Of a DNA stretch of 39,787 nt, positions 1-39,787 are shown in pieces; position 1 is the stretch's first letter, and every line of letters begins with the position of its first letter. The stretch lies in IMG/VR virus record IMGVR_UViG_3300028024_000017, positions 1 to 39,787 of that record. One strand, given 5' to 3'. The notes beneath the pieces were generated by a model. The model did no database searches. It was not told where the DNA came from and saw only the letters and a list, made by a program, of their open reading frames with translations. A program made the translations under genes and the position numbers. The DNA is from a virus.

Positions 1-98
1 AAAAAGGTATCCGCTTCGATTATTGGATGATTTTCTAAATGTCAAGGGGTCTGGAACATTTTTTGAATAATATTTTCTATTCGATACAGAGTGGTATT

Positions 99-842
99 TT
101 ATGGTTGCTTAGATTGACGACATTGTTTGGTAAATGGCTTTTTCGGCATCTTTCTGTAGAGGGAATCAAGGTTAAATAGATTACTCTTTTGCTTAATGTC
201 ATAATCATATTTTCGAAAGTTAGTTCGACTCTTTCGTCTATGTGTTGCAGGCCACAAATCTTCATTATTCCAAAAGTGATCCACCCAGTTATAGGCGAAT
301 TCTAATACATTAACCTGGTACTTGCTCCAGGTTCCTTGTATCCAATCATGGATTTCCTCAGTTATCATAATGCTATCACTTTGTTGGCCCTTTTGGCTCA
401 TCACCCGATGGTAATCTTTAATAAACAAATACAACATCTCAGTTTGGTCTTTGACAAAAGGGAACTTTTTGATCATTTTCGCATAACAATCATATGATAA
501 ACTTCTGAATTCTTTATCGGAGTCAGAAAGAAAAAAGAAATGATCCTCCTTTAAAAGGCTGCCAATGTATCGGTTCATTTGTTTCCCATATTCTGAATAA
601 ATGCCTACCAGCCACACTTTTACTTCTTGGTCATACTCTCTTAACTGTTGGCGGTATTTATCAAGTTTTTCATCTTTCAGCACAGTTTTTTCTTCTGCTT
701 CCGTGATATTCAGGTAATTATTAAAATATTCGAAAACATAATTAACGCAAACTCTCATGTTTTCGTTCCGCTCATCCGTATTGAATTCATTGATCCTATC
801 TTCTTTTTTTCTACGAGCAATATATTCTTCTATGGAAATCAC
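99..842 (-). CDS. Unrecognised protein, about 247 aa
   Basis: I do not recognise this family. The protein is soluble-looking and charged, with no signal peptide or membrane segment. Its C-terminal half is rich in tryptophan and other aromatics (WIQGTW, YNWVDHFW) and it ends in a basic tail (KMPKKPFTKQC). I chose the GTG at 842 because a GGGGTGAT ribosome-binding-like sequence lies just upstream on the minus strand; a TTG at 857 would add five residues (MWGDR). It lies in the AT-rich flank with the other minus-strand genes, about 200 bases from the next one, so it may belong to the same accessory island. No function is proposed. Confidence 0.6.
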   Translation of the reverse strand: MISIEEYIARRKKEDRINEFNTDERNENMRVCVNYVFEYFNNYLNITEAEEKTVLKDEKLDKYRQQLREYDQEVKVWLVGIYSEYGKQMNRYIGSLLKEDHFFFLSDSDKEFRSLSYDCYAKMIKKFPFVKDQTEMLYLFIKDYHRVMSQKGQQSDSIMITEEIHDWIQGTWSKYQVNVLEFAYNWVDHFWNNEDLWPATHRRKSRTNFRKYDYDIKQKSNLFNLDSLYRKMPKKPFTKQCRQSKQP

Positions 843-1043
843 TCTATCACCCCACAAGTCCTAGCCATGTATACTTTACATATAGTCCAATTTTAGCACA
901 CAAATTAATAATATTCGAAAAATGCACGGCCAACCTACCTAATTGAATCGTCGTCAAGTCGGTCCCTGCTATCAATTATACGATTTCTCATTCTACTTGG
1001 GGCGATAATCAATCTCGTTTCATGGTGGTTTTATTCGATATCC

Positions 1044-1799
1044 CTATTGAGATTTATCAATTTGATTCTCTATAGCGATATATTTATTAAGAACCAATAA
1101 ACTTCGTTCTTTAAACCGATTCCGCAAATCCTTCTCCTTCTCGCTTGTAGTGAGCCACAGTTCCCCATACTGCTCCACGAAGGCCTTAATAAGCTTTCTA
1201 TCATCTCCCGTTTCATCGATTCCTAATATCTCCGACATTATTTTTTTGTCTCTAATAATATTCATATAGTCATAAAAGATTTTACTTAGTCTTTCAGATG
1301 CTAGCTTTGTAACATTTTCTTGTGTGTATGGCAAACTCGGCACAATAGAACTAACTTTAATCTTTTTCTTTTTCTTGTTCTTCCCTTTGCCTGTAAATTT
1401 GGGTTCGGAATTATCTTCATTAATCTCGATTTCGATAATATTTTCTTTTTCTAAACGATCACCTTGAATTTTCGTTGAATATGCTTCTATTCCATTTTCA
1501 TTCAGGGTTTGTTCCAGTCTCTTCAACTGTGTGCTCATTACGTCATAAATTCTATCTTCTTTTGAGCCTTTATTTGTTTTACTCGGTTCCGGAATATAAA
1601 ATTCCCCCGCTCTTGAGTCATTTAACAAATTTACATGAAAACTCACTGTAAATTTGTATATTTTCCCCTTATCAATCTTCTCCTTGTCGGTCTTTATGGC
1701 CGTGTTGAATTTGGTGCCAATTTCCTCATCAAAAATATCCGTGTTTTGCAATATGTATTTCACAAGATATTCCTCCCCATATGGTTCATTTATAAACAT
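1044..1799 (-). CDS. Unrecognised lysine-rich protein, 251 aa
   Basis: This intact ORF starts with ATG. I recognise no family. The first 130 residues look like mixed alpha/beta. A strongly basic linker (GKGKNKKKKKIKV, about residues 134-147) separates them from a helical C-terminal half with many charged residues (ERLSKIFYDYMNIIRDKK and onward). There is no membrane segment or known catalytic motif. It sits upstream of the 99-842 gene on the same strand and the two may be cotranscribed; upstream of it is a 0.7 kb gene-free region. The basic linker could contact nucleic acid, but that is only a guess. Confidence 0.6.
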   Translation of the reverse strand: MFINEPYGEEYLVKYILQNTDIFDEEIGTKFNTAIKTDKEKIDKGKIYKFTVSFHVNLLNDSRAGEFYIPEPSKTNKGSKEDRIYDVMSTQLKRLEQTLNENGIEAYSTKIQGDRLEKENIIEIEINEDNSEPKFTGKGKNKKKKKIKVSSIVPSLPYTQENVTKLASERLSKIFYDYMNIIRDKKIMSEILGIDETGDDRKLIKAFVEQYGELWLTTSEKEKDLRNRFKERSLLVLNKYIAIENQIDKSQ

Positions 1800-2535
1800 T
1801 CATTTCCATATAAGGATAATTGTATGCATTATACTGTCCTAATGATTAAGAAACTACACTTTTCCTGGTAACGGGTGTAAATAAAAAACGTCCGAAGTCA
1901 CATTAAAGTAACCTCAGCCGCATTTTAATACGCCTTTTAATTTGTGGACTCTATCTCAGACCCATATAAACACCCGATACACACTCGACCCTCGTTGTAT
2001 GAGGAAACATATCGGCACTTGTAAAAACACAACATGTAGTTAACTATTAATTAGATAACACTAGATGTTGTGGTGTGTTTTCTATTGAGGCTAACTACCG
2101 TCTCAACGTGAAATGAGCCGTTCGTTTTGATGTCTTGGATGTATTTTTAGTGTATTTCTACATATATCCGTCATAGGGAATACGACCATCAGAATTATCC
2201 GTTCAAGGAAACATGTCCACGGGATAAGGTTGAGAGGTCAATTTGGATATGTTCCATTTTATGGAATGGCACGAGCCGTTCGAATGAATGTCTGGTGTGT
2301 ATTTTTATACTTTTTCGTATAAGGAAATACGTCGACATCGTTTTACACCTTTTGTCCGTTCGCGGGAATATATCCACGGTTTTATCTATTTTTATCCGTT
2401 CTCGGGAACAGGTCAATATATGATTGGGTTAGTATCCCGTCGTCTATGGTGGCATGGGTATCACCTCTTGATGAAATGAAAACCCCTTGCAAGAAAGCCG
2501 TGTAATCTTTGCCGTAGCCGTTTAAGGTTTAGATT
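1800..2535. other. Gene-free AT-rich region with diverged repeats
   Basis: No convincing coding region is seen over about 735 bases; the short open frames here lack ribosome binding sites and overlap one another on both strands. It holds an 8-bp inverted repeat (CACAACAT at 2028-2035, ATGTTGTG at 2065-2072) with T-rich flanks, the block GAGCCGTTCG twice (2115-2124 and 2273-2282, each followed by a related TGTCT...GTATTTTTA tract), and a set of imperfect units listed separately. The region probably separates two minus-strand transcription units or is the remains of deleted genes. Confidence 0.5.
2167..2420. repeat. Diverged short repeats with a TCCGTT..GGGAA core
   Basis: Several imperfect units share the pattern TCCGTT, two or three variable bases, GGGAA, then an A/T-rich triplet and often TCCACGG. 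They begin near 2167 (TCCGTCATAGGGAA), 2198 (TCCGTTCAAGGAAA), 2315 (TCGTATAAGGAAA), 2355 (TCCGTTCGCGGGAA) and 2395 (TCCGTTCTCGGGAA). A weaker relative is near 1992 (TCGTTGTATGAGGAAA). Some are 31-40 bases apart, others about 120. Divergence is too high, and spacing too uneven, for an active CRISPR. They may be protein-binding sites or a decayed tandem repeat. Confidence 0.4.
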
Positions 2536-4347
2536 TCAGGTGCAGGTGTGAATGTCTGGTTCATTCGTTTCTACCAACTCAAACCCGAATAGTACAAAAT
2601 AGATGTAAAGCACTATCAGCGCAGTCATCTTATTGATCACAGGCATTTCGATTAAGCCGTGTGCCACGTTATTTCTTAGGTTTAGCCCAAGTTGACAGAC
2701 CATAACGTAATCTACCAAATACAAATAATCTTCAGGAAGCACTTTTACAAATTCATTTTTTAGAAATTCTGTGAATGTCTGTTCCTTTTGTGTTCCGTCT
2801 GATGCCACGCCGGTAGTCGGGTAACCATAATATTCAAAAAATCTACGAAGCGCCCCTTCATACTGAGGTACCAGTATGTGAATTGCTGAGATATAGTCAT
2901 CAGCAAATAATCTTTCTATTCCGCGATCGATAATGGTCTGCTGATCTACAGAAATAAAATCGCGACTACGAAGAAACCGCGCGATGGTTTCAGCGGTCAT
3001 TCCAGCATCAGAGTAGGCGCACCATATCTTATGAAATATCTGAAATTGAGCATTGAGTAGTATCCCATATGTTTGAGCGAAAAAATACAACTCCCAATCG
3101 TCAGCGTCGTTGCCAATAAAAACACTTCTGCCATTTTGCATGCTGTTAAGGGATGCTATCATTGGTAAAACCGAATTTATAGAATTTGATTTCGCTTGAG
3201 ATTCCGACATAGTCTTGGAAGGAGTAAAAAATGAAACCGTTAAGCGAGGTAAATAATCTGCAACATTTGTAGCATTAACACCCTCTGTAAAGGCGGTAAC
3301 CATATTATTCAATTGGTCAGCTACGGCTTCGGGTAAATTTATGCTAATACGATGCACTTGCATTTCGTCACTCTCAGACAACTTGCGCTGCGCGTCCTTT
3401 ATTTTTACCTTTATGTCTGCAATTTCATTTGGGAGGCCGTTTTCGAGATATATCTTAAGAGCGCATTCGTAATGCGCTACAGCGGCAAGAAAACTTTCAT
3501 CAGCCTCGGCGAGAGATTCATAGTACTTCCCATATTCTCTTGCAAGTGTGAGGACATCGCCATTTTCGATTCGCGCCCAAAAAAGAAGTTCACGGATGAA
3601 AACATCTTTAGAATGGATATCACACCTATTCTTGCAGAAATCAAGGTGCGCAATCAGCGTCTGCTTGGCTGTGGCGGTCAATAACTGTGAGTGTTTATCT
3701 CTAAATTCACGCAAGCATTGAGAAAAAGTAAGCAAACCCCAAGAGCTATCATCATTCTGGTCAAGGATATGTTCTGGATCAATGACTGTTTCAACTATTT
3801 TACTTTCAACCATTTGCATAATTGCCTCAAGATTATCGGCGATGTTGAATTGCAAAGCCAGTTCCGTCAGTCTCTCAAACTTTGAACTAAAGTCAAAAGA
3901 TAATGGCTTATCTGCAAGATAAATTAACGTTTCTTGGCAGAGGTTCTTAACATTTTTATACCGTTCAACCTTTGGAGTGTATTCAACCAAATAATTCAGA
4001 TAACGGTTCCTCAGAATAAAATTTCTTGTCACCGCCAATCGCATTCCATAAAAATCCACACGTTCTTTCTCGAAGTTCTTTATGTCGGGCAAACATACGC
4101 CGTTGGCAAATTCAAACTCAGGAAACAGGAACCCCTTTTTCTGACGTTCGCTGAGATGTATTTCACAGCAGGAAAACAATTCGCTATCCCATTTTAGGAG
4201 TGAACGAATATCTTCATCTTGGCAAGATGTGAGCAGCCGTTTAAACTCATCACGAGCGGCTAAAACTGTAGAGTTAAAATCGAACTCGGCGTTTTCCAAT
4301 AGAAAAGCATCATATTTGTCGAACTGCTCCTTAAGTCGCTCGTTCAT
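2536..4347 (-). CDS. DUF4209-type protein with HEPN-like C-terminal motif
   Basis: A 603-residue protein starting with ATG behind a strong AGGAGG on the minus strand. The C-terminal third (IERLFADDYISAIHILVPQY..., then GLNLRNNVAHG near residue 555-565) matches my recollection of the DUF4209 family. Its R-N-N-V-A-H pattern resembles the R-x4-6-H signature of HEPN ribonucleases found in abortive-infection and toxin proteins. The N-terminal part is helical and has no motif I can name. Neighbours are a Lon/BrxL-like remnant directly upstream and an NBR1-Ig gene, which suggests a defence island. That it is an RNA-cleaving defence protein is inference; an intact R and H are all that the sequence shows. 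Confidence 0.7.
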   Translation of the reverse strand: MNERLKEQFDKYDAFLLENAEFDFNSTVLAARDEFKRLLTSCQDEDIRSLLKWDSELFSCCEIHLSERQKKGFLFPEFEFANGVCLPDIKNFEKERVDFYGMRLAVTRNFILRNRYLNYLVEYTPKVERYKNVKNLCQETLIYLADKPLSFDFSSKFERLTELALQFNIADNLEAIMQMVESKIVETVIDPEHILDQNDDSSWGLLTFSQCLREFRDKHSQLLTATAKQTLIAHLDFCKNRCDIHSKDVFIRELLFWARIENGDVLTLAREYGKYYESLAEADESFLAAVAHYECALKIYLENGLPNEIADIKVKIKDAQRKLSESDEMQVHRISINLPEAVADQLNNMVTAFTEGVNATNVADYLPRLTVSFFTPSKTMSESQAKSNSINSVLPMIASLNSMQNGRSVFIGNDADDWELYFFAQTYGILLNAQFQIFHKIWCAYSDAGMTAETIARFLRSRDFISVDQQTIIDRGIERLFADDYISAIHILVPQYEGALRRFFEYYGYPTTGVASDGTQKEQTFTEFLKNEFVKVLPEDYLYLVDYVMVCQLGLNLRNNVAHGLIEMPVINKMTALIVLYIYFVLFGFELVETNEPDIHTCT

Positions 4348-4409
4348 TGGCTATCCTCCTCGTAAAATACGGATTACAACACATCCACTTATCTATCTTT
4401 ATTCGTTCA

Positions 4410-4550
4410 TTACTCCACGCCCAAAGTCTTAAATACAGCTTTCTGCGGGGTTGAGTAAAATATCAAACTAAACACTCCGATGAGGTCTGCCGGAACTGTC
4501 CCAAGTTCGGCGGCTGACGTTATCGGTATCAGCACTTTCTTCGTTCTACT
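4410..4550 (-). pseudogene. Remnant of a Lon-like (probably BrxL) C-terminus
   Basis: Reading the minus strand in the frame that ends at the TAA at 4412-4410 gives 46 residues including KKVLIPITSAAELGTVP, ADLIGVF and FYSTPQKAVFKTLGVE. The VLIP...VP block followed by FY.xP..AVFK.LGVE at the very end resembles the C-terminal tail of Lon-related proteins, best of all BrxL of BREX phage-defence systems as I remember it. There is no start codon, ribosome binding site or upstream domain: the frame begins inside the preceding broken gene. I read it as the 3' end left after a deletion removed the rest of the gene. The BrxL assignment is from memory of the family tail and is moderate. Confidence 0.5.
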
Positions 4551-4635
4551 GAAGAACAGTCTCTCGCCCAATCCCCAAGTACTCCAGTATCTCCTTCAAT
4601 GTAACCCAATTCTCTATATTACTTTTCTTGTCCAT
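4546..4635 (-). pseudogene. 5' end of an excisionase-like HTH gene, truncated
   Basis: An ATG at 4635 lies two bases after the TAA of the NBR1-Ig gene and behind a good GGAGG, so it is translationally coupled. It encodes 29 residues with NWVTLKEILEYLGIGRETVL and then a TAG. This is the usual N-terminus of small excisionase-family HTH proteins of about 60-70 residues that often precede restriction-modification or BREX genes; the expected continuation (a second helix and a wing such as W..KK.MPA.KIGR.WKF) is missing. The break falls where the Lon/BrxL-like frame begins, so a deletion probably joined the two. Confidence 0.55.
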
Positions 4636-4636
4636 A

Positions 4637-5548
4637 TTATACCTCCGTTGGAGTGCAGAAGCTGTATGCCACAGTTACAGCTGATTTCAGAACCTTGTTC
4701 TTATCAGGAAAACACAATCGGTCGGAATCGTCTTTCATTTCCCATAAGGATTCGTGCGTACCTTCAAACCCCCGAGCGTCGATCTTAGCAGTAACCGAAA
4801 TGATCTCGCCGGGTTTTACTGTTGGGATATCGATACTTGGGGTCAGAGCCTTAACTTTCGTCGTGGCTTGATTGACGCAATCAAACCGTCTGCCATTCCA
4901 CGTCACAGTGCCACTGTTTTTAACTCTCCATGTGTGCTCGAATTTTTCATAGAACCCCACAGTGGGACATTCGGTGGGTATTTCTTCGACCAATAGAACA
5001 TCATCACCAGGGTATAAAGGAAATGAGTTAGCAAGACGCTCATTCACTTGACATCCAGACGGATTACTAAGCAGTCCTCTAACAACATTCGGCACTACAA
5101 ACGCCACGTTATCATTTAGGCTCCTAGCAAATTCTAAAAACTGCTCATATAACCCTTCAAAGACAATGGCTCTATTTTCGGTCTGTAAAATCCCAAAAGT
5201 CTCACATAATTTCGGAAATTCATCCATTGATATAGTTGATCTGCAATATGCGATAAAAGTATCCTTGTTTTTCTTGCTCTGCACATAGGCCTTTATTGGT
5301 GAAGATAGCCCGTTGTACTTCTTATTTCCGCCATAGAGACGTTTTCTGTATGTCGCATCTTCTCCAATCAATCCTGATGGTAAAAATGAACTGTATTTGA
5401 AGACCCTCGTTTTGTTTGACGATTCTTGATTCGCCCCAGCAGGATTAATTTCTCCGCATAAAGCTGAAAAAATCTCTAACACAAACTGCCCTTGGTTTGA
5501 ACAAGGGAAGTGCTTATAAAGTTTGCTTATAAACTCACAAAAACGCAA
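4637..5548 (-). CDS. Protein with C-terminal NBR1-type Ig domain
   Basis: A 303-residue protein. I cannot place the first 190 residues; they are helical, with no catalytic signature I know. The C-terminal hundred residues (FEHTWRVKNSGTVTW, later PSIDIPTVKPGEIISV and HESLWEMKDD) match the NBR1 Ig-like domain, a protein- or ligand-binding beta sandwich with the hallmark W.v.NtGt.tW. The start is a TTG behind a GGGGGAG. The stop is directly followed by the truncated HTH gene, which suggests one operon with it. Context suggests an accessory or defence role; cytoplasmic location is likely since there is no signal peptide. Confidence 0.65.
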   Translation of the reverse strand: MRFCEFISKLYKHFPCSNQGQFVLEIFSALCGEINPAGANQESSNKTRVFKYSSFLPSGLIGEDATYRKRLYGGNKKYNGLSSPIKAYVQSKKNKDTFIAYCRSTISMDEFPKLCETFGILQTENRAIVFEGLYEQFLEFARSLNDNVAFVVPNVVRGLLSNPSGCQVNERLANSFPLYPGDDVLLVEEIPTECPTVGFYEKFEHTWRVKNSGTVTWNGRRFDCVNQATTKVKALTPSIDIPTVKPGEIISVTAKIDARGFEGTHESLWEMKDDSDRLCFPDKNKVLKSAVTVAYSFCTPTEV

Positions 5549-5650
5549 GCCTTATTCTCCCCCTACATAGCAATTTCTAACGTGTCCCCAAAAAGACCCC
5601 TTTTCTATTGTGTAATACCCCCAACCTCTCTCCTTACTATCAAGGCTTGT

Positions 5651-5685
5651 CCCGCTATTCTAATTATAGATAGCGGGATATTTTT
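5651..5685 (+). terminator. Strong rho-independent terminator near the left edge
   Basis: CCCGCTA at 5651-5657 pairs with TAGCGGG at 5671-5677, with an inner TCTA/TAGA extension, followed by ATATTTTT. The orientation is plus, yet no plus-strand gene lies upstream in this window. It may insulate the prophage from outside transcription or be a host terminator near the left attachment site. Confidence 0.7.
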
Positions 5686-5820
5686 ATGACGGCCAAGGAA
5701 AATGCTGTAAATAATTATATCACTTTAATCTACATCATTAAATATCTTCGTGTAAATCAGTTTGTAAGTAGTCATAAACAGACAGACAAAATCAAACTGA
5801 ATGGACAAGCCGAAAGGCTC

Positions 5821-5890
5821 CCGTTTAAAAAAACGGCGAGTTTTTTGGCTGATTATAATGCCCTTTTCTCGCCGGAGAAAGGGCTTTTTT
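5821..5890 (+). promoter_or_regulatory. Leader attenuator before the sigma-like gene
   Basis: Three mutually exclusive hairpins are visible. First, CCGTTT (5821-5826) pairs with AAACGG (5831-5836). Second, CGGCGAG (5834-5840) is perfectly complementary to CTCGCCG (5868-5874). Third, GCCCTTTTCTC (5860-5870) pairs with GAGAAAGGGC (5875-5884) and is followed by TTTTTT, a textbook terminator. The second pairing would break the third, and the first would block the second. The terminator's 3' arm also holds the AAAGGG ribosome binding site of the gene starting at 5891. A small hairpin with a GAAA loop (AGCC/GGCT) lies just upstream, near 5809-5820. The ligand or trans factor is unknown. Confidence 0.6.
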
Positions 5891-6400
5891 ATGTCAATCA
5901 ATGATAATCAGCAGACAATCATTCAACGGTACAACGAAATCGATGGACACCCCGTCACAGAAGAAGTCTACCGGGCCTATAAGCGCCCTGCATGGGCAGA
6001 GCGCAAGCGCAAGGAACGTGAAAAACGCTGCCGTGATGAAAACGGCAACCGCTGCACCAAGAGCTGTCGTGTTTGTGATTTAGAGCGGGCGAAAAAAGGA
6101 TTGCAGCCAATAGAGCGGACAGGCAATACCCTTTCGCTGGACAAGTTCACCGAGGAAGGCTTCGAAGTAGCTGACCAAGTCGACCTTGCTGAGCTTGTGG
6201 CGGACAAGCTGCTTTTCGAAGAACTTTACGCCGCATTGGAGGAACTAGACCCTGACAACCGCAGGATCTTGGAACTCTTCAGCATCGGTAAGTCCGAGCG
6301 GGAAATTGCCGCCGATATCGGCCTGTCGCAGAAAGCCATTAACAAAAGAAAGACAAAGTTGTTCGCCCAGCTGCGGGAACGCTTGAAAGATTTCATCTAA
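5891..6400 (+). CDS. Sigma-70 region 4-like regulator
   Basis: A 169-residue protein. The C-terminal part (LEELDPDNRRILELFSIG, then SEREIAADIGLSQKAINKRK) is a sigma-70 region 4 type helix-turn-helix that should bind promoter -35 DNA. The middle carries a cysteine cluster (RCTKSCRVC) that could bind a metal. There is no region 2, so it is either a partial sigma or an RNA polymerase-associated activator like others in clostridial mobile elements. I chose ATG 5891; an upstream ATG at 5801 would place 30 codons across the attenuator hairpins. It is the first rightward gene of the prophage and a candidate for early control. Confidence 0.8.
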   Translation: MSINDNQQTIIQRYNEIDGHPVTEEVYRAYKRPAWAERKRKEREKRCRDENGNRCTKSCRVCDLERAKKGLQPIERTGNTLSLDKFTEEGFEVADQVDLAELVADKLLFEELYAALEELDPDNRRILELFSIGKSEREIAADIGLSQKAINKRKTKLFAQLRERLKDFI

Positions 6401-6404
6401 TCCA

Positions 6405-6447
6405 AGTACTCAAAACGCCCTCTGGTGTCCTGTGGATATCAGAGGGC
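6405..6447 (+). ncRNA. GTACTCAA-box RNA element, copy A
   Basis: Four bases after the sigma-like stop codon: AGTACTCAAAA, then GCCCTCTG (6417-6424) paired perfectly with CAGAGGGC (6440-6447) around a loop containing GTCCTGTGGAT. It shares the box and the loop with copies B, C and D, but no gene or ribosome binding site follows; copy B follows in tandem. It may be a degenerate or cooperative partner of B. Confidence 0.6.
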
Positions 6448-6468
6448 TCACACAAAAAAGAAACTTTC

Positions 6469-6542
6469 ATTATCGGTACTCAACCTTCTCTCTTCTGTCC
6501 TTTGGATGGTGAGGGAAGAAAAAAGAGCCCTCGGAACGGAGG
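6469..6542 (+). ncRNA. GTACTCAA-box RNA element, copy B, heading the early operon
   Basis: ATTATCGGTACTCAA (6469-6483, identical to copy D) is followed by a stem of CTTCTCTC with GAGGGAAG (6511-6518) and a loop with CTGTCCTTTGGATGGT. Downstream, CCCTC (6528-6532) can pair either back with GAGGG (6511-6515) or forward with the ribosome binding site (CCTC 6529-6532 with GAGG 6539-6542). It could therefore switch translation of the gene starting at 6550. Position upstream of a DUF2800 operon fits the published candidate 'DUF2800 RNA motif'; I cannot verify a match. Confidence 0.65.
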
Positions 6543-6549
6543 TTCAGGA

Positions 6550-6732
6550 TTGGAAACACAAGCAAAACAAATCGACACCGAATGCCGTGACCGCAAGATG
6601 GACGAAGAATTGGCGGATGTCCTCACAGCAATAAGCGTGGTGTCAAAACGCCTTGCCCGGAAGCTGACGATGCTTTCACAGCAGAACGAACAAAAGGCGG
6701 AAGGAGGAAAATCGGATGAGCAAAATGAGTGA
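6550..6732 (+). CDS. Small hypothetical phage protein, 60 aa
   Basis: The start is a TTG at 6550, seven bases after GGAGG (6538-6542); the protein begins METQAKQIDTECRDRKMDEE. An upstream ATG at 6502 lies inside the RNA element and has no ribosome binding site. It is a short, charged, helical protein (residues 18-40 amphipathic) with no known domain. Related small ORFs open the replication operon in other clostridial prophages and integrative elements. It overlaps the next gene by 17 bases, so the two are translationally linked. Confidence 0.65.
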   Translation: METQAKQIDTECRDRKMDEELADVLTAISVVSKRLARKLTMLSQQNEQKAEGGKSDEQNE

Positions 6733-7048
6733 ACTGTCCTTTGCTGTAACGGAACTTAAGCGTTGCGGCGAAGCGCTAATCGGCATATCTGAATCGCTTG
6801 CAGACTTGTTCAGCGGAAATGATGATGCTCAAATTGTGGATCAGCCGAAGGCGGAAGTCTCTGCGCCTGTCAAAAATCCTATTGCCCTTGAAACGGTTAG
6901 AGCCGTTCTCGCAGAAAAGAGCCGCGCCGGACATACCGCCAAGGTTCGGGAACTGCTCGAAAAGCATGGCGCTGCAAAGCTGTCGGAAATCGACCCTTCA
7001 GAATATCCGTCACTTCTTGCGGAAGCAGAGGTGCTGGGAAATGGGTAA
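6716..7048 (+). CDS. Small phage protein often labelled 'rrp5-like'
   Basis: 110 residues with an acidic N-terminal helix (ELSFAVTELKRCGEALIGIS), a linker, and a helical C-terminal module (PIALETVRAVLAEKSRAGHTAKVRELLEKHGA, shown here only as its key parts: ETVRAVLAEKS and KVRELLEKHG). Homologues in clostridial phages are usually labelled 'rRNA biogenesis protein rrp5', a name without functional support. The ribosome binding site GGAGG ends a few bases before ATG 6716. It overlaps DUF2800 by eight bases. A role in replication is inferred only from its fixed place before DUF2800 and the SSB. Confidence 0.7.
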   Translation: MSKMSELSFAVTELKRCGEALIGISESLADLFSGNDDAQIVDQPKAEVSAPVKNPIALETVRAVLAEKSRAGHTAKVRELLEKHGAAKLSEIDPSEYPSLLAEAEVLGNG

Positions 7049-8162
7049 ACACGCTCTCCTTTCGGCTTCCTCTTCTCACAGATGGTTACATTGCCCGCCT
7101 TCTGCAAGGCTTTGTGAGAGTCATGAGGACAAAGGCAGCGACTATGCAGCTGAAGGAACGGACGCCCATACGCTCTGCGAGTATAAGCTAAAGACTTCGC
7201 TCGGTATCCGTGCCAAAGACCCCACCGCCTACCTTACCTTCTTCAACAAAGAGATGGAAGACTGCGCCAACGGCTATGCCGCCTATATCCTCGAAATTGT
7301 GGAAACGGCGAAGCAGGTCTGCGCCGACCCGGTTGTCCTCATTGAACAACGGCTCGATTTCTCCAAGTATGTTCAGGGCGGCTTCGGTACCGGTGACTGC
7401 TTGGTTATAGCGGACGGATTGCTCCACATAGTGGACTATAAGCACGGACAGGGCGTTTTGGTGGAAGCGAAAGATAACCCACAAATGATGTTGTATGCGC
7501 TGGGAGCCTTGGAAATCTTCGACGGCATCTACGACATCGATACGGTTTCGATGACCATCTTCCAACCCAGGCGTGACAATGTATCCACCTACACGGTGTC
7601 CAAGGAATCCCTATACCAATGGGCTGAGGAAGTCCTGAAACCAGCGGCCCAACTGGCTTACGCCGGGGACGGAAAATTTAACTGCGGCGAATGGTGCCAG
7701 TTCTGTAAAGTTAAGCACGATTGCCTTGCCAGAGCCGAACGCAACCTAGAACTCGCCCAATATGACTTCAAGCTTCCCCCTCTGCTGGAGGAAGATGAAA
7801 TGGAAGATATTCTTGACAAAATTGATGACCTTATCTCGTGGGCGTCAGACATCAAGGACTACGCCCTGCAGGCTGCCCTCGGCGGTAAACAATGGAACGG
7901 ATGGAAACTGGTCGAAGGCCGCTCCAACCGCAGATACACCGATGAGGCGGCGGTGGTTGAAGCAGTCAGCGCGACGGGATTTAACCCGTACGAGCGCAAG
8001 GTTCTGGGAATTACCGCCATGACCACTCTGCTTGGTAAAAAACGCTTTGAAGAAGTTCTCGGCGGTTTCATAGAAAAGCCGCCAGGCAAACCGACACTTG
8101 TACCGGAAAGCGATAAACGCCCGGCAATCTATACCGCACAACAAGATTTTAATGAATTTTAG
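7041..8162 (+). CDS. DUF2800 protein, Cas4/RecB-like nuclease fold
   Basis: 373 residues. The pattern GTGDCLVIADG (about residue 116) and IVDYKHGQG (about 131) is the PD-(D/E)xK nuclease core, preceded by AEGTDAHTLCEY in the N-terminal helix. Cysteines in CGEWCQFCKVKHDC (about 214-228), perhaps with an N-terminal one, are placed as in Cas4/AddB iron-sulfur nucleases. It probably processes DNA ends during phage replication or recombination together with the SSB immediately downstream. ATG 7041 overlaps the preceding stop. Length and motifs look complete. Confidence 0.85.
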   Translation: MGKHALLSASSSHRWLHCPPSARLCESHEDKGSDYAAEGTDAHTLCEYKLKTSLGIRAKDPTAYLTFFNKEMEDCANGYAAYILEIVETAKQVCADPVVLIEQRLDFSKYVQGGFGTGDCLVIADGLLHIVDYKHGQGVLVEAKDNPQMMLYALGALEIFDGIYDIDTVSMTIFQPRRDNVSTYTVSKESLYQWAEEVLKPAAQLAYAGDGKFNCGEWCQFCKVKHDCLARAERNLELAQYDFKLPPLLEEDEMEDILDKIDDLISWASDIKDYALQAALGGKQWNGWKLVEGRSNRRYTDEAAVVEAVSATGFNPYERKVLGITAMTTLLGKKRFEEVLGGFIEKPPGKPTLVPESDKRPAIYTAQQDFNEF

Positions 8163-8174
8163 GAGGAAAATCTT

Positions 8175-8753
8175 ATGTTTAACAACGCAATCAAAGACAA
8201 TAGCAACGCTATGAAGGTTATCACCGGTCCCAATACCCGCTGGTCATACGCCAACGTCTGGGAAGCCAAATCCATTAACGGCGGCGCTCCCAAATTCTCG
8301 GTATCACTCATCATCCCCAAGACGGATAGTCGCACAATAGCAAAAATCAAGGCCGCAATCGAAGCCGCCTATCGTGAAGGTGAAGCCAAGCTGAAAGGCA
8401 ATGGTAAAACTGTACCTCCCCTTTCCGCTATCAAGACTCCACTGCGTGACGGCGATACCGAACGCCCGGACGATCCCGCCTATGCCAACGCTTACTTCAT
8501 TAACGCCAACTCCGCAACCGCACCCGGCATCGTGGATGCCGACCGCCAGCCCGTCCTTGACCGTTCCGAGGTTTACAGCGGTGTCTACGGCAGAGCAAGT
8601 ATCAACTTCTATGCCTTTAACAGCAACGGAAACAGGGGTATTGCCTGCGGACTGAACAATTTGCAGAAAATCCGTGACGGCGAACCTCTCGGCGGCAAGT
8701 CCAGAGCTGAGGACGATTTCGCTACTGAAATCGACGAGGACTTCCTCGCCTAA
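8175..8753 (+). CDS. Enc34-like single-stranded DNA-binding protein (DUF2815)
   Basis: 192 residues beginning MFNNAIKDNSNAMKVITGPN with AGGAGG just upstream. The family (DUF2815, now linked to phage Enc34 ssDNA-binding protein) forms an OB fold; visible hallmarks are WSYANVWEAKSINGG near the start, KFSVSLIIPK, and GVYGRASINFYAFN followed by an asparagine-rich turn. The tail is acidic (EDDFATEIDEDFLA), as in SSBs that recruit partners. It follows DUF2800 with a 12-base gap and precedes the DNA polymerase, from which it is now separated by an HNH endonuclease. Confidence 0.85.
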   Translation: MFNNAIKDNSNAMKVITGPNTRWSYANVWEAKSINGGAPKFSVSLIIPKTDSRTIAKIKAAIEAAYREGEAKLKGNGKTVPPLSAIKTPLRDGDTERPDDPAYANAYFINANSATAPGIVDADRQPVLDRSEVYSGVYGRASINFYAFNSNGNRGIACGLNNLQKIRDGEPLGGKSRAEDDFATEIDEDFLA

Positions 8754-8824
8754 ATCTGGATGCCTAAAGGGGTGGCAGGGCAATCTGCCCCCCCTGCTTG
8801 GGGTTACGAAAGGATGGTGACGAT

Positions 8825-9346
8825 ATGAACGAAGAAGTTTGGAAAGACATACCTGGTTATGAGGGCAAATACCAAGTAAGCAATCTGGGTAGGGTGAAAA
8901 GCCTCAGCCGGATAATTCATGGTGCAAATCAATCTTCGGCCTATACGTGGGTAAGTAAAGAAAGAATACTGCGTCCAGGCAGGCATGATAAATCCGGCCA
9001 CTTATCTGTGATGCTAAACAGTCCGAGAAGATGCTGCCTTGTACACCAGCTTGTATTAAGAGCTTTTATTGGTGAATCCTCTGACGGTACCGTTGTCTTG
9101 CACAAAAATGGTGATTCAGCCGATAACCGGCTCGAAAACCTCAGATATGATACGCAATCAGAAAATGTGCATGATGTTTATCGGCAAGGTAAGGCATGGA
9201 AAAAGCTAACTGCTGATGATGTGGAGTCAATTCGCTTTGGTCTTGCATGCGGTATGTCCTGCCGGGAGCTTGGTAGTATGTACGATGTAGGGCATCAAGC
9301 AATAAGCAAGATAAAGAATAGAGAGCGCTACCAATGGCTGAAATAA
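8825..9346 (+). CDS. HNH homing endonuclease (NUMOD4 plus HNH plus HTH)
   Basis: 173 residues. The N-terminus EEVWKDIPGYEGKYQVSNLG is the NUMOD4 DNA-binding motif of freestanding homing endonucleases. An HNH core follows (LVHQLVLRAFIG, VVLHKNGDSADNRLENLRY), then a C-terminal helix-turn-helix (LTADDVESIRFGLACGMSCRELG). It probably nicks or cuts phage lines lacking it and so spreads itself. It sits between the SSB and polymerase genes and overlaps the polymerase start by 13 bases, so insertion left no gap. Its codon use (many ATA, AGA, TAT) is unlike the SSB before it, which supports recent arrival. Confidence 0.85.
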   Translation: MNEEVWKDIPGYEGKYQVSNLGRVKSLSRIIHGANQSSAYTWVSKERILRPGRHDKSGHLSVMLNSPRRCCLVHQLVLRAFIGESSDGTVVLHKNGDSADNRLENLRYDTQSENVHDVYRQGKAWKKLTADDVESIRFGLACGMSCRELGSMYDVGHQAISKIKNRERYQWLK

Positions 9347-11283
9347 AAACGCTGCTATGCGATATAGAGACTTTCTCGTCTGAAAATCTATCAAAATGTG
9401 GCGTATACAGATATTCAGAGGCTGCCGATTTCGAAATTCTCTTGTTTGGCTACTGCCCAGATGAGGGTCCGATTAGGGTAATCGACCTCACATCCGATGA
9501 AATGATCCCGCAAGACATAATCGATGCAATACAAAGCCCAGAAGTAGTGAAATATGCCCACAATAGCTCATTCGAGCGAGTATGCCTCAGCCGTTTTTTG
9601 GGTTTGCCAGATGGCGAATACCTTAATCCAGAGGCATGGAAATGTACGATGGTGTGGGCGGCCTATATGGGATTACCGTTTTCGCTTGAGGGCGTGGGCG
9701 CAGTATTGGGTTTGAACAAGCAAAAGCTTAAAGAAGGATCAAACCTAATAAAGTACTTTTGCGGCCCTTGCGCTCCTTCGAAGGCAAATGGCGGGCGCAC
9801 CCGCAATCTTTCTGAACATGCCCCGGACAAATGGGAAATGTTTAAAGAATACAACAAGAGAGATGTGGAGGCTGAATTGGCCATAAAACAAAGACTCTTA
9901 AGATTTCCAGTTCTGGATTTCGTGTGGGATGAATACCACCTTTCGGAAGTAATAAATGACAGAGGCGTTCATGTAGACAAAGTTCTGCTACAGGAGGCCA
10001 TTGCAATAGATGAACGCTCCCGCGCTGATCTCACAAACACCATAAAGATGCTGACCAAGCTAGAGAACCCGAACTCATTCGCGCAGATGAAGCAGTGGCT
10101 TTCTGACAATGGTATTGAAACCGATACGCTCGGTAAAAAGACTGTCGCAGAGCTTTTGAAAATTGCTCCGCCGGAATTGCAGAAAGTTCTGACTCTTCAA
10201 CAGCAGCTGGCCAAATCCTCCGTCAAGAAATATCAGGCGATGATGAAAACGGTGTGCGCCGATGGGCGCATAAGAGGGATGTTCTTTTTCTACGGTGCCA
10301 ATAGAACCGGCCGTTTCTCAAGCAAATATGTGCAGCTTCAAAACCTGCCTCAAAACCACATGCCCGACCTGGAACAGGCTCGAAACCTCGTCCGTTCAGG
10401 CAACTTTGCGGCTTTGGAAATGCTCTATGATTCCATACCGGAGGTGCTGTCGGAACTGATCCGCACGGCTTTCGTACCGAAACCCGGATGCAAATTCATC
10501 GTGGCAGACTTCTCGGCGATTGAGGCACGGGTCATCGCATGGCTTGCGGGTGAAAAGTGGCGTCAGGATGTCTTTGAATCCGGCGGTGATATTTACTGCG
10601 CTTCCGCTTCCCAGATGTTCCGGGTGCCGGTGGAGAAACATGGCGTTAACAGTCATCTGCGGCAGAAAGGTAAGATTGCGGAACTGGCCCTCGGCTACGG
10701 CGGATCGGTCGGTGCGCTCAAAGCTATGGGTGCACTTGAAATGGGGCTTAAAGAGGAAGAACTGCAACCACTTGTTTCCGCTTGGAGGTTGTCAAACCCC
10801 AATATCGTAAGACTCTGGTGGGATATCGACCGTGCCGCGATGAAGGCGGTCAAGGAACGCGCCACTACAGAAACACACGGCATCCGCTTTTCCTATCAGA
10901 GCGGAATGCTCTTTATTATGCTCCCTTCCGGCAGGCGTCTTGCCTATGTGAAGCCCCGTATCGGTGAGAACCGGTTTGGCTCAGATTGCATCACCTTCGA
11001 GGGTGTCGGTGGCACAAAGAAATGGGAGCGGATTGAAAGCTACGGCCCCAAGCTCACGGAAAATATCGTGCAGGCCACGAGCCGGGACATCCTCTGCTTT
11101 GCCATGCAGAACCTCCGTCACCTCCCCATCGTGATGCACGTCCACGATGAGATTGTTATCGAAGCAAATCCTGGCTTATCCGTTGCGGAAATATGTGGCC
11201 TGATGGCACATACGCCTCCCTGGGCAAAAGGGCTTCTGCTCCGCGCCGAAGGTTATGAAACAGATTTTTATAAAAAGGACTGA
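9334..11283 (+). CDS. Family A DNA polymerase with 3'-5' exonuclease
   Basis: 649 residues. Exonuclease motifs: CDIETFS (residues 9-15), YAHNSSFE (about 74) and YNKRDVEAE (about 172). Polymerase motifs: A in VADFSAIEARVIAWLAGE, B in RQKGKIAELALGYGG, and C in MHVHDEIVIEA. All catalytic acids are present, so it should be an active replicative polymerase without the 5' nuclease domain. The start is ATG 9334 inside the end of the HNH gene. The first third is more AT-rich and uses ATA and AGA often, the rest hardly at all, suggesting a recombination joint. Copy C of the RNA element begins seven bases after its stop. Confidence 0.93.
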   Translation: MAEIKTLLCDIETFSSENLSKCGVYRYSEAADFEILLFGYCPDEGPIRVIDLTSDEMIPQDIIDAIQSPEVVKYAHNSSFERVCLSRFLGLPDGEYLNPEAWKCTMVWAAYMGLPFSLEGVGAVLGLNKQKLKEGSNLIKYFCGPCAPSKANGGRTRNLSEHAPDKWEMFKEYNKRDVEAELAIKQRLLRFPVLDFVWDEYHLSEVINDRGVHVDKVLLQEAIAIDERSRADLTNTIKMLTKLENPNSFAQMKQWLSDNGIETDTLGKKTVAELLKIAPPELQKVLTLQQQLAKSSVKKYQAMMKTVCADGRIRGMFFFYGANRTGRFSSKYVQLQNLPQNHMPDLEQARNLVRSGNFAALEMLYDSIPEVLSELIRTAFVPKPGCKFIVADFSAIEARVIAWLAGEKWRQDVFESGGDIYCASASQMFRVPVEKHGVNSHLRQKGKIAELALGYGGSVGALKAMGALEMGLKEEELQPLVSAWRLSNPNIVRLWWDIDRAAMKAVKERATTETHGIRFSYQSGMLFIMLPSGRRLAYVKPRIGENRFGSDCITFEGVGGTKKWERIESYGPKLTENIVQATSRDILCFAMQNLRHLPIVMHVHDEIVIEANPGLSVAEICGLMAHTPPWAKGLLLRAEGYETDFYKKD

Positions 11284-11289
11284 CAGGAA

Positions 11290-11355
11290 AGTACTCAAAA
11301 GCCTCTTCCCTGTCCTGTGGAAGGTAGAGGGCGATGACGCCCCGAAGACAGGAGG
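11290..11355 (+). ncRNA. GTACTCAA-box RNA element, copy C
   Basis: AAGTACTCAAAA is followed by CCTCT (11302-11306) pairing with AGAGG (11326-11330) and the loop CTGTCCTGTGGAAGGT. Here the 3' arm can instead form GGGCG (11329-11333) with CGCCC (11338-11342). The loop CCTGTC (11309-11314) is complementary to GACAGG (11347-11352), which overlaps the ribosome binding site GGAGG (11351-11355) of the gene at 11363. The pairing partners differ from copies B and D but reach the same target. Confidence 0.6.
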
Positions 11356-11362
11356 TTCAAAA

Positions 11363-11578
11363 ATGTTCTATGTAAAGGAGAATATCAGTGAAACGGTTGA
11401 GGTAACTATGGAAATCCACGATGAAAATGTGTTCTGTACCTGCCCGGATTGCGGATGTGAGGTCCCCGTTGACCTTGCGGAACTGTTCGGCGGTGGCGAG
11501 GGTGATCTGTACAGCACTGCTATTTGCTGCACTAAGTGTAGCCTGGCAAGACAGGAGGTTGGCGATGGACAAATATAA
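11363..11578 (+). CDS. Small zinc-ribbon-like protein
   Basis: 71 residues. An acidic N-terminal stretch (MFYVKENISETVEVTMEIHD) precedes two cysteine pairs, CTCPDCGC and CCTKC, spaced as in a zinc ribbon. It could be a nucleic-acid- or protein-binding adaptor. ATG 11363 lies seven bases after GGAGG; the longer frame starting at 11255 would run through the RNA element and the polymerase end. It overlaps the next gene by 14 bases and opens the second replication operon. Confidence 0.7.
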   Translation: MFYVKENISETVEVTMEIHDENVFCTCPDCGCEVPVDLAELFGGGEGDLYSTAICCTKCSLARQEVGDGQI

Positions 11579-11984
11579 CAGCGAGGGTTACCCAGACCCA
11601 ACCGCCTACGAAGCCTTAACTGTTGTAGAAAAAGAGGAAAAAGACGCAAAAGCCTATCTCTCCCTTGTCTACATCGCCTCGCCGTTTGCGGGCGATACGG
11701 AGAGGAATACCGAACGGGCGCGTGGTTACTGCCGATTTGCTGTCAGCAAGGGGTGCATTCCCCTTGCACCTCACCTGCTCTATCCACAGTTTATGGATGA
11801 CAGCGACAGAGAGCAGCGCGAGTTTGGTCTCCGCTTTGCCCTTATTTTGCTCACCAAATGCGATGAGCTATGGGTGTTTGGCGACAAGTTCAGCGATGGT
11901 ATGTTGCGGGAGATCGCAAAAGCCAAGCGAAAAGGCAAACCAATCCGGTATTTCAACAGCAAATGCGAGGAGGTGACAAGGTGA
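11565..11984 (+). CDS. DUF4406-like nucleoside-processing fold protein
   Basis: 139 residues. LVYIASPFAGDTERNTERAR, CIPLAPHLLYPQF and TKCDELWVFGDKFSDGM are the pattern of the DUF4406/nucleoside 2-deoxyribosyltransferase-like group (SPF.GD near the start, then an acidic substrate pocket). A role in nucleotide metabolism or base modification of phage DNA is possible but not shown. ATG 11565 has AGGAGG seven bases upstream; the longer frame starting at 11421 would lie inside the previous gene. It overlaps the antirepressor start by four bases. Confidence 0.75.
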   Translation: MDKYNSEGYPDPTAYEALTVVEKEEKDAKAYLSLVYIASPFAGDTERNTERARGYCRFAVSKGCIPLAPHLLYPQFMDDSDREQREFGLRFALILLTKCDELWVFGDKFSDGMLREIAKAKRKGKPIRYFNSKCEEVTR

Positions 11985-12610
11985 AAGACTTAATACCCAT
12001 CAATTATGAGAGCGAGAAACCGACCGTTAGGGGGCGTGACTTACACGAAGCATTGAAAGTTGAAACCAGATACAACGACTGGTTCTCCAGAATGTGCGGA
12101 TATGGTTTTAGCGAGGGAAAGGACTTTTACTCATATTTGAGTAAAAGCGACAACGGCAGGCCCAGCACAGAACATGCTGTTTCAATCGCAATGGCTAAGG
12201 AAGTTTGTATGCTTCAGCGAAGCGAGATGGGCAGAAAATTCCGGCAATACTTCATCTCTGTTGAGGAAGCTTGGAATTCCCCTGAAAAGGTAATGGAACG
12301 GGCATTGCAGATTGCCCACCAGCGCGCCATAGAAGCAGAACGGCGAATTCTTGCCCTGACCGAGGAGAATGAAACGCTGGAAATCGCACTAAACACCTCT
12401 CTCCAGTTCTATACGGTTGCGAAGTACAACAGGATATTCAATATGAAATGGAGTCTTGCACAGTGTCAGGCCATCGGCAAACGCCTCTCGGCATACTGCC
12501 GCTCCCGCGCCATCGAAATAAGGATATGTGAAACGAACGACGAAAGGTTCGGAGCAGTGAACAGCTATCCAATCATCGCTTGGGAGGATTTCCTGGAGGC
12601 GTTACGATGA
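11981..12610 (+). CDS. AntA/AntB-type antirepressor
   Basis: 209 residues, GTG start behind GAGGAGGTG. Residues 1-105 match the AntA/AntB antirepressor domain (RGRDLHEALKVETRYNDWF, GFSEGKDFYSY, then HAVSIAMAKEVCMLQRSEMG). A coiled coil follows (about 112-145) and then a C-terminal domain that probably binds DNA (KYNRIFNMKWSLAQCQAIGK). Such proteins counter the lysogeny repressor to promote induction. No matching repressor gene is visible in the window, so its target is unknown or encoded elsewhere. Its stop overlaps the next start (ATGA). Confidence 0.85.
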   Translation: MKDLIPINYESEKPTVRGRDLHEALKVETRYNDWFSRMCGYGFSEGKDFYSYLSKSDNGRPSTEHAVSIAMAKEVCMLQRSEMGRKFRQYFISVEEAWNSPEKVMERALQIAHQRAIEAERRILALTEENETLEIALNTSLQFYTVAKYNRIFNMKWSLAQCQAIGKRLSAYCRSRAIEIRICETNDERFGAVNSYPIIAWEDFLEALR

Positions 12611-15003
12611 GAGACCTAAATATTGCCTACGGCAACAGTCGCATGGATAAGAAGTGGAAAAACAGCGACATCTCCTGGGATGACTTTTGCACACGGGTTA
12701 ATTCCACTGTCCGCACCACGGAAACCGTGGAAGAATACCGCAAACTGAAGAAAGGTCAGCAGGACGAGATCAAGGATGTCGGTGGCTATGTGGCAGGTCA
12801 CCTCAAGACTGGCCGCCGCAAAAAGGGATTTGTACTCTGCCGCTCCATGATTCTTCTGGATATGGACTATGGCACTCCGGGTGTTTGGGACGAAGTCATT
12901 ATGAAGTGCGACTTCAAGTGCTGCGCCTATTCCACTCATAAACACACCCCGGAAAAGCCTCGTATCCGTCTTGCCATTCCCCTCTCCCGTGACGTCAGCG
13001 AAGCGGAATATCCCGCGGTGGCCCGGATGGTAGCAAAGGACATTGGAATTGACCTGTTTGATGATACCACCTATGAAGCACACCGGCTCATGTACTGGCC
13101 GTCCACCTCTATGAACGGTGAGTTTTGGTTTCAGAAGAAGGATGGCAGCGATCTTAACCCGGATGTATACCTTACCCGCTATAACGATTGGCAGGATGAA
13201 TCCACTTGGCCGCGCTCCAGCCGCCAATCTGAAGTGGTGCGAACTGGTGTCGTCGAAGCAGGAAATCCGCTCACCAAGCCGGGTATCATCGGTGCGTTCA
13301 ACCGTACCTACACCGTTGAGGATGCAATCGAAGCCTTCCTCCCCGATATTTATGAGCCGTCCGCCATGAACGGCAGATACGACTATATCCCCGCCGACAG
13401 CAGCGCGGGCGTGGTTATCTACGACAGCAAGTTCGCGTACAGCCACCACGCCACCGACCCCGCTTGCGGAAAACTGCTGAACGCTTTTGACCTGGTACGG
13501 CTTCATAAATTCCGCGGCCTTGACGATAAGTCCGCCGAAGATACCCCGGTCAATAAGTTGCCTTCCTACAAGGCAATGACGGAACTTGCCGTGAAAGACG
13601 AGCGCGTGAAGCTGCTTTTGGCGGAAGAACGCCGGGCGCAGGCATCAGTCGATTTTGCCGAAGAAAATACGGACTGGGAGAAAAACCTTGAGTATGAACC
13701 GCGCTCCACAGTGCTTAAAAACTCCCTTGGCAACCTGCTGCTGATCATGAAAAACGATCCAAAATTGCAAGGTATACGATATAACCGTCTTGCGAATCAG
13801 ATTTACGGCGATGACGCCCTGCCGTGGGAACGCCCGTATCAATCGTGGCGGGATGCGGATATGGCGCAGCTTGTGGCGTATGTAGATAAAACCTACGGCA
13901 CGTTTTCTTCCCGCAACTATGAGCTTGCGCTCACTAAGGTTGCGGACGACCGTGCCTATCACCCTATCCGCGATTACCTCGATAATCTGCCTGAATGGGA
14001 CGGTATCCAACGAGTGGAAACCTTACTGGTCAGGTATTTTGGCGCGGAGGATACGGAGTACACCAAGATGGTCACCCGCAAAACTCTCGCGGCTGCGGTG
14101 GCCCGTATTTATCAGCCGGGTATAAAGTTTGACTCCATGCTAGTCTTAAACGGCCAGACCGATCTTGGCAAATCGACCTTCTTTGCCCGTCTTGCCGGAG
14201 ACTGGTTTTCCGACAGCTTGAACTTTACCGATATGGGTAAAGGCAAAGATGCCGCAGAGAAAATCCAGGGTATCTGGATTGTGGAAATCCCAGAACTAGC
14301 GGGCCTGTCGAAAATGGATGTCAATAACATTAAGGGTTTCCTGTCCCGTCAGGATGACCAGTACCGTCCCTCCTATGGGAGAACAGTCGAAAGTCATCCG
14401 CGACAATGTATAATCGTCGGCTCCACGAATGCGGAAAGTGCGGGATTTCTGCGTGATACCACCGGGAACCGCCGTTTCTGGGTCGTGCGTGTCTGGGGTG
14501 GCGGCAAAAAAGGCTGGGATTTGCCCGAAGCCGATGTGCCGCAAATTTGGGCGGAAACAAAACACTACTGGATGCAGGGCGAAAAACTATATCTGGAAGG
14601 CAGCGCGGCAGAACAGGCAAAAGCTGAACAGACGACGGCCCTTGAAGCCGATGAGCGCGAAGGCGTGGTCCGTGAGTACCTCGATATGCTCCTGCCGGAA
14701 AACTGGTATGACATGGATTTGTACAGCCGAAAACACTACTTTTCTGCGGACGACCCATTGCAGCCGGAAGGCAAAAATCAGCGCGAGTATGTCAGCAATA
14801 TGGAGATTTGGTGCGAGTGCTTCGGCAATGATCGGGGAAAGTTTGAGCGCCAGGCGGACAGCTACAAAATAAAGCTCATCATGCAAAAGATCGGCGGCTG
14901 GGCATATTCCGGCCAGAAAAAGAAAATCAAAGGCTATGGTGCTCAGTATGTGTGGGTGCGGACCATAGACGGAACCATAAACTCCAATCTCGGAACCTCT
15001 TAG
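12607..15003 (+). CDS. VapE-like replicative primase-helicase
   Basis: 798 residues. The N-terminal 250 residues look like an archaeo-eukaryotic primase domain: ILLDMDYGTPG (catalytic acids), YSTHKHTPEKPRIRLAIPLS (with the conserved His and Arg), and RLMYWPSTS. The C-terminal half is a VapE/superfamily 3-like ATPase: LNGQTDLGKSTF (Walker A, about residue 515), IWIVEIPELAGL (Walker B), IVGSTN, then the arginine-rich TGNRRFWVV. It probably primes and unwinds phage DNA, starting at the repeats just downstream. 'Virulence-associated' is historical naming. ATG 12607 overlaps the antirepressor stop. Confidence 0.88.
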   Translation: MRDLNIAYGNSRMDKKWKNSDISWDDFCTRVNSTVRTTETVEEYRKLKKGQQDEIKDVGGYVAGHLKTGRRKKGFVLCRSMILLDMDYGTPGVWDEVIMKCDFKCCAYSTHKHTPEKPRIRLAIPLSRDVSEAEYPAVARMVAKDIGIDLFDDTTYEAHRLMYWPSTSMNGEFWFQKKDGSDLNPDVYLTRYNDWQDESTWPRSSRQSEVVRTGVVEAGNPLTKPGIIGAFNRTYTVEDAIEAFLPDIYEPSAMNGRYDYIPADSSAGVVIYDSKFAYSHHATDPACGKLLNAFDLVRLHKFRGLDDKSAEDTPVNKLPSYKAMTELAVKDERVKLLLAEERRAQASVDFAEENTDWEKNLEYEPRSTVLKNSLGNLLLIMKNDPKLQGIRYNRLANQIYGDDALPWERPYQSWRDADMAQLVAYVDKTYGTFSSRNYELALTKVADDRAYHPIRDYLDNLPEWDGIQRVETLLVRYFGAEDTEYTKMVTRKTLAAAVARIYQPGIKFDSMLVLNGQTDLGKSTFFARLAGDWFSDSLNFTDMGKGKDAAEKIQGIWIVEIPELAGLSKMDVNNIKGFLSRQDDQYRPSYGRTVESHPRQCIIVGSTNAESAGFLRDTTGNRRFWVVRVWGGGKKGWDLPEADVPQIWAETKHYWMQGEKLYLEGSAAEQAKAEQTTALEADEREGVVREYLDMLLPENWYDMDLYSRKHYFSADDPLQPEGKNQREYVSNMEIWCECFGNDRGKFERQADSYKIKLIMQKIGGWAYSGQKKKIKGYGAQYVWVRTIDGTINSNLGTS

Positions 15004-15032
15004 AACCTTGATATATCAACGCTTTTTCCAAG

Positions 15033-15144
15033 GGTTCCATAGTTCCAATATAAATAAAGAATTATGGATACAGGAAAAGAGCTATCGCCCGTACCTGCAT
15101 ATACGCGCGTATAGGTTATATGGAATTCGTGGAACTTTGGAACC
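15033..15144. repeat. Candidate replication origin: TTCCA repeats and palindrome
   Basis: Between the primase-helicase and VRR-NUC genes (165 bases without a gene) GGTTCCATAGTTCCA (15033-15047) is matched by the inverted copy TGGAACTTTGGAACC (15130-15144), 14 of 15 bases. Extra TTCCA/TGGAA units lie at about 15025 and 15121. Inside is a perfect 14-base palindrome, TATACGCGCGTATA (15100-15113). Such spaced inverted sites next to an initiator gene suggest an origin or an operator. No experimental support is available here. Confidence 0.45.
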
Positions 15145-15168
15145 TTAGAACTCGCAGAAAGGACTTGT

Positions 15169-15450
15169 ATGAGAGAAAAAACGATAGAGTCAAAACTTAA
15201 AATAACAGTTAAGTCAATGGGCGGCATCGCCCTGAAGTTGATTTCATCGGGTTTTGATGGGGTGCCTGACCGCTTAGTGCTTCTCCCCCATGGTAAGCTG
15301 GCGTTCATAGAACTCAAAGCGACGGGAAAACGACCGCGCCCTTTGCAGGAAAAACGAAAAAAGCAATTGGAAGCGTTAGGCTTTTCAGTATTCTGCATTG
15401 ACAGTGCTGAGCAAATCGGAGGAATCCTTGATGAAATACAGTCCCCATGA
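15169..15450 (+). CDS. VRR-NUC domain nuclease
   Basis: 93 residues, the size of a minimal stand-alone VRR-NUC. The PD-(D/E)xK core is GFDGVPDRLVLLPHGKLAF then IELKATGKRPRPLQ: Asp in PDR and the E-x-K in IELK are present. Known relatives act as structure-specific nucleases, for example on branched DNA (the Holliday junction-cleaving activity of small viral VRR-NUC proteins). ATG 15169 follows GAAAGGA. It overlaps the SNF2 helicase by 20 bases and the two probably act together on replication intermediates. Confidence 0.9.
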   Translation: MREKTIESKLKITVKSMGGIALKLISSGFDGVPDRLVLLPHGKLAFIELKATGKRPRPLQEKRKKQLEALGFSVFCIDSAEQIGGILDEIQSP

Positions 15451-16774
15451 ATATCAAACCTATGCCACAAACTTCATACTGGAACATCCCATCTCCGCAG
15501 TTTTCCTTGATATGGGACTTGGCAAGAGCGTGATCACCCTTACCTCCATCTTCGACCTCGCACTTGACAGCTTCCTAATCTGCAAAGTGCTGGTTATCGC
15601 TCCCCTGCGGGTGGCAAGGGATACATGGCCCGCAGAAATCGAGAAATGGGATCACCTTAAAGGCTTGACCTACTCAGTGGCAATCGGGAATGAAGCTGAA
15701 CGGAAAAGAGCCCTGATGAAAACTGTCGACATATACCTCATCAACCGTGAAAACGTGGACTGGCTTGTAACCAAGAGCAACCTGCCCTTCGACTACGATA
15801 TGGTGGTGGTTGATGAGCTTTCCTCCTTCAAGGCATACGGTTCAAAGCGGTTCAAGGCTCTGCGCCGTGTCCGACCGAAGGTAAAACGCATCGTGGGGCT
15901 GACAGGCACTCCTTCCGGTAACGGCCTTATGGATTTATGGGCTGAAATCGGCATTCTCGACATGGGGCAACGCCTGGGGCGCTTCATCACCCATTACCGT
16001 AACAGCTTCTTTGCCCCTGATAAGTGCAACCAGCAAATCGTTTTCAGCTATAAACCGCTGCCCGGAGCAGAGGATGAGATTTACCGCCGTATTTCCGATA
16101 TAACGATCAGCATGAAAAATACAGATTACCTCAAGATGCCGGAATGCGTGATCAACGAGATCCCCGTTCGACTGTCGGACAAAGAAAAAAAAGTCTACGA
16201 CACCATGAAAAAAGATCTGGTTCTTTCACTGGAAGGACAAGAGATTGACGCCGGAAGCGCTGCAAGCCTGTCAAACAAACTGCTGCAGATGGCTAATGGT
16301 GCTGTTTATACCGACGGTGGCTCAGTTGTCAATATCCACGACCGCAAACTGGATGCCTTAGAAGATATTCTGGAAGCTGCCAACGGCAAGCCTGTTCTAA
16401 TCGCCTACTGGTACAAGCACGACCTTCAGCGCATACTGGAACGTTTCCCCGCCGAGCGGCTGGACAGTGTTGATTCCATTAAGCGATGGAATGATGGTGA
16501 AATCCCGATAGCGGTCATCCATCCCGCTTCTGCCGGTCACGGGTTGAACCTTCAGGCCGGTGGTTCCACCCTTGTGTGGTTTGGGTTGACATGGTCGTTA
16601 GAACTTTACCAGCAAACCAATGCCCGGCTTTGGAGGCAGGGGCAGTCATCCGAAACAGTCGTCATCCACCATATCCTGACTGAGAATACAATCGATGAGC
16701 AAATAATGCGGGCGTTGATGCAAAAGGAGCGCACACAGAGCGCGTTAATTGCCGCTGTCAAAGCTAACCTGTGA
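15431..16774 (+). CDS. SNF2-family DNA helicase/translocase
   Basis: 447 residues, a compact phage SNF2 protein. Motif I is DMGLGKSVIT (about residue 27), II is VVVDELSSF (about 127), III is GLTGTPSGNG (about 157), and V-VI are ASAGHGLNLQ and QTNARLWRQGQS (about 400). Both RecA lobes are complete. It is an ATP-driven double-strand DNA translocase, likely remodelling replication or recombination structures with the adjacent VRR-NUC nuclease. ATG 15431 has GGAGG eight bases upstream, inside the VRR-NUC gene. Confidence 0.92.
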   Translation: MKYSPHEYQTYATNFILEHPISAVFLDMGLGKSVITLTSIFDLALDSFLICKVLVIAPLRVARDTWPAEIEKWDHLKGLTYSVAIGNEAERKRALMKTVDIYLINRENVDWLVTKSNLPFDYDMVVVDELSSFKAYGSKRFKALRRVRPKVKRIVGLTGTPSGNGLMDLWAEIGILDMGQRLGRFITHYRNSFFAPDKCNQQIVFSYKPLPGAEDEIYRRISDITISMKNTDYLKMPECVINEIPVRLSDKEKKVYDTMKKDLVLSLEGQEIDAGSAASLSNKLLQMANGAVYTDGGSVVNIHDRKLDALEDILEAANGKPVLIAYWYKHDLQRILERFPAERLDSVDSIKRWNDGEIPIAVIHPASAGHGLNLQAGGSTLVWFGLTWSLELYQQTNARLWRQGQSSETVVIHHILTENTIDEQIMRALMQKERTQSALIAAVKANL

Positions 16775-16838
16775 AAATCTATGGAGTCAATCAAGGGAGT
16801 CAATCCGAGAGGACATCAACTTTCCGGAGGTAGCCCTT

Positions 16839-17288
16839 ATGAACGAGCAAGAAAAAACACTAACGGCAAAGGAGTACCTCTCTCAAGCCTACCGCATCGA
16901 CCAGCGCATCACCAGCATGATATCGCAGGTACAGTCCCTTCGGGAACTGGCGGCCAAAGCGACAACCACCCTGTCGGATATGCCGAGAAGCTCGAGCCCG
17001 AACCACCACCGAATGGAGGACTTCATCACGAAGGCGTTGGATTTGGAGTCGGAAATCAACGCCGACCTCCAGCACCTCATCGATCTGAAGCACGAGGTCG
17101 TGACCATTATCAAGTGTGTGGAAAGCCCCGAACTTCAGACCCTTCTGGAACTGCGGTATTTATGCTTTCGGACTTGGGAGCAGATAGCCGTTGAGTTGTA
17201 CTACGATATCCGCCATGTCCACCGCCTGCACGGCAGGGCTTTGAACGAAGTGGAAACAATCAGGAGGTCATGTCACGAAATGTCATAG
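16839..17288 (+). CDS. DUF1492 sigma-like late activator
   Basis: 149 residues. A coiled-coil N-terminal half (SQAYRIDQRITSMISQVQSL, then residues 60-90) is followed by a sigma region 4-like helix-turn-helix (LLELRYLCFRTWEQIAVEL, then IRHVHRLHGRALNEV). DUF1492/ArpU-like proteins of Firmicute phages control late transcription. ATG 16839 has CCGGAGG upstream. Its last codons overlap the first two of three 10-base repeats in the late promoter, so the gene probably acts on the DNA at its own 3' end. Confidence 0.82.
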   Translation: MNEQEKTLTAKEYLSQAYRIDQRITSMISQVQSLRELAAKATTTLSDMPRSSSPNHHRMEDFITKALDLESEINADLQHLIDLKHEVVTIIKCVESPELQTLLELRYLCFRTWEQIAVELYYDIRHVHRLHGRALNEVETIRRSCHEMS

Positions 17289-17321
17289 AAAGCCACACGG
17301 CCCTTTTGATATAACTATAAT
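17270..17321 (+). promoter_or_regulatory. Candidate activator-dependent late promoter
   Basis: Three 10-base-spaced repeats, TGTCACGAAA (17271), TGTCATAGAA (17281) and the weaker AGCCACACGG (17291), lie one helical turn apart. They are followed by a perfect -10 box TATAAT at 17316-17321. The -35 position (CCACAC) is far from consensus, as expected if an activator such as DUF1492 replaces it. The first two repeats overlap the end of the DUF1492 coding sequence. Confidence 0.55.
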
Positions 17322-17333
17322 GGCAAAACATGA

Positions 17334-17363
17334 GGACGCACCCTACGCGGCGCGTCCTTTTTT
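17334..17363 (+). terminator. Terminator right behind the late promoter
   Basis: GGACGC (17334-17339) pairs with GCGTCC (17352-17357), with inner CC/GG pairs, followed by TTTTTT. It lies only about 13 bases downstream of the -10 box, so a transcript from that promoter would end after roughly 35 bases unless antiterminated or read through. Confidence 0.7.
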
Positions 17364-17389
17364 CATACCCGAATTGGAGGTTGACAACA

Positions 17390-17743
17390 ATGCCCTATAA
17401 AGCAAGGAAGCCTTGCACCTATCCCGGCTGCCCTAAGCTAACAACAGGTCGGTACTGCGAGGAACACGCCAAGACTGAAGCCAAACGATACAACCAATAC
17501 AACCGCGACCCCGGAAGCAACAAACGCTACGGTAGATCATGGGCGAGGATTCGGGCGGCATTCCTATCTGCCAATCCCTTATGCGAGTTGTGCAAACAGG
17601 ACGGACGGCTCACGCCCGCTACGCTGGTTCACCACAAGCGGAAACTGACCGACGGTGGCACGAACGACTGGAATAATCTACAGGCTCTCTGCCAAGAATG
17701 CCACAGCCGCTTACACGCAAAACAGGGCGACTCCTTTTCATAG
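17390..17743 (+). CDS. HNH endonuclease of the packaging module
   Basis: 117 residues. An N-terminal zinc-binding region (CTYPGCPKLTTGRYCEEH) precedes the HNH core: CELCKQDGRLTPATLVHHK, then the N and H of NDWNNLQALCQECHSRLH. In HK97-like phages an HNH protein next to the terminase genes works with the terminase for site-specific cos cleavage. ATG 17390 lies behind TTGGAGG. The terminase small subunit would normally follow, but a toxin-antitoxin pair on the other strand now separates them. Confidence 0.9.
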   Translation: MPYKARKPCTYPGCPKLTTGRYCEEHAKTEAKRYNQYNRDPGSNKRYGRSWARIRAAFLSANPLCELCKQDGRLTPATLVHHKRKLTDGGTNDWNNLQALCQECHSRLHAKQGDSFS

Positions 17744-17765
17744 AGCAGCCCTGTTACTGTACACA

Positions 17766-18080
17766 TCATAAAATTCTAAGCCAATCGCGCCTGCCGTACA
17801 GGATTCTTTCAACGTCAACCACCTTGTTCTTCTCGTCGACGGAAAAGAACACAACGTAGTTTTTTACAATCAGCTTCCTGTATCCCATTTGGGATAACCG
17901 TTCGTCTGCGACAAGCGGACAGCGCTGACGCATATCGGACAGTCCCACCATTGCTTCTTCGAGAAGTTCCATCATATGGAGCGCCGATATGGGGGCAGAC
18001 AGCTGTGACGCAATATACCGGACAATGTCCCTGAGGTCGTTTTCGGCTGGTTCAGATACATCGACCCTATATTTCGCCAT
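17766..18080 (-). CDS. RelE/ParE-family toxin
   Basis: 104 residues. YRVDVSEPAENDLRDIVRYI is the N-terminal beta-helix pattern of ParE/RelE toxins; YRKLIVKNYVVFFSVDE and VERILYGRRDW are the conserved C-terminal strands. It may poison gyrase (ParE) or cut ribosome-bound mRNA (RelE); the sequence does not decide. It follows and overlaps its antitoxin by 14 bases on the minus strand, against every phage gene around it. Confidence 0.88.
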   Translation of the reverse strand: MAKYRVDVSEPAENDLRDIVRYIASQLSAPISALHMMELLEEAMVGLSDMRQRCPLVADERLSQMGYRKLIVKNYVVFFSVDEKNKVVDVERILYGRRDWLRIL

Positions 18081-18339
18081 CGGAAATACCCCGTTTGATA
18101 TCCTTCATGACATCTTGAAGCGGACGTTTCTTTCCGGCTTTGACAGCCGCTCTCCCTTCGTCAAGCAGCCGATAGAGTTCCAGCTTACCGCTGAGCGCTT
18201 CATAAGTTTCAATACTCATGACCGCCAAATCCCCTTGTCCGTTTTTGGTGATAAAAACAGGCTCGCGGCTTTCATGGCAGAAGGTGGAGATATCATTATA
18301 GTTATTACGCAGGTCGGTACTGGACTTAATATTTGGCAT
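18067..18339 (-). CDS. Phd/YefM-family antitoxin
   Basis: 90 residues. IKSSTDLRNNYNDISTFC and EPVFITKNGQGDLAVMS followed by TYEAL is the Phd/YefM N-terminal DNA-binding fold, with a C-terminal helix (RPLQDVMKDIKRGI) that would neutralise the toxin. ATG 18339 sits behind CGAGGAGG. A consensus promoter with a 10-base inverted repeat lies directly upstream, as expected for autoregulation. The pair probably stabilises the prophage or acts as a defence gene. Confidence 0.88.
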   Translation of the reverse strand: MPNIKSSTDLRNNYNDISTFCHESREPVFITKNGQGDLAVMSIETYEALSGKLELYRLLDEGRAAVKAGKKRPLQDVMKDIKRGISDGEI

Positions 18340-18359
18340 AGCGTTTGCCTCCTCGGATG

Positions 18360-18399
18360 AATCTAAAGATATTATACACGAATTTCTTTAGATTATCAA
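18360..18399 (-). promoter_or_regulatory. Promoter and operator of the toxin-antitoxin pair
   Basis: On the minus strand, TTGATA (18399-18394), a 17-base spacer and TATAAT (18376-18371) form a near-consensus promoter. A perfect 10-base inverted repeat, AATCTAAAGA (18360-18369) and TCTTTAGATT (18385-18394), brackets the -10 box and abuts the -35 box, so a bound antitoxin would block RNA polymerase. Confidence 0.75.
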
Positions 18400-18435
18400 T
18401 AAGGCCACTATTTTATTTCCTTATTATTACATTTT

Positions 18436-18567
18436 GAAAAAACAAAGTTTTGGTTTCCGAGGGAGGGGCGGTCAAAATCTCTACGGCTTTATGGCCGGGC
18501 AACGCGCGTGGCCTTTCGCGTGAATTTTTCAAAAATCAAAAATCAAAATCAAAACGAGGTGACGCTT
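18436..18567. other. Candidate cos/packaging region before the small terminase
   Basis: No gene is seen here. The stretch starts with a G-rich segment (GAGGGAGGGGCGG, near 18460), continues with GGCC-flanked GC-rich sequence (about 18493-18513), and ends in four tandem TCAAAA(A) units (18529-18554) before the ribosome binding site CGAGGTGA. In HNH-containing HK97-like phages cos sites usually lie between the HNH and small terminase genes, so this is the place to expect it. No direct proof is in the sequence. Confidence 0.35.
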
Positions 18568-19068
18568 ATGCCCAGCGGAGGCTACCGTCCGGGGGCGGGC
18601 CGCCCTCGGAAGAATCCAATAGACAAGAAACTTGAAGGCAAGCCCACGGTCAGCAAAGCAATGCCAAAGCCGACTGTCAAAAAGATAGCATCGCAAAATG
18701 TCATGGCTGAGTATTTCTCGATGGCTATGAAGGAATGCGAAAAGGAAGTGCCATCAGCGGATGTTCTCCGAACCGAAATTGAGGAGTACATCGCGGCTCG
18801 CGGTTGTGACGGCTTGGTCGCTCCGCAAACGATAACGGACTATGTGCTGAACAGGCAGGGTTTTCTCGCCTGCGAAGCGATGAACCGCAAAATCGGACGC
18901 ATGACCAAGGAACTGAAGCTGTCGCCCTACGTCACAGCCGGCGCGGGCTATTACAAAGCGATGCAAGCCGACTTCAACCTGATTATGCAAATCATCAACC
19001 GCTACAGCGGAAACCAAGGCGAAGATACAAACGCCTTTTTGCAGCTTCTACAAAACAGGGGGTTTTAA
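18568..19068 (+). CDS. Terminase small subunit, P27 family
   Basis: 166 residues. The N-terminus SGGYRPGAGRPRKN is the basic, glycine-rich motif typical of P27-family small terminases. The helical body (TITDYVLNRQGFLACEAMNR, LKLSPYVTAGAGYYKAMQ) binds the packaging site and stimulates the large subunit. I chose ATG 18568 behind GAGGTGA; a start at 18508 would translate the tandem TCAAAA repeats. The methyltransferase starts four bases after its stop. Confidence 0.88.
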   Translation: MPSGGYRPGAGRPRKNPIDKKLEGKPTVSKAMPKPTVKKIASQNVMAEYFSMAMKECEKEVPSADVLRTEIEEYIAARGCDGLVAPQTITDYVLNRQGFLACEAMNRKIGRMTKELKLSPYVTAGAGYYKAMQADFNLIMQIINRYSGNQGEDTNAFLQLLQNRGF

Positions 19069-19071
19069 TTA

Positions 19072-20304
19072 ATGCAGACTACAGAACGATTTGAAAAGGT
19101 GGACATCGACCGCCTTGTCCCATATGCGAGAAACGCTCGTACCCACAGCAAGGAGCAGATTCTACAGCTTCGCTCTTCGCTCCGCGAGTTCGGATTCGTC
19201 AACCCCATCATTGTGGATAAGGATTTGAACATCATCGCGGGACACGGTCGGGTGCTTGCTGCCAAAGCAGAGGGCATGTCGGAAGTGCCGTGCGTATTTG
19301 CGGAACATCTGACCGACACGCAAAAACGCGCCTACATCCTCGCGGATAACAGACTCGCCTTGAACGCGGGCTGGGACGAGGAACTTTTGGCTCTCGAATT
19401 CGGAGAATTGAAAGACGTCGGCTTCGACCTCGAACTCACGGGCTTTGGCTTGGACGAAATAGAAAAACTGTTCGCCGCCGAATCTGGCGATGTGCAGGAT
19501 GACGACTTTGACTTGACAGCCGCACTGGAAGAGGCGGCTTTTGTTTTGCCCGGTGACGTGTGGACACTTGGGCGCCACCGGTTCATCTGTGGCGATGCCA
19601 CCGACGCAGATACTGTGAAAAAGCTGATGGACGGTCGCAAGGCGAACCTCGTCCTCACCGATCCACCGTACAATGTGAACTTTGAGGGTTCGAGCGGGCT
19701 GAAAATTAAGAACGACCGTATGAAAGCCGAACCGTTCTATAACTTTCTACTATCGGCCTTCCACAACCTGGCAGACAGCCTCGAAAGCGGTGGCTCGGCT
19801 TACGTCTTCCACGCCGACACGGAGGGCGAAAACTTCCGCCGGGCATTCCGCGAGGCAGGCTTCCACCTCAGCGGCACTTGCATCTGGGTCAAGGACAGCT
19901 TTGTGATGGGACGCTCGCCCTACCAGTGGCAGCACGAACCCATCCTCTATGGCTGGCTGAAAACGGGAACACACAAATGGTATGCGGGGCGGAGCGAAGC
20001 CACCATTTGGAACTTCACCAAGCCTAAACGCAACAGCGACCACCCAACCAGTAAGCCCCTCGACCTGCTGGCTTATCCGATAAAAAACTCATCACAGGCA
20101 AACGGCATTGTGCTGGATACCTTCGGTGGAAGCGGCTCTACCCTCATTGCCTGCGAACAGGCTGACCGGATCTGCCATATGCTTGAACTGGATGAGAAGT
20201 ACGCATCGCTCATCTTGCGCCGGTATGCCGGGTTGAAGCAAAACGGCGGTGAGGACATCACCTGCCAGCGGAACAAAAAGTTCTTCGGTACGCCGATTTG
20301 GTAA
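19072..20304 (+). CDS. ParB-domain DNA adenine/cytosine-N4 methyltransferase
   Basis: 410 residues. Residues 1-110 are a ParB/sulfiredoxin-type nuclease domain (VPYARNARTHSKEQI, IIAGHGRVLAAKAEG). After a linker comes an amino-methyltransferase of the beta order: catalytic TDPPYN (about residue 196) first, AdoMet-binding DTFGGSGST (about 349) last. It most likely methylates phage DNA before packaging to evade host restriction; no partner restriction enzyme is present. It sits between the small terminase and the large terminase, as is common in clostridial prophages. All key residues are intact. Confidence 0.88.
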   Translation: MQTTERFEKVDIDRLVPYARNARTHSKEQILQLRSSLREFGFVNPIIVDKDLNIIAGHGRVLAAKAEGMSEVPCVFAEHLTDTQKRAYILADNRLALNAGWDEELLALEFGELKDVGFDLELTGFGLDEIEKLFAAESGDVQDDDFDLTAALEEAAFVLPGDVWTLGRHRFICGDATDADTVKKLMDGRKANLVLTDPPYNVNFEGSSGLKIKNDRMKAEPFYNFLLSAFHNLADSLESGGSAYVFHADTEGENFRRAFREAGFHLSGTCIWVKDSFVMGRSPYQWQHEPILYGWLKTGTHKWYAGRSEATIWNFTKPKRNSDHPTSKPLDLLAYPIKNSSQANGIVLDTFGGSGSTLIACEQADRICHMLELDEKYASLILRRYAGLKQNGGEDITCQRNKKFFGTPIW

Positions 20305-20327
20305 AGGAAGTCGTCGGTCGCGAATAG

Positions 20328-20420
20328 TCATGTGTGCGCTGAATATCACATAAATGACTTGCTATTACAGCCTTTTTGAGTGATGTATGTAATCACCGGA
20401 AGGCGCACGAAGCCTTCGGA
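20328..20420 (+). ncRNA. Candidate structured leader of the 20447 gene
   Basis: The 142-base gap before 20447 is rich in pairings. GTGAT (20380-20384) pairs with ATCAC (20392-20396). CCGGAAGGC (20396-20404) pairs with GCCTTCGG (20412-20419) with one bulge. Competing options are ATTAC (20364-20368) with GTAAT (20389-20393) and GTGCGC (20334-20339) with GCGCAC (20403-20408). No T-run follows, so it is not a simple terminator. The competing helices suggest a structured leader; no known class is recognised. Confidence 0.4.
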
Positions 20421-20446
20421 TTTCAAGCAAAACGGAGGTTTTTATC

Positions 20447-21403
20447 ATGAGAATTAACTACAACGTAACAGGTCCGAAACGAAAAGCCTTGGTAGCTGCA
20501 ATCAGTAAAGAACTGAATGCCCCGACCAATTACCTCGGAGCACCTACCTTCGCCTACGAGGTGGGCGGATACCACATTGATAAAACCGGCGTGCTAACAG
20601 GACCAGACAACCTTGACCTTGAAGCTGACCTTCAAGGCCTCCACGGCTTTGAAGCAGTGGAGCGAGATTACGATGAACCCGACACCTACGAGAATGGGCT
20701 TGGTGGCATGGGTGCGACACCCTCCATTGAAGAGGTAAGTAACGAGGCAGAGGTTTGGGCGGAGCGCGAAATGCGCCGCTTGATACTCGATAGCGCAAAC
20801 GTCCCCGATTACTCGAATCGCGGGCCATACGGCGGCGATTCCATTCCCGCCTTTGAGGATTTACAGATGGACGGGCGCGAGGAACTTGGGCTGGGACGCA
20901 CCCGCCGCGAAAACTGGCAGGGCGAAAACGGTATGCAGGCCAGCGACGTTCCCGAAGCAGATGAACCCGACCAACTGGTTATTGAAATACCGCTCACGGG
21001 CTTTACGCCTGAGAAGCTCGATAACCTCGCCAAACTGGTCACCGCTAAAGCCACACTCCTCAAGTCGACTCTGGGTGCTGAGGATTTACCCATTGTGCAA
21101 ACGAACAACACGCTTCGATTCCCATGGTTCATCGGAGAGTTGGATGACGGCGATGTTCATGCTTACACCCTGCTGATTGCGAAAATCTGTGAGGCGGCAA
21201 AGGAAAAGCACCGTGTCACCGCCAAAGAGCGCGAGGTCGACAACCCCAAGTACGCAATGCGGTGCTGGCTCCTCTCCCTCGGCTTCATCGGGGATGAGTA
21301 TAAGCAGGTGCGCAAAATTCTTCTGAAAAACCTTGCCGGTAATTCTGCGTTCAAGTCTGGCACTAAGAAAACCACGGAGGTGTGTAATGATGTTTCCGAA
21401 TAA
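20447..21403 (+). CDS. Phage protein of the 'virulence-related' family
   Basis: 318 residues. The N-terminal 95 residues (MRINYNVTGPKRKALVAAIS, YEVGGYHIDKTG) and the C-terminal 150 (IPLTGFTPEKLDNLAKLVTA, LRFPWFIGEL, YAMRCWLLSLGFIGDEYK) form two conserved modules joined by an acidic linker. Homologues in clostridial phages and conjugative elements are called 'virulence-related protein' without biochemical support. ATG 20447 follows ACGGAGG and the candidate leader RNA. It overlaps the DUF4314 gene by 17 bases. Function unknown. Confidence 0.65.
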   Translation: MRINYNVTGPKRKALVAAISKELNAPTNYLGAPTFAYEVGGYHIDKTGVLTGPDNLDLEADLQGLHGFEAVERDYDEPDTYENGLGGMGATPSIEEVSNEAEVWAEREMRRLILDSANVPDYSNRGPYGGDSIPAFEDLQMDGREELGLGRTRRENWQGENGMQASDVPEADEPDQLVIEIPLTGFTPEKLDNLAKLVTAKATLLKSTLGAEDLPIVQTNNTLRFPWFIGELDDGDVHAYTLLIAKICEAAKEKHRVTAKEREVDNPKYAMRCWLLSLGFIGDEYKQVRKILLKNLAGNSAFKSGTKKTTEVCNDVSE

Positions 21404-21611
21404 AGAGATGGTCGAGCGGGTTCGAAAACAATATCCGAAGGGCATGAGAGTTGAACTTGTCTCCATGACCGATCCCTACTCTACCCTCAAGCCAGGCGAT
21501 CACGGAACTGTGGACTTTGTGGACGACACCGCCACGGTCTTTGTGTTCTGGGACAACGGCTCCACTCTTGGCGTGGTTTATGGCGAGGACATGATCAAGT
21601 CACTGACCTAA
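21387..21611 (+). CDS. DUF4314 small protein
   Basis: 74 residues (ATGATG gives two adjacent starts; GGAGG lies six or nine bases upstream). RVELVSMTDPYSTLKPGDHG, VDFVDDTATVFVFWDNGS and LGVVYGEDMIKSL are the DUF4314 pattern, a small beta-barrel (SH3/KOW-like) fold with the typical GD.G turn. It may bind nucleic acid or protein; the role in the phage is unknown. It is the last gene before a terminator. Confidence 0.8.
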   Translation: MMFPNKEMVERVRKQYPKGMRVELVSMTDPYSTLKPGDHGTVDFVDDTATVFVFWDNGSTLGVVYGEDMIKSLT

Positions 21612-21665
21612 ACCGAGGCCCTGCCCCGTATGGGGCTGTTCCTTGTACAAATATTGATTTTTCAT

Positions 21666-21690
21666 CAGAGCCCGCAGCGGCTCTGTTTTT
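21666..21690 (+). terminator. Rho-independent terminator after DUF4314
   Basis: CAGAGCC (21666-21672) pairs with GGCTCTG (21679-21685), followed by TTTTT. A second hairpin, GCCCC/GGGGC, lies just before it (about 21622-21635). It separates the DUF4314 operon from the large terminase, whose start is only 27 bases downstream. Confidence 0.65.
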
Positions 21691-21716
21691 ATTTGCATGG
21701 AAAGGAGGACGGCCTC

Positions 21717-23339
21717 GTGCCCGAGCTCAAACCCGCGTGGCAATATACACCCACATCGCTCATGCTCACCACATCGCACTACGACAAACGGCGAGCAGAC
21801 TTTGCTGTAGGTTTCATCCAAATGCTCAAGCATACCACAGGCGAGTGGTATGGGAAGCCGTTCCATCTAATGCCATGGCAGGAGCAAATCATCAGGGACA
21901 TCTTCGGTATCGTCGATGAGAACGGTTTTCGACAGTTTCGCACAGCCTACGTAGAGATCGGTAAGAAAAACGGTAAGAGTGAACTTGCTGCCGCAATCGC
22001 CCTCTACCTCCTTTTCGCTGACGGTGAAGCCGGTGCGGAGGTCTACTCCTGCGCCGCCGATATTAACCAAGCTTCTATCGTGTTCAATACGGCAAAGGCA
22101 ATGGTCGAGCAATGCAGCGACCTGAACCGGATTTCCAAACTCGTGCCCTCCACCAAGCGCATCATTTTTCCACACACGAACAGTTTCTACCGCGTACTGT
22201 CGAGCGAGACAAAATCCAAGCAGGGCTTCAACGTCTCTGGGCTGATATTTGATGAGCTCTTCGCCCAGCAGACCCGCGAGCTTTTCGATACCATGACCAA
22301 GTACACGGGCGACGCCCGTCGTCAGCCCCTTTACTTCCTCATTACTACGGCGGGCAGAGATAAAACGAGTATCTGCTACGAAATTCATTGCAAGGCTAAG
22401 GCTGTTCTGGATGGCTCAAAGATTGATCCATCATTCTACCCCGCCGTGTTCGGCATTGAGGCAGACGACGATTGGGAAGATGAAACCGTCTGGCAGCGGG
22501 TGAACCCGTCCATTGGCGTCACTATTCCCTTTGAAACGGTGAAAGCGGCCTACGAGCAGGCAAAACAGAACCCTGCCGAGGAAATGCATTTCCGGCAGTT
22601 CCGGTTGAACGAGTGGTGCAACGCCGATATTCGCTGGATGCCGATGGACAAATGGGACGCCTGCGGTGAGAATTTGAACCCCGAGGATTACGAGGGGCGC
22701 GACTGTTACTGTGGGCTTGACCTGTCAAGTACTGGAGACTTGACCGCCCTCGTTCTGGTATTCCCGCCAAGCGGCGGTGACAGCAAGTATACCATCCTTC
22801 CCTTTTATTGGTTGCCGGAAGATGTCATCGACCTCCGTACCCGCCGCGACCATGTCCCTTATGCTGTATGGAAAAAGTCAGGTGTGTTCAATACCACTGA
22901 GGGCAACGTGGTGGATTACGACTACATCGTGTCATTCATTGCCAGTCTTTCAGAGCGTTTTCGTATTCGCGAAATCGCCTACGACCGCTACGGAGCGGAG
23001 AAAATCCGCCGTGACCTTGAGGAACTGGGCTTGGAACACGGCTTTGTGGTATTTCCCTTCGGTCAGGGATTCATATCAATGTCCCCGCCGAGTAAAGACT
23101 TCTACCAATTTGTTATGGAGGGCAAAATCCGGCACGGTCGGCATCCCGTTCTTGATTGGAATATGGGTAACGTCATCGTCGATCAGGACGCGGCGGGAAA
23201 CATCAAACCCAACAAGAAAAAATCCACCGAAAAGATCGACGGCGTGGTCGCACTGATTATGGGGCTGGCAAGGGCGACGCTCCGTAACGGTGGGATTGCA
23301 GAAAGTGTTTATGCAGAGAGAGGTTTGTTGATTCTATAA
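21717..23339 (+). CDS. Terminase large subunit
   Basis: 540 residues, GTG start eight bases after AGGAGG (an ATG at 21630 would run through the terminator). The ATPase has YVEIGKKNGKSEL as Walker A (about residue 80) and LIFDELFA as Walker B (about 175), with an SETKSKQGFN coupling segment between. The nuclease domain begins CGLDLSSTGDLTALVLVF, with acidic residues later in VIVDQDAAG. It is the packaging motor and headful/cos nuclease. It is full length for the Terminase_1 family. The portal normally follows directly, but a 1 kb cassette intervenes. Confidence 0.93.
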   Translation: MPELKPAWQYTPTSLMLTTSHYDKRRADFAVGFIQMLKHTTGEWYGKPFHLMPWQEQIIRDIFGIVDENGFRQFRTAYVEIGKKNGKSELAAAIALYLLFADGEAGAEVYSCAADINQASIVFNTAKAMVEQCSDLNRISKLVPSTKRIIFPHTNSFYRVLSSETKSKQGFNVSGLIFDELFAQQTRELFDTMTKYTGDARRQPLYFLITTAGRDKTSICYEIHCKAKAVLDGSKIDPSFYPAVFGIEADDDWEDETVWQRVNPSIGVTIPFETVKAAYEQAKQNPAEEMHFRQFRLNEWCNADIRWMPMDKWDACGENLNPEDYEGRDCYCGLDLSSTGDLTALVLVFPPSGGDSKYTILPFYWLPEDVIDLRTRRDHVPYAVWKKSGVFNTTEGNVVDYDYIVSFIASLSERFRIREIAYDRYGAEKIRRDLEELGLEHGFVVFPFGQGFISMSPPSKDFYQFVMEGKIRHGRHPVLDWNMGNVIVDQDAAGNIKPNKKKSTEKIDGVVALIMGLARATLRNGGIAESVYAERGLLIL

Positions 23340-23357
23340 TCAGGTTCGAACTTATTT

Positions 23358-23410
23358 CAACAGGTTATTATAAACCTGTTGACAGATTCCTTCCACAGGT
23401 TTATAATAAC
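23358..23410 (+). promoter_or_regulatory. Perfect consensus promoter with palindromic operators
   Basis: TTGACA (23379-23384), a 17-base spacer and TATAAT (23402-23407) are an exact sigma-A consensus. Around it are CAACAGGTT (23358-23366) with AACCTGTTG (23373-23381), a 9-base inverted repeat, and GTTATTATAAACCTGT (23364-23379) with ACAGGTTTATAATAAC (23395-23410), a perfect 16-base inverted repeat. Three ACAGGTT half-sites thus cover the promoter, so strong but repressible transcription of the downstream three genes is expected. Confidence 0.85.
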
Positions 23411-23443
23411 AATCACAGGAACAGCCTGAGAAAGGAGAACCTT

Positions 23444-23800
23444 ATGTCACGAGTAATTCAAATCCCGCTTACAGATACTGAATACGCAAAACTGGAAGAA
23501 AAAGCAACCGCAGCAGGAAGCACTCTTGCCCAGTACATTAAAGATATTGTACTTCCGGGTAACGATTTCAGAAGGTGGTTTCCAGAACTGCTACGTCGGG
23601 TTGAGGCAATGGAGATGGGAACCAAATTTAACATCCGCGCAGTAATGGGAACAGATTGGATAAGCATTCCAAAAGGCATTCGTCTAGCACTAGGTCGGGT
23701 TTTCTATCAGCACGTTGCAGCCAGCAAGGTCACGGATGTGAGCGCGACCGAAATGGACAGCGCAAAAACGCAATGGTATAAGAAGGAGGCTCAGAAATGA
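23444..23800 (+). CDS. Ribbon-helix-helix-like protein with DUF1413 domain
   Basis: 118 residues. The first 45 (VIQIPLTDTEYAKLEEKATA, then GSTLAQYIKDIVL) look like a ribbon-helix-helix DNA-binding module. The rest (FPELLRRVEAMEMGTKFNIR, IPKGIRLALGRVFYQHVA) matches DUF1413. The ribbon-helix-helix part is a good candidate for the repressor of the ACAGGTT operators directly upstream. It is the first gene of an autonomous three-gene cassette. ATG follows AAAGGAG and it overlaps the next gene by four bases. Confidence 0.7.
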   Translation: MSRVIQIPLTDTEYAKLEEKATAAGSTLAQYIKDIVLPGNDFRRWFPELLRRVEAMEMGTKFNIRAVMGTDWISIPKGIRLALGRVFYQHVAASKVTDVSATEMDSAKTQWYKKEAQK

Positions 23801-24111
23801 ACCCACAAGCAAAAATTCTAAACGTCCACGGGTTGCTAAATGCGATGCAGAATGCCATTATTGCTGTTCTAAATACTAACAGGGGTATAACGATGTCGTC
23901 AAACGAACTTCTCATCGCTTTGCCCTCAGCTTTACAACTTCAATTAGCTACCATATCGGGAGGCTATAGCCCGCGTTATGCCTGCGGCAATGCTGCGAGC
24001 TATGTAGGTACCGTAGCGGCTATGATAGCTAAAACCAACCCTGCTATTAATCATAATAGACATCATTATTGTCCGATATTAAGACGTTTCGATGACGCAT
24101 TCACACTTTAA
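23797..24111 (+). CDS. Unrecognised cassette protein, 104 aa
   Basis: I do not recognise it. The protein has an N-terminal helix (KILNVHGLLNAMQNAIIAVL), a winged-helix-like middle (SSNELLIALPSALQLQLATI) and a basic, histidine-rich end (NHNRHHYCPILRRFD). The ATGA overlap and an AAGGAGG inside the end of the preceding gene show translational coupling. Codon use is more AT-rich than in the terminase and portal on either side, in line with a later insertion. It could be the effector of the cassette. Confidence 0.6.
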   Translation: MNPQAKILNVHGLLNAMQNAIIAVLNTNRGITMSSNELLIALPSALQLQLATISGGYSPRYACGNAASYVGTVAAMIAKTNPAINHNRHHYCPILRRFDDAFTL

Positions 24112-24128
24112 CTATTTCGGAGGATTTT

Positions 24129-24323
24129 ATGAAAACGTGGCCAAAAAGAAATATTTTCAAAGATGACGTTGATAAAGCCGGTGGACTAAGTAAGGCGGCA
24201 AACAGTGCTGGATTTTCAGAAAAGACTTTTAGGGAATATTATGATGGGAGTCGTACACCTCATTGGATTTCGATGCCTGGCATAGCTATAGGTCTTGGTT
24301 ACGAGTCGAATCGCTATCAGTAA
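24129..24323 (+). CDS. Small cassette protein, possible HTH, 64 aa
   Basis: ATG behind CGGAGG. The core AGGLSKAANSAGFSEKTFRE looks like a helix-turn-helix (helix, turn, recognition helix), followed by a basic DGSRTPHW segment. I recognise no family. A terminator lies 27 bases after the stop, so this is the last gene of the three-gene cassette. Confidence 0.6.
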   Translation: MKTWPKRNIFKDDVDKAGGLSKAANSAGFSEKTFREYYDGSRTPHWISMPGIAIGLGYESNRYQ

Positions 24324-24349
24324 ATAGAAAACCATATACAGTCTGAAAA

Positions 24350-24373
24350 AGCATCGCTGTTGCGGTGCTTTTT
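24350..24373 (+). terminator. Terminator closing the three-gene cassette
   Basis: AGCATCGC (24350-24357) pairs with GCGGTGCT (24362-24369) using one T-G wobble, followed by TTTTT, with an A-run on the 5' side. With the promoter at 23379-23407 it makes the cassette a complete transcription unit. Confidence 0.75.
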
Positions 24374-24402
24374 CTATGTCCATTTTTGGGAGGTGATTTC
24401 AT

Positions 24403-25650
24403 TTGAGTATATTTTCCGGATTGTTTCGTTCCCGTGATAAGCCGCAAAACCGCATTGGCAACGGATGGTCGTTCCTGTTTGGCGGCACAACCAGCGGCAA
24501 GACAGTCAACGAGCGGACGGCAATGCAGACGACAGCGGTTTACGCTTGTGTCCGTATCCTTGCTGAAGCCATTGCCGGACTGCCGCTGCATGTTTACCGA
24601 TACCGCCTTGACGGCGGCAAGGAGCGCGTCGCGCTACATCCCCTTTACTATCTTCTCCATAATGAACCTAACCCTGAGATGACTTCATTCGTGTTCCGGG
24701 AAACACTAATGAGTCATCTTTTACTTTGGGGTAATGCTTACGCCCAGATTGTTCGAAACGGGCGTGGGCAGACTGTCGCGCTTTACCCACTGCTACCCAA
24801 TAAGATGGAAGTCAGCCGCGCCCAGAACGGCGAGCTGGTCTACACCTATTACCGTGACGCTGACGAAAGCGGTCTAAAGCCGAAAGGCGGCTATGTAACC
24901 CTCCGCAAAGATGAAGTTCTCCACATTCCCGGTCTTGGTTTTGACGGACTCATTGGCTATAGCCCCATCGCTATGGCAAAGAACGCCATCGGTATGTCTC
25001 TGGCTACCGAGGAATACGGCGCGGCATTCTTCGCCAACGGGGCCAACCCCGGCGGCGTATTGGAGCATCCCGGTGTCATCAAGGACATTCAGCGGGTAAA
25101 GGATAGCTGGAACAGCGCCTACCAGGGTAGTGCCAACGCCCACCGGGTGGCGGTTTTGGAAGAAGGCATGAAGTTTCAGGCCATTGGCATCCCGCCGGAG
25201 CAGGCGCAGTTTCTGGAGACACGGAAATTTCAAATCAACGAGATTGCCCGTATCTTTCGTGTGCCGCCCCACATGGTGGGTGACCTTGAGAAATCAAGTT
25301 TCTCCAACATTGAACAACAGTCGCTGGAGTTCGTGAAATATACACTCGATCCATGGGTGGTGCGCTGGGAGCAAAGCCTTCAGCAATCGCTTATCCTGCC
25401 CTCCGAGAAACCGTCGCTGTTCATCAAGTTCAACCTTGACGGCCTGCTTCGCGGTGACTACCAAAGCCGCATGACCGGTTACGCCACTGGAAGACAGAAC
25501 GGCTGGCTATCCGCAAACGATATCCGCGAACTGGAAGATTTGAACCGCATCCCTGCCGAGGAAGGCGGCGACCTTTATCTGGTCAACGGCAATATGCTCC
25601 CGCTCTCACAGGCGAGTAATTTCTATCAAAAGGAGGCTAACAGCCAATGA
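24403..25650 (+). CDS. HK97-type portal protein
   Basis: 415 residues, TTG start behind GGGAGGTGA. Hallmarks: the N-terminal SIFSGLFRSRDK, then TAVYACVRILAEAIAGLPLH, HIPGLGFDGLIGYSPIAMAK, FFANGANPGGVLEHPG, and RIFRVPPHMVGDLEKSSFSN with NIEQQSLEFVKYTLDPWV. It forms the dodecameric DNA gate at the head vertex. Full length. It overlaps the protease gene by four bases (ATGA). Confidence 0.95.
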   Translation: MSIFSGLFRSRDKPQNRIGNGWSFLFGGTTSGKTVNERTAMQTTAVYACVRILAEAIAGLPLHVYRYRLDGGKERVALHPLYYLLHNEPNPEMTSFVFRETLMSHLLLWGNAYAQIVRNGRGQTVALYPLLPNKMEVSRAQNGELVYTYYRDADESGLKPKGGYVTLRKDEVLHIPGLGFDGLIGYSPIAMAKNAIGMSLATEEYGAAFFANGANPGGVLEHPGVIKDIQRVKDSWNSAYQGSANAHRVAVLEEGMKFQAIGIPPEQAQFLETRKFQINEIARIFRVPPHMVGDLEKSSFSNIEQQSLEFVKYTLDPWVVRWEQSLQQSLILPSEKPSLFIKFNLDGLLRGDYQSRMTGYATGRQNGWLSANDIRELEDLNRIPAEEGGDLYLVNGNMLPLSQASNFYQKEANSQ

Positions 25651-26342
25651 GAAGATTCTGGAATTGGGTGCGGGATTCCGACGACGAACGGACCCTCTAT
25701 CTGCACGGAGTAATATCCGAGGAAACCTGGTGGGGTGACGAGGTCACTCCCAGGCTGTTCAAAGACGAACTGCTGGCAGGCTCCGGAAACATCACAGTTT
25801 GGATCAACTCACCCGGCGGTGATGTGTTCGCGGCAGCCCAGATTTATAACATGCTAATGGATTATACCGGAAAAGTCACTGTAAAAATTGATGGACTTGC
25901 CGCCAGCGCAGCATCAGTGATCGCGATGGCTGGCGGGGATGTATATATGTCGCCCGTGTCCATGCTGATGATCCATAACCCCTCGACCATTGCCATCGGC
26001 GACAGCGAGGAAATGCTGCGGGCAAAGGCTCTATTAGATGAGGTCAAAGAAAGTATCATTAATGCCTACGAATTAAAATCCGGGTTGTCAAGGACTAAGC
26101 TGTCCCATCTTATGGATGCGGAGACATGGATGAACGCGAACAAGGCAATCGAACTGGGCTTTGCTGACAAGGTCATGTTCGCAAACGGAGAGTCCCCCAT
26201 GGACACGGAACAAGGGATGATATTCTCCCGAGCCGCTGCCGCTGTGACCAACTCCCTGCTTGGGAAGATACCCAAGCTTAAACAGAAAACAGGCACCCCG
26301 ATAGAGTCGCTGGATAAGCGGCTCTCTTTAATTTCCCACTAA
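25647..26342 (+). CDS. ClpP-like head maturation protease
   Basis: 231 residues of the ClpP/S14 fold. WINSPGGDVFAAAQIYNML is the oxyanion-hole region, the nucleophile Ser lies in GLAASAASVIAMAGG (about residue 86), and the His in MLMIHNPST (about 109). It removes the N-terminal delta domain of the capsid protein after prohead assembly. It lies directly between portal and capsid, the standard HK97 order, and has no separate scaffold gene. Confidence 0.93.
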   Translation: MRRFWNWVRDSDDERTLYLHGVISEETWWGDEVTPRLFKDELLAGSGNITVWINSPGGDVFAAAQIYNMLMDYTGKVTVKIDGLAASAASVIAMAGGDVYMSPVSMLMIHNPSTIAIGDSEEMLRAKALLDEVKESIINAYELKSGLSRTKLSHLMDAETWMNANKAIELGFADKVMFANGESPMDTEQGMIFSRAAAAVTNSLLGKIPKLKQKTGTPIESLDKRLSLISH

Positions 26343-26360
26343 TTGAAGGAGGATAACAAA

Positions 26361-27566
26361 ATGAGTAAGATTCTGGAACTGCGCGAGAAACGCGCGAAAG
26401 CCTGGGACGCGACCAAAGCGTTCCTTGATTCCAAACGTGGCGGAGACGGACTTTTGTCTGCAGAAGATACCGCTACCTACGACAAGATGGAAGCCGATGT
26501 TGTGGCTCTCGGCAAGGAGATTGAACGTCTCGAACGACAGGCTTCCATCGATCTGGAACTCTCCCGAGCTACTAGCAACCCCATCACTAACGCACCATCC
26601 AAAAATGCCGAGGAAAAGACCGGCCGTGCGTCCGCTGAGTACAGGAAGGCGTTCTGGAACGCCATGCGTACCCGCGCAGGCGAAGGCCTTGATATGAGCG
26701 TTAAAAACGCCCTGCAAATCGGGACAGACACCGAGGGCGGATATCTCGTGCCTGACGAATTTGAGCGTACCCTTGTGGAAGCCCTCGAGGATCAGAACAT
26801 CTTCCGCACACTGGCGAGTGTCATCACCACCTCTTCAGGCGACAGAAAAATTCCCGTCGTGGCTACCAAAGGTACCGCTTCCTGGGTCGATGAGGAAGGC
26901 TCTATACCCGAGAGCGACGATAGCTTTGGTCAGGTTTCCATTGGAGCCTATAAGTTGGCAACCTTGATCAAAGTTTCTGAGGAACTGCTTAACGACAGTG
27001 TGTTCAACCTCGAAGCCTATATTTCCAAAGAGTTCGCAAGACGTATCGGCAATAAGGAAGAAGAAGCCTTCTTCACCGGCGACGGCACGGGCAAACCGAC
27101 CGGCATTCTTGCCGCAACAGGCGGCGCTCAAATCGGCATAACCACTGCAGGCGCTACGGCAATCACAATGGACGAGGTACTCGATCTGTTCTACTCACTG
27201 AAGGCGCCCTACCGAAACAGGGCCGTATTCGTCATGAACGACGCTACCGTAAAGGCGATCCGCAAACTGAAGGATGGCCAGGGACAGTACCTATGGCAGC
27301 CCTCCCTGCAGGCGGGTACACCGGATAGTATTCTAAATCGCCCATTGTACACCTCATCCTATGTGCCTGCCATTGAAGCTGGAGCAAAAACCATTGCGTT
27401 CGGCGATTTCAGCTACTACTGGGTAGCCGACCGTCAGGGACGTATGTTTAAGCGACTCAACGAACTCTATGCCGTCACCGGTCAGGTTGGTTTCGTTTCT
27501 ACCCAGCGCGTGGACGGAAAACTAATTCTGCCGGAAGCTATTAAAGTGCTTCAGCAGAAGGCTTAA
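26361..27566 (+). CDS. HK97-type major capsid protein
   Basis: 401 residues. The N-terminal hundred residues form a charged coiled-coil delta domain (ELREKRAKAWDATKAFLDSK, then VVALGKEIERLERQA) that acts as built-in scaffold and is cut by the protease. The mature fold starts about TDTEGGYLVPDEFERTLVEA and contains FTGDGTGKPTGIL and the C-terminal YWVADRQGRMFKRL and TGQVGFVSTQRVDG. ATG 26361 lies eight bases after GGAGG. Intact. Confidence 0.95.
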   Translation: MSKILELREKRAKAWDATKAFLDSKRGGDGLLSAEDTATYDKMEADVVALGKEIERLERQASIDLELSRATSNPITNAPSKNAEEKTGRASAEYRKAFWNAMRTRAGEGLDMSVKNALQIGTDTEGGYLVPDEFERTLVEALEDQNIFRTLASVITTSSGDRKIPVVATKGTASWVDEEGSIPESDDSFGQVSIGAYKLATLIKVSEELLNDSVFNLEAYISKEFARRIGNKEEEAFFTGDGTGKPTGILAATGGAQIGITTAGATAITMDEVLDLFYSLKAPYRNRAVFVMNDATVKAIRKLKDGQGQYLWQPSLQAGTPDSILNRPLYTSSYVPAIEAGAKTIAFGDFSYYWVADRQGRMFKRLNELYAVTGQVGFVSTQRVDGKLILPEAIKVLQQKA

Positions 27567-27577
27567 TGGAGGTCACC

Positions 27578-27802
27578 ATGAGCTATAACACAAAAAATTA
27601 CACCGAACAAGGCGGTGATAAAATCGTCATCGGTGGAACGCTTGAGATTGCGGAAGGCGGCCAAGTAATTGGCCTGCCCTCCCCTTTTACCCCTGCTGCT
27701 TTTCAGGCGGATAGTGTTGCCACTACGATTGAAGGACTTGTCACTGAGTTCAACTCCCTGCTTGCCAACCTCAAGTCGGCAGGACTTATGGCTTCTGAGT
27801 AG
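27578..27802 (+). CDS. Head-fibre-like small protein
   Basis: 74 residues starting MSYNTKNYTEQGGDKIVIGG; the beta-rich beginning (IVIGGTLEIAEGGQVIGLPS) resembles the phage fibre protein placed after the capsid gene in clostridial siphophages. It may decorate the head surface. ATG 27578 is chosen because TGGAGG lies four to six bases upstream; a start at 27566 would overlap the capsid stop without a ribosome binding site. Confidence 0.65.
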   Translation: MSYNTKNYTEQGGDKIVIGGTLEIAEGGQVIGLPSPFTPAAFQADSVATTIEGLVTEFNSLLANLKSAGLMASE

Positions 27803-27820
27803 TGTTTGGAGGTGAGCGTG

Positions 27821-28096
27821 TTGGTAGTAACCCTGGAAGAAGCAAAACTATATCTGAAGGTTGACGTAGATGCGGATGATGCGCTCATCATCTCCTGCAT
27901 CAACTCCGCTGAGGAACTCTGCGAGGGTATCCTCCGTTTCCCGCTGGCCGAATTTACAGAGGTTCCTGAGACTGTAAAGCATGCCGCCCTTTTTGCCATC
28001 GGTAATCTCTACGAGCAGCGTGAAGCCTTGGACACGAAAGCAATGATCGAGCTCATGACGAGACTTCTCTTCGCCTATCGCAAAGAGGGGTGGTAA
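27821..28096 (+). CDS. Head-tail connector, gp6-like
   Basis: 91 residues: TLEEAKLYLKVDVDADDALI, then CINSAEELCEGILRF and VKHAALFAIGNLYEQREAL, the all-helical gp6/Phage_connect_1 fold that forms the ring under the portal. The start is TTG 27821 or GTG 27818, both behind GGAGGTG; upstream codons would lie inside the ribosome binding site. Order after the capsid fits. Confidence 0.85.
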   Translation: MVVTLEEAKLYLKVDVDADDALIISCINSAEELCEGILRFPLAEFTEVPETVKHAALFAIGNLYEQREALDTKAMIELMTRLLFAYRKEGW

Positions 28097-28098
28097 CT

Positions 28099-28431
28099 TT
28101 GAGCATAGGCAAAATGAGGCATCGTATCACCTTTCAAAGAATCACTCCGGCGATCAACGAGAACGGCTTTGAAAGCGGGCTGCCACAGGAGTATAAAGCC
28201 GTATGGGCAGCAGTTAGCAATCTAAGCGGAAGAGAGTTTTTTGCCGCCGCCCAGGTAAATGCTGAAAACACGGTCAAATTTACAATCCGGTATCTGGCTG
28301 GGCTTGATCAGACAATGCAGATCATTTTTGATGGCAAACCCTACAATATCATCGCCATAGATAACCTTAAGTACAAGAATAAGTATATGGAGATAAAAGC
28401 TGTGGAGGTGGCCTCTGATGGCGGAATTTGA
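28099..28431 (+). CDS. Head closure protein (head-tail adaptor)
   Basis: 110 residues. KMRHRITFQRITPAINENGF is the opening strand pair of the SPP1 gp16/HK97 head-closure family, followed by VWAAVSNLSGREFFAAAQ and YNIIAIDNLKYKNKYMEI. It seals the portal after DNA packaging and docks the tail. TTG 28099 has AGAGGGG upstream; GTG 28090 is an alternative. It overlaps the next gene by 14 bases. Confidence 0.85.
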   Translation: MSIGKMRHRITFQRITPAINENGFESGLPQEYKAVWAAVSNLSGREFFAAAQVNAENTVKFTIRYLAGLDQTMQIIFDGKPYNIIAIDNLKYKNKYMEIKAVEVASDGGI

Positions 28432-28798
28432 GCTGATGGGCTTGAATGATCTGCAAAACAGGCTGCTGGAGTTGGGACAGGCTGCCAGTAAGGTTGAAAA
28501 CAACGCTCTCAAAGCTGCAGCCCAACCTATTGCCAAAGAAATGATAATTCTAGTTCCGGTCAGCACCATCGATCATAAGCATATCCGTGAAGATATCCAA
28601 GTCTCAGGAGTCAAGACCAAGGATGGTGTGAAATATATCGAAATTGGGCCAGGCAAGGATACCAACTGGCGGGCCAAATTTCTGGAATGGGGTACCAGTA
28701 AGATGCAAGCCATTCCGTTTGTGCAGCCGGCCTATGAACACAAAATCAATGAGGCTTTGGAAGAAATGAAACGCACGATCAGGGAGGCTTTAAGATGA
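28418..28798 (+). CDS. HK97 gp10-like tail-joining protein
   Basis: 126 residues matching the HK97-gp10 family: FELMGLNDLQNRLLELGQAA, ALKAAAQPIAKEMI, then IGPGKDTNWRAKFLEWGTSK and FVQPAYEHKINEALEEM. The FLEWGT motif and the AxPFvrPA-like ending are typical. It is a neck/tail completion component. It overlaps the next gene by four bases (ATGA). Confidence 0.88.
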   Translation: MAEFELMGLNDLQNRLLELGQAASKVENNALKAAAQPIAKEMIILVPVSTIDHKHIREDIQVSGVKTKDGVKYIEIGPGKDTNWRAKFLEWGTSKMQAIPFVQPAYEHKINEALEEMKRTIREALR

Positions 28799-29118
28799 TC
28801 AATTCCTTAGTCATGACCAAACTAAAGCTTCTTGGTGTGCCGGTTTCGTTTCGTACCTATTCCGGAAAAGCGTCCACCTATATCACGTTCTTCTGTTATA
28901 ACGAGCAGGGTGAAGATTGGGCCGAAAATAGTGAAATCGCTACCGGGTACTCCATTCAAGTGGATATCTGGTCCAAAGGAGATTATTCCGATCTCGCCGT
29001 TCAAGTGAGAATTGCCTTGGAAACCGTCGGCTTTAAACGAACCACAGCGCAGGATTTGCCTTATGAACCAGACACTGCTCTCTTTCATAAAGCACTGCGC
29101 TTTTCTTATATCAGTTAA
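28795..29118 (+). CDS. Tail terminator-like neck protein
   Basis: 107 residues. YITFFCYNEQGEDWAENSEI, YSIQVDIWSKGDYSDLAVQV and ETVGFKRTTAQDLPYEPDTA fit the DUF3168/gpU-like tail terminator group that caps the growing tail tube. Its place just before the major tail protein supports this. Family assignment is from pattern and order, not from a search. Confidence 0.75.
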   Translation: MINSLVMTKLKLLGVPVSFRTYSGKASTYITFFCYNEQGEDWAENSEIATGYSIQVDIWSKGDYSDLAVQVRIALETVGFKRTTAQDLPYEPDTALFHKALRFSYIS

Positions 29119-29134
29119 AAGGAGATGAAGCAAA

Positions 29135-29707
29135 ATGCCCGTCACCGGCATTGAAAAACTCTATGTCGCTTTACAAAGCAAAGATGATGATACCGGCTTA
29201 ACCTATGCAGCCCCTGAATATTTTGAAGGCGTCAAAGAGTTAGGGATTAAACCCAAACAAAATACGGAGAAACTTTATGCGGAAAATAAACTCTGGGACC
29301 AAGCCACCACTCTGGACAGCATCGATGTGACGATTGCTTTAACGGATCTTACCAGTGCACAACGCGCAACCGTACTGGGACAAACCATTGCGGCCGAAGG
29401 AGGCGTCTATGCTAGTGATACGGATGAGGCACCTTATGTGGCGTTACTGTATAAGGCCACCATCCGGGGCGGTTATCGTTACGGGGTGCTGTATAAAGGA
29501 GCCTTTACTCTTCCGGAAGACACCGCGAAAGGACAAGAAGGCAAAGTAGAGTTTCAGACCCCAAGTATTGCTGCAACGTTCCAGCCCACAATTAACAATG
29601 GCATGTGGGAATACCATGTGAACACCACCGATCCGAATTGTCCGGCGGATATTGATTCCACCTGGTTTACTGCAGTCGTGATTCCAACTCCCAAACCGGC
29701 GATTTAG
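29135..29707 (+). CDS. Major tail protein, phi13 family
   Basis: 190 residues. GIEKLYVALQSKDDDTGLTY, APEYFEGVKELGIKPKQ and ENKLWDQATTLDSIDVTI are the phi13-type tail tube start, and PYVALLYKATIRGGYRYGVL the central strands. The length is usual for the family, without an added C-terminal Ig domain. AAGGAGATG precedes the start. It forms the stacked hexamer rings of the tail tube. Confidence 0.9.
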   Translation: MPVTGIEKLYVALQSKDDDTGLTYAAPEYFEGVKELGIKPKQNTEKLYAENKLWDQATTLDSIDVTIALTDLTSAQRATVLGQTIAAEGGVYASDTDEAPYVALLYKATIRGGYRYGVLYKGAFTLPEDTAKGQEGKVEFQTPSIAATFQPTINNGMWEYHVNTTDPNCPADIDSTWFTAVVIPTPKPAI

Positions 29708-29742
29708 TGAAACAGCTTGATTCAATGTTGGAGGAATAGCAC

Positions 29743-30027
29743 ATGGAGATTACCCTAAATAAAAAGACCTATCTTGCTCCGGCACCGAAAGCCCGAATGG
29801 TACGTAAAGCGATCGAAATGACTGAGCAAACCAACTTTAACAATTTAAAGGCCGCTGACTTAGATCACTTGGTCGGTTATGTCGTCGATCTCTTCGGACA
29901 GCAATTTACCCTGGATGATATTTATGACCAACTAGAGGCGGAGCAATTGATTCCCACGCTGATGAGCTGCATTAACACGGTGGTGGGAACGCTGGGGGCT
30001 AAGGTAGAACAAATCCCAAACGGCTAG
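29743..30027 (+). CDS. Tail assembly chaperone (gpG-like, zero frame)
   Basis: 94 residues: EITLNKKTYLAPAPKARMVR, AADLDHLVGYVVDLFGQQFT and LDDIYDQLEAEQLIPTLMSC, the usual pattern of siphophage tail chaperones that coat the tape measure. A canonical slippery heptamer lies in its last codons, four bases before the stop, and a second frame continues for 64 codons, so a minor share of ribosomes should make a longer GT-type protein. GGAGG lies nine bases before ATG 29743. Confidence 0.88.
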   Translation: MEITLNKKTYLAPAPKARMVRKAIEMTEQTNFNNLKAADLDHLVGYVVDLFGQQFTLDDIYDQLEAEQLIPTLMSCINTVVGTLGAKVEQIPNG

Positions 30028-30055
30028 ATGGGGATCCGGGTGAACCGGTTTCCCC
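30015..30055 (+). promoter_or_regulatory. -1 ribosomal frameshift signal
   Basis: CCCAAAC at 30015-30021 reads C CCA AAC in the zero frame, an XXXYYYZ slippery heptamer. Eight bases further on, GGGGA (30030-30034) pairs with TCCCC (30051-30055), and CCGG (30036-30039) with CCGG (30045-30048) around GTGAA. The stop TAG at 30025 follows in the zero frame while the -1 frame stays open from 30003. Confidence 0.88.
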
Positions 30056-30215
30056 CAGTGACTTTATGAAGGAAATCTATCTGCAATTGCTGTCTGAGGG
30101 GCATACCCTCAACGCCATTGATGAGATGGATTTTTTTTATTTCCTGGATTTATTAGCTTATAAAACACGGAAAGAGCATCATGACCGGCGGATCACGATT
30201 GATCAAATTTTTTAG
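30021..30215 (+). CDS. -1 frame extension of the tail chaperone (gpT-like)
   Basis: After slippage at CCCAAAC, translation would continue with RLDGDPGEPVSPSDFMKEIY and a helical domain ending in TRKEHHDRRITIDQIF. The fused product would have about 157 residues. An internal ATG at 30066 has no good ribosome binding site, so independent translation is less likely. This mirrors lambda G/GT and the equivalent pair in Gram-positive siphophages: the long form links the tape measure to tail tube subunits. Confidence 0.82.
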   Translation, partial: RLDGDPGEPVSPSDFMKEIYLQLLSEGHTLNAIDEMDFFYFLDLLAYKTRKEHHDRRITIDQIF

Positions 30216-30228
30216 GTGAGGTGAGGGT

Positions 30229-32475
30229 ATGGCCAATCAGGAAGTCGGCAACTTAGCGGTGCGCATCTCGTTGGATCAGTCCGGGTTTCAGGAAGGCCTG
30301 GGTCAAATTAATACCCGCCTGAAAGTGGTCCAATCGTCGTTTAAAGCCGCCAGTGCTGAGCTCGGAGGTTTTGGCAAGAGCACCGAGCAACTTAAGTTAA
30401 AATCGGATAGTTTAAACCAGCAGATTCAATTACAACAAGAAAAGGTTGAAGCTTTGACCTCAGCCTATGAACGATCCGTCGAAACCAAAGGGGCAGATGC
30501 CCGGGCATCGCAAAATCTGCAGATCAAATTAAATCTGGCCCGGGATGCTCTGGCCACAATGGAAACGGAACTGCGGAAGACGAATGAACAACTGCGTGTA
30601 CAAGCCAGCGGTTGGACAAACTTGGGTGAATCTCTGCAAACCATCAGTGAGCGTTTAAAAGGTGTCGGGGAAAAATTAACCGGTGTGGGAGAAAAATTAT
30701 CTCAAACCATCACCGCCCCAGTGCTCGGGGCCGGCGCTGCAGCTGTTAAGTTTGCCGGGGACTTTGAGGAATCCGCCAATAAAGTCGCGACGATTGCCGA
30801 TACCCAGGCGATGTCCATGGAAGATCTTAAACGCGGGGTTTTAGATCTTTCCAATACGGTCAATGTGGGTGCCACAGAACTCAATGAGGCTTTATATCAA
30901 GTGATTTCCGCGACCGGGGATACAGCCAATGCCCTGGACTATGTGGAAGTCGCAAGTAAAGCAGCCATCGGCGGATTTACTGATACGACCACAGCGATTG
31001 ACGGATTGACCACGGTGATGAATGCCTATGGCTTGAAAGGAAAAGACGCCATTCAGTCCCTCTCCGATCAAATGTTGGTCGCCCAGAACTATGGTAAAAC
31101 TACCTTTGCTGAGATTGCCGCGGGAATTGGTAATGTCATTCCGATTGCTGCTAGTCTAAACGTAAAGACGCAGGACTTGTTTGCCAGTATAGCCGTGCTC
31201 ACCAAAAACGGGATCGCCACCAGCGAGAGTATCACTGGACTCAAAGCAGCCTTGTCCAATGTCCTTAAACCGTCCAGTGATGCCGTAGACGTCTCAGCCA
31301 AACTCGGACTTGAATTTAATGCCGCTCACCTGAAAAGTGTCGGCTGGGCTAATTTTTTAACGGAGATTAAGGATAAAACCAAGGGAAATACCGAAGTCAT
31401 GGCAAAGCTGTTTGGTTCGGTTGAGGCATTAAATGCCGTGACAGTGTTAGCCTCGACCGGCTCCCAAGACTTTACCGGAGCATTGCAGGCCATGAGTCAG
31501 ACGGGAGGCGCAACAGAGAAAGCCTTTGAAACCATGAACCAAGGTATCAATGACGGCATCGATGGGATGCTCAATTCCCTAAAGAACCTTGCCATTAGTA
31601 TTGGTCAGATACTTGCTCCACCGGTTAACCAATTGATCGGAGAACTTCAAGGTCTGATCAGCTGGTTCAGTGGGTTAAGTGATGCCCAGAAAGAAACTCT
31701 CATAAAGTTCGCAGGAATTGCCGCTGCGGTAGGGCCGGTTTTGCTGGTGGTCGGTAAACTGATCACAGCTATCAGCAGTATTGCCGGCGCTTTTTCGGCG
31801 GCTTCCGGTGCGATTGCCAGTGCCGGGGGTTTGATGGCGGTGATTACCGGACCCATTGGCATCGTGACCGCGGCGGTTGTTGCTCTCGCTGCCGCAGCGT
31901 TTTTGGTCATTAAGAACTGGGGGTCAATAAAAACATTTTTTCAAGGACTATGGAAAGGTATCGAGGAAGCAACATCTGCTACTTGGTCCGGATTAACTCA
32001 GTTTTTAACAGGTATTTGGTATGGAGTTTACAATGCGGCTGCAAGTGCTTGGCAAGGCTTGGGTACCTTTTTCAGTACTTTATGGCAAGGTATAACGAGC
32101 ACAACGGTTGCAGTTTGGACGGGAATTCAGACCTTCTTCGTGAATCTCTGGAGGAGTATCGTTCAGGGAGTCATGGTGATTCTTGCTCCTTTCGCTAAGG
32201 GCTTAAATCTTATTTGGTTATCCATAAAAGATGGGGTATTTACCATGATCGAAGGGATTAAAAACTATTTCTCCGGTTGGGGAAACCTCTTAAAGAATCT
32301 GGTTCTTGGACCGATTCTTTTAATTCTGGATTTGATTACGGGTAACTTTAGTCTGTTAAAGGACGATGCGATTCATATTTTGAGTAACCTTCAAGCCGCT
32401 TTAGCTCAAATTTGGCAAGGAATCCAACAAGTGATGACAGGTACCGTTCAAGCCATGCCGGCTTTCTGTCTATGA
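30229..32475 (+). CDS. Tape measure protein, N-terminal part (frameshifted gene)
   Basis: 748 residues ending early at TGA. Residues 20-130 are coiled coil (TEQLKLKSDSLNQQIQLQQE and onward). A TP901-type core follows (FAGDFEESANKVATIADTQA, GFTDTTTAIDGLTTVMNAYG), then hydrophobic helices about 490-570 (AAVGPVLLVVGKLITAIS, VTAAVVALAAAAFLVI) and tryptophan repeats of the type W.GI..FF..LW. The same repeats resume in the next frame at 32472, so one gene of about 1,009 codons has been split by a one-base loss near 32460. Tail length determination and DNA ejection are its normal roles. Confidence 0.9.
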   Translation: MANQEVGNLAVRISLDQSGFQEGLGQINTRLKVVQSSFKAASAELGGFGKSTEQLKLKSDSLNQQIQLQQEKVEALTSAYERSVETKGADARASQNLQIKLNLARDALATMETELRKTNEQLRVQASGWTNLGESLQTISERLKGVGEKLTGVGEKLSQTITAPVLGAGAAAVKFAGDFEESANKVATIADTQAMSMEDLKRGVLDLSNTVNVGATELNEALYQVISATGDTANALDYVEVASKAAIGGFTDTTTAIDGLTTVMNAYGLKGKDAIQSLSDQMLVAQNYGKTTFAEIAAGIGNVIPIAASLNVKTQDLFASIAVLTKNGIATSESITGLKAALSNVLKPSSDAVDVSAKLGLEFNAAHLKSVGWANFLTEIKDKTKGNTEVMAKLFGSVEALNAVTVLASTGSQDFTGALQAMSQTGGATEKAFETMNQGINDGIDGMLNSLKNLAISIGQILAPPVNQLIGELQGLISWFSGLSDAQKETLIKFAGIAAAVGPVLLVVGKLITAISSIAGAFSAASGAIASAGGLMAVITGPIGIVTAAVVALAAAAFLVIKNWGSIKTFFQGLWKGIEEATSATWSGLTQFLTGIWYGVYNAAASAWQGLGTFFSTLWQGITSTTVAVWTGIQTFFVNLWRSIVQGVMVILAPFAKGLNLIWLSIKDGVFTMIEGIKNYFSGWGNLLKNLVLGPILLILDLITGNFSLLKDDAIHILSNLQAALAQIWQGIQQVMTGTVQAMPAFCL

Positions 32476-33257
32476 CTTGGCAAGGAATCAAGAATGCAGC
32501 TGTCACCCTGTGGCAAGAGCTCAGTTCATTTTTCCTCAACCTTTGGGGAGAAATCCAAACAGCGTCAACCACAGCCTGGAGTCAATTTAAAACCTGGCTG
32601 ACGGAGCTTTGGCGGCAAAGTGTTCAAGGGGCAAAACAGTTATGGACTGAACTGATTCACTGGTTTGAAGCACTACCGGAAAAACTCAACCAACTTGCGG
32701 TGGCGATGTTTACCGGGATGAAACAGGGCGTAGAAAAATCCGTAACCGGTGTGAAAAGTTCAATCAAGACTGGGATTGGTGAAGCACTTAATTGGATCAA
32801 GAGTCTCCCAAGTCAGATGTTTACCTGGGGTGTGGATATGATTGACGGATTCGTGAATGGCATCAAAAGTATGCTCTCCAAAGTCAAAAATGCAGCAGAA
32901 AGTGTTGCCGAGAGTATCCGGCGCATTTTGCATTTTTCCACACCAGATGAAGGACCGCTGGCCCATTATGAAACCTGGATGCCTGATTTTATGGCCGGAC
33001 TAGCTGCCGGGATTGAACGGAACAAGAACCTCGTAAAAAATGCAATCAGTGGTTTATCCAGCGAAATGACCTTGAATCTCAAACCTCAGAATGTTCCAAG
33101 TATCGCCGGGATGGGAACGGTTAATCAAACCTATTCTTACGGCTCACTATTACATGCAGAAAAAATCTTGATTAATAACGAGATGGATATTCAAACACTC
33201 GCTTACAAGCTGGAATTCTATCGGACCCAAGCAGCGAAGGCCAAGGGGAGTCGATAA
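32472..33257 (+). pseudogene. Tape measure protein, C-terminal part out of frame
   Basis: 261 residues in the -1 frame relative to the upstream part. It opens TWQGIKNAAVTLWQELSSFF, continuing the tryptophan repeats, then has TGIGEALNWIKSLPSQMFTW and the conserved VDGF.NGIKS and RILHFSTPDEGPL endings of tape measures. ATG 32472 overlaps the upstream TGA (ATGA), so weak reinitiation is conceivable, but no ribosome binding site is seen. A missing T in GCTTTCTG (about 32460-32466) would restore AFLSMTWQ. Confidence 0.8.
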
Positions 33258-33952
33258 TGTTTACGTTTAAATTTCTTGGAAAAGACAGTTATACCGACTT
33301 TGGGATTGTGGTCGAGAAAAGGCCGATTATCCCTAAGGCTGAGCGAAATATTCAGTATGTTGAAGTGCCGGGAAGAAGCGGAAGCCTTAAAGTGGACGAT
33401 GCGACGTATAAAGATATCCTCATCCCTATTCAATGTGGGTTTAAGGATGAAAGGGTTCCGGATCATGCAGACTTGATAAAGCCATGGCTTAATGGCGGAG
33501 AAGGTTCTTTAATTTTGAGCAACCAGCCTGATAAATATTATTTAGCCCATGCGGCAGACCAGATGGACATCAGCCAAGAAATGCAGGTTTTTGGGAAATT
33601 TCAAGTTAATTTTCGCTGCCGCCCTTTTAAATATGAAGTAGATAATCAGGAAATAACTCTTATTGCAGCCGGAATCATTACGAATCCTGGGTCAATAGAA
33701 AGTGAGCCAATTATACTGATCAACGGGGATGGAGATATCACGTTGACGATTAACGGAGTAGATATTCAGTTAACCGGTGTCAGCGGATCCATAACGATTG
33801 ACAGTGTGTTAAAAGATGCCTATAAGGGCACAACGCTTCAAAACAGTCTGATGAATGGTGACTTTCCGGTCCTTGTTTCTGGGGAGAACACGATTAGCTG
33901 GGTTGGCAATGTAACATCTGTGCAAATTACTCCCAATTGGCGGTGGTTGTAG
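33257..33952 (+). CDS. Distal tail protein (Dit)
   Basis: 231 residues: FKFLGKDSYTDFGIVVEKRP, IQYVEVPGRSGSLKVDDATY and DILIPIQCGF are the beta-sandwich N-domain of Dit; FGKFQVNFRCRPFKYEVDNQ leads into a galectin-like C-domain (SIESEPIILINGDGDITLTI). It forms the ring joining tail tube and tip. ATG overlaps the tape measure stop by one base and the next gene overlaps its TAG. Confidence 0.9.
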   Translation: MFTFKFLGKDSYTDFGIVVEKRPIIPKAERNIQYVEVPGRSGSLKVDDATYKDILIPIQCGFKDERVPDHADLIKPWLNGGEGSLILSNQPDKYYLAHAADQMDISQEMQVFGKFQVNFRCRPFKYEVDNQEITLIAAGIITNPGSIESEPIILINGDGDITLTINGVDIQLTGVSGSITIDSVLKDAYKGTTLQNSLMNGDFPVLVSGENTISWVGNVTSVQITPNWRWL

Positions 33953-36075
33953 TGATTACCCTCTATAACTCCATAGAAACAGAGTTTAACCATAACGGTC
34001 TTGTAGTCTTAAGCGACTGCAAGGCCGCTTTTGTCGAGGAAGAACTCAACGGGAATTATGAGCTGCAACTGGAGTACCCCATCGATGAGCGTGGGAAGTG
34101 GGCTTATATAATAGAAGGAAACATATTAAAAGCCGATGGACAGCTGTTCCGAATCTACCATAAAGAAAAAACCCTGACCGGCATCAATGTCAGTGCCCGG
34201 CATATTTTCTATGATCTTCTCGACAATTTTATTGAGAACTGTAGCATCGGGAATTTAAATGCTGCCGGCGCTTTAAATACAATCCTCGCCAATACCCAAT
34301 ATGAGCACAACTATTCGTCCATGTCAGACATTGATCTAACGACTACCTATACCCTTGAGCGGAAAAATCCTGTTGAAGTGATCCTGGGGGATAATGGGGT
34401 TGTGGCTCAATATGGTGGAGAACTGGTAAGAGACAACTTCACCCTTCGCCTTCTACATGCAAGGGGCATGGATCGTGGCGTCTTGATTAGTTACGGTAAG
34501 AATATTATTGGCATTAATGAGACGCTAGATATGGGAGAAGTAATGACCAGACTCCTTCCCATTGGTAAGGACGGATTGATTCTGCCTGAAAAGTATTTAG
34601 ATAGTCCGCTGATTGGTAGTTATCCGCACCCGATTGTAAGATACGTAGAATTTCCGGACTATGAAACCGAAGATGCGCTAAGGTCTGCCGGGCAGGGCTA
34701 TCTTGGCCAAAACGATAAGCCCCTAGTCAATTACTCGGTCGATTTTATTGAACTGACCAAGACCGTTGAGTACCAGCATTACAGCATCCTGGAAAGTGTC
34801 TATCTGGGAGATACCGTCACCGTAAGACATACCAAACTCGGGATTGACCTCAAGTGTAAAGTGATCCGGATTAAGAAAAACGTGCTCACTCAACGGATTG
34901 AAGAGGTTGAACTGGGGAGCTTTAAACCCAATTTTGCGTCCAGTATGAATGATTCTATCGCCGGGTTAAGTCGGCAACAAACCCAAGATAAATCAGATTT
35001 ACAGACAGCCATCGATAACGCAACAACCCAGATCAACTCAGCTTTGGGTGGGTATGTGCTAAAGCGAAACGGTGAACTTCTCATCATGGACACCGAAGAT
35101 ATTAACACCGCCACGAAAGTCTGGCGCTGGAATGAAGGTGGACTGGGTTATTCAGGGACAGGATATAACGGACCGTTCCGCACAGCGATTACTGCAGATG
35201 GGCATATTGTGGCTGATTTCATTGATACCGGCTCACTCACAGCGGGTATTGTCAAGACTGGGAATTTAACCAGCAAATCCGGAAAGTTAAGTATCGGTTT
35301 GGATGATGAGGTTTTAAATATTGGGGGTCAGATCATTTATGATGGGGCAACCGGACAGGTGACCTTTGCCCCGACTGTTGTGTTGTCTTGGGACAATCTC
35401 AGTAATATACCCGCTCTTGCACCAGCTGATGCTGATAATACCGCCGGTGCTTTACTTGGGAATGGCTTTACAAAAGTCGGCTCGGATTTCATTTATACGG
35501 GAACGCTCACTGCAGAACAAATCAATTCCATTCTTATTGAAGGGGTTAATATTGTAGCAACTGACTCTTTAGAGGTCAGGAGTACAGATCACACCCGCTC
35601 AGAACTTGAATTTTCGATCGACAATTCAGTTTCCCCTCCTACTATAGTAAAAGTTTCTCCGGTTAATTTCGGCGCACAGTCACATGATATGGATGTCATA
35701 ATTGCATGCACAGATTCTTCTCCAGGCTCCTTTAATGTGTTTGGAACTGAGGGGCGTAATGTTACGTCTATGTTTGCAGGAGATTTGTATGTTAATGGAG
35801 GAGCACCTAATTCATTAGGAAATATAGCCTTTCATGTCGATAAGGATGGTAACCTTGATTGTCGGAGCTTATCTATTAACGGAGTACCTTTTAGTGGTAA
35901 TGAAGGAGGAAGTAGCGGGCCAAGCACTGTTAATACCCAGTGGGCTTCAGATGGAAATAGCTTTATTCAAACTGAGAACGGGATAAGCGTAACCTGGACT
36001 CTTTATAAGGATGTCCAAGGAAGGATAACGGGTTTAACAAGTTCTGCAGGTGATAACTTAACCGTTACCTATTAA
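33952..36075 (+). CDS. Tail tip protein (Tal/prophage endopeptidase tail)
   Basis: 707 residues from GTG 33952 (TAGTG overlap with Dit). The first 370 residues are the Tal/gp27-like hub (FVEEELNGNYELQLEYPIDE, SARHIFYDLLDNFIENCS, LLPIGKDGLILPEKYLDSPL). A helical linker (QQTQDKSDLQTAIDNATTQI) leads to a beta-rich distal part (TDTGSLTAGIVKTGNLTSKS, GTLTAEQINSILIEG). The last 170 residues are more AT-rich and end in a Gly/Ser linker (SGNEGGSSGPS) plus a small domain, probably carrying host specificity. No peptidase motif can be named. Confidence 0.85.
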   Translation: MITLYNSIETEFNHNGLVVLSDCKAAFVEEELNGNYELQLEYPIDERGKWAYIIEGNILKADGQLFRIYHKEKTLTGINVSARHIFYDLLDNFIENCSIGNLNAAGALNTILANTQYEHNYSSMSDIDLTTTYTLERKNPVEVILGDNGVVAQYGGELVRDNFTLRLLHARGMDRGVLISYGKNIIGINETLDMGEVMTRLLPIGKDGLILPEKYLDSPLIGSYPHPIVRYVEFPDYETEDALRSAGQGYLGQNDKPLVNYSVDFIELTKTVEYQHYSILESVYLGDTVTVRHTKLGIDLKCKVIRIKKNVLTQRIEEVELGSFKPNFASSMNDSIAGLSRQQTQDKSDLQTAIDNATTQINSALGGYVLKRNGELLIMDTEDINTATKVWRWNEGGLGYSGTGYNGPFRTAITADGHIVADFIDTGSLTAGIVKTGNLTSKSGKLSIGLDDEVLNIGGQIIYDGATGQVTFAPTVVLSWDNLSNIPALAPADADNTAGALLGNGFTKVGSDFIYTGTLTAEQINSILIEGVNIVATDSLEVRSTDHTRSELEFSIDNSVSPPTIVKVSPVNFGAQSHDMDVIIACTDSSPGSFNVFGTEGRNVTSMFAGDLYVNGGAPNSLGNIAFHVDKDGNLDCRSLSINGVPFSGNEGGSSGPSTVNTQWASDGNSFIQTENGISVTWTLYKDVQGRITGLTSSAGDNLTVTY

Positions 36076-36088
36076 GGAGGGAGGATCT

Positions 36089-36439
36089 ATGGCCAATGAT
36101 TTTGTAAAAGGACTTCTTACAGGAATGACGATAGGCGGAGGTATCCGTAAGCCTGCAGTTGGGGATCCTCTTTCCTCAATCCACCTTAAGGTTTTGGACT
36201 ATATTAGTGGAGGGGTCAAAATTGCTGGTTACCCTACACCGGTCATTACGAATTTTAGCTTAGGCTATGGAGTTAATTCTCACCCTTATAATACTCAAGG
36301 AACACCGAATATGAATGCCCCTCAACCGCAAGTGATTTCGTTTATATCAACTTCGCTTGTAGTTGATCCACTCTTAACGATACTAATGCTGCCTTTACCG
36401 CCCAATTCACTCATGGTTACGCTAACAAAACTAACATAA
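36089..36439 (+). CDS. Unrecognised tail-tip cassette protein, 116 aa
   Basis: ATG behind AGGAGGGAGG. It is neutral and rich in Gly, Pro and Thr, with beta-strand-like repeats (VKIAGYPTPVITNFSLGYGV) and a hydrophobic C-terminal half (ISTSLVVDPLLTILMLPLPP). I recognise no family. It is located between the tail tip and an N/Y/S/G-rich protein in an AT-rich stretch, so a structural role at the tail tip (baseplate accessory or fibre attachment) is likely but unproven. Confidence 0.55.
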   Translation: MANDFVKGLLTGMTIGGGIRKPAVGDPLSSIHLKVLDYISGGVKIAGYPTPVITNFSLGYGVNSHPYNTQGTPNMNAPQPQVISFISTSLVVDPLLTILMLPLPPNSLMVTLTKLT

Positions 36440-36452
36440 AGAAGGTGAACTT

Positions 36453-37121
36453 GTGCCACGTGTAACGCAGGTCTTGTCCTCAGGTCAAACTAATACCAAC
36501 TGGTCGCAGTATAACGATCTCATTGGTCAGTACATTACCTTGTTTAGCAATTGCCCCGATTTTCATTTAATCAGCGATAATAATCCGTCAACTGGGAGTA
36601 CCGGAAGAAACATTACGTTTACGGTGGGTAATTGTAAGCACTATGTTCAATTTTACCCATATAGTAGTTACTCTTCTTGCGGGTATTATGTTAAAAACCT
36701 CGCCAATAACGGTAGTGTTGTTAATAACTGGTCATACAGTGTATCGAATTCCTTAAACTATAATGCCTGGTTATTGTATAGCGGTTCAATCTTTTACGGT
36801 AACATAGGTGGACCTCCAGTTCCTCTGTATTTTAAAGCAACGGATGGAAATTGGTATTTAAATTACGGAGGTTTTTGGGATAACTCTCAGGATGTATCGA
36901 CGTTAAGCCTTTATACAACGTACATGGATGGCTATGATGTGAACGGTAATTACTTTCCTATCCGAGGCAAGATTAGGTTGGGTAATCAGTTTCAAACCTT
37001 TGATCCTATCGGAATATATGGAATCTCAAATTTAGGTCTTAATAGTGGTTCCACGTATCAAGATGCATATGGAAAATATTGGTACATCAGTGGGACTACA
37101 TCTTATACTGATCTTGAGTAG
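36453..37121 (+). CDS. Probable receptor-binding tail protein, 222 aa
   Basis: GTG start after GAAGGTG. The composition is unusual: rich in Asn, Tyr, Ser, Gly and Trp with few charges (VQFYPYSSYSSCGYYVKNLA, NVGTDGNW-type turns, LNYGGFWDNS), typical of beta-structured carbohydrate- or receptor-binding tips. No known domain is recognised. Position at the end of the tail genes fits a receptor-binding protein. The low GC content compared with the head genes suggests exchange between phages. Confidence 0.55.
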   Translation: MPRVTQVLSSGQTNTNWSQYNDLIGQYITLFSNCPDFHLISDNNPSTGSTGRNITFTVGNCKHYVQFYPYSSYSSCGYYVKNLANNGSVVNNWSYSVSNSLNYNAWLLYSGSIFYGNIGGPPVPLYFKATDGNWYLNYGGFWDNSQDVSTLSLYTTYMDGYDVNGNYFPIRGKIRLGNQFQTFDPIGIYGISNLGLNSGSTYQDAYGKYWYISGTTSYTDLE

Positions 37122-37133
37122 GGAGGTCCAATA

Positions 37134-37412
37134 ATGTTTGGAGTAAATAATATTGTTATGTATCTACAAGGTTTAGGGATAGATAGTTCAAACATCCTAG
37201 TATCCGAAAGCCCTGAAAAGTCTGCAGATCCTTCGAAATCCCTTTACACGGTAGCGGTGAGCGGGGATAACGCCGATGATTTATTGAAACAAGCCAAGGA
37301 GCAGTTGGATCGTCCTGACACGCATTCGGTTTATATGGATGCAATAGAAGTTTTAACTCGAGTAGTCAAGGTAAACCCCGGTTTGCTACAAATCAGTATT
37401 TGCCTTAAATAA
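37134..37412 (+). CDS. Small tail-module hypothetical protein, 92 aa
   Basis: ATG eight or nine bases after GGGAGG. An alpha/beta pattern (NNIVMYLQGLGIDSSNILVS, YTVAVSGDNADDLLKQAKEQ, MDAIEVLTRVVKVNPGLLQI) without a recognised family. Asp/Glu-rich turns suggest a compact cytoplasmic or virion protein. Last gene of the tail operon; a terminator follows within 70 bases. Confidence 0.55.
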   Translation: MFGVNNIVMYLQGLGIDSSNILVSESPEKSADPSKSLYTVAVSGDNADDLLKQAKEQLDRPDTHSVYMDAIEVLTRVVKVNPGLLQISICLK

Positions 37413-37461
37413 TTCAAGTGCTGATCACTAAGATTAAAACAGTTTATCAGTATAAATGTGA

Positions 37462-37483
37462 AACGCCATGGGGCGTTATTTTT
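37462..37483 (+). terminator. Terminator between tail and lysis genes
   Basis: AACGCC (37462-37467) pairs with GGCGTT (37472-37477), loop ATGG, followed by ATTTTT. It would reduce read-through from the tail operon into the lysis genes. Confidence 0.7.
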
Positions 37484-37506
37484 ATGTCTGAAAGGGGCGA
37501 GAAACC

Positions 37507-37752
37507 TTGACTGAATTAGAAATGGCGGATTTAAAGACACGGGTCGCGGTGCTGGAAACCAAAGATGTGGCGACAGAAGCCCGGTTAAACACCTTGGAAA
37601 TTGACGTAGGAAAAAAGTTTGACCGCCTTGAGGCGAAGCTGGACCAAGTGTTACAAACGGCGAGGGGACGACCGACTTGGACAATCACGCTGATCATAAG
37701 CAGTCTCATGACCCTTGTCACTGGGCTTATTGTTTATGTGGTTACTGGTTGA
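37507..37752 (+). CDS. XhlA-like holin partner
   Basis: 81 residues from TTG 37507 after AAAGGGGCGAG. A long coiled coil (LKTRVAVLETKDVATEARLN and KKFDRLEAKLDQVLQTARG) ends in one membrane helix (TITLIISSLMTLVTGLIVYV). This is the hemolysin XhlA layout of Bacillus PBSX-like phages, where XhlA works with the holin in membrane lysis. Located just before the amidase and holin. Confidence 0.85.
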   Translation: MTELEMADLKTRVAVLETKDVATEARLNTLEIDVGKKFDRLEAKLDQVLQTARGRPTWTITLIISSLMTLVTGLIVYVVTG

Positions 37753-37763
37753 GGAGGATGATT

Positions 37764-38477
37764 ATGGAAATTAGACCTTGTGCCATTCACTATATTGATC
37801 TGCATCATACTGCCGGCCATGAGGCCAATACTGCTCAGGTAAGACAAGAACATCTCAATCGAGGCTGGGGAGACATTGGCTATAACGCAGTTATTGAACC
37901 GGATGGAACCGTGGGGGTTGGACGGGATGTAAATTACTCTGGGGCTCATGATCCCGGAATGTCACCGGACGGGGTTCATACTATGAATCAGACAGCGTTT
38001 GCAATCTCCCATATAGGCAACTTCATGAATGATTATATGAGTGACATACAGTTTAATGCTTCTGTAAAGTACTGCGCTCAGATCTGTAAAAAATATGGTA
38101 TCGTCCCTTCGAAAGCAACAATTAAGCGACACCGGGATCAATCTCCCACTGAATGTCCAGGAGATCATTTCCCGTATGACCGCTATGTAAATGAAGTTAT
38201 TAGCTTAATGAAGGAGGATGGAACTGTGGAGGAGGGTATTCTAATCTTTGGTCCGGATGATTTTATTGCTGCACGATATTTAGCAGCGACCCTGAATAAT
38301 GAGGTCGCTATTTTTATGCGCAATCAGGATAAAACTCCCCCTGATTCAATTCAGACAGTTAAACACTTATATGTTGTGGGTGGAAGTGAAGTGAACCACC
38401 CCAACCAAACCTTATTATCCGGAGAGACATGGTTTAATACTGTTGAAGCCGTCGGCAAGAAACTGGGGCGATTATAA
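37764..38477 (+). CDS. N-acetylmuramoyl-L-alanine amidase endolysin
   Basis: 237 residues. Residues 1-150 are a PGRP/amidase_2 fold with zinc ligands in IDLHHTAGHE and in IKRHRDQSPTECPGDHFP, plus the catalytic region GYNAVIEPDGTVGVGRDVNY. Residues 160-237 resemble one cell wall binding repeat 2 unit (LIFGPDDFIAARYLAATL, LYVVGGSEVNHPNQTLLS) as found in clostridial wall proteins, unusual as a single copy. ATG 37764 follows GAGGAGG. There is no signal peptide, so export would depend on the holin. Confidence 0.88.
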   Translation: MEIRPCAIHYIDLHHTAGHEANTAQVRQEHLNRGWGDIGYNAVIEPDGTVGVGRDVNYSGAHDPGMSPDGVHTMNQTAFAISHIGNFMNDYMSDIQFNASVKYCAQICKKYGIVPSKATIKRHRDQSPTECPGDHFPYDRYVNEVISLMKEDGTVEEGILIFGPDDFIAARYLAATLNNEVAIFMRNQDKTPPDSIQTVKHLYVVGGSEVNHPNQTLLSGETWFNTVEAVGKKLGRL

Positions 38478-38530
38478 AATGAACCGTTACCTTAAAAGTA
38501 GCGACTTTGATTATTAGGGAGGAATGAAGT

Positions 38531-38728
38531 ATGGTACAAAATCGACTTAGAAGTCCTGTGGCCTGGGGAGCGTTGGCTGCGCTGGTTTTGTTTATTCTTA
38601 AAACCTACGGAGTGCTTGCGGGTATTGGTTTAACAGAGGACAGCTTTAAAGAGCTGACAACCCTGATTTTCGGAGTAGCGACAGCCTTTGGCATTCTGAA
38701 TAATCCTACGGATAAGGACAGTTTCTGA
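38531..38728 (+). CDS. Holin, phi-LC3-like
   Basis: 65 residues with two membrane segments (VAWGALAALVLFILKTYGVL and TTLIFGVATAFGILNNPT) separated by LTEDSFKEL, the usual compact form of the phi-LC3 holin family. The N-terminus is short and basic (VQNRLRSP), the C-terminus charged (TDKDSF). ATG follows AGGGAGG. It would permeabilise the membrane so that the amidase reaches the wall. Confidence 0.88.
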   Translation: MVQNRLRSPVAWGALAALVLFILKTYGVLAGIGLTEDSFKELTTLIFGVATAFGILNNPTDKDSF

Positions 38729-38736
38729 TACTCTAA

Positions 38737-38841
38737 GTTTGGCCTTACAGCTTCATGGCCAATGCCGACACAACACTCGCCAAGGCTAAAACTGCCGGAT
38801 TTGCTTACAATTTTATAAAACCAAAACAGTTAACTGCTTAA
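38737..38841 (+). pseudogene. 3' remnant of an older endolysin (SPOR-type end)
   Basis: In one frame after a TAA, the stretch reads VWPYSFMANADTTLAKAKTA then GFAYNFIK and a stop at 38841. The pattern YS..ANAD..LAK.K.AGF..FIK is the usual C-terminal end of SPOR-like repeats in phage amidases. There is no ribosome binding site or N-terminal domain. The present amidase gene thus seems to have replaced an earlier one, leaving its tail. The stop codon overlaps the terminator stem. Confidence 0.5.
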
Positions 38842-38879
38842 GCCGCCGGGTGATTGATTTCACCAGGCGGCTTTTTTTG
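38841..38879 (+). terminator. Strong terminator after the lysis genes
   Basis: AGCCGCC (38841-38847) pairs with GGCGGCT (38866-38872) and inner GGTGA with TCACC, followed by seven T. It ends the late transcript. Confidence 0.9.
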
Positions 38880-38895
38880 TCCTTACCTCTTCCCT

Positions 38896-38966
38896 ATTAT
38901 CGGTACTCAAACCGCCCTCTCCTGTCCTGTGGATGGTGAGAGGGTTAGTTGCCCTCCGATGGGAGG
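38896..38966 (+). ncRNA. GTACTCAA-box RNA element, copy D
   Basis: ATTATCGGTACTCAA (38896-38910) as in copy B, then CCCTCTC (38915-38921) paired with GAGAGGG (38938-38944) around CTGTCCTGTGGATGGT. CCTCC (38953-38957) pairs with the ribosome binding site GGAGG (38962-38966) through loop GATG. CCCTC (38952-38956) can instead pair with GAGGG (38940-38944), which would expose the ribosome binding site. This is the clearest copy for a translational switch controlling the SHOCT-like gene and recombinase. Confidence 0.7.
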
Positions 38967-38975
38967 AAACCAAAT

Positions 38976-39188
38976 ATGACAAATATCACAGATGCAAAGC
39001 CGGAAATCGGTTATGAAAAAAGACCTGTTTCACAGGAGCAGTTGCTGCGTGAACTGGATTATGTGAGGGCGCAGCGTCTGCTTAAAGTTATGCTTGATAA
39101 AGGGCTAATTTCCTTGTCGGAATTCGATAAGATAACCGTACTGAATCGCCAGTCTTTCTCACCTGCTCTGGCACCGATCATGCCCTGA
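38976..39188 (+). CDS. SHOCT-like small protein before the recombinase
   Basis: 70 residues. RPVSQEQLLRELDYVRAQRL and LKVMLDKGLISLSEFDKI resemble the SHOCT-like short helical module; the end (NRQSFSPALAPIM) is also conserved in small proteins that precede serine recombinases in clostridial mobile elements, as I remember them. It may act as an accessory or directionality factor, which is inference. ATG 38976 lies nine bases after the GGAGG that closes copy D. Confidence 0.75.
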   Translation: MTNITDAKPEIGYEKRPVSQEQLLRELDYVRAQRLLKVMLDKGLISLSEFDKITVLNRQSFSPALAPIMP

Positions 39189-39247
39189 AATCGTTGATAA
39201 TGCCCCCGTTCAGAGGTAATATGTCACACTGACGAGGAGGTGAGAAC

Positions 39248-39787
39248 TTGAAGAAGGTAATGAAAATCGCTCAAAATACAGCTGATTTTATAGGGCATCC
39301 CAAGCTTCGGGTGACAGCATACTGCCGTGTCTCTACCGACAACGATGAGCAGCTGGTCAGCCTTGAAACGCAGATAAAACACTACGAATCCTACATCAAT
39401 GCAAATCCTGATTGGGAGTTTGCCGGGCTTTATTATGATGAGGGCATCACAGGTACGAAAAAGGAAAAACGGCCTGAGCTGCTTCGGATGATTGCCGACT
39501 GTGAAAATAAGAAAATCGACTTCATCGTGACAAAGTCTATCAGCCGGTTTGCCCGAAACACAACGGACTGCCTGGAACTGGTCAGAAAGCTGATTGACCT
39601 TGGTGTATTCATTTATTTCGAGAAAGAAAACATCAACACCGGGTCAATGGAAAGCGAACTCATGCTGTCAATCCTGAGTGGACTGGCCGAAAGCGAGTCT
39701 GTCTCCATCGCTGAAAACAGCAAGTGGTCGGTAAAGCGCCGCTTCCAAAACGGCACCTTCAAAATCTCCTACCCGCCCTACGGCTAT
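39248..39787 (+). CDS. Large serine recombinase (partial, runs off the window)
   Basis: 180 codons, open to the last base. TTG 39248 behind GAGGAGGTGAG. The catalytic N-domain is complete: VTAYCRVSTDNDEQLVSLET with the nucleophile Ser (about residue 28), DEGITGTKKEKRPELLRMI, and TKSISRFARNTTDCLELV. Then ESELMLSILSGLAESES starts the long helix, leading into the recombinase domain (RRFQNGTFKISYPPYGY), where the window ends. It probably integrates and excises the prophage; the right attachment site should lie beyond its end. Confidence 0.93.
   Translation, partial: MKKVMKIAQNTADFIGHPKLRVTAYCRVSTDNDEQLVSLETQIKHYESYINANPDWEFAGLYYDEGITGTKKEKRPELLRMIADCENKKIDFIVTKSISRFARNTTDCLELVRKLIDLGVFIYFEKENINTGSMESELMLSILSGLAESESVSIAENSKWSVKRRFQNGTFKISYPPYGY

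Follow-up and report, generated by a model that had tools for sequence, protein, structure and literature searches.

A repeat present in several copies in the window, the whole stretch of 39,787 nucleotides analysed here, probably (about 0.78, judged from comparison of sequences) provides promoters for a phage sigma-like protein encoded at 5801–6400. The copies overlap an RNA leader in which the state of the Shine-Dalgarno sequence (SD) would be set by where the transcript starts. Comparison with relatives establishes the two-part element, its spacing, its linkage to the protein, co-variation of box and recognition helix, and a leader hairpin. The hairpins are a second layer over promoter function. 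Genes for terminase, serine recombinase and phage ssDNA-binding protein mark the window as a phage or prophage record.

Repeat copies in the window

The pattern TACTCAA-N12-TGTCC occurs with zero mismatches at four sites in the window (A 6407, B 6477, C 11292, D 38904), all on the + strand. Copies A and B lie directly downstream of the sigma-like protein gene.

5801–6400, +: sigma-like protein gene; likely start ATG 5891; sigma-70 region 4 with recognition helix GLSQKAINKRK.
6405–6450, +: copy A; AGTACTCAA 6405–6413, spacer, TGTCC 6426–6430.
6475–6500, +: copy B promoter-like element; GGTACTCAA 6475–6483, 12-nt spacer 6484–6495, TGTCC 6496–6500.
About 6507–6511, +: predicted RNA start of copy B, placed from promoter geometry.
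6507–6542, +: copy B leader; GAGGG 6511–6515, able to pair with CCCTC 6528–6532; SD GGAGG 6538–6542 (GAGG 6539–6542).
6550–6732, +: gene downstream of copy B; start TTG 6550, 60-aa ORF.
11290–11315, +: copy C promoter-like element; AGTACTCAA 11290–11298, spacer, TGTCC 11311–11315.
11324–11355, +: copy C leader; hairpin GGGC-GATGAC-GCCC; SD GGAGG 11351–11355; ATG 11363 follows (71-aa ORF).
38842–38878, +: intrinsic terminator GCCGCC...GGCGGC TTTTTTT, read in the sequence, directly upstream of copy D.
38902–38927, +: copy D promoter-like element; GGTACTCAA 38902–38910, spacer 38911–38922, TGTCC 38923–38927.
About 38934–38938, +: predicted RNA start of copy D.
38934–38966, +: copy D leader; GAGGG 38940–38944, CCCTC(C) 38952–38957, SD GGAGG 38962–38966.
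38976 onwards, +: ATG 38976 (70-aa SHOCT_2 ORF), then serine recombinase from 39248.

The boxes of copy A are enclosed by a 14-bp hairpin, GCCCTCT...AGAGGGC; a start codon is absent nearby. This hairpin (window 6405–6450) persists in relative phages in which TACTCAA or TGTCC has decayed. In copy D the spacer is the 5′ arm of the main stem of a preliminary description of this DNA. The letters named there for copies D and B (GAGGG, then CCCTC, then GGAGG in D or GAGG in B) are present at the positions listed and in the order claimed. A search for the exact layout of copy B, GAGGG-N12-CCCTC-N6-GAGG with at most two mismatches, gives one site in the window where 0.13 would be expected. Consensus scans for a sigma-A promoter (TTGACA-N17-TATAAT) gave no match at copies A, B and D, and a scan of the + strand between 38480 and 39194 gave no sigma-A-type promoter. 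The terminator at 38842–38878 was missed by a simple scan and found by direct reading. Copy D is placed behind it, so that little read-through may arrive there.

Elsewhere in the window, 16749–17288 encodes another regulator, a relative of ArpU-type activators (PHROG 36) that probably serves late genes. A small ORF pair at 17766–18339 (− strand) resembles, by eye, a ParE/RelE toxin with antitoxin. The tape-measure-like gene 30229–33257 consists of two overlapping ORFs (30229–32475 and 32412–33257), a frameshift either real or sequencing-derived.

Sigma-like protein

The protein has an N-terminal part with conserved Cys and a C-terminal sigma-70 region 4. Region 4 was assigned by Pfam Sigma70_r4_2 (PF08281), E 3.4e-6, 27.0 bits against a cut-off of 25.7. 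The AF2 model predicts the helices of the C-terminal domain with pLDDT of about 90 and is moderate outside region 4 (pLDDT 70, pTM 0.37); Foldseek matches the modelled C-terminal domain to sigma −35-binding domains, ECF-like. No match to region 2 was obtained in Pfam, NCBIfam or PDB profile searches, TIGR02937 remaining below cut-off. The family is scarce in annotated phage records: 3 of 50,697, all below 40% identity and labelled hypothetical.

Linkage of the element to the protein

Relatives were collected in two independent ways, by the motif and by the sigma-like protein, and both gave the same picture. In related loci the element consists of GGTACTCAA, exactly 12 variable bases and TGTCC(TGTGGATGGTGAGGG), directly downstream of the region 4 gene. 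In almost every close relative of the protein, the gene is immediately followed by one or two copies. Among protein-fetched loci, a gap of 12 separates TGTCC from ACTCAA upstream of it in 41 of 46 cases and from TGCCAA in 9 of 12, every gap-12 case sharing its strand with the protein gene; reversed boxes, used as control, gave no spacing peak. In the conservation profile, drawn from a set partly fetched by the boxes themselves, two near-invariant boxes flank a low-information spacer, and the 5′ arm of the main stem is the least conserved part.

The protein is encoded in 19/20 element-bearing records and in 0/20 controls. Genomes of Anaerocolumna, Brevibacillus and Syntrophomonas (15.7 Mb in total) contain nine TACTCAA-N12-TGTCC sites, all nine within about 36 kb of the protein gene. 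Boxes lacking the stem also occur, in Acholeplasmataceae and in tandem arrays with as many as four units. Loci L294–L296 have as many as four TACTCAA-N12-TGTCC units in tandem behind the sigma-like gene, at intervals of about 48 bases and lacking the main stem. The 73-kb record G019, which holds L233, also contains a second sigma-like gene (L344), divergent and followed by another element.

Co-variation of box and recognition helix

In a second phage clade (the GGTTGCC clade) all copies have GGTTGCCAA in place of GGTACTCAA, with unchanged spacing. TACTCAA alone is found in 13 records (30 copies), GGTTGCCAA alone in 9 records (20 copies), and both together in none. The recognition helix is GLSQKAINKRK in the GGTACTCAA clade and GISHQAVGKR in the GGTTGCCAA clade. 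Distant relatives add further pairs of helix and box, among them PQ[KR]TINDRK with ATCCGCTCA and SQPAIHKRR with GGTTATCAA; the rule that extracted the boxes there already required a TNTC[CG]-like box, a spacer of 12 bases and a stretch resembling GAGGG. Boxes were extracted as 9 bases, 12 bases, [TC][GT]TC[CG] and then a GAGGG-like stretch, using the last match per locus; three loci were handled manually (L327 and L252 omitted, L331 set by hand). With the rest of region 4 removed, box distance correlates with helix distance in a partial Mantel test (r 0.43, permutation p 0.0008, 24 distinct pairs); the number of independent changes behind this co-variation is small. The likeliest role of the element is that of a promoter, given its two-part form, the linkage in 19/20 against 0/20 records, the change of box between clades and the correlation of box with helix.

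Proposed mechanism

GGTACTCAA would be the −35 box, bound by region 4 of the sigma-like protein, and TGTCC a −10-like box after the fixed 12-base spacer. RNA would start about 10 bases past TGTCC, at the 3′ arm of the main stem. ECF promoters have two boxes about 16 bases apart and a GTC-type −10; GGTAC-N16-TGTCC has the spacing of this type, and both the start proposed here and the reading of TGTCC as a −10 are drawn by analogy with it. Transcripts from the promoter would lack the 5′ arm, in keeping with the two-part element and its spacing, so that GAGGG, at their 5′ end, could pair with CCCTC as a terminal hairpin and the SD could stay free. RNA from upstream would include the spacer; the main stem could then fold, GAGGG would be occupied, and CCCTC could cover the SD. 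In distant relatives the main stem carries a U-run and resembles a terminator of upstream transcription.

Leader hairpin, main stem and SD

The pairing GAGGG:CCCTC, as put forward in the preliminary description, is strong and co-varies between relatives: −10.5 kcal/mol for own, −9.5 for swapped and −5.6 for shuffled pairings, with 0 of 5000 permutations as good. The hairpin is kept by compensating changes (GAAGGC/GCCTTC, GAAAG/CTTTC, AAAGGAU/AUCCUUU), and relatives of copy C have the co-varied GAAGGC...GCCTTC at the leader position. Most B and D relatives also have the order GAGGG, CCCTC, SD. The other pair described for copy C, CCTGTC 11309–11314 with GACAGG 11347–11352 overlapping the SD, is present in the window but is missing from the relatives of copy C, which read ...CCTTCAAGATTGGAGG there.

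In the TACTC group the main stem is weak (own −8.9, swapped −8.3, p 0.016); in distant families it is strong and co-varies (own −14.5, swapped −11.7, shuffled −9.2 kcal/mol). Some remote relatives are without it. A U-run follows it in 11/15 distant-family elements and is absent from 25/25 TACTC-type elements tested and from every window copy. Against shuffles, the fold z-score is −2.8 for D and −0.44 for B; the fold of B alone is thus no better than shuffles.

In the B and D types CCCTC is able to pair with the SD, as had been claimed. Compared with controls carrying shuffled upstream sequence, read-through RNA hides the SD more in the D class (p 0.03) and in the GGTTGCC clade (p 0.0003); B (p 0.95) and C (p 0.77) show no such excess. 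In read-through, native and shuffled-upstream RNA, opening the SD costs 9.8, 3.8 and 8.7 kcal/mol for copy D, 5.9, 3.4 and 5.6 for copy B, and 3.2, 0.4 and 5.2 for copy C. An initial contrast of read-through with native RNA (5.8 vs 2.6 kcal/mol) was rejected as decisive, being mostly reproduced by shuffled upstream sequence. A translational effect is plausible for D; for B and C it would be weak or lacking. Promoter activity and the start site are predicted.

Alternative explanations

The preliminary description implied a free-standing RNA switch, with the whole hairpin always transcribed and a factor or condition picking the main stem or GAGGG:CCCTC to set translation. All its pairings exist, the leader hairpin and, in distant families, the main stem co-vary, and folding of read-through RNA covers the SD in D and in the GGTTGCC clade. 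Such a switch is nevertheless improbable: it leaves unexplained the invariance of GGTACTCAA and TGTCC, the fixed 12-base gap, the clade-wise change of box and the link to a region 4 protein, its 5′ arm shows the lowest conservation, and the whole window has no Rfam match at gathering score. (At a loose E-value copies A and B gave chance-level Rfam matches only.) The choice between leader states is better explained by the position of the transcript start. That three copies keep the logic, as was proposed, holds for the hairpin after the element and not for the whole switch, in view of the boxes, the poorly conserved 5′ arm, the B and C controls and the unconserved C pairing. A pure RNA hairpin family was rejected because the 5′ arm is unconserved while both boxes are conserved. 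A processive antitermination RNA of the phage HK022 put site kind was also considered; the change of the box with the recognition helix argues against it.

Other readings keep the boxes and differ on the protein or the stem. The sigma-like protein could be an activator that binds the upstream box through region 4 and aids host RNA polymerase without replacing the host sigma. Region 4 alone is recognisable and region 2 has no match, as such an activator would have it; TGTCC is however unlike a sigma-A −10, and the spacing GGTAC-N16-TGTCC is ECF-type; this reading is somewhat unlikely. About equally doubtful is a promoter overlapping a terminator, the main stem chiefly stopping upstream transcription and the effect on the ribosome binding site (RBS) being incidental. 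The U-runs after co-varying stems in distant families suit it, but the TACTC-type elements and the window copies have none, and D already lies behind its own terminator. A slightly smaller chance is given to the stem being a side effect of a purine-rich start region facing a pyrimidine-rich spacer, without RNA role in the window. This accords with the z-score of B and with read-through folding of B and C, no better than with shuffled upstream sequence, and is opposed by the SD hiding in the D class and the GGTTGCC clade, the co-varying stem of distant families and the retention of the copy A hairpin where boxes have been lost. Given the real, co-varying stem in distant families, the main stem may have a role as an RNA or DNA hairpin.

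Relation to known systems and significance

In T4 genes e, soc, 49 and I-TevI a late promoter lies within an RBS-hiding hairpin; upstream transcripts fold the hairpin over the RBS, whereas transcripts from the near-RBS promoter are without the 5′ portion and are translated, and T4 late promoters use a phage sigma (PMC3014915). Here, unlike in the gene e group, one repeated element serves several operons, protein and boxes are other, and an extra middle strand, CCCTC, can pair with the transcript 5′ end or the RBS. For B. subtilis sigG a large read-through hairpin has been proposed, impossible in RNA from the sigG promoter, and a small RBS hairpin dampens translation (PMC5942855); that case is a single host gene, not a phage regulon, and is without a co-evolving box family. 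The T4 gene e group and sigG are close precedents for the layered design. Conjugative transposons of Clostridioides difficile carry genes annotated as sigma factors, with the promoter consensus stated as remaining to be identified; they are like the phage protein by description, and the paper gives no motif (PMC7438776). The phage system shares with ECF sigma promoters the two-box layout and with ECF sigma factors the −35-binding-like C-terminal domain; region 2 was not found in the phage protein. A literature search with the box letters found no relevant paper.

With about even chances, region-4-only sigma-like proteins form a widespread family in phages and other mobile elements of Firmicutes whose members each co-evolve with a −35 box of their own, set at a constant distance from a −10-like box that all share, the spacer doubling as a hairpin arm that silences upstream RNA by termination or RBS hiding. 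If the promoter reading is true, it would give a testable box for the sigma-like factor of this phage and its relatives. It would provide a natural set of matched protein helices and DNA boxes from which the recognition code of region 4 could be read. It would also be a compact design, one sequence starting new transcription and silencing old.
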